Assembly: GCF_024345495.1 (NCBI RefSeq)
Contig: NZ_JAGQBF010000006.1
Coordinates: 1-64,000, forward strand
From: Synechococcus sp. RedBA-s
GTDB lineage: Bacteria > Cyanobacteriota > Cyanobacteriia > PCC-6307 > Cyanobiaceae
DNA: 64,000 bases
Reading direction: 5' to 3'
Translations under genes and position numbers: made by a program
Shown: positions 1 to 64,000 of the stretch, piece by piece
Numbering within the stretch: position 1 is the stretch's first letter
How the letters are laid out: each line of letters begins with the position of its first letter
The notes under the pieces: model-generated
Databases searched by the model: none
What the model was told of the DNA's origin: nothing
The model's input: only the letters and a program-made list of their open reading frames with translations

Positions 1-91
1 GCACCAGCAGGGGCAGCAGGTCGGCGATCACCACGGGATCGATCTGCCGGGCCTTACCCAGCCGCGTGGCCAGCACCAGCCCGATCAGCAC
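1..91 (-). pseudogene. lgt: Prolipoprotein diacylglyceryl transferase, 5'-truncated and cut by window edge
   Basis: Reading the minus strand down from position 91 gives an open frame whose 30 residues begin VLIGLVLATRLGKARQ and end IADLLPLLV, which I recognise as the end of the first and start of the second membrane segment of cyanobacterial Lgt. Lgt transfers diacylglycerol to the lipobox cysteine of lipoproteins in the plasma membrane. Normally about 20-25 residues precede this point, including an RWYG-type motif. Here the frame reaches back about 93 bases to an in-frame stop at 185-187 (inside petC), and the only start codon in that stretch is the GTG at 89-91. The gene therefore looks decapitated by a deletion or a mis-assembly. 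Its 3' part lies outside the window. Family call moderately sure; loss of function is inferred. Confidence 0.6.
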
Positions 92-131
92 TGGGCGAGC
101 GGGCGACGAAGGGGAGTGAGAAGGGGGGGGA

Positions 132-668
132 TCAGGCCCACCAGGGCTTGTCGCCGGTGCGGAAGTCGGTGTCGCTCCACTGGCTCAGGAACACGGTGTC
201 GTTGTCGACCGTGACGTTGGCCAGGGCCAAGGAGAGCGGGGCTGGACCGCGCACCACCATGCCGGTGGCGTCGTACTGGCTGCCGTGGCAGGGGCACATG
301 AACTTGTTGGCGCCGCTGTTCCAGGGCACGACGCAACCGAGGTGGGTGCAGATGGCGTTGATCCCGTAGCTGCCGATCGCCTCGGGACCCTCCACCAGCA
401 GGTAGGTGGGATCACCCTTGAGCCCCTGTACCAGGCTGCGGTCGCCCTCCTTGTGGGTGGAGAGCCAACCCGTGGCGGTGACGGTGTTGCCCAGCTCGTC
501 CTTGGCGGTGGTGCCGCCGCCGCCGCCGGCGGCCTTGGGGGGGATGAAGTAGTTGACCACCGGGTACAGAGCGCCCAGGGCAACCCCCGTGACCGTGCCG
601 AAGGTGAGCAGATTCATGAACTGCCGACGACCCATTCCGGGCACATCGCTCACAGGGATCTGGGTCAT
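132..668 (-). CDS. petC: Cytochrome b6f Rieske iron-sulfur subunit
   Basis: The 178-residue product carries the 2Fe-2S subunit of the cytochrome b6f complex, which passes electrons from plastoquinol to cytochrome f in the thylakoid membrane. Visible features are a twin-arginine-like MGRRQFMN start, one membrane anchor at about residues 19-42, a glycine hinge (GGGGG, 48-52), and cluster-binding boxes CTHLGC (107-112) and CPCHGS (125-130) with both cysteine pairs and both histidines. The ATG at 668 has AGGAA about 8 bases upstream; the longer frame running to 815 adds only non-conserved sequence. petA, which normally follows petC, is absent. Confidence 0.97.
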
Positions 669-768
669 ACGAGGCGTTCCTTGGTGCCGAACCAACGTGC
701 CGCCCATTATGACCGCTGCCCCTCCGTCCACCGGGGGACAGACCGGGGGTCTGAGCGGTTGCCGCAAC

Positions 769-1149
769 ATGCTGTTGTCTCTGCCGTCGGCTTCGCCGTT
801 GACCGATCCCGTCACCCCCTCTGCCTCCGCGCCCCTCCGTTATGAGGAGGTGATCGCTCTGTTGCGCTCCCGCTGGCAGGCCTCCTACGACCTGCAGCTG
901 GTCCAGCGCCGCGGGCGGTTGTACCTGCAGGTGATGTGGGCCTACCTGGAGCAGCAGTCTTTCCCGTTGGATGCCGCTGGCTATGAAGCCCGCCTGCGGG
1001 AGCTGGTGGAGGTGCTCAACAACCTTCAGGTAGCGGAGCAGGTGCGGAGCTGGCTCAGCACCACCAGGGACCGGCCGCGGTTGGGGAAGGCCATGAGCCT
1101 GGCCCTGGAGCCGGCCGCGGACGGTCGCAGCAGCGAATTTCTGCTCTGA
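769..1149 (+). CDS. DUF3067 family protein
   Basis: Conserved protein of cyanobacteria and plastids of unknown function, about 126 residues, divergent from petC. The recognisable core begins near [14 protein letters not shown] and continues through [23 protein letters not shown], a helical [11 protein letters not shown] segment and the end motif [13 protein letters not shown]. It is soluble with no signal peptide. The ATG at 769 was chosen because conservation starts about 20 residues later; an in-frame ATG at 709 is possible, and neither has a clear ribosome site. It ends 22 bases from the tatC stop. Confidence 0.85.
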
Positions 1150-1171
1150 GCCCGGCCGCGAGCCTCGCTGT

Positions 1172-1999
1172 TCAGGTGGGCTCGGGCCGCACCTGCTCCA
1201 CCAGGGCCACCAGGGCCACCCCAATCAGGAACAGGGCTGTGATCGCTCCGGTGAGCAGCAGCATCGTCACTGGGTCGGTGGAAGGGGTGAGCACCGCTCC
1301 GGCCAGGGCGGAGCCCAGCACCACCCAGCGCCAGGACCCCAGCATGGTGCGGGATCCCACCAAACCGAAGGCCCCCAGCAGCAGTTGCAGCACCGGCAGC
1401 TCGAAGGCCAGTCCGGTGGCGACCATCAGCAGCAGCACGAAATCGAGATAGCGCTCGATCGACCAGATCGGCTCCACTACATCGGCGCCGTAGTTCACCA
1501 GGAAACGCAGGGCCGCGGGTACCAGCGCCCACCAGGCGAAGGCCAGCCCCACCAGGAACAGCACCGCCGATGCGGCCACCGCCGGGGCCACCAGCCGTCG
1601 CTCGCGCCGGGTCAGGCCAGGCAGCACGAAGGAGAGCAGCTCATAGAGGACGTAGGGCAGCACCAGGGTGAGACCGGCGTAGCCGGCCACCTTGAGGGAG
1701 ACGAACAGGAATTCCCCAGGTGCCAGCTGCAGGAAGCGCATGCCCACCGCGGGCACCTGCAGCAGGCGCACCAGGGGGCGCACCAGCACCAGGCAGACGG
1801 CTGCGGAGACCACCAGGGCCAGCAGGCTGCGCAGCACCCGCCGCCGCAGCTCCTCCAGGTGCTCCAGCAGGCTCATCTCCACTTCGCCGGGGAACTCGTC
1901 CGGACGGTTGACGCGGATGGGTGCCGGCTCGGGCAGGGCCGTTCCGCTGGCGCTGCTGCCGGTTGCGACGCTGGCAGTGGATGGGGTTGGTTCGCTCAT
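1172..1999 (-). CDS. tatC: Sec-independent translocase subunit TatC
   Basis: The 275-residue polytopic protein is the twin-arginine receptor of the Tat export machinery, which carries folded proteins such as the Rieske subunit across thylakoid or plasma membrane. The family signature SLLEHLEELRRRVLRSL starts near residue 43, followed by about six hydrophobic segments. The conserved FELP motif is seen in LAFELPVLQLLL and a C-terminal LTPSTDP motif is present. The first 40 residues are a Pro/Ala-rich cytoplasmic extension. Its ATG overlaps the stop of the upstream NFACT gene as ATGA, suggesting coupled translation. Confidence 0.95.
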   Translation of the reverse strand: MSEPTPSTASVATGSSASGTALPEPAPIRVNRPDEFPGEVEMSLLEHLEELRRRVLRSLLALVVSAAVCLVLVRPLVRLLQVPAVGMRFLQLAPGEFLFVSLKVAGYAGLTLVLPYVLYELLSFVLPGLTRRERRLVAPAVAASAVLFLVGLAFAWWALVPAALRFLVNYGADVVEPIWSIERYLDFVLLLMVATGLAFELPVLQLLLGAFGLVGSRTMLGSWRWVVLGSALAGAVLTPSTDPVTMLLLTGAITALFLIGVALVALVEQVRPEPT

Positions 2000-3756
2000 G
2001 GCCCAGGCTCCGCTGGGACCTTAGACACAGATTCCACCGCAGCGAGCCAGTGGGCGGCCCGCTGCGGTGAAGCCCAGACCACCTCACCCCCTCTGTGGCT
2101 CACGGTGCCGGCCAAAGCCCCGGCAATTCGTTGCAATTGATCCGAGGGCACCTTCAGCACCGCCACCCGGCCATTGTGTCGGGCTCGGCTGAAGTGGGCG
2201 GCCAGATCAGCGGCCAGCTGGAGGTCGGCCTCCGCGGCCGCCGCGGACGAGGCCTTGAGCATCACGTGGCTGCCGGGGCATTCCTGCGCGTGGAACCAGA
2301 GGTCGCCACGCCGCGCCTGGCGCAGGCTGATCCATTCGTTCTGGCGGTGGTTGCGGCCCACCTGCACCTGCAGGCCGCCGGGGGTGAGCAGCTCCAGGGG
2401 GGATGGGGTCCCGCCAGCCGCGGCAGAGCGCGGTGGAGCGCGGCGGCGAGGCTGGCGCCCATCGGGGCCTCGCCGGGCCAGCAGCTCCTCGCTCTCCTGC
2501 TCAAGGGCCTCCAGCTGGCTGAGGGCCTCCTCCAGATCCCCGGCCTGAGCGCCGTTGCCGGGGCCGGCACTGAGCTCAAGGCTGTGCATCGCTAGAAAGG
2601 CCAGGCTGGCGTCGAGCTGCATCAGCTGCCGCTGATGCAGCTCCAGCCGGGGGGTGATCGAGACCACCGAGCGCCGCAGCCGCCGGGCCCGCTTGTAGAG
2701 GGTCTGGGCTGTGGCCACCTGCTCGCGGCTGGGGGCCGCCAGGCACAGCAGGGCGTCGGCTTCGCGACTGAGCTCATCCCCACTCTCCACCTGATCGAGC
2801 AGGTCCTGCTGCTGTTGGCGCTGGCGGTCCTCTCGCTCGCGGGCGGCCAGCAGCTTCAGCTCCAGACTCGCCCGGCGTCGCTGCAGCTCCCCCTGACCCA
2901 GGCGCTGGCGGTAGTAGGCCGTCAGGGGGGCGTTCACGGGGCCGTTGGTGGCGGTGCCCCAGCAGCGGTAGTGGCTGGGGCCAGTGCCGGCGTCATCGAC
3001 GTCCCAGCCGAAGCGCTCCTGCTCCAGATCGCGCAGCCAGCGCTGCCAGTGCTCCCAGAGCTGATCCCAGTGGGCCTGGCTGAGCGTGTCCACCCGCCGG
3101 GCCAGCAGCTCAGGGGCCGGCTCCTGTGCTCCAGCGGCCAGCTGCAGCGCCAGGGCCGGACTGATCCCCTGGTAGGCCTGCTGCAGGGCCTGGCTCAGGG
3201 TCACCGGCACCAGCTGCAGCCGCCGCCGCCAGCGTTCCTGGGATTCATTCAGGCTGGGGGGATCCGACTGCAGGGCCGGTGGGCGCCCGTAGAAGGAGCC
3301 GCTGGTGATCGGCCGCAGCCGTGAGTGCTGCTCCCGCACCTGGCGGGCCAGGCTCACCACCCGTCCATGGTCATCGAGCAGGAACACGTTGCTGTGGCGA
3401 CCCATCAGTTCCACCACCAGACGGCGGCCGCTGGGCTCTCCGGGCCGGGGCGCGAAATGCAGATCCACCACTCGCTCGAAACCCTCCTGCTCGATCGCTA
3501 CCAGGGCCAGCCCCCCGAGGCCGTGCTGCAGGACCCGGGCCAGGGTGCTGCCCTCCCCCTGCCTGGGCGGCGGCGGGATCGCCAGCAGCCGGGGGGCCGC
3601 CGCCAGCCAGCTGATCTCCAACCAGCGCAGTCCACTCAGGCCACGCAGCCCCAGTTGCAGGGTGTGGGGATTGGGCTGTTGGGCCTTCTCGAAGCGCGAC
3701 GGCACCAGCAGCGGACGCAGCTCCGCCAGCACCGCCCGCAGGGTGGTGAGATCCAT
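1996..3756 (-). CDS. NFACT family RNA-binding protein (RqcH/Rqc2-like)
   Basis: Product of about 586 residues of the NFACT family, which in other bacteria (RqcH) binds stalled 50S subunits and directs alanine tailing. The order is an N-terminal NFACT-N domain (from [13 protein letters not shown]), a helix-hairpin-helix-like stretch with [11 protein letters not shown], a long charged coiled coil ([17 protein letters not shown]), and the C-terminal NFACT-R domain with [19 protein letters not shown] chose the ATG at 3756 because it aligns with the usual family start and has AGG close upstream; in-frame starts at 3795 (ATG) and 3810 (GTG) would add residues. It overlaps tatC by 4 bases. The ribosome-quality-control role is inferred from the family. 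Confidence 0.88.
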
Positions 3757-3862
3757 GGCCTGGATGGCCAGGCTGGGCTGGGTCTGGGGCGCCATGGGCT
3801 GCCGTTTCACGCCGGAGCGTGCGCTTGGATCCCCCTACTCTGCTGGCCAGCCGAAAACCCCC

Positions 3863-4435
3863 ATGGGATCCCCTTCAACGCCTGGACGGCTCACCGTGAT
3901 CAGCGGCCCCAGTGGTGTGGGCAAGGGCACGCTGGTGGCGACCCTTCTGGAGCGCCATCCCCGCCTCTGGCTGTCGGTGTCGGCCACCACCCGGGCCCCC
4001 AGGCCCGCTGAGGTCGATGGGAGCACCTATCGCTTTCTCGATCGTGAGCGTTTTGAGGCCCAGGTGCAGGCGGATGGCTTCCTGGAGTGGGCCGAGTTCG
4101 CCGGCAATCTCTACGGCACGCCACGGGCGCCGGTGGAGGAGCACCTGGCCCTGGGCCAACCGGTGCTGCTGGAGATCGAGCTGGAGGGGGCCCGTCAGGT
4201 GCGGCGGAGTTTTCCCGCAGGGTTTCAGGTGTTCATCAAGCCCCCCAGTTTTGAGGAGCTGGAGCGGCGGATCCGCGGCCGTGGCACCGACAGCGAGGAG
4301 GCCATCCAGCGGCGGCTGGCGCGCGCCCACCAGGAGCTGGCGGCTGAAGCGGAATTTGACGCGGTGCTGGTGAATGGTGCTCTGGACGCAGCCGTGGCTG
4401 AGTTGGAAGCGGCCCTTGGCCTGGCCGCAGGCTGA
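3863..4435 (+). CDS. gmk: Guanylate kinase
   Basis: The 190-residue enzyme phosphorylates GMP to GDP with ATP in the cytosol. The P-loop GPSGVGKGT lies at about residues 14-22. The GMP-binding segment ([29 protein letters not shown]) and the lid with [15 protein letters not shown] follow. The same frame stays open upstream to 3305 but crosses the divergent NFACT gene, so the ATG at 3863 before the conserved core is the start. It is convergent with psaF-psaJ, separated by a hairpin terminator. Confidence 0.95.
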
Positions 4436-4445
4436 CAGCCGCCAT

Positions 4446-4470
4446 AAAAAAGCGGCCCCGGGGGGCCGCT
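4446..4470 (-). terminator. Rho-independent terminator of psaF-psaJ
   Basis: A perfect 9-base inverted repeat (AGCGGCCCC at 4451-4459 and GGGGCCGCT at 4462-4470, 2-base spacer) is followed on the minus strand by a T-run (the A-run at 4446-4451). Orientation fits the end of the psaF-psaJ transcript, with little T-run on the gmk side. Confidence 0.8.
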
Positions 4471-4509
4471 GATTGAATCTGAATGACAGTCGGAAGCCGG
4501 GTGGCAGAA

Positions 4510-4584
4510 CGACAGGACATCGCGGGCAGACATCCGTTGGTCCTGTCGATCAGTCGTTGGAACCCCAGCTGAGCACGACGACTG
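4510..4584. other. Two stem-loops in the region after psaJ
   Basis: Between the psaJ stop and the terminator there are two perfect inverted repeats in tandem: CGACAGGAC (4510-4518) with GTCCTGTCG (4540-4548), and CAGTCGT (4551-4557) with ACGACTG (4578-4584). The roughly 130-base stretch between psaJ and the terminator has no gene. It would form a structured 3' untranslated region of the psaFJ mRNA; an RNA-stability role is inference. Confidence 0.5.
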
Positions 4585-4600
4585 AAGGGTGAACGTTCCC

Positions 4601-4717
4601 TCAGAGCGGGCGGAGGATCAGGTCGGGGAAAAAGCGGAAGACCTCGATGGTGATTCCGGCAGTCAGGGTGAACCAGACGGCGGCAACGACGGGAGCGGTG
4701 GTAAGGAATTTTTTCAT
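4601..4717 (-). CDS. psaJ: Photosystem I reaction centre subunit IX
   Basis: A 38-residue single-pass membrane protein. The translation starts [15 protein letters not shown], has one hydrophobic helix, and ends [12 protein letters not shown], the typical PsaJ C-terminus. PsaJ sits beside PsaF at the edge of photosystem I. Its ATG lies 11 bases after the psaF stop, the usual psaF-psaJ operon order. Length matches the family. Confidence 0.97.
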
Positions 4718-4728
4718 GGTTCCAGGAA

Positions 4729-5226
4729 TCAGCGGGGGGAAACGGTCACTTTGGAGTCGGCTTCAATCATTTTTCCGCCGACGAACTCGTTGAAGGCGGC
4801 CAGGGGCCAGACGGAGGCGGCAAGGGTGGATTTGAACGCCAGGGGCATGTCGATCTGGATCTCACGCATGGTGGCGTCCTTGCTGCCGCGGATCGCCATC
4901 AGGTAAGCGCGGCCGGCCCAGCCGATCGTGCCAGCGATGTAGAGGAAGAGAAGGCCCGGGATCAGGAAATCCCCGGCATGGCTGAAGCGGCCATCCACGA
5001 TCAGGCGGGGCAGGCCGTCATCACCGCACAGCGACTGGCTGTACACGTTGAAGCGTGCCTTGGCCTGGTCGGTCTGGGCAGCCGAGGCCCGCTGCTGGAA
5101 GCGGGCGCTCTCGGCACAGGGGGTCAGCCCGGCCAGCGAGGCCTCGGCCGAGGCCACAGGCGCAAAGCCGACGAGGAGGAAGGCCGAGAGCAGAACCGCG
5201 CACAGGCGGGGGAGAAGACGTCGCAT
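4729..5226 (-). CDS. psaF: Photosystem I subunit III (plastocyanin/cytochrome c6 docking)
   Basis: The 165-residue precursor has an N-terminal signal (about residues 1-27, [20 protein letters not shown], cleavage near ASA-EA). A lumenal domain with the cysteine pair of LTPCAES and [12 protein letters not shown] follows, then a membrane helix ([20 protein letters not shown]) and the C-terminal [11 protein letters not shown] motif. It binds lumenal donors to photosystem I. The ATG at 5226 was preferred to one at 5274 because it begins the signal peptide. It is divergent from tsaD. Confidence 0.96.
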
Positions 5227-5334
5227 GGAGAGCCTGGGTAGAAGCCGGGGGGAGTGCCCTGCGGAGCCCTGCATCGGCGTGGGGCCGCGGGGCAGGATGT
5301 CACACGCGGACAGTAAGGGAGCTCCTTGGGCGCC

Positions 5335-6390
5335 ATGCCAACGGTTCTGGCCCTCGAAACAAGTTGTGACGAGTCAGCGGCTGCGATTGTGCGCGATCGC
5401 ACGGTGCTGGCCGGCGCAGTGGCCTCCCAGGTGGAGGAGCACGCCCGCTGGGGGGGTGTGGTGCCGGAAATCGCCTCCAGGCGGCATGTGGAAGCCCTGC
5501 CCCAGTTGGTGGAGCAGGTGATGGCCGAGTCGGGCCTGAGCTACGGCGATCTCGATGGCATCGCCGCCACGGTGGCGCCGGGTCTGGTGGGGGCCCTTCT
5601 GGTGGGATCGGTCACCGGCCGCACCCTCGCCCGTCTTCACGACCTGCCCTTTCTGGGGGTGCACCACCTGGAGGGTCACCTCTGCTCGGTGCAGCTGGGG
5701 GAGCCCTTGCCGCCCGGCCCCTACCTGGTGCTTCTGGTCAGCGGCGGTCACACCGAGCTGGTGCGGGTGGAGGGGATCGGGGCCTACCAGCGCCTCGGCC
5801 GCAGCCACGACGACGCGGCCGGCGAGGCCTTTGACAAGGTGGCGCGACTGCTGGGACTGGGCTATCCCGGCGGCCCCGCGATCCAGGTGGCGGCGGCCGA
5901 CGGTGATCCCCAGCGCTTCCCCTTGCCCAAGGGCCGGGTGTCGCGGCCCGAGGGCGGCTTCCATCCCTACGACTTCAGCTTCAGTGGCCTCAAGACCGCC
6001 GTGTTGCGACTGGTGCAGCGCTTGGAGCAGGAGCCGCCGGAGCTGCCGCTGGCCGACATCGCCGCCAGTTTTGAGCGGGTGGTGGCGGAGGTGCTGGTGG
6101 AGCGCAGCTGCCGTTGCGCCCTGGATCAGGGGCTGGACACCGTGGTGCTGGTGGGCGGGGTGGCGGCCAACCGCCGCCTCCGCCAGATGATGGGGGAGCG
6201 TTGCGCTGCCTTCGGCCTGCAGTGGCGTGTCGCGCCGCTGGCCTACTGCACCGATAACGCCGCCATGATCGGCGTGGCGGCAGCGGCCCGCCTGGCCGTC
6301 GGAGCCCGCAGCAGCTGCGATCTGGGGGTCCAGGCCAGGCTGCCGCTGGATCAGGCGGGCAGCCTTTACGAAACGCGGGCGGGTTGTTAA
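5335..6390 (+). CDS. tsaD: tRNA threonylcarbamoyladenosine transferase TsaD
   Basis: The 351-residue enzyme joins threonylcarbamoyl to A37 of ANN-decoding tRNAs, working with TsaB and TsaE. The ASKHA fold start [10 protein letters not shown] is present. Metal-binding HHLEGH supplies histidines at about 111 and 115, and [11 protein letters not shown], the [10 protein letters not shown] segment and the C-terminal TDNAAMIG motif with its metal-ligand aspartate are all visible. The ATG at 5335 is taken; a TTG nine bases upstream adds three residues. Divergent from psaF. Confidence 0.96.
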
Positions 6391-6432
6391 TCGCTTTAGA
6401 GTGATCTCCACTGTGTCTTGGGACGACAACAA

Positions 6433-6615
6433 ATGGGCCTTGCTGAGATCAGTGAGAACCGGCTTGAGCCCGTCGATGTCGACCCGCAGGAGCTCAATGC
6501 CTGGCGCCGCGGCTTCACCCCCCAGGCCGAGATCTGGAACGGACGTCTGGCCATGCTCGGCCTGTCACTGGGTCTGGCCAGTCTGCTGTTGATTCGTCTG
6601 GCCACCCGCTCCTGA
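6433..6615 (+). CDS. High-light-inducible protein (chlorophyll a/b-binding-like)
   Basis: A 60-residue protein with one membrane helix carrying the chlorophyll-binding motif EIWNGRLAMLGLSLG, followed by LASLLLIRLATRS. HLIPs bind chlorophyll and carotenoid near photosystem II assembly factors and are induced by high light and stress. The ATG at 6433 gives the usual single-helix HLIP size; a TTG at 6418 would add five residues. It follows tsaD by 42 bases on the same strand and is convergent with pilT. Confidence 0.93.
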   Translation: MGLAEISENRLEPVDVDPQELNAWRRGFTPQAEIWNGRLAMLGLSLGLASLLLIRLATRS

Positions 6616-6647
6616 GTGGCGACCATGGCCTGAGCTGACCCCAGGGC

Positions 6648-7856
6648 TTAGCCGATCCGGCCGCGCAGGGTCTGGGCCAGTTCGTTCGGCTTGAGGCTGT
6701 GGGAGAGCGCTTCGCTGGGATCTACGGTTCCGGCCTCCACCAGAGCTGCCAGCGACTGGTTGATGGTCTGCATGCCGTCGAAGGCACTACGGGCCATGAT
6801 CTGCTCCACCTCATCGAGGTCCCCCCGTTGGATGTAGTCGCGGCAGGCTTCGTTGTTGACCAGCAGATCGTGATAGGCCGTGCGATTCCCATCCCTGGTG
6901 CGGATCAGCCCCTGGGAAATCACCGCCAACAGCGATTCCGCCACCTCCCGGCGCATCTGCTCTTTGCTGCCCGGATCGAACAGGCCCATCACCCGATCCA
7001 CGGTGCGAACAGCTGAATTGGTGTGGAGGGTGCCGAACACCAGGTGGCCGGTCTGGGCGGCCTCCAGGGCGGTGGAGAGGGTGTCGCGGTCGCGGATTTC
7101 ACCGATCAGGATCACGTCGGGGTCTTCCCGCAACGCTGCCCGCAGTGCCGTATGGAAACGCTTGGTGTGGTGCCCCACCTCCCTCTGCTTGATCAGACAG
7201 GTGCGGCTGGTGTGCACGAATTCCACCGGATCTTCGATGGTGATGACGTGCTTGGCGGCGGTTCGGTTGATCCAATCGATCATGGCGGCCAGGGTGGTGC
7301 TCTTGCCGCAGCCCGTGGGACCGGTCATCAGCACCAGCCCCTTGGGGTAAGTGGCCAGTTCCTTCAGCACCGCTGGCATGGCCAGCTGATCCAGGCTCGG
7401 CACCTGCAGGGGGATCAGCCGCAGGACCATCGCCGGGCCGCGCAGGCTCTCCAGCAGGTTGATGCGGATGCGCGCGAAGGGGAAGGCATGGGCCCCGTCG
7501 AAGTCGAGGTCGCTGCGGAAGCGATCCAGGTCGCCGGGCTCGAGAATCTCCTCCAGCCAGCGCCCGAATTGCTCCCGGTCAGTGATGGGCCAGCCCGTGG
7601 GCAGCATCGTTCCCTGACCTCGGAAACGGGGGGATTCCCCCACCCCGATGTGCACGTCGGAGTAGGTCCTGGCTTCGGCGATCGCCACGATTGCCTCCAG
7701 GCTGGGGGGCAGATCGCCAAAGCTGGGCCATTTCTGGGCTGGGCTGGTTTGCGCTGGGGCCCCTGATGCGGGCGCCGGCGGAGGTGGGGGCGGCAGCCTG
7801 ACTGCAGTGGCCTCCCCCATGGCCTGGGGAGCATGGCTGCTCTCAAGTGGATTCAC
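6648..7856 (-). CDS. pilT: Type IV pilus retraction ATPase (PilT family)
   Basis: The 402-residue cytoplasmic ATPase drives pilus retraction for motility or DNA uptake. Visible are the Walker A GPTGCGKST (179-187), the Asp box TIEDPVEFVH, Walker B DPDVILIGEIRD and the His box TGHLVFGTLHTNSA. The N-terminus carries a proline-rich extension (PPPPPPAPASG) before the PAS-like domain, making it longer than classic PilT. No pilB or pilC lies beside it, so this could be a PilT2-type paralogue rather than the main retraction motor. Confidence 0.92.
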   Translation of the reverse strand: MNPLESSHAPQAMGEATAVRLPPPPPPAPASGAPAQTSPAQKWPSFGDLPPSLEAIVAIAEARTYSDVHIGVGESPRFRGQGTMLPTGWPITDREQFGRWLEEILEPGDLDRFRSDLDFDGAHAFPFARIRINLLESLRGPAMVLRLIPLQVPSLDQLAMPAVLKELATYPKGLVLMTGPTGCGKSTTLAAMIDWINRTAAKHVITIEDPVEFVHTSRTCLIKQREVGHHTKRFHTALRAALREDPDVILIGEIRDRDTLSTALEAAQTGHLVFGTLHTNSAVRTVDRVMGLFDPGSKEQMRREVAESLLAVISQGLIRTRDGNRTAYHDLLVNNEACRDYIQRGDLDEVEQIMARSAFDGMQTINQSLAALVEAGTVDPSEALSHSLKPNELAQTLRGRIG

Positions 7857-7959
7857 GGTTGGGCGGCGGCCTGTGTGCTCAGCATTGCTCGAAACTGGGC
7901 TCCTGTCATGGGGTAACCCCGGGGCCCTTCCCTAAGATCCCAGCCACCGCCTCGCCCCC

Positions 7960-9087
7960 TTGACCGCCACCGCACCGCTCGTGAGCATCGTGCTGGGCAC
8001 CCGGCCAGAAGCGATCAAGCTGGCACCGGTGATCCTGGCGTTCCAGCGCGATAGAGGCTTCCGCACCCGGGTTGTGCTCACCGGTCAGCACCGGGAGATG
8101 GTGGCTCAGGTGATGGATCTGTTCGGGCTCACCCCCGACCGCGACCTGGCCCTGATGGCCCCGAAGCAGACCCTCACCCATGTCACCTGTGCGGCCCTTC
8201 AGGGTCTGCGGGAGGAGTTTCTGGAGCACCGCCCTCAGTTGGTGCTGGTGCAGGGCGACACCACCACCGCCTTCGCTTCGGCCCTGGCGGCCTTTTACGA
8301 GCAGATTCCGGTGGGCCATGTGGAGGCCGGCCTGCGCACCGACAACCTCCTGGATCCCTTCCCCGAGGAGGCGAACCGGCGATTGATCTCCCAGGTGGCC
8401 CAGCTGCACTTCGCACCCACCACTGTGTCCGAGGCGAACCTGAAAGCCTCCGGCGTGGTGGGGGAGATCCTGGTCACGGGCAACACGGTGATCGATGCAC
8501 TGCTGCTGAGGGCCGCCTCGGCCCCCCTGCCCCAGATCCCCGGCCTCGACTGGGAGCGGCAGCGGGTGATCCTGGCCACTGTCCACCGACGCGAGAACTG
8601 GGGCGAGCGGCTCACCAGCATCGCCGAGGGCTTCCGCCAGCTGCTGGATCGCCACCCCGACACGGCCCTGCTGCTGCCCCTGCACCGCAACCCCACGGTG
8701 CGTGAACCCTTGCAGCAGTTGCTGGGTCAGCATCCCCGCGCCCACCTCTGCGAACCCCTCGACTACGACCAGCTGGTGGGGGCGATCCGCGGCTGCACCC
8801 TGCTGCTCTCCGATTCCGGTGGCTTGCAGGAGGAGGCGCCGGCCCTGGGCAAGCCGGTGCTGGTGCTGCGGCGCACCACTGAGCGCCCTGAAGCGGTCAC
8901 AGCTGGAACGGCGCGGCTGATCGGCACCGACAGCACCTCAATCGTGGAGGAGGCCAGCCGGCTGCTGGACGATCCCCAGGCCTATGCGGCCATGGCCCAG
9001 GCCCACAACCCCTTCGGCGATGGTCAGGCCAGCGGCCGGATCCTCGAGGCCAGCCGCAACTTCCTGAGCAGAGCCGCCGTGGGCTGA
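7960..9087 (+). CDS. wecB: UDP-N-acetylglucosamine 2-epimerase (non-hydrolysing)
   Basis: The 375-residue enzyme interconverts UDP-GlcNAc and UDP-ManNAc, feeding surface polysaccharides. Conserved elements are VLGTRPEAIKLAPVI at the N-terminus, HVEAGLRTDN, FPEEANRRL, TVHRRENWG, LLPLHRNPTV and the UDP-binding SDSGGLQEEAPALGKPVLVLR. The start is TTG at 7960; GTG at 7981 is the alternative and would remove seven non-conserved residues. It stands alone between pilT and an efflux adaptor, without other polysaccharide genes. Confidence 0.93.
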   Translation: MTATAPLVSIVLGTRPEAIKLAPVILAFQRDRGFRTRVVLTGQHREMVAQVMDLFGLTPDRDLALMAPKQTLTHVTCAALQGLREEFLEHRPQLVLVQGDTTTAFASALAAFYEQIPVGHVEAGLRTDNLLDPFPEEANRRLISQVAQLHFAPTTVSEANLKASGVVGEILVTGNTVIDALLLRAASAPLPQIPGLDWERQRVILATVHRRENWGERLTSIAEGFRQLLDRHPDTALLLPLHRNPTVREPLQQLLGQHPRAHLCEPLDYDQLVGAIRGCTLLLSDSGGLQEEAPALGKPVLVLRRTTERPEAVTAGTARLIGTDSTSIVEEASRLLDDPQAYAAMAQAHNPFGDGQASGRILEASRNFLSRAAVG

Positions 9088-9096
9088 TCGGGGCCA

Positions 9097-10290
9097 TCAG
9101 GAGTCCCGCTTCTTCGCCCACGGGGGCAGATCGATGAACACCCGAGTGCCCTGCTCGAGCCCTGTGATGATCTGGGTGTTGCGGCCACTGCTGGAGCCCA
9201 GGGTCACCGGCTGAAAGCGGGGCTGGTTGTCCTTGCCCACCAGCAGCACGCCCGGTTTGCCTTCCTCGGTGACCACCGCCACGGTGGGCACCAGCGTCTG
9301 GGGCGGCAGGGTGCCGGTCTGGAAGTTGATGTCGGCGGTCATGCCGATGCGCAGCAGGTTGTTGGGGTCGCTGAGGGAGAGCTTCACCTCGAAAGAGGTG
9401 ACGTTGTTGTTCTTCACCGCCCGCGGTGCCACCTGGATCACCCGGGCGGCGAAGCGCTTGTCGGGGAAGGCATCCACCCGCACGCTGGCGCTCTGGCCGA
9501 TGCTGATGCGGCCGATGTCGTTCTCAGGCACTTTGGCGACCACCTCCAGCCCCTGGGCCAGCTCTACCACCGAGGAGCTGGAGGCACCGGCATTGGCGGA
9601 AGCGGACGTGGTGGGGGTCACGAAGGCGCCGGGATCGGCGAAGCGTTGGGTGATCAAGCCATCGAAGGGGGCCCGGATCGTCAGTTCCCCCCTCTCCACC
9701 GTGCGTTGGCTGAAACGCTTGCGAGCCGCGTCGAGGGAGGCCCCGGCGGTGAGGGCCCGGGTGCGGAACGAAACGATGTCGTCCTCGCTGATGGCCCCTT
9801 CGGCGAACAGCTTGAGGCGGCGTTCGTAGTCGGAGCGGGCGCGGATTTCCTCGGCTTCCGCCAGGCGCACCTGGGCCCCCAGTTCCAGCTCCCGCTGGCG
9901 CAGGTCACCGCTGTCCATCAGGGCGATGGGCTGGCCCTTGCTCACCCGGTCGCCTTCATCCACGAACAGCGATTCGAGCACTCCGCCGCGTTTGGGGCTC
10001 ACGTTGACGCTGCGACCCGCCTCCAGCTCACCGCTGGCACTCACCACCCCCGGCAGGGTGCCCCGCTGGGCCACCACGGTGAAATCGGCGAGGTTGCTGC
10101 GTTTGGCGGCCTGGCGCTGGCGCTGCCAGATGGCCACGCCGCCCACCACCAGCACCAGGGCCACAGCACCGGCCGCCCAGCGCCGCCAATGGCGGCGCGG
10201 AGCCAGACCGCCGGTCCCTGGGGCGCCCGCGCTCAATCCGGAGGGCAGCGGAGCCTGTAGCGGCTTCGGGGCTGGGGGTTGTTCGAGCAT
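9097..10290 (-). CDS. Efflux periplasmic adaptor (HlyD/MacA-type membrane fusion protein)
   Basis: The 397-residue protein has a short cytoplasmic Pro-rich start, one membrane helix at about 38-56 ([17 protein letters not shown]), then a split barrel-sandwich domain ([20 protein letters not shown] and [20 protein letters not shown]). A helical hairpin and a beta-barrel with IGMTADINF follow. Such adaptors link an inner-membrane pump to an outer-membrane channel. No ABC permease or ATPase is adjacent, so the partner must be elsewhere. Substrate unknown. Confidence 0.88.
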
Positions 10291-10394
10291 CCGCGTGGCG
10301 ATGGACGTGCTCCGTTGACTGAGACCAGTCTTCCTGGTGTTGTCCCCAACTGTGGCCCCGGTCCATGGAGGGGGGCCCGTCTAGATTCCAGGCC

Positions 10395-11486
10395 ATGCTC
10401 AAAGCCGGAATCGTGGGGCTGCCCAACGTGGGCAAGTCCACCCTGTTCAACGCCCTGGTGGCCAACGCCCAGGCCCAGGCGGCCAATTTCCCCTTCTGTA
10501 CGATCGAGCCCAACGTGGGCAGCGTGGCGGTGCCTGATCCGCGGCTGAAGATGCTCTCGAATGTGTCCAGCTCCCGTGAGATCGTGCCCACCCGGGTGGA
10601 GTTCGTCGACATCGCCGGGCTGGTGAAGGGGGCCAGCCAGGGGGAGGGCCTGGGCAATAAGTTCCTCGCCAACATTCGCGAGGTCGACGCGATCGTGCAC
10701 GTGGTGCGCTGCTTTGAGGACGACGACGTGATCCACGTGTCGGGTGATGTGGTTCCGGTGCGGGATGCCGAAGTGATCAACCTGGAGCTGGGCCTGGCCG
10801 ATCTCGGCCAGATCGAGAAGCGCCGCGAGCGCCTCAAGAAACAGGCGCGCACCAGTAAGGAGGCCCAGGTCGAGGATGCCGCGCTAGCGCGGATCCAGGC
10901 GGAGCTGGAGCGGGGCGGTGCCGCCCGCAACGTGGAGCTGGGGGAGGAGGAGGCCCCGATGCTCAAGCCCCTGGGGCTGCTCACCGCCAAACCGATCATC
11001 TACGCCACCAACGTCTCGGAAGACGACCTGGCCGGCGGCAATGCATTCAGCCGCTCCGTGGAGGAGCTGGCCGGCCGGGAAGGTGCCGGCGCCGTTCGCA
11101 TCTCAGCCCAGGTGGAGGCGGAACTGATCGAGCTCGGTGAGGCCGAGCGCGGCGATTACCTGGAGGGCCTCGGGGTGAGCGAGGGCGGCCTGCAGAGCCT
11201 GATCCACGCCACCTACCGTCTGCTGGGCCTGCGCACCTACTTCACCACCGGTGAGAAGGAAACCCGCGCCTGGACGATCACCGCCGGCATGACTGCCCCC
11301 CAGGCCGCCGGGGTGATCCACACCGACTTCGAGCGCGGCTTCATCCGCGCCCAGACCGTGGCCTATGCCCAGCTGCTGGAGGCCGGCTCCCTGCCGGAAG
11401 CCCGCAACCGCGGCTGGCTGCGCAGCGAGGGTAAGGAGTATGTGGTGCAGGAGGGCGATGTGATGGAGTTCCTCTTCAACGTCTGA
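10395..11486 (+). CDS. ychF: Redox-regulated ATPase/GTPase YchF
   Basis: The 363-residue Obg-family P-loop protein binds ribosomes and hydrolyses ATP. The G1 motif GLPNVGKST is at residues 8-16, the switch region FCTIEPNVG follows, and G3 is [18 protein letters not shown] coiled-coil hairpin and the C-terminal TGS-like domain ([19 protein letters not shown], ending [13 protein letters not shown]) complete it. In the G4 position the protein has NVSE rather than NKxD, the hallmark of ATP-preferring YchF. The frame extends to 10365, but the ATG at 10395 starts the conserved MLKAGIVG. Confidence 0.96.
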
Positions 11487-11546
11487 GTCGAAGGCTCGGC
11501 GCTCGTGTCTTTCGGGCTCGAGACCCCTGTGACCGGATTCCAGCAC

Positions 11547-12278
11547 TCAGGACCACTCCAGGTCGGGGAGGCCGCGGAAGGCCTGGCGGACTCCACTGCT
11601 CCAGCCGCTGCTCAGGGCGGCGAAGTAGGGGTCACCGTCGAGGAAGCGGCGCCGGTGCTGAATGGCCAGGCTGTCGCGCCTGTACCAGATCAGATCGATC
11701 GGCATGCCCACCGACAGATTGCTGCGCATGGTGGAATCGAAGGACACCAGCACGCACTTGGTGGCATCCGCCATCGTCGTGGCCGGGGTGATGACTCGGT
11801 CGATGATCGGCTTGCCGTATTTGGCTTCGCCGGTCTGCAGGAAGGGCGTGTCCTCGCCGGCTTCGATGAAGTTGCCTTCGGCGTAGATGCGGAACAGTCG
11901 CGGGGCTTCTCCTTTGATCTGGCCGCCGAGGATGAAGGAGGCGTTGAAGGTCAGCGCACTGCCTTCCAGGGAGGGGGCGTCGCGAAGCTCGATCTCGCGC
12001 ATGGCATCCGACACCAGCAGGGCCACGTCGAACAGGGTCTGGGCGGTCCAGAGGGTCGCGGGTGCGTCGTTGCGGCTGGCCCGTTGCTTCAGCAGGCTCA
12101 CCACCGCCTGGGTGCCGGCCAGGCTGCCGGAACTGAGCAGAACGATCACCCGATCACCGGGCCGCTCGAAGGTGGTCATCTTGCAGAACCTGGCGAAATC
12201 ATCGACACCGGCGTTGGTGCGTGAATCGGAGGCCATCACCAGTCCCTCCTGCAGCAGCATGCCCACGCAATAGGTCAC
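11547..12278 (-). CDS. Anbu-type proteasome-like protease
   Basis: The 243-residue protein belongs to the bacterial ancestral beta-subunit (Anbu) branch of N-terminal nucleophile hydrolases. I set the start at the GTG at 12278 because the next codon is Thr, giving M-TYCVGMLL, so Thr becomes the catalytic N-terminal nucleophile as in Anbu. The frame runs on to 12371 but that start would bury the Thr. The core ASDSRTNAGVDD follows with the conserved Asp. In many bacteria Anbu sits with a transglutaminase and an ATP-grasp protein; none is adjacent here. Substrates unknown. Confidence 0.86.
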   Translation of the reverse strand: MTYCVGMLLQEGLVMASDSRTNAGVDDFARFCKMTTFERPGDRVIVLLSSGSLAGTQAVVSLLKQRASRNDAPATLWTAQTLFDVALLVSDAMREIELRDAPSLEGSALTFNASFILGGQIKGEAPRLFRIYAEGNFIEAGEDTPFLQTGEAKYGKPIIDRVITPATTMADATKCVLVSFDSTMRSNLSVGMPIDLIWYRRDSLAIQHRRRFLDGDPYFAALSSGWSSGVRQAFRGLPDLEWS

Positions 12279-12389
12279 GGCCGGCTCATCCCTAAGGCCG
12301 AACCATTGTTGCGGCGCGCCCGCCGCTGCGTCTGTGCCGGCAACGCCCCCGGTCAGGGGGGACAATGTCATGAGCTGCAGTGGCCGGTG

Positions 12390-12638
12390 ATGCCCTCATC
12401 CCAGACGTCCCCCGCCAACGACCCTGAAGCGGCCATCGATCCGGCCGCTCCCGCCGATCACCCCCACAATTTCGAGGTCCAGAAGGAACTGCACCAGCGG
12501 ATCCGCAATGACCCCGACTACGACGACTGGGAATACGGCACTGAGCCGCTGCCCCATGAGTCGGAAGCCTGGATCCGTGCCCAGAAGGCCAAGACCCAGG
12601 TCAACGATCAGGTCAACGACCAGGTCGATGAGCCCTGA
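12390..12638 (+). CDS. Conserved hypothetical small acidic protein
   Basis: An 82-residue soluble protein with no family that I recognise. The N-terminus is Ala/Pro-rich and the central part NDPDYDDWEYGTEPLPHES is strongly acidic and looks conserved. The end contains a short tandem repeat (QVND twice, then QVDEP) encoded by repeated DNA. The start at the ATG at 12390 is a choice; the frame continues upstream to 12306 across the divergent protease promoter. It lies between the Anbu gene and a convergent MFS gene. Confidence 0.6.
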   Translation: MPSSQTSPANDPEAAIDPAAPADHPHNFEVQKELHQRIRNDPDYDDWEYGTEPLPHESEAWIRAQKAKTQVNDQVNDQVDEP

Positions 12639-12660
12639 GGGCTCCCCACGTCCACGGGGA

Positions 12661-13935
12661 TCAGGGCCTTGGTTGGATCTGCCGCTGAGCGGCATGGGGA
12701 TGGAAGCGGCTCAGCTCACCCACCAACAGCAATCCCAGCAGGCTCAGCAGCGTCATCAGCAGCCAGAGGCCGGCCCCGTGCCTCTGGTTCTCCAGCAACC
12801 AGCCACCCACCAGGGGGGCCACGAAGGAGCTGATGGCGAAGCACTGGGAAAACAGGGCCAGGGCCATCCCCTGATGGGACGCCGGGGTGACCTCGATCAC
12901 AGCTTCGCTAGCGGTGGGCAGGAAGGCCGCCGCCGCTGCCGCCAGAGGCAGCTGGGCCAGCACCAGCAGGGGCAGGCTCTGCCAGCCCAGGGCGGAGAGG
13001 GCCAGCAGCAGGCTGCCAAGGGCGAAGCCCAGCAGGCTCCAGCCCAGACCGAAGGCCACCGGCCGCTGCGCCAGCCAACGCCCCAGGGGCCACTGCAGCA
13101 GCAGCAGCAAGCTGAGCTGCAGGCCCAGCAGCAGGGCCCCGAGGCTCTCGCTCAGCGGCGCCCGCGCCAGCCCGCCCCGCACCAGATCCAGTGGCAGGGC
13201 GCTCTGCAGCAGCGACAGCATCGCTGTGGCCAGCAGGGTCACCCCCAGCAGGGGCAGCAGTGGTTTCACCCATTGGCGCCAGGGAAGCCGGCGCTCCAGC
13301 TGGCTGGCGGCTGCCGCCATGGGCAGGGGTGAGCGCAGAAGCAGGCTGATCACCACCAGCATGCAGGCGATGTCGAGCAGATAGATGCCGCGCAGGTGCT
13401 GGCTGCCGGCCAGGAGGGCTCCCAGCAGCACCCCCAGGGCTGCACCCAGAGCATCTCCGGTGCGCACCAGGGCATAGGCGCGGCTGCTGGGCAGGGGTGG
13501 CGCACTCAGGGGCACCGCCAGCTCGATTGCCGGCCAGTAGATCCCCATCGCCAGTCCCAGCAGCAACTGCCCCAGCACATAGGCGGCGAAGGTGTCAGCG
13601 CTGAACAGCCGGCTGTCGGCCACCACCGAGATCAGTGCCGCCAGCAGCACCGGCCGGGTGGTGCTGAGGCCATGGTCGAGCCACCAGCCGCTCAGCAGCC
13701 GCCCGACGGTGCCGGCCAGGGCCGCGGCGGCCAGCCCCTGACCCACCGCCAGGGCCGAGAACTGCGCCTGATGGAACACCACCGGCGTGAGATAGAGGAT
13801 CCCGCCGGCCCCGAAGCTGCCCACCAGGCGGATCACGGTCAGTTCGCGCAGCGGCGCGGGAAACTGGAGCCACCAGATTGGTTGACTTGCTCCTGCCTGC
13901 GGCTCTGTCACAACACGTTCGTCGGGGGCTGGCAC
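12661..13935 (-). CDS. Major facilitator superfamily transporter
   Basis: The 424-residue integral membrane protein has about 12 hydrophobic segments. The MFS motif between helices 2 and 3 is seen as GTVGRLLSGWWLDHG, and a duplicated arrangement follows after a central loop near residue 210. It probably exports or imports a small molecule by proton coupling, but the substrate cannot be read from sequence. The start region overlaps the divergent DUF1400 gene by about 58 bases, so one of the two starts may be annotated too far out. Confidence 0.85.
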   Translation of the reverse strand: MPAPDERVVTEPQAGASQPIWWLQFPAPLRELTVIRLVGSFGAGGILYLTPVVFHQAQFSALAVGQGLAAAALAGTVGRLLSGWWLDHGLSTTRPVLLAALISVVADSRLFSADTFAAYVLGQLLLGLAMGIYWPAIELAVPLSAPPLPSSRAYALVRTGDALGAALGVLLGALLAGSQHLRGIYLLDIACMLVVISLLLRSPLPMAAAASQLERRLPWRQWVKPLLPLLGVTLLATAMLSLLQSALPLDLVRGGLARAPLSESLGALLLGLQLSLLLLLQWPLGRWLAQRPVAFGLGWSLLGFALGSLLLALSALGWQSLPLLVLAQLPLAAAAAAFLPTASEAVIEVTPASHQGMALALFSQCFAISSFVAPLVGGWLLENQRHGAGLWLLMTLLSLLGLLLVGELSRFHPHAAQRQIQPRP

Positions 13936-15485
13936 TGCTGGCCAGTCTGCTGCTGGGCACGGCGTCGCCGCTGCTGCTGGCCCCAGCCCGGGCGGCCGAC
14001 CGCCTTGATGTGCGGCTCGATGGCCTCTCGCTGCCCATCGACCTGCACCAGCTCGAGGCCTGGAGCCTCGATCCGACGGGCAGCCGCAATGAACTGGGGA
14101 TCTGGCTTGAGCTGCTTGACAGCAGCAGCCGCGAGGATCTGTTGAGCCTGCTGCGATCCCCCCTGCTGCCCGATCGCGGTTTCGCCCTGCAGCTGCTGCA
14201 GAGTTGGGCGGGCCGTCAGGTGCTCGAGGCGGTGGGGGAACTGTTCGCCGGTGGCAAGCCCGGCAGTGGCGTGCTGCTGCTCAACACCCTGCGCGAGCGC
14301 CTGCTGCGGCCCGAACCAATCCGGTTCGTGGACCTGCTGCAGGCGGTGCCCACGCCCCAGCTCACCCTTGATCTCGATGGTCTGCTGCAGCTCGCGGCCC
14401 TCTGGCGGCGGCAGCTGGAGGAGCAGACGCTGGCGCTGAAGCAGTTGCGGGACCTGCCGCTGCGCCTCCGCCAGGAGTCGGAGACCGGTGCAAAGCTGGC
14501 GGCGATTCAGCCCGACCCCAGGCCCAGGGCCATCGCCCTGACGGTGTCCCACAGGCCAGTCCCGCTGGAGCTGGAGCTCTGGCCGGCCGTCGCACCCCGC
14601 CAGCGCTCCTGGGTGCTGCTGATGCCGGGACTCGGGGGCAGCAGCGCCCAGCTGGGTTGGTTGGCCAGGGGCCTGGCCGCCCGGGGCTGGCCGGTGCTGA
14701 TGATCGAGCACCCAGGCAGCAACGAGGCGGCGGTGCGCCAGATGCTCGATGGCCAGCGCCCCCCGCCGGGGGCTGAAACCCTGCCCGATCGCCTGGCTGA
14801 TGTGGAGGCGGTGCTGGGGGCAGAGCGGCAGGGAAAGATCCCTGGACTTGGAGACTCCGTGGTGTTGATGGGCCACTCCCTGGGAGGGCTTTCGGCCCTG
14901 TTGGCCAGCGGCCTGCGCCCGGCTCCGGGCCTGGCCCGCCGCTGCGAGCGGGCTCTGGATGTGATCCCCCTGATCAACATCTCCAGGCTGCTGCAGTGCC
15001 AGCTCCAGGAGGTGCCCCTGCCGGAGCTGGCGAGCGCTCGGCCCGTAATGCTGGCCGCCGTGGTGAGCTTCAATGGCTTCGGCAGTCTGCTCTGGCCTGG
15101 CCGCGGTCTGGAACGCCTCAAGGCACCGCTGCTGATCACCGGCGGTGGGCTGGATCTGGTCACCCCGCCGGTGAGCGAACAGCTGGCGCTGTTTCTGCAG
15201 CACCCCGATCCCCGCAGCCGCCTGGTGATGGTGGAGGGCGGCAGCCATTTTTCCGTGGTGCGCGTCAAGGAGCAGGAGCAGGCCCTCTGGCGGCTCGGCG
15301 ATGGCCTGGTGGGGGTGGAGCCGGTGCGGGTTCAGGAGTTGCTGCTCAGCCTCACCTCCGATTTTCTCTCGTCGGTGGACGCCACTATTCCGATGGCCCC
15401 GCAGCGGCGCAGCCGTGATGGCGTCACGGCCTACGTGCTCGATGGCGCCAATGCCCGGCGTTGGCGCCGCCGGATCGGCCCCTGA
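13878..15485 (+). CDS. DUF1400-type alpha/beta hydrolase, exported
   Basis: The 535-residue protein has a signal-like N-terminus (LALLASLLLGTASPLLLAPARA), an N-terminal DUF1400-like helical domain (about 42-150, with RLDVRLDGLSLPIDLHQLE), then an alpha/beta hydrolase domain. The nucleophile elbow GHSLGG (Ser near 332), an Asp in GGGLDLVTPPVSEQ and a His in EGGSHFSVV form the expected triad. Related cyanobacterial proteins are annotated as putative lipases or dienelactone hydrolases. The start is TTG with GGAG eight bases upstream. Substrate unknown. Confidence 0.8.
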   Translation: MVDLLLPAALSQHVRRGLALLASLLLGTASPLLLAPARAADRLDVRLDGLSLPIDLHQLEAWSLDPTGSRNELGIWLELLDSSSREDLLSLLRSPLLPDRGFALQLLQSWAGRQVLEAVGELFAGGKPGSGVLLLNTLRERLLRPEPIRFVDLLQAVPTPQLTLDLDGLLQLAALWRRQLEEQTLALKQLRDLPLRLRQESETGAKLAAIQPDPRPRAIALTVSHRPVPLELELWPAVAPRQRSWVLLMPGLGGSSAQLGWLARGLAARGWPVLMIEHPGSNEAAVRQMLDGQRPPPGAETLPDRLADVEAVLGAERQGKIPGLGDSVVLMGHSLGGLSALLASGLRPAPGLARRCERALDVIPLINISRLLQCQLQEVPLPELASARPVMLAAVVSFNGFGSLLWPGRGLERLKAPLLITGGGLDLVTPPVSEQLALFLQHPDPRSRLVMVEGGSHFSVVRVKEQEQALWRLGDGLVGVEPVRVQELLLSLTSDFLSSVDATIPMAPQRRSRDGVTAYVLDGANARRWRRRIGP

Positions 15486-15497
15486 AGAAGGCGCCGC

Positions 15498-16517
15498 TCA
15501 GAAGCGGATGCGAGGGTCCAGCACTGCCACCAGCATGTCCACCGTCACGCTCACCAGCACCACCAAGGCCGCCACCACCACCACGATGCCCTGCACCAGG
15601 GGGTAGTCGCGCTGGCCGATGGCCTCCTGCAGCCGGAAGGCGATGCCGGGCCAGGAGTAGGTGACCTCGATCAGCAGGGCGCCACCGATCAGCGAAGCCA
15701 CGGTGATGCCGGTGATCGTGAGCACGGGCAACAGGGCATTGGGCAGGGCATGGCGTAGCACCACCCGGGTTTCGCTGAGGCCACGGCTGCGGGCCGCCTC
15801 CACGTAGTCGGAACGCAGCACCCGCCTCAGGTTGAGGCGCAGGGCGTTGGCGAAGATACCGCTGAGGAGCAGGCCGAGGGTGGAGGCGGGCAGCACCAGG
15901 TGCCGCAGGCTGCCGGCCAGCTGCTGGAGATTGGCGGCGCGCAGGCTGTCGAGCAGGTAGAAGCCGCTGCCGCTGGGGGGCATCAGAGTGGCGGGGAAGC
16001 GCCCGCCCACCGGAAACCACCCCAGCCAGACGGCAAAGATCAGCTGGATCACCATCGCCGCCCAGAAGGGCGGCAGGGCGTAGGTGCCGATGCCGTAGAG
16101 GCGTCCGGCCAGGTCGAGCTTGCCCTCGGGGCGGGCGATGCCGCTGAAGCCCACCGCCAGCCCCAGCACCGCCGCGATCAGCAGCGCACACAGCCCCAGC
16201 TCCAGGCTGGCCGGCAGGTTCTGGCGGATCACGTCCAGCACCGGGGTCTGGTTGGTGAGCGATTCGCCCAGATTGCCCCTGAGTAGATCGGCGAGGAAGT
16301 GGCCGTACTGAGCGGGCAGGGGTTGGTCGAGCCCCAGCTGCTGGCGCAGGGCCTGCCGTGCCGCCTCCGGTGCCCGGGTGCCCAGAAGGGCGTCGATGGG
16401 ATCCCCCGGGGCCAGCCGCAGCAGCAGAAACACCAGGGTGGCGATCAGCCAGAGCATCACTGGGGCGAGCAGCAGCCGACTGCCCAGATAGCCCAGCAGC
16501 TGGCGGCGACGGCTCAT
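15498..16517 (-). CDS. Peptide/nickel-type ABC transporter permease (DppB family)
   Basis: The 339-residue permease has six hydrophobic segments. The DppB/OppB pattern is complete: an N-terminal helix, the periplasmic loop with LAPGDPIDALLG and QLGLDQPLPAQYGHFLADL, and the EAA-type coupling loop YVEAARSRGLSETRVVLRHALPNAL. It forms the membrane channel with a second permease of DppC type. That partner and the two ATPases are not in this window. Its ATG overlaps the stop of the binding-protein gene by 4 bases. Confidence 0.92.
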   Translation of the reverse strand: MSRRRQLLGYLGSRLLLAPVMLWLIATLVFLLLRLAPGDPIDALLGTRAPEAARQALRQQLGLDQPLPAQYGHFLADLLRGNLGESLTNQTPVLDVIRQNLPASLELGLCALLIAAVLGLAVGFSGIARPEGKLDLAGRLYGIGTYALPPFWAAMVIQLIFAVWLGWFPVGGRFPATLMPPSGSGFYLLDSLRAANLQQLAGSLRHLVLPASTLGLLLSGIFANALRLNLRRVLRSDYVEAARSRGLSETRVVLRHALPNALLPVLTITGITVASLIGGALLIEVTYSWPGIAFRLQEAIGQRDYPLVQGIVVVVAALVVLVSVTVDMLVAVLDPRIRF

Positions 16518-18109
16518 GGCGCTGGCCTCGCAGCTGACTGCCGCTGCTGCAGTTGGCTGAGCACCACGCGGCCGGAGCCATCGAACACCGGGGTGCTCAG
16601 TCCGGCCTGGGCCCAGGCCCGCGGCGCCACCAGCCAGACCGGGATGTAGGGGGCGGCGGCGGCGGTTTCACGCTGCAGGCGCTGCAGCAGCTCTATTCGC
16701 TCCCGTCCCTGCAGGCTCTGACTGCGGCGCAGCTCCTCGTTCAGGCCGGGGCGGGTCCAGAAGCTGCCGCTCGCGGCACTGGGACCCTCCAGGCAGCGCT
16801 GGCCCACGGCCTTGTCGCAGCCCAGCAGTGGCTGCAGATAGTTGTCGGCGTCGGGGAAGTCGCCCATCCACTCCAGCAGGATCGAGGCGAAAGCCCCCTC
16901 GCCGAGCTGACGGTAGGCCGTGGTGGATTCCATTCCGCTCACCTCCAGCACGATGCAGTCACCCAGATCCCGGCGCAGCTGTTCCTTCCAGATCAGGGCG
17001 AAGAGCTTGTCGGCGGGAATGTTGGAGCGGAAGGTGAAGGGCAGGTTCAGCGTCTTGCCCCGGCAGTAGCCGGCCTGCTCGAACAGCCGTCGGGCTTCCG
17101 CCGGGTCAAAGGCGGGCCAGGCCTCGGGTTCGGAGCCGCTCAGGCTGGGGGGCACCAGATCCCGCAGTGGTGGCCGCAGGCCATGGGTCACCCGCTGGCT
17201 GATCAGCTCGTGATCGAGGCTGTGGGCAATGGCACGGCGCACCAGCGGGTTCTTGAGGGGCGGCTGGTCGCTCAGCAGGGTCAGGTAGCCGATCTCCAGG
17301 GCCGGACCCACCCCTTCGAGCAGGCGCCCCCGCTGGGCGTCCTGGTGTAGGGAGAGCTGCTGGTCGCCCTCCAGACTGGTCGAGAGCAGCACATCCACCT
17401 CGCCGCTGCGCAGGGCCCCGTAGAGGGCGGTGGAGTTGCTGAGGTTGACCAGATCCAGCCCGCTGTTGGCAGGAGGCTCTCCCCAGTAGTCCTTGAAGGG
17501 CTCCAGACGCTGCTGCTGGTCGGCGAAGAAGGTGAGCCTGTAGGGGCCCGTGCCCACGAAGCGATCATTGAGGAAGCGCTTGTCGTGGCTGCGGTAGGCG
17601 GTGGGGGAGAGGGGCGTGAGACTGACGGCGCTCAGCAGCTGGGGCAGGGCGGTGAAGGGGCGCCGCAGCTTCAGCTCCAGTTCATGGCTGCCGCTGGCGC
17701 GCACCGCAACGATCCGGTCCCCCAGCAGGTAGCTGAGCTTGCCGATCGCCAGAAAGCGCTCCAGGGTGAACACCATGGCGGCGGCATCAAAGGGGGTGCC
17801 GTCGTGGAAGCGCACCCCCTGCCGCAGTGGCACCCAGGCGGTGAGCCGATCTGGGCTCATCCGCGGCAAAGCCGTGGCCAGACGGGGCTGCAGCTCGCCC
17901 CTGGCATCGATGGCATAGAGCGGATCACCGAGGGCGCTGATCAGTTGCAGGGCCCCGAAGCTGTAGGTGGCGGCCGGGTCCACCGAGTCGATCCGGGTGC
18001 GGCTGCCCACCACCAACCTCCCACTGGGCCGCTGGGGCTGGCATCCCAGCAGCAGCACCAACAGGGCGGCCAGCAGGGAGAGCGAGCGCAACCCCTTCAA
18101 GGCAGGCAA
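16514..18109 (-). CDS. ABC transporter substrate-binding lipoprotein, SBP family 5
   Basis: The 531-residue protein begins with a lipoprotein signal (SLLAALLVLLLGC, lipobox Cys near residue 23) and is predicted to be tethered outside the plasma membrane. The SBP_bac_5 fold is seen in VDPAATYSFGALQLISALGDPLY, LRQGVRFHDGTPFDAAAMVFTLERF, VGTGPYRLTFF and NPLVRRAIAHSLDHELI. Family members bind peptides, nickel, glutathione or opines, and the ligand here is not predictable. It is coupled by ATGA to the downstream permease, and the other transporter parts are elsewhere. Confidence 0.92.
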   Translation of the reverse strand: MPALKGLRSLSLLAALLVLLLGCQPQRPSGRLVVGSRTRIDSVDPAATYSFGALQLISALGDPLYAIDARGELQPRLATALPRMSPDRLTAWVPLRQGVRFHDGTPFDAAAMVFTLERFLAIGKLSYLLGDRIVAVRASGSHELELKLRRPFTALPQLLSAVSLTPLSPTAYRSHDKRFLNDRFVGTGPYRLTFFADQQQRLEPFKDYWGEPPANSGLDLVNLSNSTALYGALRSGEVDVLLSTSLEGDQQLSLHQDAQRGRLLEGVGPALEIGYLTLLSDQPPLKNPLVRRAIAHSLDHELISQRVTHGLRPPLRDLVPPSLSGSEPEAWPAFDPAEARRLFEQAGYCRGKTLNLPFTFRSNIPADKLFALIWKEQLRRDLGDCIVLEVSGMESTTAYRQLGEGAFASILLEWMGDFPDADNYLQPLLGCDKAVGQRCLEGPSAASGSFWTRPGLNEELRRSQSLQGRERIELLQRLQRETAAAAPYIPVWLVAPRAWAQAGLSTPVFDGSGRVVLSQLQQRQSAARPAP

Positions 18110-18147
18110 AGCGTGCAGGATGCTCCTGAGTGCTCAGAGGCGCCCAT

Positions 18148-18420
18148 TCAAGACCGCGACGGGTAGCTCTGGGCCTGGGCCAGATGGTGCAGTTCCACCT
18201 GGCGGATCGACACCTCAAACACCGGAGAGCCGTTTCGTGCCAGGGGCCAGCGCCGCACCCAGCAGCGGTCGCGGGGTGCATCCACACCGATCACCTGATA
18301 CACACTGGAATGGGCTGGCTCGCCGATGGTCCAGGTGGACGCGGATTCGCCACTCGGGAGACCGGCGCTGATGGCCACATCGGTGGTGAGGTGAACGCAG
18401 TCACCCTGATGGAGGGTCAT
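18148..18420 (-). CDS. Conserved hypothetical protein, 90 residues
   Basis: A small soluble protein starting MTLHQGDCVHLTTDVAI, with beta-strand-like alternation (YQVIGVDAPRDRCWVRRW, SPVFEVSIRQVELHHLA) suggesting a compact beta barrel. I do not recognise the family. The ATG at 18420 was chosen over a longer frame to 18546 because the upstream part is Pro/Ser-rich and unstructured. It precedes the SBP gene by 38 bases on the same strand and may share its transcript. Confidence 0.6.
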   Translation of the reverse strand: MTLHQGDCVHLTTDVAISAGLPSGESASTWTIGEPAHSSVYQVIGVDAPRDRCWVRRWPLARNGSPVFEVSIRQVELHHLAQAQSYPSRS

Positions 18421-18711
18421 GGCGGTCGCGGGGTGGCGGGTTGAACGGCAGCCCTGATCAGGGCTGGCAGAGATGGGGGTCAGGGCTGGGTACCGGGCCG
18501 CTGAGGGGGAGTGGGGAAAGGCCGTTGTGGGCCAAGGGTTCCGCAAGGGTGTCTGAGCTGGAGTTCAATTTGGACAACGGGCCGGCTCAGGTGAGGGCAT
18601 CAGCATCCGGGGGGATGCGGAATGAATCCATCTTGACCCTGCCAGCCCCCGGCCCGTCAACAGCCGCGGCATGAGCACTCGTTCTGGCTGTCAGCAGGTC
18701 TGCTGATGCAC

Positions 18712-20016
18712 TTAGAGGGTGCGCAGGCAGGCCGCCACGCTCTGAATCTCTGGCAGGGCACGGATCGCCGCCAGCGCCGCCTGGAATCGGGACTCCTCCA
18801 CCTCATGGGTGATCACCACGATTTCAGCCTGGCCGCCGCTGGCCTCCAGCTGCACGATCGACTGGATCGACACCTCCGCCTGGCCGAAGCAGCTGCCGAT
18901 GCGGCCGATCACCCCGGCCTGGTCGCTGGTCTGCAGGCGCACGTAGTTGCGGTGCCGGGTGCGGGAGCTCTCCACCAGGCTGCAGCGGCGCCAGCGGCTG
19001 GCCGCCAGCAGTGGATCCAGTCGGCCGCCTGTGCCGGCTGCCTGGCGGATGCCGGCGATGTTGAGAATGTCGGCCACCACCGCCGAGGCGGTGGGCCCTG
19101 CCCCAGCGCCAGGGCCGTAGAACATCACCCGTCCCACGGGATCTCCCTCCACCAGGATCGCGTTGTTGACCCCATTGACCACCGCCAGGGGATGGTCGGT
19201 GGGCACCAAGGTGGGGTGCACGCGCACATCGAGGCATTCACTGCCATCGGCCGCAGTGCCCAGATGCTGGGCCACCGCCAGCAGTTTCACGCGGTAGCCC
19301 AGCTGGCTGGCATAGCTCACATCCCGCGCCTGCAGGTCGCTGATGCCGACGGTGGGGATCAACGCCCGCTCCACCGTGCCGCCGTAGGCCAGGCCGGCGA
19401 GGATCGCGATCTTGTCGGCCGCGTCATCCCCCTCCACATCGGCGGCGGGGTCGGCCTCGGCGTACCCCAGCTGCTGGGCCTCTGCCAGCACCTCGGCGTA
19501 GGCGGCCCCCTCATCCGTCATGCGACTGAGGATGTAGTTGGTGGTGCCGTTGATGATGCCGCTCACCCGTTGGATGCGATTGCCGCCCAGCGATTGCTTG
19601 AGGGGCTCGATGATGGGAATGCCGCCACCCACAGCCGCTTCGATCAGCACATAGACCCCCTGACGGGCCGCGGCATCGGCGATCTCCTCGCCATGACGGG
19701 CGATCACGGCTTTGTTGGCCGTCACCACTGATTTGCCGGCGTTAATGGCCGCGAGGATCAGGGTGCGGGCTGGCTCCAGACCCCCCATCAGCTCCACGAC
19801 GATCTCCACCGAGGGATCGTTCACCACCTCGGCCGGGTCGGTGCAGAGCAATTCGGGAGCCAGGGCCACGGGCCGGTGCCGGCTGAGATCGCGTACGGCG
19901 ATACGCCGCAGCTCCAGCTCCGCCACCAGCGGATGGCGCCCGTCCGGGGAGGTGAGGATCTCCGCGACACCGGCTCCCACCGTGCCCAGACCGAGCAAGC
20001 CGATGCCGATGGTCAT
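18712..20016 (-). CDS. hom: Homoserine dehydrogenase
   Basis: The 434-residue enzyme reduces aspartate semialdehyde to homoserine in the threonine, methionine and isoleucine pathway. It has the N-terminal NAD(P)-binding GLLGLGTVGAGV, the catalytic-domain signature LGYAEADPAADVEG, the SGIINGTTNYIL motif, and a C-terminal ACT domain (SDQAGVIGRIGSCFGQAEVS) for feedback by threonine. Full length. The following 291 bases up to the next gene hold no convincing gene, only a small inverted repeat at 18691-18706. Confidence 0.97.
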   Translation of the reverse strand: MTIGIGLLGLGTVGAGVAEILTSPDGRHPLVAELELRRIAVRDLSRHRPVALAPELLCTDPAEVVNDPSVEIVVELMGGLEPARTLILAAINAGKSVVTANKAVIARHGEEIADAAARQGVYVLIEAAVGGGIPIIEPLKQSLGGNRIQRVSGIINGTTNYILSRMTDEGAAYAEVLAEAQQLGYAEADPAADVEGDDAADKIAILAGLAYGGTVERALIPTVGISDLQARDVSYASQLGYRVKLLAVAQHLGTAADGSECLDVRVHPTLVPTDHPLAVVNGVNNAILVEGDPVGRVMFYGPGAGAGPTASAVVADILNIAGIRQAAGTGGRLDPLLAASRWRRCSLVESSRTRHRNYVRLQTSDQAGVIGRIGSCFGQAEVSIQSIVQLEASGGQAEIVVITHEVEESRFQAALAAIRALPEIQSVAACLRTL

Positions 20017-20050
20017 GCCGATTGTGCCGCGAAACCGATGATCCTAGAAA

Positions 20051-20470
20051 TCATTCCGTCGCCAGGCCCCTGGCCTGGGCCTGCATCATCTTCAGGATGT
20101 TCAGGAATCCATTGGCGCGGGACGGGGTGAGGCTGGCCTTAAGGCCCGTCTCAGCCAGAAAACCGGGGTCCAGCCCAGCGGCCTGGTTTGGTTCCAGGCC
20201 CTCCAGGCCGGCGATCAGCAGTGCCAGCAGCCCCTTGGTGATCTGGGCATCGGAATCTCCCTGCCAGTGGAGCTTGCCGTCGACCAGCTGCCCCACCACA
20301 TACACCTGGGAGACACAGCCCTTCACCTTGAACACCTCCTGACGGAATTCGTCGGGCAAGGGCGCAAGCTTCTTGGCCAGCCAGAGCACGTACTCGTAGC
20401 GGCGCTTGGGGTCACTGGTGCCGCGCAGGCGCTCCACGATCGCGTCAAGGCTGTCGCTGCCGGTGCTCAT
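20051..20470 (-). CDS. SufE family cysteine desulfurase activator
   Basis: The 139-residue protein accepts sulfur from a cysteine desulfurase for iron-sulfur cluster assembly. The acceptor cysteine sits in KVKGCVSQVYV, and the C-terminal SRANGFLNILKMM helix is typical of SufE. The ATG at 20470 is the first start next to conserved sequence; upstream residues to 20548 look non-conserved. It lies 34 bases upstream of hom on the same strand, but no other suf gene is adjacent. Confidence 0.92.
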   Translation of the reverse strand: MSTGSDSLDAIVERLRGTSDPKRRYEYVLWLAKKLAPLPDEFRQEVFKVKGCVSQVYVVGQLVDGKLHWQGDSDAQITKGLLALLIAGLEGLEPNQAAGLDPGFLAETGLKASLTPSRANGFLNILKMMQAQARGLATE

Positions 20471-20513
20471 GGATGGGGCCAGGGCGGAAGTGGCCCCAGT
20501 GTGGCGCTTGCCC

Positions 20514-21035
20514 TCAGCGGCGGCGGCGCTGCTGCACCGCCAGCCCACTCACCAGAGCGCCCAGGCCGGTGACGCCGCCGATCAGCAGCAAAGAATGACG
20601 TTGATGCGCTGAGAGGACCGAGGGCATCGGGCTCTGATCGCTGCTGCTCACCCGATCCAGCTGGGCCTGGCCTGCCTGGGTGGGCACCTCAAGAAAGTCG
20701 CGGTGTCCAGGGCCCGCATCCACCTGCAGCTCCCAGTCGCCATCGGCGCCCTTGGGCATGGAGAAGCTGAGGCGCCCCTGGGCATTCATCTGACCCACGT
20801 CCAAGGGCTGTCCCCCATGAGGGGGTACCAGCCGCACGAGGGCGCCCTTGACGGGTTCGCCGTTAGAGAAGCGGCTTTCGAGCATCAGCCCGTCGCGCAG
20901 GGATTCGAGCCGATCCAGGCTGGATTCAATTGCGTGGGCCTCCACAGGACCTGGAGCGACGGCCATGGCCACCACTGCCCCGAGGGCCGGGAGTGCCAGC
21001 AGGCTGCAGAGCCGCGTGAAGCGGGAAGTGGTCAT
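20514..21035 (-). CDS. Exported carboxypeptidase-regulatory-like domain protein, membrane-anchored
   Basis: About 173 residues with a signal peptide (LCSLLALPALGAVVAMAV, cleavage likely VEA-HAIES), which would leave an N-terminal histidine. A beta-sandwich domain follows (SRFSNGEPVKGALVRLVPP, MNAQGRLSFSMP, DGDWELQVDAGPGHRDFLE). A C-terminal membrane helix (SLLLIGGVTGLGALVSGLAV) precedes an arginine tail. The layout resembles periplasmic accessory proteins (NikL/CbiL-like) of nickel and cobalt importers, but no transporter is adjacent, so the metal role is inference. An in-frame ATG at 21041 adds two residues. Confidence 0.6.
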   Translation of the reverse strand: MTTSRFTRLCSLLALPALGAVVAMAVAPGPVEAHAIESSLDRLESLRDGLMLESRFSNGEPVKGALVRLVPPHGGQPLDVGQMNAQGRLSFSMPKGADGDWELQVDAGPGHRDFLEVPTQAGQAQLDRVSSSDQSPMPSVLSAHQRHSLLLIGGVTGLGALVSGLAVQQRRRR

Positions 21036-21086
21036 CGCCAAGGCCTGGTCGCTTGCGAAGGGGCTGACCCCAACGCTAAGGCGCGA

Positions 21087-21356
21087 TCAGGAGGCTGACC
21101 AGCGTCTGCCTGCGGCCTGGCCCTTGCCGGCCTGCACCATCCGCACCATCGAGCTGACCATCATCGAGAGGGCTTCACTGGGCTGGGAGCGGTGGCCCAG
21201 CTCCGCCGCCATCACCCGCTCGGGCATCGTGCCGGCTCCGATGGCGTAGGCGCCGACGCGCCGGGCGGGGGAGGGGCGGGACTGATCGAAGCTGAGGTCC
21301 AAGGAAACAGGGGCTCGTACCAGGTGATCCTGGCAAAAAATCGGCACGTGGGTCAT
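21087..21356 (-). CDS. Hypothetical protein coupled to folate cyclo-ligase
   Basis: An 89-residue protein that I do not recognise. It has no signal or membrane segment. The middle (RRVGAYAIGAGTMPERVMA) and a methionine-rich helix (EALSMMVSSMVRMVQAGKG) look structured. Support for a real gene is that its ATG overlaps the upstream stop as ATGA, the arrangement used by neighbouring real genes. Base composition matches its surroundings. Confidence 0.5.
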   Translation of the reverse strand: MTHVPIFCQDHLVRAPVSLDLSFDQSRPSPARRVGAYAIGAGTMPERVMAAELGHRSQPSEALSMMVSSMVRMVQAGKGQAAGRRWSAS

Positions 21357-21961
21357 CAGAGTGCAGGCCTCTCAACAGGTTGCAACCATTCGATCCCCCG
21401 TTCGCTGAGCCAGCCGTCGAAGGGAACGTCCCACGGATCCAGCGGCAGCTGCTCCACGGCACAGGCGGCGGAGGCCACAATCAGGGCCGGCACCGAGCGC
21501 CAGGCGGGATCGGCCCGCAGCCGGTCGAACCAGCCACCCCCATAGCCCAGGCGGACAGCGCGGCGGTCGTAGGCGAGGGCCGGCACCAGCAGCAGACCAA
21601 GGGCCGACGCCGGCAGCGGCCTGCCCGCCGGCGCCGGCGCCGGAACCCCCGCGGCATCGGGCTGGAGCGGATCCCCGGGCTGCCAGATCTCGTAACCCAG
21701 CCTCCCCGCTCCCTGCGGAGTTCGGATGGCGGGCAGGGCCAGCCGGCCTGGAAGCGCTTTGGCCAGATCCCGCAGATCGGGTTCCCCCGCCAGGGGCCAG
21801 TAGAGCCCCAGCCGCTGGTCGGCCCCGATCAGTCTGGGGATCCCAGCTTGAGCCTGCTCCAGCAGCCGCCTCCGCTGCTCCTCGGGCTGCTGGGCGCGCT
21901 GCTGGCGGAAGTGCCGCCTCCAGAGGGGTTTGGGGTCGCCCGGCCCCGGTGTGCCCGCCAT
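21356..21961 (-). CDS. 5-formyltetrahydrofolate cyclo-ligase
   Basis: The 201-residue enzyme converts 5-formyl-THF to 5,10-methenyl-THF using ATP. Its N-terminal basic helix (WRRHFRQQRAQQP) is followed by the substrate region LGLYWPLAGEPDL and the C-terminal signature VPALAYDRRAVRLGYGGGWFDR, where the usual GYGGGYYDR reads GYGGGWFDR. Its start overlaps the ruvC stop by one base and its stop overlaps the next gene as ATGA. Confidence 0.9.
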   Translation of the reverse strand: MAGTPGPGDPKPLWRRHFRQQRAQQPEEQRRRLLEQAQAGIPRLIGADQRLGLYWPLAGEPDLRDLAKALPGRLALPAIRTPQGAGRLGYEIWQPGDPLQPDAAGVPAPAPAGRPLPASALGLLLVPALAYDRRAVRLGYGGGWFDRLRADPAWRSVPALIVASAACAVEQLPLDPWDVPFDGWLSERGIEWLQPVERPAL

Positions 21962-22422
21962 CAGCGTTGAAACCAGGCCGTGATGGCGGCGGCGAGGGCA
22001 TCGGCGGCGTCATCAGGGCGGGGGGGCGTCTCCAGGTCCAGTTCACGCATCACGGCGTCGAGCACGTCGTTCTTGTCGGCATGACCGGATCCCGTGAGGG
22101 CCAGCTTGATCTGCATCGGCGGAAACTCCACCACCGGCACCCGCAGGCGGGCCAGGGTCATCATCACCACCCCCCGGGCCTGCACCACCGAAATGGTGGT
22201 GCTGGAGCGATAGAAGAAGAACTTCTCGACACAGGCCAGCTCAGGACGCCAGCGGCGCACCAGCCAGCGCAGGTCGCGGGCAATCTCCACCAGCCGCTCC
22301 CCCTCCGGAGTGCCGGCTTCGGTGCGGATCATTCCGCAATCCAGCAGGCGCTGGGGCGGGCCGGTCTCGATCAGGCCATAGCCGACGCGGGCCAGGCCTG
22401 GATCGATGCCGAGGATGCGCAA
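21961..22422 (-). CDS. ruvC: Holliday junction resolvase RuvC
   Basis: The 153-residue endonuclease cuts Holliday junctions made by RuvAB. The four acidic catalytic positions are visible in [15 protein letters not shown] (Asp7), [12 protein letters not shown] (Glu), [15 protein letters not shown] and [14 protein letters not shown]. Normal length. It lies between chlI and the folate gene in a tightly packed same-strand run, four bases from the chlI stop. Confidence 0.96.
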
Positions 22423-22426
22423 GGCC

Positions 22427-23512
22427 TCAGGCCGCCAGGGCCAGCTGGAAGGCGTCGCGGGCGGTGTCGGCCATCTCGAAGATCTTGCAGAACACCTTGA
22501 TCACCCGATCACCGGAATCGATCTGCTCCAGCGGATCCTTGCGCAGCCGGTGGCGCAGGCAGCAGGCCACCACCCGCGCAACATCGTCGTCGTTCACTTC
22601 GGTGCGGCCTTCGAAGGCGGCCAGGGCCCGGGCCGCCCGGTTGGTGACGATGTCGCCGCGCAGGCCGTCCACATTGAGCTCACCGCAGACCGCCGAGATG
22701 CGGATGCGCAGATCGGGGTCGATCAGCACCTGGGGCAGTCGCTGCTGGGCCTCCACCACCCGCTGCTGCAGTGCCTCCTGGGCGCCCAGATGGTGGCTGT
22801 TGAAGCCCTCGGGATCGCTGTCGTAGCCGGTGCGCTGATCCACCACCTGCACCCGCAGCTCCGGATCACGCACCGTGCGCACCTCCACGCTCATGCCGAA
22901 GCGATCCAGAAGTTGGGGCCGCAGTTCCCCTTCCTCGGGGTTGCCCGAGCCGATCAGCACGAAGCGGGCCGGGTGGCGCACCGACACCCCTTCCCGCTCC
23001 ACCGTGTTCCACCCGGAGGCGGCCGAATCCAGCAGCACGTCCACCAGGTGGTCGTCGAGCAGGTTCACCTCATCGACATAGAGCAGGCCGCGGTTGGCCT
23101 TGGCCAGCAGGCCCGGCTCAAAGGCCCGAACGCCCTCACTCAGGGCTTTTTCGATGTCGATCGTGCCGCAGAGGCGGTCTTCGGTGGCCCCCAGGGGCAG
23201 GTCCACCATCGGCACCTGGCGCGGCTCCACCGGTAGCGTTTCGCCACTCTCCGCCCGCTGGCGCACCTCGACGCTCTGCAGGTCGGGGTCGCTGGGGGAG
23301 CTGTTGTAAGGATCGCCGGCAACAACATCGATCTCCGGCAGCAGATCAGTGAGGGCGCGGATCGTGGTGCTCTTGCCCGTGCCCCGGTCGCCCATGATCA
23401 TCACCCCGCCGATGCGCGGATCGATCACGTTCAGCAGCAGGGCGAGCTTCATCTCCTCCTGGCCCACAATGGCTGTGAAGGGGAAGGCCCTGCGTTGGCG
23501 GGTCTGACTCAC
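22427..23512 (-). CDS. chlI: Magnesium chelatase ATPase subunit I
   Basis: The 361-residue AAA+ ATPase powers Mg insertion into protoporphyrin IX together with ChlD and ChlH, the first committed step to chlorophyll. Features are [19 protein letters not shown], Walker [15 protein letters not shown], Walker [18 protein letters not shown], and sensor/arginine-finger regions [20 protein letters not shown]. Its start overlaps the stop of the upstream DUF3370 gene by 4 bases, so the two are likely co-translated. Confidence 0.97.
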
Positions 23513-24987
23513 GGACGGGTTGCCGGCACGGATTCGGATTGTTTCACAGCTGGCTGGCCCAGCGTCGGCGCGGGCAGCAGGCTCAGCACCTGGGGGGGCG
23601 TGGCGTCGGCGGGGTAGATCAGCCGCACCCTCAGCTGCCGCTGCTGGCCAGGGGCCAGGCTGATGCGCCCGAGGCTGGGGCCCCTTTCGCCCTGGCGCTG
23701 CACCAGGTGGAACCAGCGCCGGCCGGCGGGGCGGCCCTCCGGACCATCCAGCCCGCTCACCTCCACCGTGCCGCGAAACACCACCGCCCGTGGTGGGGTG
23801 AGGTTGAAGAGGAGGCCCCCCTCGGGCCTGTCGGTCTTGCGAGGGGATTCCAGGGCCAGATCCAGGGCCACCGGGGCCTTGGTGTCATTCACCAGGGGAA
23901 GGGTCAGGTCGTACTCCACGCCGTAGTTGCCGTGGGCGGCCCAGGCGGTGCCGGGGTAGAAGGCCCGCAGCTCGGCGGTCTGCACCTGGCCGCTGCCCAG
24001 GCTGCCCCGCTCCAGCGAGGCGATCGGCCAGGACACCGGTGCACTGCGCACGGAGAGCACCTTGCTGCCGGGATCGCTGAGCTTCGCGCTCCAGCGGCTG
24101 CCCGTCTGCACACCACTCACCCGCGAATAGATAATGCCGCCGCTCTGCCCCCTGGGGGTGGGCACATGCTCCTTGGCGCTGAGCCCGGCCCGCAGCAGCC
24201 GACTCCAGACTTCCGGCTCCGGTGGACGCTCAGCTCCGAAGGCGGCCAGGGTGGCCAGCTGCACCGGGCCATCACTCTCTAGCCGCAGCTGCAGGTTGCG
24301 ACCATTGAGCAGGGGGTCGAGCCCCTTCACGGGAATCGGTAGGGCCAGCAGGGTGGTGAGCTGACCCGGGGCCAGACTCCACTCCTGGGGAATGCCGACG
24401 CCGCGGCGGTTCTGCAGCATTTCGGCGGCCACCCTTGAGCCGGGTCCGGCATACACCGACGTGCCGTCGTGGCTCATCAGGGGCGGCAGGGGCAGGAAAG
24501 GAGCTGCCGGCTGGGCTGGATCGCTCGACTGGGACAGGGCCGTGGATCCCCCCAGCACCCGCAGCCGCACGGGTTTGCCGTTCACGGGGGCGGCCACCAC
24601 CCCCAGCCAGAGCACGGAGTCGAGGGTTTCCGGTCGGCCGGCGTAGACGTGGTGGCTGAACAGGTCGAAGCGTCCCTGCAGGGGAACGTTCAGGTGGGCC
24701 TCAGGGCTGGAGAACGGTTGGCCGGCGAGGGTTCCGCTGCCGTTGAAGGTGGAGAGCAGGATGCCGGGCTGGATGATCAGCTCAGGGTTGTTGTCGTTGA
24801 TCACCGCCACCCGGTCGAGCCCGCCGCTGAGGGGACGCACCTGCTGGGGTCTCCGCACGGTGGTGGTGGCGGTGGCTGCCGTCCCCGCAGCTGCTGATGC
24901 GGCGGCCGGGACCATGGCGGGAGCTTTGGCCTGGGCCGCGCCGGCGCTGAGCAGAAGGCCGGCGGCCATGGTCAGGAGGAGCATCAA
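23509..24987 (-). CDS. DUF3370 family exported protein
   Basis: The 492-residue protein has an N-terminal signal ([20 protein letters not shown]) and a mature region rich in beta-strand-like segments, starting [32 protein letters not shown]. This resembles the cyanobacterial DUF3370 family of unknown role. Further blocks include [34 protein letters not shown] and [13 protein letters not shown]. No catalytic motif is evident. It is coupled by ATGA to chlI and lies two bases after the beta-lactamase-like gene. Confidence 0.7.
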
Positions 24988-24989
24988 CG

Positions 24990-26078
24990 TCAGCGGGGTT
25001 GGGGAGAGGGATCGCTGCGACCCACGAGGGTTTCGCTCACCGCGGCAGCCATGGCCCGGATCAGATCGGTGGAACGGGGGTCGTTGAACGGGCCTTTGAC
25101 CATGAACCCTGCCACAGCTCTCTTGCCGTTGGGGAGCTCGATCAGGCCCGCGTCGGCGTAGGCGATGCCGATGTCACCGGTCTTGTTGAGCACGGTCAGT
25201 CCACGGGCCATCAGCTCGCTGTCGGGGTCGCTGGAGTTGCCCCCCAGACCCTTGAGCAGCCCGGCGGGCAGCAGGGTGTTGGTGCGGGAGGTGGCCATGA
25301 TCGTGCGGAAGTGGTCTCGGGCCCGGGGGCTGAGCTTCTCGCCGATGTCCACCACCGCGAATGAGCGGGCCAGATCGCGGGGGCTGGTGGTGTTGGTGCC
25401 TTCGAGGTCGGGCAGCCAGTTGTTGATCACCGTGGCCGGCAGGCCCAGGGCCTGGAAGTGGGCATTGGCGGCGGCCTTGCCGCCGAGGCGTTTGATCAGC
25501 AGGTTGGTGGCGCTGTTGTCGCTCACCCGGATCATCTCGGTGGCGGCTTCGTAAAAGGGAAAACGGGTGCCTAGGGGCCGGCTGGCCATCCAGCCGGCCC
25601 CACCGCCCATCACCTCCTTGGTGAGTGGCAGCGGCTCGTTCCAGCGCAATTTGCCGGAATCGAGGTCGTCGAGGGCCGCCAGCAGGATCGGGGTCTTGAT
25701 CGAGCTCGCCGCCGGCAGGGGTGTGTCGGGGTTGAGCTGGGCGTAGCGGCCGTCATCCAGCACCAGCAGGAAGCCGCCCACCTTGAGATCCTTCTGCTCG
25801 GCGGCCAGGGCCTTCCAGCGCTGGCTGAGCTTGGTGAGCTCCACCCGCGGCTCGAAGCGGCCCAGGGCCAGGCCCCCCTTGGGGGTGGGCACCGGTGAGC
25901 TGGCGCTGCTGGGCTTGGGGGCTTCCATCGCCCCCTGGGCCAGCTTCGGTGCCAGTTGTTTCAAGGCGGTGCCGGTGAGCACCCCGAGGCCCAGGCCCAT
26001 CACCAGCAGGCGCAGGACGAGGGCGAAGGGCTGGAACCAGCCGGGGGATCCAGAACGGGGGGAGCGACCCGTAGGCAC
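24990..26078 (-). CDS. Class A beta-lactamase-fold serine hydrolase, membrane-anchored
   Basis: The 362-residue protein has one N-terminal membrane segment (about 17-38) and then a penicillin-recognising serine hydrolase domain. Motif 1 is ASSIKT (Ser125, Lys128), motif 2 is SDN (186-188), motif 3 is KTG (299-301). A possible omega-loop Glu sits near 226 (DLEGTN). Chromosomal copies in cyanobacteria may act on peptidoglycan or as weak beta-lactamases; antibiotic resistance cannot be concluded from sequence. A Pro/Ser linker separates anchor and domain. Confidence 0.88.
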   Translation of the reverse strand: MPTGRSPRSGSPGWFQPFALVLRLLVMGLGLGVLTGTALKQLAPKLAQGAMEAPKPSSASSPVPTPKGGLALGRFEPRVELTKLSQRWKALAAEQKDLKVGGFLLVLDDGRYAQLNPDTPLPAASSIKTPILLAALDDLDSGKLRWNEPLPLTKEVMGGGAGWMASRPLGTRFPFYEAATEMIRVSDNSATNLLIKRLGGKAAANAHFQALGLPATVINNWLPDLEGTNTTSPRDLARSFAVVDIGEKLSPRARDHFRTIMATSRTNTLLPAGLLKGLGGNSSDPDSELMARGLTVLNKTGDIGIAYADAGLIELPNGKRAVAGFMVKGPFNDPRSTDLIRAMAAAVSETLVGRSDPSPQPR

Positions 26079-26111
26079 GATGCAGCCGGGGGGGACGGAG
26101 ATGGCAGGACC

Positions 26112-26888
26112 TTAGGGGGTTCCCCGCTGGCTGGCCCAGCGCAGCTGACGGACCATGCCCCGGACCAGGGCCACCTCTTCGGCGCTGATCTGGGCCCTCT
26201 GCAGCAACGCCCGCAACTTGGCCATGCGGGCATGGGCCGTGTGCGGCAGCAGAAAACCCACCTCCAGTAGCAGGTCTTCGGCGTCCACCAGGGCGGCTTC
26301 CAGCCGCTCCCGGACGGCGGGCTCGGGCCCGGTCACCGCCGCCGGATCGCTGGGATGAGCCGTGGTTCCTGCCTGCTGGCAGCGGCGCAGCTCGTGCAGG
26401 CTGATGGCCACCGCATGGGAGAGGTTGAGGGAGGGGTAGCCGGCGTCGGTGCCGATTCGCAGGATGCGACCGGCCTGGAGCAGCTCATCGGTGCTCAGGC
26501 CCCGGTCTTCCCGCCCGAAGACCAGCGCCGCGGTGCTGGGTTGGTGATCGCCATCCCCTGGGCAGGCTTGGGGCTCCAGCAGCCAGGGGATGGCGTCAGC
26601 GGGGCCTTCGATGGGTAGAGCCTGCGAGTCGACCCGCCCACTGGCGGCCACCACCCGGGTGCGGTCGCTGAGGGCCGCTGCCAGATCCGGATAGAGCCGG
26701 GCACCTTCCAGCAGGGCCCCGGCATGGACCGCCATGCGCCTGGCCTCCTCACCGAGGTGATCACAGCGGGGGGCCACGAGCCGCAGGTCGTGAAGATCGA
26801 AATTGGCGCAGAGCCTGGCCACACTGCCCACGTTCAGGGGCCCAGCGGGCTCCACCAGTACCAGGGCCAGGGACGTGCTGCCGCTCAC
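26112..26888 (-). CDS. SPOUT RNA methyltransferase, TrmJ-like
   Basis: The 258-residue protein is a knotted SPOUT 2'-O-methyltransferase. The fold start is LVLVEPAGPLNVGSVARLCANF with the conserved NxGSVAR. The SAM-binding knot appears in ALVFGREDRGLSTDEL and YPSLNLSHAVAISLHEL. In E. coli TrmJ methylates position 32 of tRNAs, and the C-terminal region here matches that subfamily in layout. Its stop overlaps the start of the downstream cytochrome gene by 4 bases. Confidence 0.88.
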   Translation of the reverse strand: MSGSTSLALVLVEPAGPLNVGSVARLCANFDLHDLRLVAPRCDHLGEEARRMAVHAGALLEGARLYPDLAAALSDRTRVVAASGRVDSQALPIEGPADAIPWLLEPQACPGDGDHQPSTAALVFGREDRGLSTDELLQAGRILRIGTDAGYPSLNLSHAVAISLHELRRCQQAGTTAHPSDPAAVTGPEPAVRERLEAALVDAEDLLLEVGFLLPHTAHARMAKLRALLQRAQISAEEVALVRGMVRQLRWASQRGTP

Positions 26889-27283
26889 TCCAGGCTGCGG
26901 AGATGGGCCAGCAGGTCGGCCATGGCCTGGGGTTCAGGCTGGAAGCGCGGCATCGGTGGCGTGCGGCCGCTCACCACCTGGCGGATCAGCTGGCGATCGC
27001 TGTGGCGCTGGCTTACCCCCAGCAGGCTGGGCCCCACCAGCCCCTGGGCGGCGATGCCGTGGCAGCCGGCGCAGTTCATGCGAAAGAGGCGGCCGCCGGT
27101 CTCCACCGAGCCCGACAGCGCCAGGGTGCGCCGGGTGTAGGGGTCGCTGCGGGCTGCCGGCAGGACGAACAGCAGCATCAGGATGCAGCCGGCTGCGGCC
27201 AGCAGCACCAGGGCGGTGATCAGGCCCTGGCGCTGGACCGGCGCCGGGGTGGCCTCCAGGACGGTGGAAGGATCGCCGGTCAC
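26885..27283 (-). CDS. Membrane-anchored class I cytochrome c (cM-like)
   Basis: The 132-residue protein has one uncleaved-looking membrane helix ([22 protein letters not shown], about 21-42) and a small c-type domain. The heme motif is NCAGCH (Cys71, Cys74, His75) and the likely Met ligand lies in TPPMPRF near 111. The architecture resembles cytochrome cM. It is divergent from petG, with 73 bases between them holding both promoters. Electron partner unknown. Confidence 0.85.
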
Positions 27284-27356
27284 GGATCACTCGGAAGACC
27301 CACACAGCCTGCCTTGGCCGTGGGAGAATTGCGTCAGGCACAACTTCCGGCTCCCG

Positions 27357-27470
27357 ATGATCGAACCCCTTCTCTGCGGCATCGTTCTGGGTTTGATCCC
27401 GATCACCCTGGTGGGCCTGTTCGTGGCGGCCTGGAACCAGTACCGCCGGGGCAGTGCCCTGGGAGGCTGA
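27357..27470 (+). CDS. petG: Cytochrome b6f subunit V
   Basis: A 37-residue single-helix subunit that stabilises the cytochrome b6f complex. The sequence [18 protein letters not shown] continues into [18 protein letters not shown], matching PetG along its length. Stop at 27468-27470, one base from the convergent rsmD stop. It is the only plus-strand gene between about 18 and 33 kb. Confidence 0.97.
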
Positions 27471-27471
27471 G

Positions 27472-28047
27472 TCAGTTCGCGGGCGCCAGGATCATCAGGC
27501 CGCAGCTGCCGTAGCGCCGTTGGTCGACCAGCTTCCAGCCGGAGGGAACCTCTGGGTAAGAGCAGCTGGAGCATTCCCAGAGCAGACGCCCGCCCACGGC
27601 CAGCCAGCCAGCCGCTGCCACCGCCTCAGCGATCGGCACGTAGAGGGCTGAAGCGTAGGGGGGGTCGGCGTAGATCAGATCAAAGCCCGCCGCTGCGTTC
27701 TCTCCCAGCTGTTGTGTCGGGCACTGGCCCAGCCAGAGCGGCAGGGAGGCCCTGATCACCCGCAGATCGCAGGCGGGATTGACGCTGGCCTTGACGGCCT
27801 CCAGATTGCGCCGGGCGATGGCGAGGGTGGCCTGGTCATGATCGACGGCCACCACCTGCTGGGCACCCCTTTGCAGGACTTCGCAGCCCATCACGCCGCT
27901 GCCGCAACAGAGATCGAGCCAGCGGCATCCGCCCAGCTCGGCAGCCAGGAGGTTGAGCACCGCCAGCCGCAGCCTTGAGCTGGTGGGACGGGTCTGCTGT
28001 CCCGGTGGGCTGAGCAGTTTGCGCCCGCCACTGAGCCTCAGACTCAT
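27472..28047 (-). CDS. rsmD: 16S rRNA (guanine966-N2)-methyltransferase RsmD
   Basis: The 191-residue SAM-dependent enzyme methylates G966 of 16S rRNA. It shows the N-terminal basic motif LSGGRKLLSPPGQQTRPTSS, the SAM site WLDLCCGSGVMGCEVLQRGA and the catalytic DLIYADPPYA. The ATG at 28047 overlaps the hisH stop as ATGA; an upstream in-frame start at 28152 would run inside hisH. Confidence 0.92.
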   Translation of the reverse strand: MSLRLSGGRKLLSPPGQQTRPTSSRLRLAVLNLLAAELGGCRWLDLCCGSGVMGCEVLQRGAQQVVAVDHDQATLAIARRNLEAVKASVNPACDLRVIRASLPLWLGQCPTQQLGENAAAGFDLIYADPPYASALYVPIAEAVAAAGWLAVGGRLLWECSSCSYPEVPSGWKLVDQRRYGSCGLMILAPAN

Positions 28048-28688
28048 GCCCCGCTCCGCTCCAGCCAGTCCAGCCAACGCCCGAGCATGCGCTGCCCCTG
28101 GGGTCCGGACTTCTCGGGGTGAAACTGGCAGGCCGCCAGGGCCCCCTGCCATACCGCCGCTGTCACCGGCTGATCAGCGAAGAGGACCTCCGCAGTGCTG
28201 CAGGCCGGATCCGCGGGAACGGCGGCGTAGGAATGCACGAAATAGACCCAGGCCGCTGGATGGCCCGCTGGCAGCAGGGGGCTGGGGTTGGTGGAGATCA
28301 ACGGCGCCCAGCCCATGTGGGGAATGGGATGTCCTGGGCTGGAGGGCAGGGCCCGCACCTGGCCCCTGAGCAGGCCGAGGCCGGTGGCTTCCCCCTCCTC
28401 ACTGCCCTCGAACAGCAGCTGCAACCCCAGGCAGATCCCCAGCAGGGGACGCCCCTTGGCACTCCACTCTCGCAGGGGATCCACCAGGCGGGCCTGGTGC
28501 AGGCGCTCCATGGCTGGATCGAAGGATCCCACCCCCGGCAGGATCAGGGCGTCGCAGCCCTCCATCGACGGGGCGTCCAGCACGGGAATGAGTTCGGCGC
28601 CGAGGCGCTCAGCGGCCCGGGCCACCGAATGGAGGTTGCCCATGCCGTAATCGATTAGGCCGATCCGATGGCTCATGGCACGGCTCAT
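28044..28688 (-). CDS. hisH: Imidazole glycerol phosphate synthase glutaminase subunit
   Basis: The 214-residue class I glutamine amidotransferase supplies ammonia to HisF in histidine synthesis. Catalytic Cys is in LLGICLGLQLLFEGSEEG, and His and Glu in CQFHPEKSGPQG. The conserved start is IGLIDYGMGNLHSVARA. The ATG at 28688 overlaps the upstream LOG stop by 4 bases and is preferred; the ATG at 28676 is an alternative. hisF is not adjacent. Confidence 0.95.
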   Translation of the reverse strand: MSRAMSHRIGLIDYGMGNLHSVARAAERLGAELIPVLDAPSMEGCDALILPGVGSFDPAMERLHQARLVDPLREWSAKGRPLLGICLGLQLLFEGSEEGEATGLGLLRGQVRALPSSPGHPIPHMGWAPLISTNPSPLLPAGHPAAWVYFVHSYAAVPADPACSTAEVLFADQPVTAAVWQGALAACQFHPEKSGPQGQRMLGRWLDWLERSGA

Positions 28689-29740
28689 GGCAGTGACTCC
28701 AGGCAGGTGCGTTGTTCGGGGTGCAGCAGGTCGTCGCAGCGGGCCAGATCGAGGGCATTGATGGCGGCGATGAGCTGGTAGAGGCGGCCGACGCAGCGTT
28801 GATCGAAGTCGAAGCGCAGGCAGGGTCGCAGGCGATCGTTGTCGTCGCAGCTCTCCCCCAGCTCAAACGTGCCGCTGCTGAGCAGATCCGGGAAGCCGGA
28901 GCGGATGGACAGCAGATCAGCCTCCGCCAGGGGCACGTGCAGCAGCAACTCCAGTCCGTCGTCGGTGACGCGGGTGGTGTGGAACACCCGGTAGAAGTGG
29001 CGGATCAGCTCGATCGCCTCGCTGGCGCTGTCGGCCCGGCTGATCAGGCCACCGTCGTCTGGGCCGATCAATCCCTCGCGCTTCAGCCCATGGAGGAGGT
29101 CCTGTGGCCAGTGCTGCCAGAGCTCATGGCCCGGAGGCGCCAGCAGCACCACCGGAATCGGTGCCGTGCGCCCGGTCTGGATCAAGGTGAGGGCCTCGAA
29201 CAGTTCATCGAGGGTGCCGAAGCCGCCGGGCAGCACCACCAGGGCATCGCTCTCCCGCAGGAAGAACAGCTTGCGGGTGAAGAAGTAGCGAAAATCGACC
29301 AGGCGATTCCCTGCCGCCGTCACATAGGGGTTGGAGGCCTGCTCAAAGGGCAGCTGAATGTTGAGCCCGAAGCTGTGGTCTGCGCCCGCTCCCCGGTTCG
29401 CCGCTTCCATCACCCCGCCGCCAGCGCCGGTGATCACCTCAAAGCCGGCGGCCATCGCTTCACGCCCCACCTGCTCGGCCAGCTGATAGGTGGAGCTGTG
29501 GGGCAGGCTGCGGGCCGAGCCGAACACCGTCACCTTGCGCGAGCTGCGGTGGGGATGGAAGGCAGCTAGGGCGTCATGCAGGTCGCTCAGGGCACCGGAG
29601 ATCAGCTGCCAGTCGTCGGTGTCATCGGCGATGCGGGCCATCTCCAGAATGGAGTGGAGCGAGCGCTCGATCAGCAGGCGATGGGGATGATCAACCAGGG
29701 ACTGGCCCAACCGCTCCAGGGAGGGGGGGGCGCTGGACAT
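28685..29740 (-). CDS. Extended LOG family (lysine decarboxylase-like) protein
   Basis: The 351-residue protein contains a LOG-type Rossmann domain in the middle: KVTVFGSARSLPHSS, TGAGGGVMEAANRGAG, and the signature VVLPGGFGTLDELFEALTLIQ. LOG enzymes release cytokinin-type bases from nucleoside monophosphates or act as related nucleotidases. About 95 residues precede and about 80 follow the core, so it is much longer than a plain LOG protein of 190 residues. The longer frame to 30007 crosses trxA and was not used. Coupled by ATGA to hisH. Confidence 0.82.
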   Translation of the reverse strand: MSSAPPSLERLGQSLVDHPHRLLIERSLHSILEMARIADDTDDWQLISGALSDLHDALAAFHPHRSSRKVTVFGSARSLPHSSTYQLAEQVGREAMAAGFEVITGAGGGVMEAANRGAGADHSFGLNIQLPFEQASNPYVTAAGNRLVDFRYFFTRKLFFLRESDALVVLPGGFGTLDELFEALTLIQTGRTAPIPVVLLAPPGHELWQHWPQDLLHGLKREGLIGPDDGGLISRADSASEAIELIRHFYRVFHTTRVTDDGLELLLHVPLAEADLLSIRSGFPDLLSSGTFELGESCDDNDRLRPCLRFDFDQRCVGRLYQLIAAINALDLARCDDLLHPEQRTCLESLP

Positions 29741-29775
29741 CACTGGAATGGCGGAGGCTGGAGCTGAGGAACTGC

Positions 29776-30099
29776 TCAGAGGTATTTGGCGATCGTGCCT
29801 GAGAGAGTGTTCTTGGGAACCGCGCCCACCACGGTGTCCACTTTCTGGCCACCCTTGAAGATCATCAGTGTGGGGATGCTGCGGATGCCGTACTGGCTGG
29901 CGACGTTGGGGTTCTCGTCGGTGTTGAGCTTGTAGACCTTCAACTTGCCTTCGAATTCTTTGGCGATCTCGTCGACGATCGGGGCCACCATGCGGCAGGG
30001 ACCGCACCAGGGGGCCCAGAAATCAACCAGCACGGGCACGTCACTTTTGAGCACGTCCAGCTCAAAGGAAGCATCGGTGACGGCGGTGGCGCTGGACAT
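29776..30099 (-). CDS. trxA: Thioredoxin
   Basis: The 107-residue disulfide reductant has the active site [13 protein letters not shown] with the usual Trp, Gly and Pro, followed by the cis-proline region [15 protein letters not shown]. It reduces Calvin-cycle and other targets when itself reduced by thioredoxin reductase. Full length and m-type in appearance. The 212 bases upstream contain the guaB3 terminator and presumably its own promoter. Confidence 0.97.
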
Positions 30100-30185
30100 C
30101 CGAGGGAGGGGACAAGGTACCTGGAATCTAGCAACGAGGGCCCTGAATCCCCCAGTTCGGCGGGGGGACCGTAGGAAGACAAAAT

Positions 30186-30202
30186 GCCCGGACGCGCCGG
30201 GC
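30186..30202 (-). terminator. Hairpin terminator after guaB3
   Basis: Inverted repeat GCCCGG (30186-30191) and CCGGGC (30197-30202) with a 5-base loop, followed on the minus strand by ATTTT. It lies about 110 bases after the guaB3 stop and upstream of trxA, so it probably separates the two transcripts. Confidence 0.55.
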
Positions 30203-30311
30203 GGGTTGGTGTGAGGAGTGTGCGAGCCGGAGCCCCCACAGCATCAGGTTAACGCCCGTCTCCGCTGAGACTCTGTGGTTTCCCCCCACGCGAAGGCGCA
30301 GGTGCGCAGAA

Positions 30312-31478
30312 CTACTTGCCCATGCCCAGCTGCTGGGCTTTCTGATACACCTTTCCTTCCGTGAGCAGGGATGGGGCTACCACCACATCCACCCGTTGCA
30401 TCTCCTTGATCGTGCGCGCACCAAGGGTTCCCATCGATGTGCGTAGGGCGCCGAGGAGATTCTGGGTGCCGTCGTCGAGGCTGGCGGGTCCGCGCAGGAT
30501 CTTCTCCAGGCTGCCGGTGGTGCCGACGTTGATCCTGGTGCCCCGGGGCAGCACGGGGCTGGGGGTGGCCATGCCCCAGTGGAAGCCACGGCCGGGGGCT
30601 TCGCTGGCCCGGGCGATGGGTGAGCCGATCATCACCGCATCGGCGCCGCAGGCGATGCACTTGCAGATGTCGCCGCCGGTGACGATCCCGCCATCGGCGA
30701 CGATCGGCACGTACTGACCGGTCTCCCGCTCGTGGTCGTCGCGGGCGGCGGCGCAATCGGCCACGGCCGTGGCCTGGGGGATGCCCACCCCCAGCACGCC
30801 CCTTGAGGTGCAGGCAGCACCGGGGCCGATGCCCACCATCACCGCAGCGGCGCCGGCACGCATCAGCTGGAGGGCCACCTCATACGTGACGCAGTTGCCG
30901 ATCACCACCGGAATGCCGAGATCACGGCATAGGGCGGCCAGATCGAGGGTTTCGCGGCCGGCTGGACCAATGTGGTCGGTGGAGACCACCGTGGCCTGCA
31001 CAAAAAAGAGATCGGCGCCGGCTTCGGCCACCGCCTGACCGAAGCGCAGGGCCGCCGCCGGGGTGGCACTGACGGCGGCGATGCCACCGCCGGCTTTGAT
31101 CGCCGCGATGCGCTGACGGATCAGGTCCTCACGCACGGGCTGGGCGTAGAGCTCCTGCATCAGGGGCACGAACGCGTCCTTGCCCACCGCCGCCATGCGG
31201 TCCAGGATCGGGTTGGGGTCGTCGTAGCGGCACTGGACCCCTTCGAGATTCAGCACCCCCAGGGCCCCGAGCCGGGAGAGTTCCACCGCCACGGCCACAT
31301 CGACCACACCGTCCATGGCGCTGGCGATGATCGGGATCTCCCGCTCAATGCCAGCGATGGTCCAGCGGCTGTCGGTGACTTCGGGATCGACGGTGCGACA
31401 GCCGGGCACCAAGGCGATCTCGTCGATCCCGTAGGCGCGGCGGACGGTTCGAGAACGGCCTAACTGAATGGACACCAC
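30312..31478 (-). CDS. guaB3: GuaB3 family IMP dehydrogenase-related protein
   Basis: The 388-residue TIM-barrel protein belongs to the GuaB3 branch of the IMPDH/GMP reductase superfamily and lacks a CBS pair. The catalytic Cys loop is VGIGPGAACTSRGVLG, with the phosphate-binding IVADGGIVTGGDICKCIACG and the flap region near MATPSPVLPRGTRINVGTTG. GuaB3 from cyanobacteria has been reported to act as a GMP reductase rather than an IMP dehydrogenase, which I take as the likely role. It ends the same-strand run after the CAAD gene. Confidence 0.9.
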   Translation of the reverse strand: MVSIQLGRSRTVRRAYGIDEIALVPGCRTVDPEVTDSRWTIAGIEREIPIIASAMDGVVDVAVAVELSRLGALGVLNLEGVQCRYDDPNPILDRMAAVGKDAFVPLMQELYAQPVREDLIRQRIAAIKAGGGIAAVSATPAAALRFGQAVAEAGADLFFVQATVVSTDHIGPAGRETLDLAALCRDLGIPVVIGNCVTYEVALQLMRAGAAAVMVGIGPGAACTSRGVLGVGIPQATAVADCAAARDDHERETGQYVPIVADGGIVTGGDICKCIACGADAVMIGSPIARASEAPGRGFHWGMATPSPVLPRGTRINVGTTGSLEKILRGPASLDDGTQNLLGALRTSMGTLGARTIKEMQRVDVVVAPSLLTEGKVYQKAQQLGMGK

Positions 31479-31571
31479 TGGGGTTTCTGCAGTCGGGCCA
31501 AGCTATCAACCGGACTGGCCGGGTCCAGGCTGAGGCGAACCCGACGGCGGTTGTGCCCTCAGGGGCTCAGT

Positions 31572-32219
31572 TCAGGGCTGTCCACGAAACGCCGCCCAGC
31601 GCTGCTGCCACGAGGCCAGCAGCGTCTGGCGGTCGCTGCTGCGCACCAGGTGAGTGAGCCCGAAGCGTCCCAGCCAGATCAACCCGGCCAGCTCCAGCAG
31701 GCCTGGAACCAGGGGCAGGCTCTCGATCGCTCCCAGCAGGGCGGCGTAGATCCGCAGCAGCAGCAGCAGGGCCACAAAGCCAGCCAGCAACTTCAGGGGG
31801 CCGCTGTATCGCTGCATCAGCTGCTGGACGTCAGCGCCGCTGAGCCAGTCACGCAGCTTGCCGCTGAGCAGCTCCCACTCGCCTCCCCCTTCGCTGGGCT
31901 CGGCCTCGCCCGTGGCGGGAATGAACAGGGTGCTGGCCACGGCTGGATCGGCCGGGGGGTCAACGATGGCGGCCGACTGAAGCTCAGGCTGAGGTTCAGG
32001 CTGAGGTTCAGGCGCAGGCTGAAGTTCAGGCTCAGGCTCGTTGTCTGGCTGGGGATCCGGTTCGGGTTCGAGCTCAGGGGCTGGTGCTGGCTCAGGTTCA
32101 GGGTCCTGCTGCCGTTCCCCTGTGGGCTCGGCACTTTGATCCTCCCCTGCCGGCGGCGGCGGGGATGGTAAATCCTGGCCCTGCTCGGGCTCCTGGGATT
32201 CAGCTGGGAACTCGACCAC
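31572..32219 (-). CDS. CAAD-domain membrane protein with Glu/Pro-rich N-terminus
   Basis: The 215-residue protein has a long acidic, proline-rich N-terminal half ([18 protein letters not shown] and similar, about residues 35-80) and a C-terminal CAAD-like module of about 90 residues with two membrane helices ([20 protein letters not shown] and [20 protein letters not shown]). The [12 protein letters not shown] block is characteristic. CAAD modules are found on cyanobacterial aminoacyl-tRNA synthetases and in thylakoid curvature (CURT1) proteins, so thylakoid membrane location is likely. Confidence 0.75.
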
Positions 32220-32288
32220 CGGTTATTGCGCAAAATCGCCGGTGGAGCTTAAGCCGACTCCTCGGACTTGGTCACGGCCCTGCTGCCC

Positions 32289-33452
32289 TCAGCCCTCAAG
32301 GGGAATCAGGCCCGGACGCTCACTCAGGGGGAGGAGGGGAAGCCGCAGGGGGAACGAGCCCTCACGCAGGCGCTGGATCAGATCGGCGCCGACCTCCTCG
32401 GCCAGCCGAGGGCTGTGGGCCGGGGCACAGCGCAGCCTGCGGGCGTCCACCTGGATCTCACCGGCGAGCAGGTGGCTGTAGGGAACGAAACCGAAGCTTG
32501 GCCGGATCCGGCGGGGAATGGAGAAATCGAGCACGGGGGCTTCCAGCTGATCGTCGCCGCAGGCCGCCTGGTGGGCCACGGCCAGGTTGATCAGGGGAAC
32601 AGGCGCCGCGATCGCCACCAGCAGGGCACTGCCATGGCCTTCGAAGTGGCAGGGGCGGATCCACTCGGCCTTCAGATCCGCCAGATCGACGCTCACCGCC
32701 GCCACGGCTCCCGGCCCGCGGGCATGGCCGCTGGGCAGCCGCCGGATCTGGGGCTGGTGGCCGCTGCCGGCGCCGATCACCCAGCCGATCGCCCCGGCCA
32801 CCAGCACGGGCGAGCCGGGGCCCAGCAGGCTGAGGCCAGGCATGGTCAGGCCGATGCTGCGGCAGCCGGCACTGCTGTAAAGGGCGCTGCCGTAGGGGCC
32901 CAGCAGGGGGCCGTAGGGGCTGTGGGTGACCCCCTCGGCGCTGCTCACCGCCACGATGCCGTTCTCGCTGATGGCCCGATGCAGCAGCAGGCGCGCCACA
33001 CCCAGACGTTCGAGCTGGAGACGGGTCTGCAGTTCACGGCGGGGATGCAGGGCCGTGCCTTCACCACTGGCCACCAGTTCCACCTCCAGGCCCGCCAGCA
33101 ACCTGGCCAGCACCTGGGCGCCGCCCCGCCGCACCGGGTCCGTGATCCCGCCGCCGATGGGCAGGGTCAGGCCACCGCTGCCGCTGGCCCCCAGGGCCAG
33201 CACCCCGTCGAGTCGCGCCTCCCGCAGGCGCATCGGTGGATCACAGGGTCCGAGGCTGAACTGGAGCGTGGCCTGATCGCTGAACTCGGCGTTGGCGGCT
33301 ACCACCACATCGGTGTCGGCGTAAGCCGCCTCCAGCCCTTCGGCGGCCACCAGAGCCCGGAACTCCGCGCCGCTGCGTACCGCCAGGTCGCCGGCGCTCT
33401 GGCGCTCCAGCAGCTGCGCCTCGCTGCGGGGGCTGGGGGGGGCGGAGCCCAT
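32289..33452 (-). CDS. DUF39/HcyBio family protein
   Basis: The 387-residue protein resembles the DUF39 (homocysteine-biosynthesis) family of sulfur-incorporation enzymes. Recognisable blocks are TALHPRRELQTRLQLE, SPYGPLLGPYGSALYSSAGC, GSPVLVAGAIGWVIGAG and a region with ALLVAIAAPVPLIN. It is soluble and lacks the ferredoxin or CBS domains seen in some archaeal members. I chose the ATG at 33452, leaving a 68-base divergent promoter gap to gyrA; the longer frame to 33533 would overlap gyrA. Function in this organism is inferred only from the family. Confidence 0.72.
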   Translation of the reverse strand: MGSAPPSPRSEAQLLERQSAGDLAVRSGAEFRALVAAEGLEAAYADTDVVVAANAEFSDQATLQFSLGPCDPPMRLREARLDGVLALGASGSGGLTLPIGGGITDPVRRGGAQVLARLLAGLEVELVASGEGTALHPRRELQTRLQLERLGVARLLLHRAISENGIVAVSSAEGVTHSPYGPLLGPYGSALYSSAGCRSIGLTMPGLSLLGPGSPVLVAGAIGWVIGAGSGHQPQIRRLPSGHARGPGAVAAVSVDLADLKAEWIRPCHFEGHGSALLVAIAAPVPLINLAVAHQAACGDDQLEAPVLDFSIPRRIRPSFGFVPYSHLLAGEIQVDARRLRCAPAHSPRLAEEVGADLIQRLREGSFPLRLPLLPLSERPGLIPLEG

Positions 33453-33520
33453 CAGTGCAAGCAGCCTGAAGACGGTGGACCCAGCCTCGCCTAACCTGGC
33501 CTTCGGCAGTGTGGTGCGAG

Positions 33521-36157
33521 ATGGCGGATCCAACGGGTCCCGGCGAATCCGACGGGCGGATCATCCAGACCGACCTGCGCATTGAGATGTCGCGCTCCTA
33601 TCTGGAGTACGCGATGAGCGTGATCGTGGGCCGGGCTCTGCCCGATGCCCGCGACGGGCTCAAACCGGTGCACCGGCGCATCCTCTATGCGATGTACGAG
33701 CTCGGTCTCACCAGCGACCGGCCCTACCGCAAATGCGCCCGGGTGGTGGGCGAAGTGCTCGGCAAATACCACCCCCACGGCGATACGGCCGTCTACGACG
33801 CCCTGGTGCGCATGGCCCAGGACTTCTCGATGCGCATGCCGCTGATCGATGGTCACGGCAACTTCGGCTCGGTCGACAACGACCCTCCGGCGGCGATGCG
33901 ATACACCGAATCACGGCTGCAGGCGCTCACTACCGACAGCCTGCTGGAGGACATCGAAGCGGAAACCGTCGATTACATCGACAACTTCGACGGCTCCCAA
34001 CAGGAACCCACGGTGATGCCGGCGCGGGTTCCGCACCTGCTGCTGAATGGCTCCTCGGGCATCGCGGTGGGCATGGCCACCAACATCCCTCCCCACAACC
34101 TCACCGAACTGATCAATGGCCTGCTGGCTCTGATCGCTGATCCTGATCTTGAGGAGAGGGCCCTGCTGGCGCTGATCCCCGGGCCTGATTTCCCCACCGG
34201 CGGTCAGATTCTCGGCCGCCGCGGCATCCGCGAGACCTACACCACCGGCCGCGGCTCAGTGACCATGCGCGGGGTGGCCGCGATCGAAACCCTTGAAATT
34301 CCCGGCCGCCCCGATCGTGATGCGGTGATCATCACCGAACTCCCCTATCAAACCAACAAGGCGGCGCTGATCGAGCGCATCGCCGAGATGGTCAATGATA
34401 AGAAGCTCGAAGGCATCTCCGACATCCGCGATGAGAGTGATCGCGATGGCATGCGCATCGTGATTGAGCTGCGCCGTGATGCTTACCCGCAGGTGGTGCT
34501 CAACAACCTGTTCAAGCTAACGCCGCTTCAGAGCAACTTCAGTGCCCACATGCTGGCCCTGGTGAACAGCGAGCCGGTGTTGCTCACCCTGCGGCGCATG
34601 CTTGAGGTGTTCCTCGAATTCCGCATCGAAACAATCGAGCGGCGCACCCGCTACCTGCTGCGCAAGGCGGAGGAGCGGGACCACATCCTGCTGGGTCTGC
34701 TGCTGGCGCTCGACCAGCTCGATCCGATCATTGCCCTGATACGGGCGGCCTCGGATGCGGCCACGGCCCGCCTGCAGCTGCAGGAGCGCCATGGCCTCAG
34801 TGAGATCCAGTCGGACGCGATTCTGCAGATGCAGCTGCGTCGGCTCACAGCCCTTGAGGCTGACAAGATCCGCCTTGAGCATGAGGATCTGGTCACCAAG
34901 ATCGTCGATTACAAAGACATTCTGGGCCGGCGTGAGCGCGTGCTCGGATTGATCGAAGCGGAGTTGGTTCAGCTGCGCGAGCGCTACCCATCGGAGCGCC
35001 GCACCGAGATCCTTGATCTGGAGGGCGGTCTCGAAGACATCGACCTGATCGCCAATGAGCGGTCGGTGGTGCTGCTCACCGAGAACGGCTACCTCAAGCG
35101 CATGCCGGTGAGCGAGTTCGAGGCCACCAGCCGTGGCACCCGCGGCAAGGCCGGCACCCGCAGCCAGGGAGAGGAGGCGGTGCGCCTGTTCATCAGCTGC
35201 AACGACCACGACACCCTGCTGCTGTTCAGTGATCGCGGCGTGGTCTATGCCGTGCCGGCCTATCGGGTGCCGGTGGGCAGCCGCGGTGCCAAGGGCACTC
35301 CGGTGGTGCAGTTGCTGCCGATTCCCCGCGAAGAGCAGATCACGTCCCTGGTGGCGGTGAGTGCCTTCGACGACGATGTTCAGCTGCTGATGCTCACCAG
35401 CGGCGGCTACATCAAGCGCACCCGGCTGTCGGCCTTCGCCAACATCCGCTCCAACGGCCTGATCGCCATCAGCCTCGAGGCGGGTGATGCCCTGCGCTGG
35501 GCGCGGCTGGCCCTGCCGGGCGACAGCGTGCTGATCGGCTCGCTCAAGGGAATGACGATCCACTTCCGCCTCACCGATGGCGAACTGCGGCCCCTGGGCC
35601 GCACTGCCCGGGGGGTGCGCGCCATGGCCCTGCGCAGCGGTGATGAGCTGGTGAGCATGGATGTGCTGCCGGCTGAGCTGGCCGATCAAGTGGCCAGCTC
35701 GTCGGCTTCGGAAGGGGAGGAGGAGGAGACTCCGGAGGCCGGTGAGAGCGCCGAAGGTCCCTGGGTGCTGGTGGCCTCCGCCAGTGGGCTGGGCAAGCGG
35801 GTGCCGGTGACCCAGTTCCGTCTGCAGCGCCGGGCCGGTCTGGGCCTGCGCGCCATCAAGTTCCGCCGCGATGGCGACGTGCTGGTGGGGCTGACGGTGA
35901 TGGGCGCCGGCGAGGAACTGCTGCTGGTGAGTGAGCGGGGGGTGATCGTGCGCATGCAGGCCGACAACATCCCCCAGCAATCGCGGGCTGCCACGGGCGT
36001 GCGCCTGCAGAAGCTCGACAGCGGTGATCGTCTCAGCGAGGTGGTGCTCGTTCCCCCGGCCCCCGATGACGAAGAAGTCGGCGATGTCGCTGAGGCCACT
36101 GATACCGCTACCAGCGCAGACAGCCCTGAGATCCTGTCGCCACCGGAGTCCCCCTGA
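33521..36157 (+). CDS. gyrA: DNA gyrase subunit A (type IIA topoisomerase)
   Basis: The 878-residue breakage-reunion subunit has the N-terminal [25 protein letters not shown], the quinolone-region [19 protein letters not shown], the catalytic Tyr in MRYTESRL, and a six-bladed C-terminal pinwheel (blades such as [32 protein letters not shown]). The GyrA-box position reads [14 protein letters not shown], which departs from the canonical QRRGGRG. An acidic insert ([15 protein letters not shown]) interrupts the last blades. A related topoisomerase IV assignment cannot be excluded. Confidence 0.93.
36145..36156 (+). promoter_or_regulatory. Ribosome site and probable CTG start of crtL
   Basis: GGAG at 36145-36148 lies 5 bases before CTG at 36154-36156, and that CTG overlaps the gyrA stop (36155-36157) as CTGA. 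The first legal start in frame (GTG at 36178) has no ribosome site and would cut the N-terminus at LVLGAGP. Confidence 0.5.
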
Positions 36158-36177
36158 CACCAGCCCCAGCAGTCGAT

Positions 36178-37392
36178 GTGCTGGTGCTCGGGGCCGGTCC
36201 TGCGGGGCTGGCCATCGCCAGCGAGCTTGTCCCCCTCGGCCTGCGGGTGATGGGGCTCTCGGCAGACGATCCCACCAGCCCTTGGCCGAACACCTACGGC
36301 ATCTGGGCGGCGGAGCTGGATCAGCTTCACCTGTCCCATCTGCTCAAACACCGCTGGTCGACTTGCGTCAGCTACTTCGGCGCCGACCCTGTGGCCCTCA
36401 GCCGCGACTACGGCTTGTTTGATCCCGGCAAACTCCAGCGCCACTGGCTGGGGCGTTGCTCCGGCATGGACTGGCGGCGGGGACTGGCGGCTGGGCTGAG
36501 CCACGATGATCAGGGCTCCCAGGTGACCACCCAGGAGGGGGAGGTGCTCAGGGCCCGCCTGGTGATCGACACCACGGGCCACAATCCCGTGTTCGTTCAA
36601 CGGCCATCCCTGGGGCCGGTGGCGGCCCAGGCGGCCTACGGAATTGTGGGCACCTTCACGGCGGATCCGGTGCCGCCGGGCCAGTTCGTGTTGATGGACT
36701 ACCGCAGCGAGCATCTGAGCCCTGAGGAGCGCCAGGCCCCCCCCACGTTCCTCTACGCCATGGACCTGGGCGAGGGGCGCTTCTTCGTGGAGGAAACCTC
36801 CCTGGCCCTGGCGCCACCGGTGCCCATCGAGGTGCTTCAGGACCGCCTGCGGCGGCGGCTGGCCCACCGGGGCGTGGCGGTGCTGCAGCAGGAGCACGAG
36901 GAGCGTTGCCTGTTTCCGATGAACCTGCCCCTGCCCGACCTCCGCCAGCGGGTGCTGGGCTTCGGAGGGGCCGCCAGCCTGGTGCACCCCGCTTCGGGTT
37001 ACCTGGTGGGCTCCCTGCTGCGGCGCGCCCCTGGCCTGGCGGCTGCCATTGCCTCAGGTCTGGCACGGCCCGACCTCGACGCTGCCGAAGTGGCCGAGCT
37101 GGCCTGGGCCGCCCTCTGGACCCCGGAGCTGGTGCGCAAGCACGGCATTTACCAGTTCGGACTGGAGAAGCTGATGCGGTTCTCCGAGCAGGAGCTGCGC
37201 CAGTTCTTCAGCACCTTCTTTGCTCTGCCCGAGCGGCAGTGGTATGGATTTTTGACCAACACGCTCAGCCTCAGCGAGCTGGTGGTTGCGATGCTGCGTC
37301 TGTTTACCCAGGCACCGGCTGCTGTGCGCTGGGGACTGATGCAGCTGAAGGGACGCGAAACGGCCCTGCTGTGGCGAGCCCTGCGGGGATAG
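36178..37392 (+). CDS. crtL: Lycopene beta-cyclase, plant-type
   Basis: The roughly 405-residue flavoprotein cyclises lycopene to beta-carotene. The dinucleotide-binding motif VLGAGPAGLAIASEL is at the N-terminus, followed by YGIWAAELDQL, the conserved LVIDTTGHNPVF, FLYAMDLGEGRFFVEETSLA, FGGAASLVHPASGYLVG and a C-terminal LSELVVAMLRLF. The listed start is GTG at 36178, the first legal start. In-frame codons continue upstream to CTG at 36154 ([13 protein letters not shown]), which has a much better ribosome site and is probably the real start. Downstream of gyrA in one operon. Confidence 0.93.
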   Translation: MLVLGAGPAGLAIASELVPLGLRVMGLSADDPTSPWPNTYGIWAAELDQLHLSHLLKHRWSTCVSYFGADPVALSRDYGLFDPGKLQRHWLGRCSGMDWRRGLAAGLSHDDQGSQVTTQEGEVLRARLVIDTTGHNPVFVQRPSLGPVAAQAAYGIVGTFTADPVPPGQFVLMDYRSEHLSPEERQAPPTFLYAMDLGEGRFFVEETSLALAPPVPIEVLQDRLRRRLAHRGVAVLQQEHEERCLFPMNLPLPDLRQRVLGFGGAASLVHPASGYLVGSLLRRAPGLAAAIASGLARPDLDAAEVAELAWAALWTPELVRKHGIYQFGLEKLMRFSEQELRQFFSTFFALPERQWYGFLTNTLSLSELVVAMLRLFTQAPAAVRWGLMQLKGRETALLWRALRG

Positions 37393-37408
37393 CCGGTCCG
37401 GCTCAACC

Positions 37409-37852
37409 TCAGCGGAACACCAGCACCGGCAGGGGGGCATGGATCAGCACCCGCTGGGTCTGGCTGCCCAGCAGCAGGCCACTGAGGCCCCGGCGGCCAT
37501 GGGAGGCCATGAAGATCAGATCGCAGCCGTGGTGAGCTGCCGCCTCGATGATGGCCTCATGGGGCAGGTCGTTGACCACCCCATCACTGCTGCAGGGCAC
37601 GCCGGCGCTTTCAGCCACCCCCTGGGCGTCCGCGAGAATTCGCTCGGCATTCTCCCGTGCCACCACGCTGAGGTTTTCCATCGTGCCGGCATCGAGCATG
37701 GTGCCGGTGCCCACCATCGACACCGGCAGAACACTGCGGGCATTGAAGAAGGTGATGCGCGCCCCCACCTCCTTGGCGAAGGCCACGGCCCCCTGGACGG
37801 CTTTCACCGAGACGTCGGATCCGTCGATGGGAACGAGCAGATGGGAGTACAT
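37409..37852 (-). CDS. Universal stress protein
   Basis: The 147-residue UspA-fold protein starts MYSHLLVPIDGSDVSVKAVQ and ends with the ATP-binding motif ASHGRRGLSGLLLGSQTQRV and APLPVLVF. It is probably a cytoplasmic ATP-binding stress protein. The start at 37852 was chosen over 37897 because conservation begins exactly at this ATG. It is convergent with crtL. Confidence 0.93.
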   Translation of the reverse strand: MYSHLLVPIDGSDVSVKAVQGAVAFAKEVGARITFFNARSVLPVSMVGTGTMLDAGTMENLSVVARENAERILADAQGVAESAGVPCSSDGVVNDLPHEAIIEAAAHHGCDLIFMASHGRRGLSGLLLGSQTQRVLIHAPLPVLVFR

Positions 37853-37927
37853 GGCTGCGGGCCCGGGGCAGAGCCAGCCCAAGGAAGACCTTTCCAACGA
37901 GCGTACCTGGGCTGCTCCCAGCCCCCC

Positions 37928-38989
37928 TCAGCTGGCGATGGGCGAGGGGCGGGGCAGGAGCCGGCGCACGGCGGCGTCGTAGAGCACTTGCCCCTTCCAG
38001 GAGACTGCCACGATCACCGGCAGGGCCAGCAGCAGCAGCACGGCGAGCTGAAGGGGCGCGCTGCTGGGAAAGCCGTGGCTGGTGAAGAGCAGAAAGATGG
38101 GTCGGTGAAACAGATACATGAAGAAGCTGGCGGTGCTGATCGCCAGAACCAGGGGAGGGAGACGCAGCTTGCGGCCCCAGCGTTCACAGACCAGGAAGGT
38201 CAACAGTGGAGCGAACACCGCCAGGGGAATGGCATTGAGGCTCGAGTCGATGCGGGCCTGGTGATGGAACGAGAACAGGGTGGCCGCCACCGTGGCCAGC
38301 GCCGTGAAGGCGAGGCTGCGCTGGCTCACCCGTGGCTCCACCAGCGCTGGCGCCAGCACAAGGCCTGCCACGAAGGACGGGAAGTAGAGGAACAGGCGCG
38401 AATCCACTCCATCCAGCAGTTTGCCCAGCAGCACGTTGAGGCCGATGATCCCGGCGCTCACCACCAGCCGGTTTGAGGCCCAGCGCCAGGGCCTCTGAGC
38501 CAGGCTGTGCACCAGCAGCAGCAGCAACGGCGCCAGCAGGTAGAACACCACGATCATCGAGATGTACCAGAGGGTCAGGGGTGGCTCCAGGCTGAAACTC
38601 GCGCTCAGCAGCGCCGCCCCGACGAACTGCCCGGGCTTGAGCAGTCCGCAGAGATCGAACAGCAGCAGGGCCGCCAGGTAGGGGGGGTAGATCCGGATCA
38701 TCCGCCGCCGGTAGAACCGCCAGAGATCGGCGGTGTTGGTGATCCGGGATCTGCCGATCAGGTACCCGGAAATCAGCACGAACAGCCCCAGCACCACCAC
38801 CGTCAGTCGGTAAGTGATGTCGTTCTTGTAGCCATCGATCGATTCGGCGTAGCCCAGCAGGTGCCAGAACCCGACGATCCAGAGGATGCAGCCGGCCCGC
38901 ATCAGATCGATGGCCTGATTCCGCTGGCCCGGGGGCGGTGGGCTCAGGGCGGCTGGAGGGCTGCTCCCGGGCGGCTGTTGCTCAGGCAT
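37928..38989 (-). CDS. Acyltransferase family 3 membrane protein
   Basis: The 353-residue polytopic protein has about ten hydrophobic segments and the acyltransferase 3 layout: RNQAIDLMRAGCILWIVGFWHLL at the N-terminus, an arginine-rich loop (WRFYRRRMIRIYPPYLAAL) and FFMYLFHRPIFLLFTSHG near the end. Such enzymes O-acetylate or acylate surface polysaccharides or lipids. It overlaps the upstream GH57 gene by 8 bases, hinting at a shared glycan role. Substrate unknown. Confidence 0.85.
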   Translation of the reverse strand: MPEQQPPGSSPPAALSPPPPGQRNQAIDLMRAGCILWIVGFWHLLGYAESIDGYKNDITYRLTVVVLGLFVLISGYLIGRSRITNTADLWRFYRRRMIRIYPPYLAALLLFDLCGLLKPGQFVGAALLSASFSLEPPLTLWYISMIVVFYLLAPLLLLLVHSLAQRPWRWASNRLVVSAGIIGLNVLLGKLLDGVDSRLFLYFPSFVAGLVLAPALVEPRVSQRSLAFTALATVAATLFSFHHQARIDSSLNAIPLAVFAPLLTFLVCERWGRKLRLPPLVLAISTASFFMYLFHRPIFLLFTSHGFPSSAPLQLAVLLLLALPVIVAVSWKGQVLYDAAVRRLLPRPSPIAS

Positions 38990-40595
38990 GGATGTGGGGT
39001 CGCTCGTCGGTGGGGGGAGGGGGCTGCTGGGTCTTGACGCTGGCCCAGTCCGCCGCGTTCAGCTGGGGGAGTAGACAATCTTCAGCTTCAATGGCCTCCA
39101 GCCAGCCATCGGCCAGGGCTGCGCCGGTGTCGATGGCATGCATCAGCCGCCAGAAGCGATCGAGATGGCGGTGGATCCGCTCCCGGGCCAGGCCGGTGGT
39201 GGTGCCGGCCCGCAGGATGAAGCTCCAGTCTGAACTCTGGGCCAGCAGCAGCTCCCGTCCAGCCTGGGTGAGCAGCCGCCTCTGGCGCTCGCTGGCCACG
39301 CCGCCGTTCACCCGCTTCACCATGGCCGCGGAGGCCCGATGCCACTCCGGCACCACCCAGGCATTGCTCTGGTGGAGCCAGTAGTGGTGGTAGCCCCCCT
39401 GCCCCCAGCTGGAGGGGGAGGGCCGGCAGATCTGCAGGGACTCCTGCCGCTCCAGGGCGCCGCGCAGGCTGCTGAAGGCCACGCCGGCGCCAGGTCCCTG
39501 GCGGAACAGTTCGGCCAGGAACAGGGGCCCCTCGTACCACCAGTGGCCGAACAACTCCGCATCAAAGGGTGCCACCAGCAGGGGGGGGCGGGCCATGGCC
39601 ACCGCCAGCTCAGACAGCTCCTGGCGGCGTCCGGCCAGGTAGGCGCTGGCGTGCTCCGCCGTGCGCCGGGCCGCCGCTTCGGGCTCATAGGGCAGCTTCT
39701 GATCGAGCGGTGAGTCCTGGCTGCTGACCCGGTGCAGTTTCAGGCCCAGGGGCCTGGAGCTGGTGATGCCCTGGGCCTGGAGTTTGGCTTCGGGCAGATC
39801 CCAGCCCAGGTCACGGTGAAATTCCCGGTAACTGCCATCGCCTGGATACCCCTCCGACGCCGACCACACCGGCAGGGTGGCGGCGCCATCGCGGGCGAAG
39901 AAGGCGATGCCCGCCGGCGAGCAGATCGGGGCGTACACCCCATAGCGCGGCCGTGGCAGGGCATGCAGCAGGCCGTGGGCATCGAGCACGGCGTAGCGAA
40001 GTCCGCACTGCCGCAGCAGCTGATCAAGGCCCTCGTAGTAGGCGCACTCCGGCAGCCAGATGCCCAGGGGTCGCGCCCCCAGCAGGCGCTGGTGCTCGCG
40101 CACGGCGTTGATCAGCTGGGCCCGCACCGCTTCGGGGCTGTGGCGCAGCAGCGGCAGGTAGCCGTGGGTGGCGGCGCAGGTGAGCAGGTCCAGTACCCCG
40201 TCCTGCTGCAATTGCCGGAAGCGCTGCAACAGCTGGCCGCCGCTCTCGATCCAGCTTCGGCGGGTGCTCTCCAGGGTGTCGGCCAGGGCGGTGGCGGCGG
40301 CACGGTGGCTGGACGGGGCCGCCGCCAACAGGTGCTGGCGCTGGGCCAGCCAGTGGGGGAAGTGCGCGCTAAGCACTGGATCGTTGATCAGGCTCAGCAG
40401 GGTGGGTGAAAGGCCGAGGCTGAGGCGGGGGCGCTGGGAAGGATCATTCCGACTGGCTTCCAGCATCTGCAGCAGCGGCAGATAACTCTCCAGCAGGGCC
40501 TGGAAGTACCAGTCTTCCTCCAGGGAGCCCGGCTGGCTGTTCCGGACAAAGGGGAGATGGGCATGAAGGACCAGGGCCAGGGTGCCTGTGGCCAT
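38982..40595 (-). CDS. Glycoside hydrolase family 57 protein (1,4-alpha-glucan branching type)
   Basis: The 537-residue protein shows GH57 motifs: LALVLHAHLPFV at the start, GIWLPECAYYEGL (the Glu of the nucleophile region), and PFDAELFGHWWYEGP carrying the proposed acid/base Asp. A DUF1957-type helical C-terminus follows. Related proteins make branches in alpha-glucan (glycogen). The ATG at 40595 starts conserved sequence six residues inside a longer frame. It overlaps the acyltransferase gene by 8 bases. Confidence 0.88.
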   Translation of the reverse strand: MATGTLALVLHAHLPFVRNSQPGSLEEDWYFQALLESYLPLLQMLEASRNDPSQRPRLSLGLSPTLLSLINDPVLSAHFPHWLAQRQHLLAAAPSSHRAAATALADTLESTRRSWIESGGQLLQRFRQLQQDGVLDLLTCAATHGYLPLLRHSPEAVRAQLINAVREHQRLLGARPLGIWLPECAYYEGLDQLLRQCGLRYAVLDAHGLLHALPRPRYGVYAPICSPAGIAFFARDGAATLPVWSASEGYPGDGSYREFHRDLGWDLPEAKLQAQGITSSRPLGLKLHRVSSQDSPLDQKLPYEPEAAARRTAEHASAYLAGRRQELSELAVAMARPPLLVAPFDAELFGHWWYEGPLFLAELFRQGPGAGVAFSSLRGALERQESLQICRPSPSSWGQGGYHHYWLHQSNAWVVPEWHRASAAMVKRVNGGVASERQRRLLTQAGRELLLAQSSDWSFILRAGTTTGLARERIHRHLDRFWRLMHAIDTGAALADGWLEAIEAEDCLLPQLNAADWASVKTQQPPPPTDERPHIHA

Positions 40596-40673
40596 CGACC
40601 ATCCATCAATCAAGCCACCTTACGGGGCCTGCCCGTAAGGGTTGGAACGGTCACACGTCTCTACTCTGAAGGG

Positions 40674-41345
40674 ATGAGCCGCGATGGGTTTGGGGTGGAT
40701 CAGGGCAAGATCCGGCGTGTGGTGATCGTCGATGGCCACGGCATGTTCTATGCCCAGCAGAAGCTGGGCTGGTTCTTCGATCCCCGCCGCCTGCTGGAGA
40801 TGGCCGGCGCCGGGCCCGGCGTGGAACTGGATGGCGCCTACTGGTATCTGGGCCTGAAGGATCCCACGGATCAGCGGCCCTTCCGCGATGCCCTCACCAG
40901 CCTGGGCTTCACGGTTCGCAGCAAGCCCCTGCGGGAGTTCGGCGCCGACCCTGAGCACCGCCAGTTCGCCCGGGCGAATCTGGATGTGGAGATCTGTCTG
41001 GATCTGATGTTGGTGGCCCACCGTCTTGATGAGGTGTGGCTGTTGAGTGGCAGCCGGGATCTGGAGCGGGTGGTCGAAACCCTGCGGGCCAGGGGAGTGC
41101 GCATCACGCTGCTGAACACCGATGGCATGGTGCCCAGGGAGCTGCGCAATGCCGTGGATGTCTTCCTGGACCTGGCCGGGCACCGCCAGCAGCTGGAGAA
41201 GGCCGAAGCGACCCAGCCACCGGTGTTCCATCGGGCCAACGAGAGCTCCATGCGACTTGAGCCCCTCAGTCGCGAGCTGGTGCGGCGACCGCAGGAGCGT
41301 CAGGAAAGCAGTCCGCTCGAGGTGGTGATCGCACCGCCCCTCTAG
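40674..41345 (+). CDS. NYN-domain (PIN-like) protein
   Basis: The 223-residue protein has a PIN-like NYN fold: VVIVDGHGMFYAQQKLGWFF with the first Asp, a middle NLDVEICLDLMLVAH, LSGSRDLERVVETL and ITLLNTDGMVPREL, giving the acidic residues typical of metal-dependent RNases. A polar tail of about 50 residues follows. RNase activity is inferred from fold only. The ATG at 40674 was chosen because the longer frame to 40557 runs through the divergent GH57 start. It precedes leuA by 39 bases. Confidence 0.82.
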   Translation: MSRDGFGVDQGKIRRVVIVDGHGMFYAQQKLGWFFDPRRLLEMAGAGPGVELDGAYWYLGLKDPTDQRPFRDALTSLGFTVRSKPLREFGADPEHRQFARANLDVEICLDLMLVAHRLDEVWLLSGSRDLERVVETLRARGVRITLLNTDGMVPRELRNAVDVFLDLAGHRQQLEKAEATQPPVFHRANESSMRLEPLSRELVRRPQERQESSPLEVVIAPPL

Positions 41346-41384
41346 GATCGATTCAACTCATAGTCACATCGACTTGCAACGGTC

Positions 41385-43007
41385 ATGGCCAAGGACCCCG
41401 GCCGCGTACTGATCTTCGACACCACCCTGCGGGATGGTGAGCAATCCCCCGGGGCCAGCCTCAACCTGGAAGAGAAGCTGGCGATTGCCCACCAGCTCGC
41501 TCGCCTGCGGGTCGACATCATCGAAGCCGGCTTTCCCTTCGCCAGCCCCGGTGATTTTAATGCGGTGCAGCGCATCGCCGCCGCCGTCGGTACCCCCGAA
41601 GGGCCGTTGATCTGTGGCCTGGCCCGGGCCGCCCGCGGTGACATCAAGGCCTGCGCCGAAGCGGTGACCCCCGCCGCCCGGCGGCGCATCCACACCTTCA
41701 TCGCCACCAGCGACATTCACCTTGAGCACAAGCTGCGCAAGACCCGCGCCGAGGTGGTGGCGATCACCGCCGAGATGGTGGCCTACGCCCGCTCCCTTGT
41801 TGAGGATGTGGAGTTCTCCTGCGAGGACGCCGGTCGCTCCGATCCCCACTATCTCTATGAGGTAATCGAGGCCGCCATCAGTGCTGGCGCCACCACCATC
41901 AACATCCCCGACACCGTCGGATACACCACGCCGGCTGAATTCGGGGGGCTGATCGCCGGCATCGAGGCCCACGTTCCAAACATCGATCAGGCGGTGATCT
42001 CGGTGCACGGCCACAACGACCTGGGCCTGGCGGTGGCCAACTTCCTCGAGGCGGTCAAAAATGGCGCCCGCCAGCTGGAGTGCACGATCAACGGCATCGG
42101 CGAGCGGGCCGGCAATGCCTCCCTCGAGGAGCTGGTGATGGCACTACACGTGCGTCGGGCCTACTTCAACCCCTTCCTCGGCCGCGAAGCGAGCAGCACA
42201 GAGCCGCTCACGGGGGTGCGCACCGAAGAGATCTACAAGACCTCCCGCTTGGTGAGCAACCTCACCGGCATGGCGGTGCAGCCCAACAAGGCGATCGTGG
42301 GGGCCAACGCCTTCGCCCATGAATCGGGCATCCACCAGGACGGTGTGCTCAAGAACCGCCTCACCTACGAGATCGTCGATGCCCGCACCATCGGCCTGGC
42401 CGACAACCGCCTCTCCCTGGGCAAGCTCAGCGGCCGCAGTGCCTTCAGGGCGCGCCTGGAGGATCTCGGTTACACCCTCGAGCGCGACGACCTCGACGAG
42501 GCCTTTGCCCGCTTCAAGGAGCTGGCCGATCGCAAGCGCGAGATCACCGACCGGGATCTGGAGGCGATCGTCAGTGATCAGGCCCAGCAGACCGAGGCCC
42601 GCTACGTGCTCAAGCTGGTGCAGGTGAGCACGGGCACCAACCTGAGACCCACCGCCACCGTCACCCTTACCACCAGCGATGGGGCTGAGCTCACCGAGGC
42701 CGCCATCGGCACCGGTCCCGTGGATGCCGTCTACCAGGCGCTCAACAGCCTGGCGGGGGTGCCCAACGAGCTGGTGGAGTTCAGTGTCAAGTCGGTCACC
42801 GAAGGCATTGACGCCATGGGGGAGGTCACGATTCGCCTACGCCACCAGGGGGTGCTCTACGCCGGCCATGCCGCCGACACCGATATCGTCGTGGCCGCCG
42901 CCCAGGCCTTCGTCAATGCCCTCAACCGCCTGGTGCACGGGATGGAGCGCCAGCCCCTGCACCCCCAGAAGGCGTTTCTGCCGGTGGCGGAGCTGCCGCG
43001 GCTGTGA
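41385..43007 (+). CDS. leuA: 2-isopropylmalate synthase
   Basis: The 540-residue enzyme condenses acetyl-CoA with 2-oxoisovalerate, the first step of leucine synthesis. The active site start [18 protein letters not shown], metal-binding [20 protein letters not shown], the [19 protein letters not shown] signature and the C-terminal regulatory domain (from about residue 400) are present, so leucine feedback is likely. Full length. The stop overlaps the GTG of the next gene as GTGA. Confidence 0.97.
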
Positions 43008-43837
43008 AGGAGCAGCGGCCTCTCTGGGCGAGCGCCCTGCAACTGGGGGCCCTGCTGCTGCTGGCCCTGCTGATGCTGGTGCCGCTGCTTTGGCTGGTGA
43101 GCACCTCGCTCAAGGGCCCCGCTGAAGACATCTTCTCCACCCCACCGGCGCTGATCCCATCCCAGCCGAGCCTGGAGGCCTATAGCCGTCTCTTCGCCGA
43201 CTATCCCCTCGGCCTGTACCTCTTCAACAGCACGGTGGTGAGCCTGCTGGCGGTGCTGGGGAACCTGTTGTTCTGTTCGCTGGCGGCCTATCCCCTGGCG
43301 CGCATGCGTTTCGCCGGCCGCGGCCTGGTGCTGGCCCTGGTGGTGGCCACCATCTTGATTCCCTTCCAGGTGGTGATGATTCCGCTCTACCTGATGATGG
43401 TGCAGCTGGGTCTGCGAAATACGCTCTGGGCCCTGATCATTCCCCAGGCCGCCACGGCCTTCGGCATTTTTCTGTTGCGCCAGAGTTTTCTAGGCGTGCC
43501 GGTGGAACTGGAGGAAGCGGCCCGCATCGATGGCTGCACGCCGGTGGGCGAATGGTGGAACGTGATGATTCCCGCCGCGCGGGCTGATCTGATCACCCTG
43601 GCGATGTTTGTGTTCATCGGCACCTGGAGTGATTTCCTCTGGCCGCTGGTGATCCTCGACGACCCCAGGCTGTACACCCTGCCCCTGGGGCTGCAGCAAC
43701 TGGCCAGCAGCTTCTCCCTCGACTGGCGTCTGGTGGCAGCTGGATCGGTGGTGTCGATCCTGCCGGTGCTGGTGCTGTTCGTGCTGTTGCAGCGCTACAT
43801 CCTCCCCAGTGCCAGCGGCGATGCGGTGAAGGGCTGA
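43004..43837 (+). CDS. Carbohydrate ABC transporter permease, MalG-like
   Basis: The 277-residue permease has six membrane segments and the sugar-permease EAA loop [24 protein letters not shown]. The family-typical start ([19 protein letters not shown]) and [12 protein letters not shown] are visible. It would pair with a MalF-like permease, an ATPase and a binding protein, none of which are here. Its GTG start overlaps the leuA stop by 4 bases. Substrate could be a compatible solute such as glucosylglycerol, which is a guess from family distribution. Confidence 0.9.
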
Positions 43838-43936
43838 AGCAGCCCCACTGTGCGAACAAACGCATCGCCAGGCCTTGGTTGGTGCTGCCCTCGGTACTGT
43901 GCGGGCTCAAGAGTCGATTACCCACCGGGCGCCGGA

Positions 43937-44932
43937 ATGGAGACCAGCCTGGTTCTGCAGAATCTGCTTTCACCGCCGGTGCTGTTCTTCGCCCTCGGGG
44001 TGATCGCCGTGCTGGTGGGATCCGACCTGGAGATTCCGGCACCCCTGCCGAAGCTGTTCTCCCTTTACCTGCTGCTGGCGATCGGCTTCAAGGGGGGGGT
44101 GGAGCTGCTCCACAGCGGCCTCGGACCCCAGGTGATCAGCACGATCGCGGCGGCGATGCTGATGTCGGCCCTGGTGCCCCTGTACAGCTTCCTGGTACTG
44201 AAGCGCCAGCTCGACACCTTCAACGCAGCGGCGATTGCCGCCACCTACGGCTCCATCAGTGCCGTCACCTTCATCACCGCCGAGAGCTTCCTGGGCATCA
44301 CGGGCATGGCCCACGACGGCTTCATGGTGGCGGCCCTGGCGCTGATGGAATCTCCGGCGATCATCGTCGGCCTGCTGCTGGTGAAGCTGGCCTCCAGCGA
44401 CGCGCAGCAGGAACCCCGGGAGGGGATCCGCTGGGGCTCGCTGCTGCATGAAGCTTTCCTGAACAGCTCCGTGCTGCTGCTGGTGGGCAGCCTGGTGATC
44501 GGTGGGTTGGTGGCGGCCTTCAGTCCGTCGGGGCTGGGGAAGATGGAGCCCTTCACCGGTGAACTCTTCTACGGAGCCCTCAGCTTCTTCCTGCTCGACA
44601 TGGGCATCGTCGCGGCCCAGCGGGTGGGAGATCTCAGGCGGGCCGGGGCCTTCCTGATCGGTTTCGCCGTGCTGATGCCGCTGTTCAATGCCGGGATCGG
44701 CCTGGCGGTGTCCTGGCTGCTGGGCCTGCCCCAGGGGGATGCGCTGCTGTTCATGGTGCTCAGTGCCAGTGCCTCCTACATCGCCGTGCCGGCGGCGATG
44801 CGCATGACGGTGCCCCAGGCCAACCCGAGCCTGTACATCTCCACCGCCCTGGGGGTGACCTTCCCGTTCAACATCGTCGTAGGCATTCCGCTCTACATGG
44901 CGATGGTGAGGCTGGTCATCCCTGCCGCCTAA
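43937..44932 (+). CDS. sbtA: Sodium-dependent bicarbonate transporter SbtA
   Basis: The 331-residue membrane protein has about ten segments in two halves: NLLSPPVLFFALGVIAVLVGSD, LLLAIGFKGGVEL, AATYGSISAVTFITAESFLG in the first, and LSASASYIAVPAAMRMTVPQ in the second. It imports bicarbonate with sodium for the carbon-concentrating mechanism. The ATG at 43937 aligns with known starts; the frame extends upstream to 43850 over the gap. It precedes the PII-like sbtB, as in other cyanobacteria. Confidence 0.95.
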   Translation: METSLVLQNLLSPPVLFFALGVIAVLVGSDLEIPAPLPKLFSLYLLLAIGFKGGVELLHSGLGPQVISTIAAAMLMSALVPLYSFLVLKRQLDTFNAAAIAATYGSISAVTFITAESFLGITGMAHDGFMVAALALMESPAIIVGLLLVKLASSDAQQEPREGIRWGSLLHEAFLNSSVLLLVGSLVIGGLVAAFSPSGLGKMEPFTGELFYGALSFFLLDMGIVAAQRVGDLRRAGAFLIGFAVLMPLFNAGIGLAVSWLLGLPQGDALLFMVLSASASYIAVPAAMRMTVPQANPSLYISTALGVTFPFNIVVGIPLYMAMVRLVIPAA

Positions 44933-44959
44933 CCCCTCTCTGACTCACCGTTCCCAGCC

Positions 44960-45241
44960 ATGCAACGCCTCGATCTGATCTGCAGTGAACGGGAACTCGA
45001 GCGGGTGGTGCACCTAATCGATGAAGCCGGAGCTCCGGGCTACTCGGTGATCCGCCATGTCACCGGCCGCGGTCCCCATGGCTCCGTCTCGGAGTCGATG
45101 GAATTCAGCGGCCTGGGCGCCAACGTTCACGTGATCGTGTTCTGTGCCATCGAGGAGCTGGAGACCCTTCGCAAGGGGCTCCGGCCGATCCTGGAGTACT
45201 ACGGAGGCGTCGGCTTCGTGTCCCAGGCCGAACCCTTCTGA
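44960..45241 (+). CDS. sbtB: PII-like protein SbtB
   Basis: The 93-residue protein has the ferredoxin-like PII fold: RLDLICSERELERVVHLI, the T-loop region GRGPHGSVSESMEFSG, and the ending ILEYYGGVGFVSQAEPF. SbtB trimers bind adenine nucleotides such as cAMP and AMP and control SbtA. Many SbtB proteins have a C-terminal cysteine loop (CGPxGC type), and that extension is missing here. It lies 27 bases downstream of sbtA. Confidence 0.92.
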   Translation: MQRLDLICSERELERVVHLIDEAGAPGYSVIRHVTGRGPHGSVSESMEFSGLGANVHVIVFCAIEELETLRKGLRPILEYYGGVGFVSQAEPF

Positions 45242-45262
45242 GCACCAGCCACTCATTCCTCC

Positions 45263-45919
45263 ATGGCCAGCGATCCCACCATCGCCGCGTTCGGCTCCAG
45301 CTTCACCGCCATCACCCTGGCAGAGCTGGGGGACAAGACCTTCTTTGTGGCTTTCCTTCTGGCTGCTCGCCACCGGGCCCGCTGGGTGTTCCTGGGGGCC
45401 TTCGCTGCCCTGGCGGCGGTCACGCTGATTTCATTGGCCCTGGGCCTGGGCCTGCGCAGTTTGCTGCCGCAGGAGCTGGTGCCCTGGCTGGCGGCCCTGC
45501 TCTTCGGCGGGTTCGGCCTCAAGCTGCTGATCGACGCCCAGGCCATGGGTGCCCAGGCCGCAGAGCAGGAGGCCCAGGCGGCCGAGGATCTGGTCAATGC
45601 CGCCGAAACCAACCAGGACCAGAGCCGCCAGAGCCGGACGGGGGGGTGGCAGGTGGTGCGAGAAGCCTTCCTGCTGGTGTTCATGGCCGAGCTGGGGGAT
45701 CGCACCCAGTTCGCCACTATTTTTCTGGCCACCGCGCCGGGGTTCACCTTCAACGCCCTGCTGGCGGGCACCCTGGCGGGCCATGCCCTGGTCACCGCTC
45801 TGGCGGTGGGGGCGGGCAAATGGGTCGGTCAGCTGCTCTCTGAGCGCCTGCTTTACCGGCTCAGTGGGGGCCTGTTCCTGGCATTCGCCGTGGTGGCCCT
45901 GAAGCAGGCCCTGGGCTGA
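45263..45919 (+). CDS. GDT1/TMEM165 family cation transporter
   Basis: The 218-residue membrane protein has two copies of the family signature, AELGDKTFFVAFL near residue 21 and AELGDRTQFATIFLA near 148, separated by a charged loop (about 95-130) with QEAQAAEDLVNAAE. It transports Mn2+ or Ca2+ across plasma or thylakoid membranes in cyanobacteria. It lies 21 bases after sbtB and ends at a long hairpin. No Mn riboswitch fits in the gap. Confidence 0.9.
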   Translation: MASDPTIAAFGSSFTAITLAELGDKTFFVAFLLAARHRARWVFLGAFAALAAVTLISLALGLGLRSLLPQELVPWLAALLFGGFGLKLLIDAQAMGAQAAEQEAQAAEDLVNAAETNQDQSRQSRTGGWQVVREAFLLVFMAELGDRTQFATIFLATAPGFTFNALLAGTLAGHALVTALAVGAGKWVGQLLSERLLYRLSGGLFLAFAVVALKQALG

Positions 45920-45927
45920 GGGTCAGC

Positions 45928-45962
45928 ATCTGGGGCTCTGGCCACTGCCCAGAGCCCCAGAT
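45928..45962 (+). terminator. Perfect hairpin after GDT1-type gene
   Basis: A perfect 14-base inverted repeat, ATCTGGGGCTCTGG (45928-45941) and CCAGAGCCCCAGAT (45949-45962), 7-base loop. It follows the GDT1 stop by 8 bases and lies between two convergent genes. Only a weak T-stretch (ATTTG) follows, so it may act in both directions or as an RNA-stabilising stem. Confidence 0.7.
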
Positions 45963-45992
45963 CCATTTGTGCCGCAGGGCTCAGGGCTGCCC

Positions 45993-46355
45993 TCAGCCCT
46001 GGCGCCCGCTGTGGTGGGCACAGCGCTCGCAGGGGCCATCGGGCAACACGGCGCAGCGCAACAGTGGTGAGCGGGCATTGAAGCGACAGCTGGGATCGCC
46101 GATCACCCAGCCACCGTTCCACCAGCGCGCCTCCCTGGGCTGACGCTCGGCTTTCACCTGCAGGGCGATGCTGGCCAGTTCATAGCGGCCATTGCGCAGC
46201 TGGTAGCGGTGGTGCCGCTGAAGCACCAGGAAACTGCGGTGGCCATGGAGAAACCAGCGGCCAGGCTGGGGAATCTCAGCCAGGTCCTCCAGCTCGAGTT
46301 GGGCCAGCAACTGCCCGCTGCCGGCCTGGCGAAGTTCGATGCGCAGGGCCTTCAG
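45993..46355 (-). CDS. DUF6464 family protein
   Basis: A protein of about 120 residues typical of cyanobacteria, unknown function. The motifs are GRWFLHGHRSFLVLQRHHRYQ, NGGWVIGDPSCRFNARSPLLRC and PDGPCERCAHHSG, with four cysteines (one in DPSCRF, one in LLRCAV, two in CERCAH) that could bind a metal. The listed start is a CTG at 46355 that overlaps the terC stop as CTGA and has a strong ribosome site; it restores an N-terminus KALRIELRQAGSGQL that fits the family. The first legal start, TTG at 46310, would cut 15 residues. Confidence 0.78.
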   Translation of the reverse strand: MKALRIELRQAGSGQLLAQLELEDLAEIPQPGRWFLHGHRSFLVLQRHHRYQLRNGRYELASIALQVKAERQPREARWWNGGWVIGDPSCRFNARSPLLRCAVLPDGPCERCAHHSGRQG

Positions 46356-47152
46356 GGGTTCACCTCACCGGCCGCGTTGCTGACACGCCTGGAGAAGCCC
46401 CAGAGGAAGAGAAGCGCCACCAGCAGCAGCAGGGTCCATTCGGGGGGCACCAGCTGGGGCAGTCCGAGGCGGAGCAGCAGGCGCAGCCCCACCAGGCCGA
46501 CAGCCAGGTATCCGGCCCGCTCCAGGTTGGGGTAGATCCCCAGCCAGCGGATGAACAGCTCGGCGGTGAGGCGCAGGGCGATCACGCCGATCACTCCGCC
46601 AGTCATCACCAGCCAGAGCCGATCGCTCACAGCGACCGCGGCGGCCACGCTGTCGATGGAGAAGGCCAGGTCGGTGACTGCCAGGGTGACCACCACGGAC
46701 CCCAGCCCCACTCCCAGCCCCACGGCTGAGGCAGGGCCACTGGAGCTGGTGGCCGCCTGAGGGCCCTGCTGATCCATGGCCGCGGCAGCGCCTGTGGCGG
46801 GTGAAGGCCCATCGCGGTTGGCCTCATCTCCGGGCCGCAGCAGATTGGAGCCGCTCAGCCAGAGCAGATAGGCAGCGGCGGCCAGCTGCAGGGGCCAGAA
46901 GTTCAGCACCCAGCGGGCCAGCAGGATCAGCCCCAAGCGGAAGACCAGGGCCAGACCGAGGCCGAGGTTGAGGGCCTGACGCTGGAGCTGTGGATCCTGC
47001 AGCCGCCTGGCGATGGCCGCCAGGGCAATGGCGTTGTCGGCAGAGAGCACCGCTTCAAGAGCCACCAGCAGCGGCAGCAGTAGCAGCAGCTCTCCCCATT
47101 GATCCGCCTCTTGTATCAGGGGTGTGAGGGAGGAGATCGACTCCGCTTCCAT
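46352..47152 (-). CDS. TerC family integral membrane protein
   Basis: The 266-residue polytopic protein belongs to the TerC family, linked to metal (Mn) export or to thylakoid protein insertion in plants. The signature ALEAVLSADNAIALAAIARRL and the second half LAVTDLAFSIDSVAAAVAVS carry the paired Asp/Asn residues of the transport site. A hydrophilic loop of about 35 residues (GDEANRDGPSPATGAAAAMD) divides the halves. The ATG at 47152 was chosen; the longer frame to 47428 overlaps the divergent gene. Coupled by CTGA to the DUF6464 gene. Confidence 0.88.
   Translation of the reverse strand: MEAESISSLTPLIQEADQWGELLLLLPLLVALEAVLSADNAIALAAIARRLQDPQLQRQALNLGLGLALVFRLGLILLARWVLNFWPLQLAAAAYLLWLSGSNLLRPGDEANRDGPSPATGAAAAMDQQGPQAATSSSGPASAVGLGVGLGSVVVTLAVTDLAFSIDSVAAAVAVSDRLWLVMTGGVIGVIALRLTAELFIRWLGIYPNLERAGYLAVGLVGLRLLLRLGLPQLVPPEWTLLLLVALLFLWGFSRRVSNAAGEVNP
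46353..46366 (-). promoter_or_regulatory. Ribosome site and probable CTG start of DUF6464 gene
   Basis: On the minus strand GAGGTGA (46366-46360) precedes CTG (46355-46353) by 4 bases, and CTG overlaps the terC stop TGA (46354-46352). The upstream stretch reads GTGAGGTGA, close to the anti-Shine-Dalgarno complement. No equally good ribosome site precedes the TTG at 46310. Confidence 0.55.
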
Positions 47153-47212
47153 TGGCCTGCAGCGGGTTCGGTGGCGCCACTCTAGAAAGTCCCCTTCACC
47201 GACTCCCCTGTG

Positions 47213-48004
47213 ATGCAGCTCCGGGCGCGACTGGCCCATGCCGACTCCGGCCAGCGGGTGGTGGAGGTGAGTGCCTGGGATGACGGCCGCTGTCTGGGTA
47301 GTGCCCTCGGGGAGGCTCCCAGCGCCGAAGCCGCCGAAGACCGGGCCCTGCAGCGGCTGCTGCGGCGGCTGCAGGGCCCGGCAGCGCCGGCAGCAGCAAC
47401 ACCAGCAGCAACTCCAACACCAGTTCACCCACCAGCCCCAGCCCCGACATCACCTCAGGCCCTCGAGCCCGCGACCGTCACGGCCCCGGTAGGGCCGGCC
47501 GCAGCACCCGCCTTTGCTCCAGCACCCGCCCCTGCTGCGACGGAAGCCGAACCGCTGGCCGATCCCGACGACTGGAGCGAAGAGCTGGCGGAGCTGGAGC
47601 GGCTGCTGAGCCAGCTGGGCTGGGGGCGGGAGCAGGAGTCGATCTACCTGCAGCGGGCCTTCGGCCACGCCAGCCGCAGCCGCCTGATCCGCTACGCCGA
47701 TCTGCTCGCTTACCTCGCCGCCCTGCGCCAGCTGGAGCCTGGGCTGGATCCGGCCCAGGCCGCCCTGCCCCAGCGCCGCTCCGACCTGCTGCGCCGCTCC
47801 GATGGGCTGCTGGAGCGCCTGGGCTGGGGAGCGGCCCAGGGGCGCGCCCTACTGGAGCGCGAGTTCAGCCTGGCCAGCCGTCAGCAGCTCAGCGACGACG
47901 ACCTGCTGCGTTTCAACGCCCTGCTGGCGCAGCAGCTGGAGACCCCCAGCGCGCCCAGCCGGGAGCCCGGCATTCCTTCGCCAGCAGGGCCGGCCCCAGG
48001 CTGA
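47213..48004 (+). CDS. Hypothetical protein with duplicated helical motif
   Basis: The 263-residue protein has three parts: an N-terminal 55 residues (SAWDDGRCLGSALGEAPSAE, then RALQRLLRRL) reminiscent of a small alpha/beta nucleic-acid fold; an Ala/Pro linker (about 56-115); and two copies of a motif of about 40 residues, at 129-170 and 199-240, each with LGWG, an acidic helix, ASRxxL and DLL. The motif also occurs in other cyanobacterial proteins as far as I recall. I do not know its function. Its 3' end overlaps the convergent HExxH gene by 92 bases. Confidence 0.68.
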   Translation: MQLRARLAHADSGQRVVEVSAWDDGRCLGSALGEAPSAEAAEDRALQRLLRRLQGPAAPAAATPAATPTPVHPPAPAPTSPQALEPATVTAPVGPAAAPAFAPAPAPAATEAEPLADPDDWSEELAELERLLSQLGWGREQESIYLQRAFGHASRSRLIRYADLLAYLAALRQLEPGLDPAQAALPQRRSDLLRRSDGLLERLGWGAAQGRALLEREFSLASRQQLSDDDLLRFNALLAQQLETPSAPSREPGIPSPAGPAPG

Positions 48005-48815
48005 GCTGGTCCTGATTGGCGTAGGCCTCCTGCTCCAGGCGGATCTCGGTGGGGCTGGCCCTGGCATAGACGGGGTCCTCCAGGTGGCGCCGGTTGATGG
48101 GATCCAGCACGATCGAGAGCCCCAGCAGCTGGGGCCGTGCCCCCAGGCCACCCCGGCGACAGCTCTGGGCCACATGGATCGCTTCGTGGTTGAGCACCCG
48201 GGCGAACTCCACGCTTCCCTTCTCGATCACATCGGGGCGAATGCGCAGGGTGCGGGCCGCCGGTTCCCATTCGCCGGCGGCCCTGGATTTGCGGGGTGGG
48301 CCGATCACCACCTGCACCCCAGATCGCTCCAGCATGGTCAGCAGCCGGGCGATGGCGTCCCGTTCCAGCTGGTGGCTGGGGGGATTGCGGCGCAGCTCCT
48401 CGATCTGGGCGATGCTCAACGGCGGATCCCCCAGGCGCCGCTTGTAGAGATAGCGGATGCGTCCATTGCCGAGGGGTTCAGCCCGCGGCAGCCAACTCTG
48501 ATCTGCCCGCTCCAGTTGGGCCAGCAGTCCTGGCAGAGCGGCGCTGGTGAGCAGCCGATCGCCGGGTCGCGGCGGCTGCGGACGGCTGGCGAGCACCACC
48601 TCCTGCAGTTGGAGGCTGAAGTCCTGCAGGGCCAGGAGGGTGTCGTTGGCGCGGGGCTGGGGCGGCAGCAGCGCCAGGGCGGCCAGAGCGCCGCCGGCGC
48701 TGAGGACCAGGCCGATCAGAACCGCCGGGAGGCCAGCGGCGGCTGGGCGGGGTCTGGGGCGGCGGCCACTGCGGGCTGGGCGGGGACGGCGCGAGGGACG
48801 GCGGGCGTTGCTCAT
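47913..48815 (-). CDS. Membrane-anchored putative HExxH metallopeptidase
   Basis: The 300-residue protein has a basic proline/arginine start, one membrane helix (about 30-50, [20 protein letters not shown]), and an extracytoplasmic domain. A zinc-type motif HEAIH lies at 210-214, followed by CRRGGL, and a later EQEAYA (261-266) offers a Glu as third ligand. The same pattern occurs in the gene at 53435. No named peptidase family is recognised. The ATG at 48815 was chosen; the longer frame runs into mfd. Confidence 0.68.
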
Positions 48816-48954
48816 GACGGCGCCAGGTGCGCGCAAATGGTTGGAGCGGATGGTCTCAGGACTCTGGTCCTGGCGCCTGGGGGGAATCCTGGCGGGAGAC
48901 CGCGGCCGCTGCCGCCGCTTGCGAAGATCGATCCCCGCGCCTGCCTGCCCTCCG

Positions 48955-51900
48955 ATGCCCCTCACCGCCCTGGTGCGCCAGCTCGAGCAGGTGCCCCTCA
49001 CCGGAGAGGTGCTGGAGCGCAGTAGGCGGCCTGAGCGCCTGCGGCTCAGTGGCGCGGGCCGGGCGGCGCGGGCGCTGATCGCCAGTGCCCTGGCCCGTCG
49101 CGGCGGCCGGCCGCTGGTGGTGATCGTGCCCACCCTGGAGGAGGCCGGCCGCTGGACGGCCCTGCTGGAGCTGATGGGCTGGCCCACGGCACAGCTCTAT
49201 CCCACCAGCGAGGGATCCCCCTATGAACCCTTTGATCCCACCAGCGAGATCACCTGGGGCCAGCTGCAGGTGATCAGCGAGCTGATCGATGGCACGGGCC
49301 GCTCCTGGTCGGGAGCGATCGTGGCCACCGAGAGGGCCCTGCAGCCCCACCTGCCGCCGCCCGAGGCCCTGGCCGGCCGATGCCTGAGCCTGCGCAAGGG
49401 CAGCAGCGTCGACCTCGAGGAGCTGGCCGATACCCTCACCCGCCTGGGCTACGAGCGGGTGCCGACGATCGAGCAGGAGGGCAGCTGGAGCCGCCGCGGC
49501 GACATCGTGGATGTGTATCCGGTGAGCGCCGAGCTGCCGGTGCGGCTGGAGTTCTTCGGGGAAGACCTGGAGAAGCTCAGGGAGTTCGATCCCGCCAGCC
49601 AGCGCTCCCTCGATGCGATCGAGGCGGTGCGACTCACCCCCACGGGCTATGCCCCGCTGATCGCCGATGCCCTGCGCGAGTCGATGCCGGAGGCCCTCAG
49701 CGAGCTGCTGACTCCCGAGGCCCTCGAGCAGCTGCTGGAGGGGGGCACGCCCGAGGGGATGCGCCGGCTGATGGGCCTGGCCTGGGGGCAGCCCGCCTCC
49801 CTGCTCGACTACCTGCCTGAGGCCACGCTGATCGCTGTGGATGAGCGGCGCCAGGGTCTTGCCCATGGCCAGCAATGGTTCGATCACGCCAGCGACCACC
49901 ACGCCGAGCTGAGCGCTGCGCTGCCTGCGGACTGCCTGCCGCCGTCGCTGCACCGGTCGGTGGTGGCCGCCCTGGCGGATTCCGATCACTTCGCCGGCTT
50001 CGATCTGGCCGAACTGCACGAGAGCGATCGGCACCCCAACACCTTCGATCTCTCCAGCCGTCCGGTGCCGGCACACCCCAACGCCTTCGGCCGTCTGGCG
50101 GCGCTGGTGAAGGGCTACCAGCAGGAGAAGGCCCGGGTCTGGCTGGTGTCAGCCCAGCCCAGCCGGGCGGTGGCGCTGCTGGAGGAGCACGACTGCCCCA
50201 CCCGCTTCGTTCCCAATCCCCACGATTTTCCGGCGATCGAGCGCCTGATCGAGCAGGCCACGCCGGTGGCCCTGAAGCTGCGTGGCACCGCTGAGCTGGA
50301 GGGTCTGCAGCTGCCCGCCTGGCGGCTGGTGCTGCTCACCGACCGGGAGTTCTTCGGCCAGCACAGCCTGGCCGCCTCGGGCTATGTGCGCCGGCGCCGC
50401 AAGGCTGCCAGCCGCACGGTGGATCCCAACAAAATGCGCCCCGGCGATTTCGTGGTGCACCGCAACCACGGCATCGGCCGCTTCCTGCGGCTGGAGAAGT
50501 TGGCGATCAGCGGTGAGTCGCGTGACTACCTGGTGGTGCAGTACGCCGATGGGCTGCTGCGGGTGGCGGCCGATCAGCTGGGCAGCCTGGGGCGCTTCCG
50601 CGCCAGCACCGACAGCCCGCCGGAGCTGAACCGCATGGGCGGTGTGGCCTGGACCCGGGCCAAGGAGCGCGCCCGCAAGGCGGTGCGCAAGGTGGCGATG
50701 GACCTGGTGAAGCTCTATGCGGAGCGTCAGCAGGCGGCCGGCTTCCCTTTCCCGCCCGATGGCCCCTGGCAGGGGGAGCTGGAGGACTCCTTCCCCTATG
50801 AGCCCACGCCCGATCAGCTGAGGGCGATCACCGAGGTGAAGCGCGACATGGAGAAGCCTGAGCCGATGGACCGGCTGGTGTGCGGCGATGTGGGCTTCGG
50901 CAAGACCGAAGTGGCGATCCGGGCGGTGTTCAAGGCGGTGACCGCCGGCAAGCAATGCGCCCTGCTGGCCCCCACCACAGTGCTGGCCCAGCAGCACTGG
51001 CGCACCCTCAGCGAACGCTTCGCCCCCTATCCGCTCAAGGTGGCGCTGCTCAACCGCTTCCGCACCACCAGTGAGCGCAAGACGATCCTCGAGGGCCTCA
51101 AGGATGGAACGGTGGATGTGGTGGTGGGCACCCACCAGCTGCTGAGTAAGGGCACCCACTTCGAGAAGCTCGGTCTGCTGGTGGTGGATGAGGAGCAGCG
51201 CTTCGGTGTGAACCAGAAGGAGAAGATCAAGGCGCTGCGCAAGGACGTGGACGTGCTCACCCTCTCGGCCACACCGATTCCGCGCACGCTCTACATGAGC
51301 CTCTCGGGGGTGCGGGAGATGAGCCTGATCACCACTCCACCGCCCCTGCGCCGGCCGATCAAGACCCACCTGGCGGCGTTGGATGAGGAGGCGGTGCGCA
51401 GCGCCATCCGCCAGGAGCTCGACCGCGGCGGTCAGGTGTTCTATGTGGTGCCGCGGGTGGAGGGGATCGAGGAGGTGGCGGGCCAGTTGCGCGAGATGCT
51501 GCCGGGTCTGAAGTTGCTGGTGGCCCACGGCCAGATGGGCGAGGGGGAGCTGGAGAGCGCCATGGTGGCCTTCAACGCCGGGGAAGCCGACGTGATGCTC
51601 TGCACCACGATTATCGAATCGGGCCTGGACATCCCCCGGGTGAACACGATTTTGGTGGAGGACGCCCACAGGTTCGGCCTCGCCCAGCTCTATCAGTTGC
51701 GCGGTCGGGTGGGCCGCAGCGGCGTGCAGGCCCACGCCTGGCTCTTTTATCCCGGTGATGCCTCCTTGAGTGAAGCGGCGCGGCAGCGGCTGCGGGCGAT
51801 TCAGGAATTCGCCCAGCTGGGGTCCGGTTACCAGCTGGCCATGCGCGACATGGAGATCCGTGGGGTGGGCAATCTGCTGGGGGTGGAGCAGAGCGGCCAG

Positions 51901-52518
51901 ATGGAAGTGATCGGCTTTGATCTCTACATGGAGATGCTGCAGGAATCACTGGCGGAGATCCAGGGCCAGGACATCCCGGTGGTGGAGGAGACCCAGATCG
52001 ATCTGCCGATCACCGCCTTCATCCCCGCCGACTGGATTCCCGAGAGCGACGAGAAGATCGCCGCCTACCGCGCCGCCGCTGATTGCCGCGCCCGCGAGGA
52101 GCTGGTGCAGCTGGCCGCCGACTGGGCGGACCGCTACGGCTCCCTGCCCTCTCCGGTGGCGAGCCTGCTGCAGCTGATGGAGCTGAAGCTGCTGGCGCGG
52201 CGCTGCGGCTTCTCGCGCATCCGCCTGGAGAAGCCCAACCTCGTGCTGGAAACCCCGATGGAGGAACCCGCCTTCCGGCTGCTGCGCCAGGGTCTGCCCC
52301 AGCATCTGCATGGCCGATTGGTGTATCAGGGCGGCGGTGGCAGCACCGCCAAGGTGCTGGCCCGTGGCCTGAATGTGCTGGCGGCCGATCGCCAGCTCGA
52401 GATGCTCAAGGAGTGGCTGCAGGCGATGGCCGAGCAGATCGCCGGAGCCGATGGCCTCACCGACGCCCAGCGGATGGAGCAGGCGGCGGCCAAGAACGCC
52501 GCCGTGCTGGTGGTGTAG
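48955..52518 (+). CDS. mfd: Transcription-repair coupling factor
   Basis: The 1187-residue translocase removes RNA polymerase stalled at DNA lesions and recruits UvrA. The UvrB-homology region ([20 protein letters not shown]) and damage-recruitment domains come first, then the RNA-polymerase-interacting part beginning [20 protein letters not shown]. The RecG-like motor follows with Walker [19 protein letters not shown] box [12 protein letters not shown] and motif [22 protein letters not shown]. The C-terminal TRCF domain is present. The frame extends upstream to 48547 but ATG 48955 is before the first conserved block. Confidence 0.97.
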
Positions 52519-52710
52519 CCCGGGAGGGGTGCTAGCGAACGGTTGCTGTCCACCGGCGTTCGGCGAGCCGACCAACGAGGAACCTGCTGATCTGGCTGAT
52601 CACGACGACGATCCCGCCCCCTGGTGCATGCGCCATCGGCTGCCGAGGGTGGGAGAAACGTGGAGGGAGAAACCGCGTCGGAGACAATTCGCTCGGTTCC
52701 CGCCCCAGCC

Positions 52711-52998
52711 ATGACCCAGCCCCTGCCCGTGACGCTTCTGGGCTACGGAGCCGCCACCCTTACGACGTTGAGCTTCTTCCCTCAGGCGATCAAGACCGTC
52801 CGCAGCGGCGATACCCGCGGCATCTCTCTGCGCATGTACCTGCTGTTCACGCTGGGGATCACGGCTTGGGGGATCTATGGCCTGCTCACCGGTGATGGGC
52901 CCCTGATCGTCGCCAATGCCCTCACCCTGGTCCCGGCCTTGGTGGTGCTGGAGAGGAAGGTGCAGTCCCTGCGCCGTGGGGACGACCGGTTGTGGTGA
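52711..52998 (+). CDS. SemiSWEET sugar transporter (PQ-loop)
   Basis: The 95-residue protein is a half-SWEET with three helices. The PQ motif appears in TLSFFPQAIKTVRSGDTRGIS, followed by MYLLFTLGITAWGIYGLL and a third helix (LIVANALTLVPALVVL). SemiSWEETs work as dimers to move sugars across the membrane. It stands after mfd with its own gap of about 190 bases. Sugar specificity cannot be read. Confidence 0.88.
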   Translation: MTQPLPVTLLGYGAATLTTLSFFPQAIKTVRSGDTRGISLRMYLLFTLGITAWGIYGLLTGDGPLIVANALTLVPALVVLERKVQSLRRGDDRLW

Positions 52999-53114
52999 AG
53001 GGCGGCTGGGCTTCTGGTGCTGGGGCTTGCCCCAGCTGGGCGGGTTAAGGAAGGCTTCAGAATGTCTTCCGTCTCACCTCCGCAAAAGTTCGTTACAGTG
53101 CGAAGAATTGAAAC

Positions 53115-53309
53115 ATGGGCATGGGCGAACTGGTGGGTGGATACGGCGGCGTCACGGCTGGTCTTCAGAGCGGCTACGCGCTCGCTTCAGCTCTGATCAG
53201 CGTGCTGGCCCTCGGCCTGTTTGCCCTGTTCCAGAACGACCAGGAGAACGACGACGACGATTCCAACCCCGGTGGCGGGCTGATGCAGCCGGTCAGCGGC
53301 GCAGCCTGA
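53115..53309 (+). CDS. Small single-pass membrane protein with acidic tail
   Basis: A 64-residue protein starting MGMGELVGGYGGVTAGLQSG, with one membrane helix (YALASALISVLALGLFALFQ) followed by a very acidic segment NDQENDDDDSNPGGG. I do not recognise it among small photosystem subunits (PsbX, PsbY, PsaI checked by eye). TACAGT at 53094-53099, about 16 bases ahead of the start, could be a -10 element; this is weak. It lies between semiSWEET and the HExxH gene. Confidence 0.5.
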   Translation: MGMGELVGGYGGVTAGLQSGYALASALISVLALGLFALFQNDQENDDDDSNPGGGLMQPVSGAA

Positions 53310-53434
53310 GCCTTACCTGCTTTCAGGCGCTGGGTCTCCAACAAGCCGGACACATCCGGTCAGAACCTGGAGGAACCCTGGTCATCATTTGGCACTCACT
53401 GACAGTCATGGTGAATGGGTGATGCGTTCCTTCC

Positions 53435-54001
53435 GTGGCTCCTTCACCACTCGCCTTAACCCTTGATCGTCTGGTCCACAGCCAGTGGCCCGGATTTGTT
53501 GGGCTTGCCTGCCTTGCCGCCCCGCTGATGTGCCTGGCGCCGGCACCGGCAGGAGCTCTCGATTACTGGCAGTCCATCGACGTCTTGCGACAGCGGCTTT
53601 CCGCCAACGGCGTGCGCGTGATGCAGCGAGATTGCGGGCAGCGTGGCCTCCAGGGTCTTTATCACCCGAGCAGCGACACGATCCTGGTGTGCCGCGTGCA
53701 CCGGGATCCGGTCGCGGTGTGGAACACCCTGGCCCATGAAGCCACCCATCGGATGCAGGCCTGCCGCGGCGGTCTGATCACGGATCCCGGTCATCACAGA
53801 GCGATGGCGGCCACTCTGGCTAGCCGGGCGCCGCTTGAGTGGCGATCCCTGCAGAGCTACCCAGCCCGGGAGCGCCTCAGCGAACTGGAGGCGCGCTACA
53901 CCGCCCAGCTGCCTCCCGAGCAGGTGATCCAGCTGTTCGACCGCTACTGCGGTCGGCGTACCTCTGCCGGCCTCGCCCTTCGCACCCCTTCCCTGCGATG
54001 A
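53435..54001 (+). CDS. Exported putative HExxH metallopeptidase
   Basis: The 188-residue protein has a signal-like segment (about 19-40) and a mature domain with HEATH at 101-105 followed by MQACRGGL, then ELEARY at 150-155. The same HExxH, Cys-x-Gly-Gly and E-x-E-A pattern is in the gene at 47913, so I treat them as relatives. Two cysteines precede and one follows, giving possible disulfides. Start is GTG. It overlaps the next gene as ATGA. Peptidase activity is inference. Confidence 0.65.
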   Translation: MAPSPLALTLDRLVHSQWPGFVGLACLAAPLMCLAPAPAGALDYWQSIDVLRQRLSANGVRVMQRDCGQRGLQGLYHPSSDTILVCRVHRDPVAVWNTLAHEATHRMQACRGGLITDPGHHRAMAATLASRAPLEWRSLQSYPARERLSELEARYTAQLPPEQVIQLFDRYCGRRTSAGLALRTPSLR

Positions 54002-54462
54002 ACAACGTTCTTCTTTCACTTCTGTTGAGCGCACTCGGCCAGTTCGGCGGGGTGGGAGGTCTCGGCGGGGGTTTCGGTGGTGGCTTCGGCGGCGGCTTCG
54101 GTGGCGGTCTGCCGGCACCGGGCTATGGCTCCAGCCAGGGTTCCGGTTCACTGCCGGCCGACATACTGGCCGTGGTCCAGTGCCTCAATGAGGAGGGCCG
54201 CCTCGGTGAAGGCGACGCCAGTGCCCTGATTGAGCAGCAGGGTCGCCGCCGCGGCTGGCCGGCGAGCTGGGAACGCTCGATCGACCCCCGCCGCGTGGGG
54301 CAAGCCATCGGGGCTGCCGGCGGCTGTCGCTCCCTGATGACCCGCCTCGATCGCAGTGGGAGCCGTACCTTCACCCGCCCTGTGCACGTTGCCCCCTGGC
54401 CTGGAAGCTCCGGCAGGAGCCCCAGCCAGAGCGAGGGTTTTGGGCTGGCGCCCTATCGCTGA
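53998..54462 (+). CDS. Glycine-rich exported protein
   Basis: The 154-residue product begins with a hydrophobic stretch (MNNVLLSLLLSALGQF) and a glycine/phenylalanine repeat (GGVGGLGGGFGGGFGG...), then a helical domain with two cysteines (AVVQCLNEEGRLGEGDAS and GCRSLMTRL). The gene is coupled by ATGA to the HExxH gene and its 3' end overlaps the convergent ctp gene by 10 bases. No family recognised; it may be a partner or substrate of its neighbour. Confidence 0.55.
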   Translation: MNNVLLSLLLSALGQFGGVGGLGGGFGGGFGGGFGGGLPAPGYGSSQGSGSLPADILAVVQCLNEEGRLGEGDASALIEQQGRRRGWPASWERSIDPRRVGQAIGAAGGCRSLMTRLDRSGSRTFTRPVHVAPWPGSSGRSPSQSEGFGLAPYR

Positions 54463-55787
54463 ATGGGTAGGGCAGCCGGCAGGTTGGCGCTGGTGGGGTT
54501 GAAGGTGGTGCGGGACGCACTGGTTTCCCGCAACTTCTTCACCAGGGTGGATTCAGCCGCCCGGTACTGCACATCCTTCGAGGTGCCCAGATCTTCCAGC
54601 TTCAGCTTGGCGGCCTCCGCTTCGCTCAGTTTCACCGACACATCCGGGTCGATGCCGTGCTTGTGAATGTCGCGGCCGCTGGGGGTGAGGTACTTGGCGA
54701 TGGTCACGGTCATGCCGGAGCCATCGGAGAGACCACGTACCGACTGCACCAAGCCCTTGCCGAAGGTTTTCTGGCCCACCAGCACGGCGCGCTTGTTGTC
54801 CTGCAGCGCGCCGGAGAGGATTTCGCTGGCGCTGGCGGAGCCTTCGTTCACCAGCACCACGATCGGTGATTTGGTCAGGGCGCGGCCGTTGGCGCGGCGC
54901 ACGTCCTGGATGCCGTCGCGGGTGCGGGTGGAGACGATGATGCCCTCATCCAGCAACTGGCGGGCGATCTCCACACTGGCCATCAGCAGGCCGCCGGGGT
55001 TGCTGCGCAGGTCAAGCACGTAGCCCTGCACACCCTTCTGCTCCAGGTCGCGGATGGCGGCGCGCATGTCTTTGGCGGCGTTGGCGTTGAACTGCTTCAG
55101 GCGGATGTAGCCCACCTTGACGCCGTCGGGGCCGGTGTTGATCTGGTGCTCCACCGCATGCAGCTCGATGCGGGCACGGGTGAGCGGCACAGACACCACT
55201 TTGCTGTTGCGACGCAGCTCCAGGGTCACCGTGGTGCCGGCCTGACCGCGGATCAGCTTGACCGCATCCTCGGTGGTCATGCCCTTGGTGCTCTTGCCAT
55301 CGATCGAGACGATCACGTCCTTGGGTTGGACGCCTGCCTCAGAGGCAGGCGAGCCATCGATCGGTGAGACCACCACCAGCTCCTTGGTCTCCTTGTCGAG
55401 GCTCAGCTGGATGCCCACCCCGGAGAGTTCCCCGGAGGTGTCAATCTGCATCTCCTTGAACTCCCGCGGATCCATGAAGCGGGTGTAGGGATCATCAAGG
55501 GTGCCGAGCATCCCCCGGATCGCCTCGTAGCTTTCCTTGGTGCTGCCGTAGCTCTTGGCCAGAAGGTCGCGGCGCAGTTTGCGCCACTGATCCGGGGTGT
55601 ATTTGCCGGTGGTGTCGAGGTAGTCGCGGAAGACGATCTGCCAGGCCTGATCCATCACCTCCTTGGGGCTGTCGGTGATCAGCGAGGCGGCGCTCGGGGA
55701 GCCCAGCCAGTCGGTGCCGACGATCACGGCGGTGGCGCAGGCACCCAATCCGGCGAGTACGGCGATGCCGGTGCGACCCCTGCCCAT
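54453..55787 (-). CDS. Carboxyl-terminal processing protease (S41 family)
   Basis: The 444-residue protease has an N-terminal membrane or signal segment, a PDZ domain (GSPASEAGVQPKDVIVSIDG) and the S41 catalytic part with Ser in VNEGSASASEILSGAL (about 316) and Lys in GQKTFGKGLVQS (about 341). CtpA processes the D1 C-terminus of photosystem II; this one resembles the CtpB/CtpC-type sequence class, so D1 processing is not certain. It lies 102 bases downstream of the ispG start region. Confidence 0.9.
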   Translation of the reverse strand: MGRGRTGIAVLAGLGACATAVIVGTDWLGSPSAASLITDSPKEVMDQAWQIVFRDYLDTTGKYTPDQWRKLRRDLLAKSYGSTKESYEAIRGMLGTLDDPYTRFMDPREFKEMQIDTSGELSGVGIQLSLDKETKELVVVSPIDGSPASEAGVQPKDVIVSIDGKSTKGMTTEDAVKLIRGQAGTTVTLELRRNSKVVSVPLTRARIELHAVEHQINTGPDGVKVGYIRLKQFNANAAKDMRAAIRDLEQKGVQGYVLDLRSNPGGLLMASVEIARQLLDEGIIVSTRTRDGIQDVRRANGRALTKSPIVVLVNEGSASASEILSGALQDNKRAVLVGQKTFGKGLVQSVRGLSDGSGMTVTIAKYLTPSGRDIHKHGIDPDVSVKLSEAEAAKLKLEDLGTSKDVQYRAAESTLVKKLRETSASRTTFNPTSANLPAALPIQR

Positions 55788-55889
55788 TGGCTGATTTCCT
55801 GGAGTTTGACTGTGCCCTCACGCTAGCCCGCTAGGCAGGGCTGGGCGAGGGATCGGGGACGGTCACAGGCAAGTCAGGATGTGACCCGC

Positions 55890-57134
55890 TCAGGGATCCA
55901 CCCAGCGGCCGTCCTCCTTGATCAGGGTGATCAGCGCCTCCACGCCTTCGGCCTCGGGCACCCGGCGGATCTCGTCGCGGCCGCGGTAGAGGGAGATGGT
56001 GCCGGGAATCTTGCCCACATAGCCGTAGTCGGCGTCGGCCATCTCGCCGGGGCCGTTGACGATGCAGCCCATAACGGCGATGTCGAGGCCGGTGAGGTGG
56101 GAGGTGGCGTTGCGCACCACATGCAGCACCTCCTCGAGGTTGAAGAGGGTGCGGCCGCAGCTGGGGCAGGCCACGTACTCCACCATTGTTTTCCTCAGGC
56201 CCAGGGCCTGCAGGATCGAGTAGCAGACCGGGATTTCCTTCTCCGGTGCTTCGGTGAGCGACACCCGGATCGTGTCGCCGAGGCCCTCGGCCAGCAGGGT
56301 GGCGATGCCGGCGGTGCTTTTGATGCGGCCGTAGTCGCCGTCGCCCGCTTCGGTGACGCCCAGGTGCAGGGGGTACTGGAAGCCTTCGGCGTCCATGCGG
56401 TCGGCCATCATCCGGTAGGCGGCCAGCATCACCGGTGCCCGCGAGGCCTTCATCGACACCACGATGTTGTGGAAATCGAGACGATCGCAGATCTGGATGA
56501 ACTCCATGGCGCTCTCCACCATCCCCAGGGGCGTGTCTCCAAAGGTGAACAGCATCCGCTCGGCCAGCGAGCCGTGGTTCACGCCGATGCGCAGGGCCTT
56601 GTCCTGCTCCTTGAGCAGACTCACCAGCGGTTCGAGCGTGGCCTGGATGCGCTCGCCGATCGCCGCCACCTCCTCGGGGGTGAATTCGCTGCGGTTGGGA
56701 TCGGGCTTGTCGAACACGTAGAGGCCCGGGTTGATGCGCACCTTGTCGACGTGCTGCGCCACCTCCAGGGCGATCTTCATGCCGTTGTGGTGCACATCGG
56801 CCACCAGGGGCACCGGCTGGTAGCTGTCTTGGAGGCGCTGGCGGATCTCCTTCACCGCCTTGGCATGGGCCAGGGAGGGCACGGTGAGCCGCACGATCTC
56901 GCAGCCGGCCTCATGCAGGCGTCGGATGCCGGCGGTGGCGCCCGCAATGTCGAGGGTGTCCTCATTGATCATCGACTGCACCACCACTGGGTGCTCGCTG
57001 CCCACCCAGATGTCGCCCACCCTGACGCTGCGGGTCTTGCGGCGGCGGATCAGGGTGTCGTAGCGGGGGTTGCTGGCCCAGTCGGCTGGGAGGCCCGGAC
57101 GGCTGGTGTCGGGGCGGGCGAGGGTGCCGGTCAT
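55890..57134 (-). CDS. ispG: 4-hydroxy-3-methylbut-2-enyl-diphosphate synthase
   Basis: The 414-residue [4Fe-4S] enzyme makes HMBPP in the non-mevalonate isoprenoid pathway that feeds carotenoids and phytol. The TIM barrel opens with [20 protein letters not shown]. The cluster ligands sit in [13 protein letters not shown] and [13 protein letters not shown], with the conserved Glu in NGPGE. The ATG at 57134 is chosen; a longer frame adds 12 residues. Full length. Confidence 0.97.
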
Positions 57135-57173
57135 CACCAGGGGGGCCGGGAAGTGGGCCAACCCTGCCACAGA

Positions 57174-57851
57174 TCAGGGGTCGCCTGACGAATCCACCGT
57201 GGCCTCAGGGGCGGCCCTGAGCTGCTCAAGACGGTCCCTGACCGCCTTGAGGTCCTGCCAGGTGTGCCACTTGGGGGTCTCCGGTTCCCGCGAGGGATTG
57301 CGCAGCAGATAGGAGGGGTGAAAGATCGGCAGGCACCAGCGCCCCTGCCACCGCTGCCACTGGCCGCGCAGGCGGGTGATGCCGCCTTTGATCCCCAGCA
57401 CCCCTTCCACGGCGGTGGCGCCGGCCAGCAGCAGCACCTGCGGTTGCACCAGCTCCACCTGCTGCTGCAGCCAGGGCAGGCAGGCGGTCATCTCCTGGAG
57501 GGTGGGTTTGCGGTTCTCAGGCGGACGGCACTTCACCACATTGCAGATGTAGGCGTCGCGGTTGCTGTCGATGCCGACGCTTTCGAGCATCCGATCGAGC
57601 AGCTGCCCGGCCCGGCCCACGAAGGGGGAGCCGCTGGCGTCTTCCTGCGCGCCAGGGCCCTCGCCGATCACCATCAGGGCGGCGCGGGGATTCCCCCGGC
57701 TGACCACCACCTGCTGGCGGGCCTCCGCCAGGGAGCAGCGGCGGCACTCGGCGCAGCTCTGGGCGAGCTGCTGCAGTGCCGCCCTGGGATCACCCTCCAC
57801 CCTCTGTCTCCCCTGGAGCTGAGCTCCCAGGCTGGCGGCAGCGGGGGTCAC
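57174..57851 (-). CDS. Uracil-DNA glycosylase, family 4
   Basis: The 225-residue repair enzyme excises uracil from DNA. The iron-sulfur cluster cysteines are in SCAECRRCSLAEARQQVV, and YICNVVKCRPPENRKPT later in the sequence. The active-site GEGPGAQEDASGSPFVGRAG and FHPSYLLRNP motifs are conserved. Placed 39 bases upstream of ispG on the same strand. Full length. Confidence 0.93.
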   Translation of the reverse strand: MTPAAASLGAQLQGRQRVEGDPRAALQQLAQSCAECRRCSLAEARQQVVVSRGNPRAALMVIGEGPGAQEDASGSPFVGRAGQLLDRMLESVGIDSNRDAYICNVVKCRPPENRKPTLQEMTACLPWLQQQVELVQPQVLLLAGATAVEGVLGIKGGITRLRGQWQRWQGRWCLPIFHPSYLLRNPSREPETPKWHTWQDLKAVRDRLEQLRAAPEATVDSSGDP

Positions 57852-57939
57852 CTGTCCAGGTGCCGGGCGCGACGGTGCCCGCTCGAACCTTTCCCAGGAA
57901 GGGCGTCAGGCAGGATGCAAGTTCTCCCTGGCGCTTCTT

Positions 57940-57999
57940 TTTCGGAGCGCCGCGGCCCTTTGTGGCCGCTTCGCGCTGCGGCCGTCGGCCGCGCCCCCG
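57940..57999. repeat. GC-rich inverted repeats in aminotransferase leader
   Basis: The 150-base gap before the aminotransferase gene holds two palindrome-like stems in tandem, GCGGCC/GGCCGC with a 6-base loop followed by GCGGCC/GGCCGC with a 3-base loop, ending just before the ATG at 58003. A smaller GCGCT/AGCGC pair precedes them. No gene in this gap. Confidence 0.5.
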
Positions 58000-58002
58000 C
58001 CG

Positions 58003-59181
58003 ATGCCCCGCCCGTTGAAGCTCTCGGCCCGGGCCGAAGCCCTGCAGCCTTCGCTCACCCTGGCCATTGCGGCCCGCGCCAAGCAGTTGCGCGCCGAGGG
58101 CCAGGACATCTGCAGCCTGAGCGCGGGCGAACCCGACTTCGACACCCCGCCCTTCATCCGCCAGGCGGCCATCGATGCCCTCGAGGCCGGCGCCACCCGC
58201 TATGGCCCGGCCGCCGGCGAGCCGGCCCTGCGCGAGGCGATCGCCGTCAAGCTCAGCGAGGAAAACGGGGTTGCCACCAAAGCCGAGCAGGTGCTGGTCA
58301 CCAATGGTGGCAAGCAGGCTCTGTTCAACCTTTTCCAGGTGCTGCTGGGTCCCGGCGATGAGGTGCTGCTGCCGGCCCCCTACTGGCTCAGCTACCCGGA
58401 GATGGTCCAGCTGGCCGGCGCCACGGTGCGGCTGCTGCCCAGCGACGCCGAGCACGGCTTCCGCCTCGATCCCCAGCAGCTGGAGGCCGCGATCACCCCG
58501 GCTTCCCGCCTGCTGGTGCTCAACAGCCCGTCCAATCCCACCGGGATGGTGTTCAGCCGCCAGGAGCTGGAGGCCATCGCCGTGGTGCTGCGCCGCCATC
58601 CCCAGGTGGCGGTGGTCTGCGACGAGATCTATGAGTTCCTGCTGGCCCCGGGCCATGAACACCACAGCTTCGCGGCAGTGGCGCCCGACCTCAGCGATCG
58701 GGTGTTCATCGTCAATGGCTTCGCCAAGGGCTGGGCCATGACGGGCTGGCGGCTGGGCTTCCTGGCCGGTCCCACTGCTGTGGTGAGTGCCGCGATCGCA
58801 CTGCAGAGCCAGAGCACCAGCAACGTCTGCTCCTTCGCCCAGTTCGGTGCCCTGGCGGCGGTGAGCGGCCCGCGCGACTGCGTCGTGGAGATGGCGCGCC
58901 AGTTCAGTGAGCGGCGTGCCCTGCTGCATGGGGGCCTCGCGGCCCTGCCGGGGCTCACCCTGCAGCCACCGCAGGGGGCCTTCTACGCCTTCCCGGATGT
59001 GAGCGCTCATGGGCTCGATTCGATGACCTTCTGCAACCGTCTGCTCAACGAGGTGGGTCTGGCCCTGGTGCCGGGGATCGCCTTCGGTGACGACCGCTGC
59101 GTACGCCTCTCCTGCGCCGCCTCCCCCGCCACCCTGCGCGATGGTCTGGGCCGGCTCGGTCACTTCCTCACATCCCTGTAA
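58003..59181 (+). CDS. Aspartate-type aminotransferase, PLP-dependent class I
   Basis: The 392-residue enzyme moves amino groups using PLP. Conserved features are SLSAGEPDFDTPPFIRQAA, TNGGKQALFNLFQVLL, NSPSNPTGMVFS, CDEIYEFLL, and the PLP-lysine site NGFAKGWAMTGWRLGFLAG. It probably uses aspartate and 2-oxoglutarate. The ATG at 58003 is immediately before conserved sequence. It precedes the binding protein of the ABC importer by 14 bases. Confidence 0.93.
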   Translation: MPRPLKLSARAEALQPSLTLAIAARAKQLRAEGQDICSLSAGEPDFDTPPFIRQAAIDALEAGATRYGPAAGEPALREAIAVKLSEENGVATKAEQVLVTNGGKQALFNLFQVLLGPGDEVLLPAPYWLSYPEMVQLAGATVRLLPSDAEHGFRLDPQQLEAAITPASRLLVLNSPSNPTGMVFSRQELEAIAVVLRRHPQVAVVCDEIYEFLLAPGHEHHSFAAVAPDLSDRVFIVNGFAKGWAMTGWRLGFLAGPTAVVSAAIALQSQSTSNVCSFAQFGALAAVSGPRDCVVEMARQFSERRALLHGGLAALPGLTLQPPQGAFYAFPDVSAHGLDSMTFCNRLLNEVGLALVPGIAFGDDRCVRLSCAASPATLRDGLGRLGHFLTSL

Positions 59182-59195
59182 ATCGAAGCACCCCC

Positions 59196-60164
59196 ATGGC
59201 TCCCTTGCCCCTCCTCCCCCCACGCCTTCCGCGTACCGGTTTTCGCCTGGCTCTGCTGGCAGGCCTCGCCCTGGCCCTCATGCCAGCGGCCTTGCCGCCC
59301 CAGCTGCAGCAGGCCGCACCCCAGCTAGCCGGCGCCCAGGCCCAGCAGAAGCTGCTGCGGATCAGCGCCATTCCTGATCAGAAACCGGAAACCCTCAACC
59401 GCCTCTACCCCCTGCTGGCGAACGAACTCAGCCGCAGCCTCGGCGTGCCGGTGAAGTACGTGCCGGTGACCGATTACACCGCCGCCGTGAGTGCCTTCCG
59501 CCGCGGCGATCTGGATCTGGTCTGGTTCGGAGCCCTCACCGGTGTTCAGGCCCGGCTGCAGAAGCCCGGCGCCAAGGTGATCGCCCAGCGCGACATCGAC
59601 GCCTCCTTCCAGAGCTTCTTCATCGCCAACACTGCTAGTGGAATCAAGCCCATCGCCAACCAGAAGGGGCTGAGTGTGCTCAAGGGCAAGCGCTTCACCT
59701 TCGGCTCGGAGAGCTCCACTTCCGGTCGGCTGATGCCCCAGTACTTCCTCGGCCAGGCCGGCGTGCGGCTGACTGATTTCGCCGGCGGCGCCCCGGGCTT
59801 CAGCAGCAGCCACGACGCCACGATCGCCCTCGTGCAGAGCGGCGCCTACCAGGCGGGGGTGGTGAACGAGGAGGTGTGGCAGAGCAGCCTCAGCTCCGGC
59901 AAGACCGACCCGAAGAAGGTGATCGTGATCTGGCGCACCCCCGGTTACGCCAACTACCACTGGCTCGCCCAGCCGAATCTCGACCAACGCTTCGGCAAGG
60001 GCTTCACCACCAGGCTTCAATCCACCTTCCTGAATCTGCGCGCCAGCAATCCCAAGCAGGCCCAGATCCTCGACCTCTTCGGTGCAAAGCGATTCATTCC
60101 TGCTCCTCCGCGTCTGTACGACTCGATCGAGAAGGTGGGCCGCGAGATCGGCAAGATCCGCTGA
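59196..60164 (+). CDS. PhnD-like periplasmic binding protein (phosphonate/selenate type)
   Basis: The 322-residue protein has a signal (about 12-32, FRLALLAGLALALMPAAL) and a type 2 binding fold: LRISAIPDQKPETLNRLYP, VPVTDYTAAVSAFRRGDLDL, VWFGALTGVQARL and RFTFGSESSTSGRLMPQYFL. It closely resembles proteins named putative selenate ABC transporter binding protein, a sister of PhnD. Ligand unproven: phosphonate, phosphite or selenate. It heads a cluster with a small unknown, ATPase and fused permease. Confidence 0.85.
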   Translation: MAPLPLLPPRLPRTGFRLALLAGLALALMPAALPPQLQQAAPQLAGAQAQQKLLRISAIPDQKPETLNRLYPLLANELSRSLGVPVKYVPVTDYTAAVSAFRRGDLDLVWFGALTGVQARLQKPGAKVIAQRDIDASFQSFFIANTASGIKPIANQKGLSVLKGKRFTFGSESSTSGRLMPQYFLGQAGVRLTDFAGGAPGFSSSHDATIALVQSGAYQAGVVNEEVWQSSLSSGKTDPKKVIVIWRTPGYANYHWLAQPNLDQRFGKGFTTRLQSTFLNLRASNPKQAQILDLFGAKRFIPAPPRLYDSIEKVGREIGKIR

Positions 60165-60213
60165 GCCACGCCCCTGGGGTCCCCTTAGCCTGGGCCCAGA
60201 TCCCAGAGATGGC

Positions 60214-60435
60214 ATGCGCTTCAACGGCAGTCTGGAGGAGCTTCAGGCCCTCGTCGCCAAGCTGGGGCAACCGGGCCACTGGGTGCACCAGGGAGCCTTC
60301 GAGATGTACGTTCTCGACGACGAGGAGACCAACGTCCGCCTGAACTGGTGGCCCCGCGGAGGTGAACTGCGCCTGGTGGGTGACCCGGCCCAGCGGCTGG
60401 ATCTGGAGGCGGCCCTGAAGGCCGTGCTCCCCTGA
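60214..60435 (+). CDS. Small unknown protein in phn/selenate cluster
   Basis: The 73-residue soluble protein (MRFNGSLEELQALVAKLG, then GAFEMYVLDDEETNVRLNWW) looks like a compact alpha/beta protein with an acidic centre and a hydrophobic helix at the end. I do not recognise a named family. It lies between the binding protein and ATPase genes on the same strand, so it is probably co-transcribed with them. The ATG at 60214 was chosen over a longer frame that overlaps the binding-protein gene. Confidence 0.62.
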   Translation: MRFNGSLEELQALVAKLGQPGHWVHQGAFEMYVLDDEETNVRLNWWPRGGELRLVGDPAQRLDLEAALKAVLP

Positions 60436-60489
60436 GCCCCAGGATGTCAGGGTCCGGGTCCCCTTCTCATCCGGCCTGAGCCCTCTGCC

Positions 60490-61245
60490 TTGATCAGCTC
60501 CCCCGACCATCCTCTGCTGGAGCTGCGCTCCATTCGCCTGCCGGGCCGCACCGCCCCGCGGCTGGATGATGTGTCGTTGCAGCTGAGGCCGGGGGAGCGG
60601 GTGGCCCTGGTGGGTCCCAGTGGCGCGGGCAAGAGCAGCCTGCTGGCGGTGGCCAATGGGCTGCTCAGGCCTGAGGCCGGCGAGGTGCTCTGGAACGGTG
60701 TCGCCCCGGCGCGCTCCAGGCGCCGGCGCCGGCGGCAGCAGGCCCTGATCGGCACCCTCTGGCAGGACCTGCGCCTGATCGAGGAGCTGACCGTTCAGCA
60801 GAACCTGAATGCGGCGCGGCTGGCCCGCTGGGGCTGGCCGAGGGCCCTGCTCAACCTGATGCTGCCGCTCGAGACCGCCGCCAACACCGCTGTTCTCGCG
60901 CGGGTCGACCTCAGCGCTGACCTGTTGGAGCAACCGGTGACCGCCCTCTCCGGCGGCCAGCGCCAGCGCCTGGCCCTGGCCCGTTTGCTGCGCCAGGAGC
61001 CGCTGCTGCTGCTGGCGGATGAACCCCTGGCCCACCTGGATCCACGCCTGGCGCGGGAGCTGCTGGCCCTGCTGCTGGCGCAGGCCAGCGGCCGCCGGGC
61101 CCTGTTGCTCAGCCTGCACCGGCCCGACCTGCTCGATGGTTTTGATCGGGTGGTGGCCCTGCGCCAGGGCCGTGTGGTGCTGGACGCGGCACCCACGGCG
61201 CTGGCGGGCCCCCAGCTGGCGGCCCTCTATCGCTCGGAACCATGA
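60490..61245 (+). CDS. PhnC-like ABC transporter ATPase
   Basis: The 251-residue ATPase has Walker A GPSGAGKSSLLAVANG, the Q-loop GTLWQDLRLIEELTV, signature LSGGQRQRLALARLL, Walker B LLLLADEPLAHLDP and an H-loop in LLLSLHRPDLL. It energises the importer formed with the downstream permease. Start is TTG at 60490, and the stop overlaps the permease start as ATGA. Sequence is nearest to the PhnC group. Confidence 0.9.
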   Translation: MISSPDHPLLELRSIRLPGRTAPRLDDVSLQLRPGERVALVGPSGAGKSSLLAVANGLLRPEAGEVLWNGVAPARSRRRRRRQQALIGTLWQDLRLIEELTVQQNLNAARLARWGWPRALLNLMLPLETAANTAVLARVDLSADLLEQPVTALSGGQRQRLALARLLRQEPLLLLADEPLAHLDPRLARELLALLLAQASGRRALLLSLHRPDLLDGFDRVVALRQGRVVLDAAPTALAGPQLAALYRSEP

Positions 61246-62813
61246 CGGCCGCCTCCGCCTGGAGCTGGAGGGCGCTGCGCCTGGCCCCGCCACTGCTGCC
61301 GCTGCTGCCGGCCCTGGTCTGGTTGCCGGTGCTGCTGCTGCTTCCTGGCCTCAGCCACGGTGGCGGCTGGGACCTGATCGGTCAGTTCGCCGGGGCGGCC
61401 TTCAAGCCGTCGCTGGATCCGCTGGTGCTGAGCTCGGCCTTCACTGGCCTGGGGGTCACGGTGGGAATTGCCCTGCTGGGCTGGGCCCTGAGCCTGGTGC
61501 TGGGTCTGGTGGGGGGAGTGCTCAGCTCGCGCACGGTGTGGCGCACGGCCACCGGCAGTGCCCTGCCGGCGGAGTGCATCAGGCGGTTGCTGGCGGTGCC
61601 CCGGGCGGTGCACGAGCTGCTCTGGGGCCTGCTGCTGCTGCAGTTGCTGGGCCTGCAGCCGGTGGTGGCGGTGCTGGCGATCACGATTCCCTACGCCGCC
61701 CTGGTGGCACGCGTGGTGAGTGATCTGCTCGACGCCCTGCCCACCGCGGGCCTGGAGGGACTGCGCCTGGCGGGTGCACCGGCGGGGCCGGCCCTGCTCA
61801 CCGCCCTGGGGCCGGCGCTGCAGCCGGGGGTGATCAGCTACGGCGGCTACCGGCTGGAATGCGCTCTGCGCAGCGCCACGTTGCTGGGGGTGTTCGGCCT
61901 TGGCGGGCTGGGCACTGATCTGCGGCTCACGCTTCAGTCGCTGCAGTTCCGTGAGCTCTGGAGCGGACTGTGGATGCTGCTGCTGGTGATGCTGGTGCTG
62001 GAGGCCCTGCTGCGGGTTTTGCGCCAGCGTTGGGGGATGCCGGCCCGCTTCGGCCTCAGCCGCCGCTCCGTGGGGCGCGGTGGCCGTGAGGTGGTTCTCG
62101 GCGCTCTGCTGCTGCTGCCTCTGCTGGTGCTGGTGGCCGTGGCCCTGGGGGTCAACCCGCTGCAGCTGGGGCAGCTTCAGCCCCTGCCCGCCTGGACGGC
62201 CGACTGGCCGGCGGTGGCGGCGCTGCCCTGGCCCTCGCTGATCGGCTCCACACTGGCGCTCACCCTGCTGGCGGCGGCCCTGGCGGTGGGCAGTGCACCG
62301 CTGCTGCTGCTGTTGATGGCCCCCTGGCCCTGGGGCCGGGCGCTGATGCAGGCCATCTGGGCGCTGGGGCGCCTCTGGCCGCCGCCACTCACCGCCCTGC
62401 TGCTGCTGTTCGTGCTGCAGCCCGGGGTGCTCACGGCGGCCCTGGCCCTTGGTTTCCACAACCTGGGCATCCTGGGTCGCCTGCTGCTGGAGGCGGAGGA
62501 AGCGGCCCCGCTGCAGGCGGAGGAGGCCCTGGCCGCCGCTGGAGCAGGGCCGCGGCTGGCCCTGCTCTACGGCCGATTCAGCGCCCTGGCCCGCTCCTAT
62601 CTGGCCTACGGCGCCTACCGCGCCGATGTGATCCTGCGCGAGACGGTGGTGGTGGGTCTGGTGGGTGCCGCCGGACTGGGCAGCCTGCTGCTGGAGGCCC
62701 TCAGTTCCTTCGCCATCGACCAGCTGATCGCCCTGGTGGCGGTCTACGTGGTGCTGACCCTGATGGGAGAAGATCTCAGCGACCGCCTCCGCCGGCGCCT
62801 GCTGGCGGCCTGA
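61242..62813 (+). CDS. Fused two-domain PhnE-like ABC permease
   Basis: The 523-residue permease is about twice the usual PhnE length. The two halves each have about six segments and an EAA-type loop: GLEGLRLAGAPAGPALLTAL in the first and [20 protein letters not shown] in the second. Each half also carries a typical region around it (TIPYAALVARVVSDLLDALP and VVGLVGAAGLGSLLLEALSS). A single chain would thus supply both transmembrane halves. Coupled to the ATPase by ATGA. Confidence 0.9.
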   Translation: MTAASAWSWRALRLAPPLLPLLPALVWLPVLLLLPGLSHGGGWDLIGQFAGAAFKPSLDPLVLSSAFTGLGVTVGIALLGWALSLVLGLVGGVLSSRTVWRTATGSALPAECIRRLLAVPRAVHELLWGLLLLQLLGLQPVVAVLAITIPYAALVARVVSDLLDALPTAGLEGLRLAGAPAGPALLTALGPALQPGVISYGGYRLECALRSATLLGVFGLGGLGTDLRLTLQSLQFRELWSGLWMLLLVMLVLEALLRVLRQRWGMPARFGLSRRSVGRGGREVVLGALLLLPLLVLVAVALGVNPLQLGQLQPLPAWTADWPAVAALPWPSLIGSTLALTLLAAALAVGSAPLLLLLMAPWPWGRALMQAIWALGRLWPPPLTALLLLFVLQPGVLTAALALGFHNLGILGRLLLEAEEAAPLQAEEALAAAGAGPRLALLYGRFSALARSYLAYGAYRADVILRETVVVGLVGAAGLGSLLLEALSSFAIDQLIALVAVYVVLTLMGEDLSDRLRRRLLAA

Positions 62814-62824
62814 CGCCCGAGCCC

Positions 62825-63505
62825 ATGGCCGTGACCGCGACACCGCGCAAGCTGATCGTGCTGGGGGACAGCGGGGTGTACGGCTGGGGCGACCCCGATG
62901 GCGGTGGCTGGTGTGAGCGGCTGCGGCGCCATTGGATGGGCCTGCCCGATGGACCCGTGCTCTACAACCTCGGCGTGCGCGGCGATGGCCTGGAGCGGCT
63001 GGCGGCGCGCCTTCATCGGGAGGTGGGCTGCCGGGGGGAGCTGCGCCGTCAGGCACCGCAGGGGATCGTGCTCAGCGTGGGCCTCAACGACACCGCCCGG
63101 GTCGGGCGGTCCGACGGCCGCCACCAGCTGGCGCCGGAGGCGTTCCTGTTCGGCTGGCAGCAGCTGTTGCGCGAGGCGGTGCGGCTGGCCCCGGTGCTGG
63201 TGATCGGGCTGACGCCGGTGGATGAGGCGGTGATGCCCTTCGCCGGCTGCCTCTGGTATGAGCAGGCCAGCGTGCACCGCTACGAGCGGCTGCTGGAGGA
63301 GGCCTGCCTGGAGGCCGATGTGCCCTTCCTGCCGCTGCTGCACCCCCTGCTGGAGGATCCCCACTGGAGCCGGCTGCTCAGCGCCGATGGCCTGCATCTC
63401 AATGCCGACGGCCATGACCGGATCTACGAGCTGATGCGCCAGTGGCCGGCGCTGCTGGCCTGGGCGGGGCTGGAGTCGAGGCTGGCCCGCACACCGGCCC
63501 ACTGA
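62825..63505 (+). CDS. SGNH/GDSL-type hydrolase
   Basis: The 226-residue hydrolase has the SGNH blocks: LIVLGDSGVYGWGD with the nucleophile Ser, the block II Gly in NLGVRGDGLERLAARL, the block III Asn in SVGLNDTARVG, and DGLHLNADGHDRIYEL with Asp and His. It is a likely esterase or acyl hydrolase with no signal peptide. It starts 11 bases after the permease and may belong to the same transcript. Substrate unknown. Confidence 0.88.
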   Translation: MAVTATPRKLIVLGDSGVYGWGDPDGGGWCERLRRHWMGLPDGPVLYNLGVRGDGLERLAARLHREVGCRGELRRQAPQGIVLSVGLNDTARVGRSDGRHQLAPEAFLFGWQQLLREAVRLAPVLVIGLTPVDEAVMPFAGCLWYEQASVHRYERLLEEACLEADVPFLPLLHPLLEDPHWSRLLSADGLHLNADGHDRIYELMRQWPALLAWAGLESRLARTPAH

Positions 63506-63652
63506 GCGCACCGGTCCACTGAGCTCGCCGGCCTGTTGTCCTCGCTTGTGCTCCCTCACCCATTTGGGGGAGGTGAGTTCACCGGTTGGGGTGAAGCGCG
63601 ACCTGGCCCAGTCGATTGAGGGTGGAAACACGGACCCGCCACTGTCCCCGCC

Positions 63653-64000
63653 ATGCCCAGCCCACGCCCCCAGCCCTCCCAGGACCAGGACCTCCACAGC
63701 CGTAATGCCGAGCTGCTGCAGCGTTTTCACCGCAGCGGCGACCACCGCCTGCGCAACCGACTGGTGGAGCTGAATCTGCCCCTGGTGCGCCAGGTGGCCG
63801 CACGCCAGAGCGCGAGCACCAGGCTGCCGCTCGACGATCTGGTGCAGCTGGGCTGTCTGGGGCTGATCCGCGCGATCGAGGCCTTTGATCCGTCCCGCTC
63901 CACCAGCTTGAGCAGCTTTGCGGTGCCCTACATCCGCGGGGCGATGCAGCACCACCTGCGCGATCACGAGCAGCCCCTGCGCTGCTCCCGTCAGCTGCGG
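63653..64000 (+). CDS. Sigma-70 family RNA polymerase sigma factor (partial)
   Basis: The first 116 residues of a sigma factor. Region 2 is visible: LVELNLPLVRQVAARQ, LDDLVQLGCLGLIRAIEAFD, then SSFAVPYIRGAMQHHLRDH, with the conserved GxIRAIEAFDP and core-binding pattern. It resembles the alternative SigF-like group of cyanobacteria, but region 4 is beyond the window, so the subgroup is uncertain. The 147-base gap before it contains short direct repeats (CCACTGAG) and no gene. Confidence 0.85.
   Translation, partial: MPSPRPQPSQDQDLHSRNAELLQRFHRSGDHRLRNRLVELNLPLVRQVAARQSASTRLPLDDLVQLGCLGLIRAIEAFDPSRSTSLSSFAVPYIRGAMQHHLRDHEQPLRCSRQLR

Follow-up and report, generated by a model that had tools for sequence, protein, structure and literature searches.

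The gene for a DUF6464 protein in Synechococcus sp. RedBA-s most probably starts at a CTG codon that shares bases with the stop codon of the preceding gene, terC; comparison of related genomes suggests that this start is directed by a Shine-Dalgarno (SD) sequence at the end of terC and that it was relocated from an ATG at what is now codon 4. What the compared genomes show directly is the overlap, the SD sequence and the conservation of both, together with the disappearance of the ATG and its association with a strong SD; the CTG appears to be a genuine but uncommon start codon of a kind already known. The junction lies within a stretch of 64,000 nucleotides, here called the window, and the coordinates of its relevant features are collected in Table 1.

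Table 1. Features of the two CTGA junctions discussed, in positions of the window.
Feature	Position	Strand	Evidence
terC, TerC family membrane protein, upstream gene	46352..47152	-	Pfam PF03741, E 3.3e-41; NCBIfam YkoY family TIGR03716
terC stop codon TGA	46354-46352	-	direct sequence reading
DUF6464 gene, 120 aa from CTG	45993..46355	-	Pfam PF20065, E 3.2e-33
Proposed DUF6464 start codon CTG, sharing bases with the terC stop (CTGA 46355-46352)	46353..46355	-	
GAGGTGA, Shine-Dalgarno-like, inside terC codons GAG GTG A	46360..46366	-	duplex energy -12.4 kcal/mol
DUF6464 codon 4, CTG in the window, ATG start site in most homologues	46344..46346	-	
TTG, earliest canonical start codon of the DUF6464 frame	46308..46310	-	
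gyrA-like gene (gyrase/topoisomerase IV A subunit), stop TGA 36155-36157	33509..36157	+	Pfam PF00521, E 1.6e-158
crtL, lycopene beta cyclase, proposed CTG start 36154, CTGA with the gyrA-like stop	36154..37392	+	NCBIfam NF045687, 643.7 bits
GGAG, Shine-Dalgarno-like, 5 nt before the crtL CTG	36145..36148	+	-6.1 kcal/mol in 9/9 genus loci

On the minus strand the junction reads GGTGAGGTGAACCCCTGAAGGCCCTGCGC, and terC ends in GCC GGT GAG GTG AAC CCC TGA. The initial annotation had described a CTG at 46355 overlapping the terC stop with GAGGTGA four bases upstream, and the sequence bears out each of these coordinates: the CTG is composed of the last C before the stop and the TG of the stop itself, is in frame with the DUF6464 open reading frame, and follows the end of GAGGTGA by 4 bases and its GAGG by 7 nt. 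An in-frame stop precedes the CTG by four codons, and in the window genome the frame contains no ATG, GTG or TTG from that stop (at -4) as far as codon 4, which is itself CTG. The claim that a CTG start gains 15 residues over the TTG at 46310 holds for the reading frames as such (120 against 105 aa); to call these residues restored is incomplete, as the CTG adds three codons to an ancestral ATG start at codon 4 that is present in 47 of 76 loci.

The genus as defined here comprises nine searched genomes, Synechococcus sp. WH 5701 among them, and the wider family comparison covers the 76 loci. The DUF6464 gene was matched in all nine members of the genus, and all nine retain the CTGA together with the preceding GGTGAGGTGAMCCC. 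Codon 1 is CTG in 21 of the 76 loci, and in every one of the 21 it is overlapped by the terC TGA. Such invariance of the CTG is by itself weak evidence for its use, since the terC stop dictates its TG and a TGA is most often preceded by C, as at 1321 of the 1999 TGA stops sampled. The SD sequence is more telling. All duplex energies were computed with the anti-SD tail AUCACCUCCUUU, which we take to apply throughout, and in the 16 CTG loci that have no ATG at codon 4 the energies upstream of the CTG range from -12.0 to -16.7 (16/16), against -0.5, -2.2, -3.7, -7.6 and -7.6 in the five that keep the codon-4 ATG. From this contrast it follows that CTGA by itself is not the retained feature, and that it is the combination of a strong SD with CTGA that accompanies loss of the ATG. 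At L041, which keeps the ATG, terC ends GAG CTG AAC CCC TGA as against GAG GTG AAC CCC TGA in the window, and this one-base difference creates GAGGTGA. A point against the argument is that the SD letters are at the same time part of terC codons.

Phylogeny limits the weight of these counts. In a midpoint-rooted tree of TerC plus DUF6464 (74 of the 76 loci), 15 of the 16 CTG loci without a codon-4 ATG form one clade (support 0.981), so the 16 are far from independent. The sixteenth (L082:4386, on MAG contig WB4_1_0192) falls outside the main clade with the same SD-CTGA arrangement and ACG at codon 4, and may represent either a separate relocation of the start or a misplacement in the tree. Two further loci have other codons at codon 1: L042 has ATG there, overlapped by the terC TGA (ATGA), with ATC at codon 4, so that a canonical start occupies the equivalent junction, which favours codon 1 as the start; L059 has GTG, with the terC stop 6 nt upstream and hence no overlap.

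These features fit a mechanism in which GAGGTGA in the final codons of terC would direct initiation at CTG 46355. Because GAGGTGA sits inside the last codons of terC, fresh 30S subunits and ribosomes finishing terC could both be set on the CTG, which initiator tRNA would then read. The shift from the ATG three codons downstream would have taken place in the ancestor of the genus and its nearest relatives, the ancestral ATG turning into a leucine codon and the terC tail gaining a strong SD positioned for the CTGA. Genus-wide conservation, loss of the codon-4 ATG and the strong SD thus all support the CTG start originally proposed at 46355; its use in the cell and a possible coupling to terC are inferred.

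It had also been proposed that this junction and that of crtL belong to a class of CTGA couplings, detectable as a genome-wide excess. Our counts, which rest on our own codon-usage gene caller and not on an annotation, do not support such a class. Tandem junctions in the window include eight in-frame CTGA, six ATGA and three GTGA, and the number of CTGA does not exceed chance expectation. Going downstream, the first canonical codon is reached at +8 (GTG) in crtL and +15 (TTG) in DUF6464; for the remaining six CTGA the distances are +1, +1, +2, +5, +5 and +12 codons. What distinguishes the two genes from the rest is their conservation and not this distance alone. One of the six, at 62810-62813 (+) where a phnE-like gene adjoins a GDSL lipase gene, is probably incidental, because its SD is weak and an ATG five codons on is common to four genomes. 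The window also holds a Yfr1 small RNA at 30183-30239 on the minus strand (Rfam RF01116, 61 bits).

Across 2.46 Mb from four genomes with 2362 called genes, which are related so that the counts are not independent, the open in-frame NTGA at tandem junctions number 196 for C, 163 for A, 77 for G and 35 for T. Forty-one of the 196 CTGA are of the TGATG type, in which the next codon is a canonical start, and the remaining 155 compare with 131 and 157 CTGA in the two other frames (mean 144); a clear excess is found for ATGA (163 against 3 and 14) and GTGA (77 against 12 and 26). The in-frame CTGA are thus mostly incidental, 164 of 196 having a canonical start no more than 15 codons away. In a smaller first sample the proportion of CTGA with a strong SD had seemed higher (27% against 18-19%), a lead that was dropped on the larger TGATG-free set, where the SD energy averages -4.04 at the 155 CTGA and -3.73 at 1084 control CTGA (p = 0.22). 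The 32 in-frame CTGA that have no canonical start within 15 codons likewise show no enrichment (mean SD -3.86, p = 0.59).

When 579 ortholog groups, each of two to four members, were scanned without supervision, 56 proved to lack a shared canonical start. An alignment filter (gaps above 0.35 or identity below 0.3) dropped 36 of these, and DUF6464 and crtL are among the 20 that were displayed. Five of the 20 were judged convincing by eye, namely DUF6464, crtL, an amidase, recR and malic enzyme; the other displayed groups were set aside as apparently antisense, misaligned or provided with unshared canonical starts. In-frame CTGA is present in all members of 36 of the 579 groups, and 32 of the 36 have a shared canonical start no more than 23 codons on. 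The four others are DUF6464, which has the best mean SD of these 36 conserved junctions, crtL, an N-acetylmuramoyl-L-alanine amidase and a weak open reading frame (G004_696) with a shared start 28 codons downstream.

The amidase (L149:14502-15611, plus strand) has a signal-peptide-like N-terminus and a CTGA overlap after a carbon-nitrogen hydrolase gene. Its first CTG is retained in nine of nine genus members, no SD was found before the CTG ATC CTG, and an ATG occurs at codon 14 in two of the nine (L280, L282); the start could be the first CTG, the ATC that follows or the CTG at the third codon. Malic enzyme (G004_263; L157:9301-10995, minus strand) has no ATG, GTG or TTG ahead of its conserved region in any of three genomes, and may start at ATC or CTG.

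The CTG start of crtL at 36154 is well supported by comparison. The CTGA reported there is present in the window and is kept, with GGAG 5 nt upstream, in all nine members. The earliest canonical codons beyond the CTG are GTG at codon 9 or 11, which we presume to fall in the first strand of the nucleotide-binding fold. Eight members have GTG at codon 9; G005 (L138), equated with WH 5701, has GTA at codon 9 and GTG at codon 11, so that the codon-9 GTG is no start common to all nine. Other genera contribute 28 crtL loci. In nine of them an NTGA close to the start ends a long frame, of at least 204 codons within the limits of the locus; in the other 19 no such frame ends at a nearby NTGA. The junction codon is GTG in five of the nine (L111, L115, L116, L129, L136), CTG is the sole NTG candidate in two (L112, L130), and further canonical starts are present in two (L113, L109).

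At recR, the apparent start is CTG in 36 of 37 picocyanobacterial genomes and GTG in one (L304). The loci are L161:9553-10149 (+), L264-L272 and L286-L313; two weak matches in the genus (L273, L274) were excluded, and other genera are represented by 28 excised loci out of the 50 non-genus genomes that gave a match. All nine genus members read CTG AGC GGC TTC ACC at the homologous place, and 27 of the 28 other loci have CTG there. Within the genus the stretch from the in-frame stop to the CTG is free of ATG, GTG and TTG; eight of the nine have their next canonical codon at codon 41, and L272 has TTG at codon 8. Eight of the 28 loci from other genera contain an upstream in-frame canonical codon (among them L302 and L304 with ATG at -10, L303 with GTG at -4 and L291 with TTG at -6), so a different start is possible in those eight. 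Codon usage offers a further view of this conservation: in nine genomes with a recR G+C below 0.5, CTG makes up 1 to 5 of the 27 to 31 leucine codons of recR, and the start is CTG in all nine; the fractions multiply to about 10^-9.4 on the assumption of independent genomes, which these are not.

In the three neighbourhoods inspected (G003, G004, G005) the nearest upstream called gene is antiparallel, 88 to 137 nt from the recR CTG, and on the recR strand the first 1.8 kb upstream contain no gene end. In 28 of 37 loci (9/9 in the genus, 19/28 elsewhere) the CTG is preceded at 27-28 nt by TAGATT or TAAATT, which resembles a -10 promoter box and as such would imply a short leader. recR therefore appears to be translated from a CTG on an mRNA of its own. 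The idea that recR too is a CTGA overlap, with the frame ending at the TGA of CTGAGC as the upstream gene, was dropped: that frame varies from 2 to 288 codons among the 36 genomes with CTG, and its last ~20 residues are alike within the genus, yet it has only 5 codons in L269. In L304, where recR has GTG, it runs for 499 codons to the edge of the locus and recR may overlap a real gene.

These findings bear on how a CTG comes to be used. The initial annotation had suggested that CTG is accepted when re-initiating ribosomes arrive from upstream, and in the strict form, in which CTG would be accepted solely through ribosomes ending the upstream gene, this is unlikely. Three of the five canonical-less genes picked by eye (DUF6464, crtL and the amidase) do lie at a CTGA overlap, although five is a small number, and a shared start that overlaps the preceding stop (ATGA, GTGA or TTGA) is seen in 57 of the 579 ortholog groups. 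Against this stand the lack of excess and of SD enrichment among CTGA overlaps, the DUF6464 SD, which seems strong enough for fresh initiation, and above all recR. Since its apparent CTG start involves no overlap (36/37 genomes; three neighbourhoods checked), re-initiating ribosomes are not required for CTG initiation, and the suggestion is not needed. On the simplest reading, CTG would be a weak yet usable start wherever an SD or a leader positions the ribosome, and at terC-DUF6464 and gyrA-crtL the overlap may contribute re-initiating ribosomes.

It is also improbable that the DUF6464 gene still begins at the ancestral site, codon 4 (46346), with the CTGA a bystander. Homologues have their ATG exactly there in 47 of 76 loci, in-frame CTGA junctions are mostly incidental, and codon 4 in the nine genus members is TTG, a normal start codon, in five, which is itself a point against the CTG. 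The remaining members have CTG (three) and TTA (one), and as only CTG, TTG and once TTA are found, codon 4 behaves as a leucine codon in the genus. TTA, which is found at L005/L034 (one genome, two loci), is not a usual start codon; the ACG of L082 also counts against a start at this codon. Spacing is a further difficulty. The GAGG lies 16 nt from codon 4, and before 300 shared ATG starts GAGG peaks at 7-8 nt (13 cases) with two cases at 16 nt, a test in which GAGG is scarce overall and the in-gene control noisy. A start at codon 4 would, moreover, leave unexplained the strong SD 7 nt before the CTGA in 16 of 16 ATG-less CTG loci. Translation from TTG 46310, the earliest ATG, GTG or TTG of the frame and the codon that a gene finder limited to these three would pick, is highly improbable, as this position is TTG in four of the nine genus members and CTG in five, and as a start there would remove the (I/V)ELRQ stretch near the N-terminus that is common to most homologues of other genera. 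Homologues do not begin at the TTG position.

Outside the genus a third site has to be considered alongside the relocated CTG. Seven of the 16 ATG-less CTG loci are non-genus (L038, L039, L049, L073, L075, L082 and L106), and all seven have an in-frame ATG, GTG or TTG inside terC 28 codons upstream of the CTG, or 30 codons in L075 owing to a two-codon insertion. The residues between this NTG and the CTG are partly alike in the seven, a likeness for which the overlapping terC frame could account, and a start at the upstream NTG may be an alternative in these loci. In the genus an upstream start is excluded by the in-frame stop at -4.

If the CTG start of DUF6464 is taken with those of recR, crtL and perhaps the amidase, it is conceivable, though we hold it only tentatively, that picocyanobacteria keep CTG starts over the long term and that an inefficient start is possibly selected, a reading that for recR would span nearly all sampled genera and for crtL and DUF6464 this and related lineages. 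Were it true, CTG would act as a fixed brake or as a sensor of initiation-factor activity, coupled to the upstream gene or not. Gene finders limited to ATG, GTG and TTG, as the common ones are, would misplace the N-termini of these proteins, lycopene cyclase and RecR included, in a large cyanobacterial group. The DUF6464 junction is of value as an example of start codon relocation, in which loss of an ATG is paired with a strong SD before a stop-overlapping CTG. We rate the broadly kept recR CTG as the more interesting of the two, and it offers a clean, apparently uncoupled test case for CTG initiation in cyanobacteria.

CTG is included in NCBI translation table 11, and the AUU of infC is a conserved non-canonical start with a regulatory role. 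A literature search, mostly of titles and abstracts and with subscription papers largely outside its reach, found no report on CTG or other non-AUG starts in cyanobacteria, on a CTG start of Prochlorococcus recR or on coupling at CUG. Bacterial CUG starts are rare: in the text available of one study, 20 annotated ORFs in 69 bacterial genomes are quoted as starting with CUG, and CUG reporter activity is described as undetectable in tobacco chloroplasts and E. coli (PMC9845219), which counts against a CTG start. The cases quoted there resemble the present ones in that single genes use CTG, and differ in resting on annotation where ours rest on comparison across genomes. Switches from AUG to CUG are given as 2 of 61,358 in the accessible part of another (PMC5622118). 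Signals in a sequence are, moreover, no proof of use, as illustrated by the dnaA gene of Caulobacter, where, by the account available, a toeprinted CUG turned out to be unused in vivo (PMC8443254).

An odd start codon can be regulatory, as described in the text at hand for Streptomyces sigR, whose GTC start is repressed by IF3 (PMC5472188). As with the CTG of recR, a poor start codon is retained there across a group of species, the recR case being known from sequence. The closest parallel to terC-DUF6464 in architecture is found in the ATGA and TGATG termination-reinitiation pairs (Huber et al. 2019, PMC6728339), which likewise share bases between stop and start and have an SD in the end of the upstream gene. 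In cyanobacteria, according to the portion of that paper available, fewer than 10% of gene pairs overlap and ~40% of those have an SD. Its pairs are coupled, whereas coupling between terC and DUF6464 would be a prediction from their arrangement; and its overlaps are ATGA and TGATG, with a count of zero for CTG-, GTGA- and TTGA-words in the same portion of text, so that DUF6464 differs from them by its CTG.
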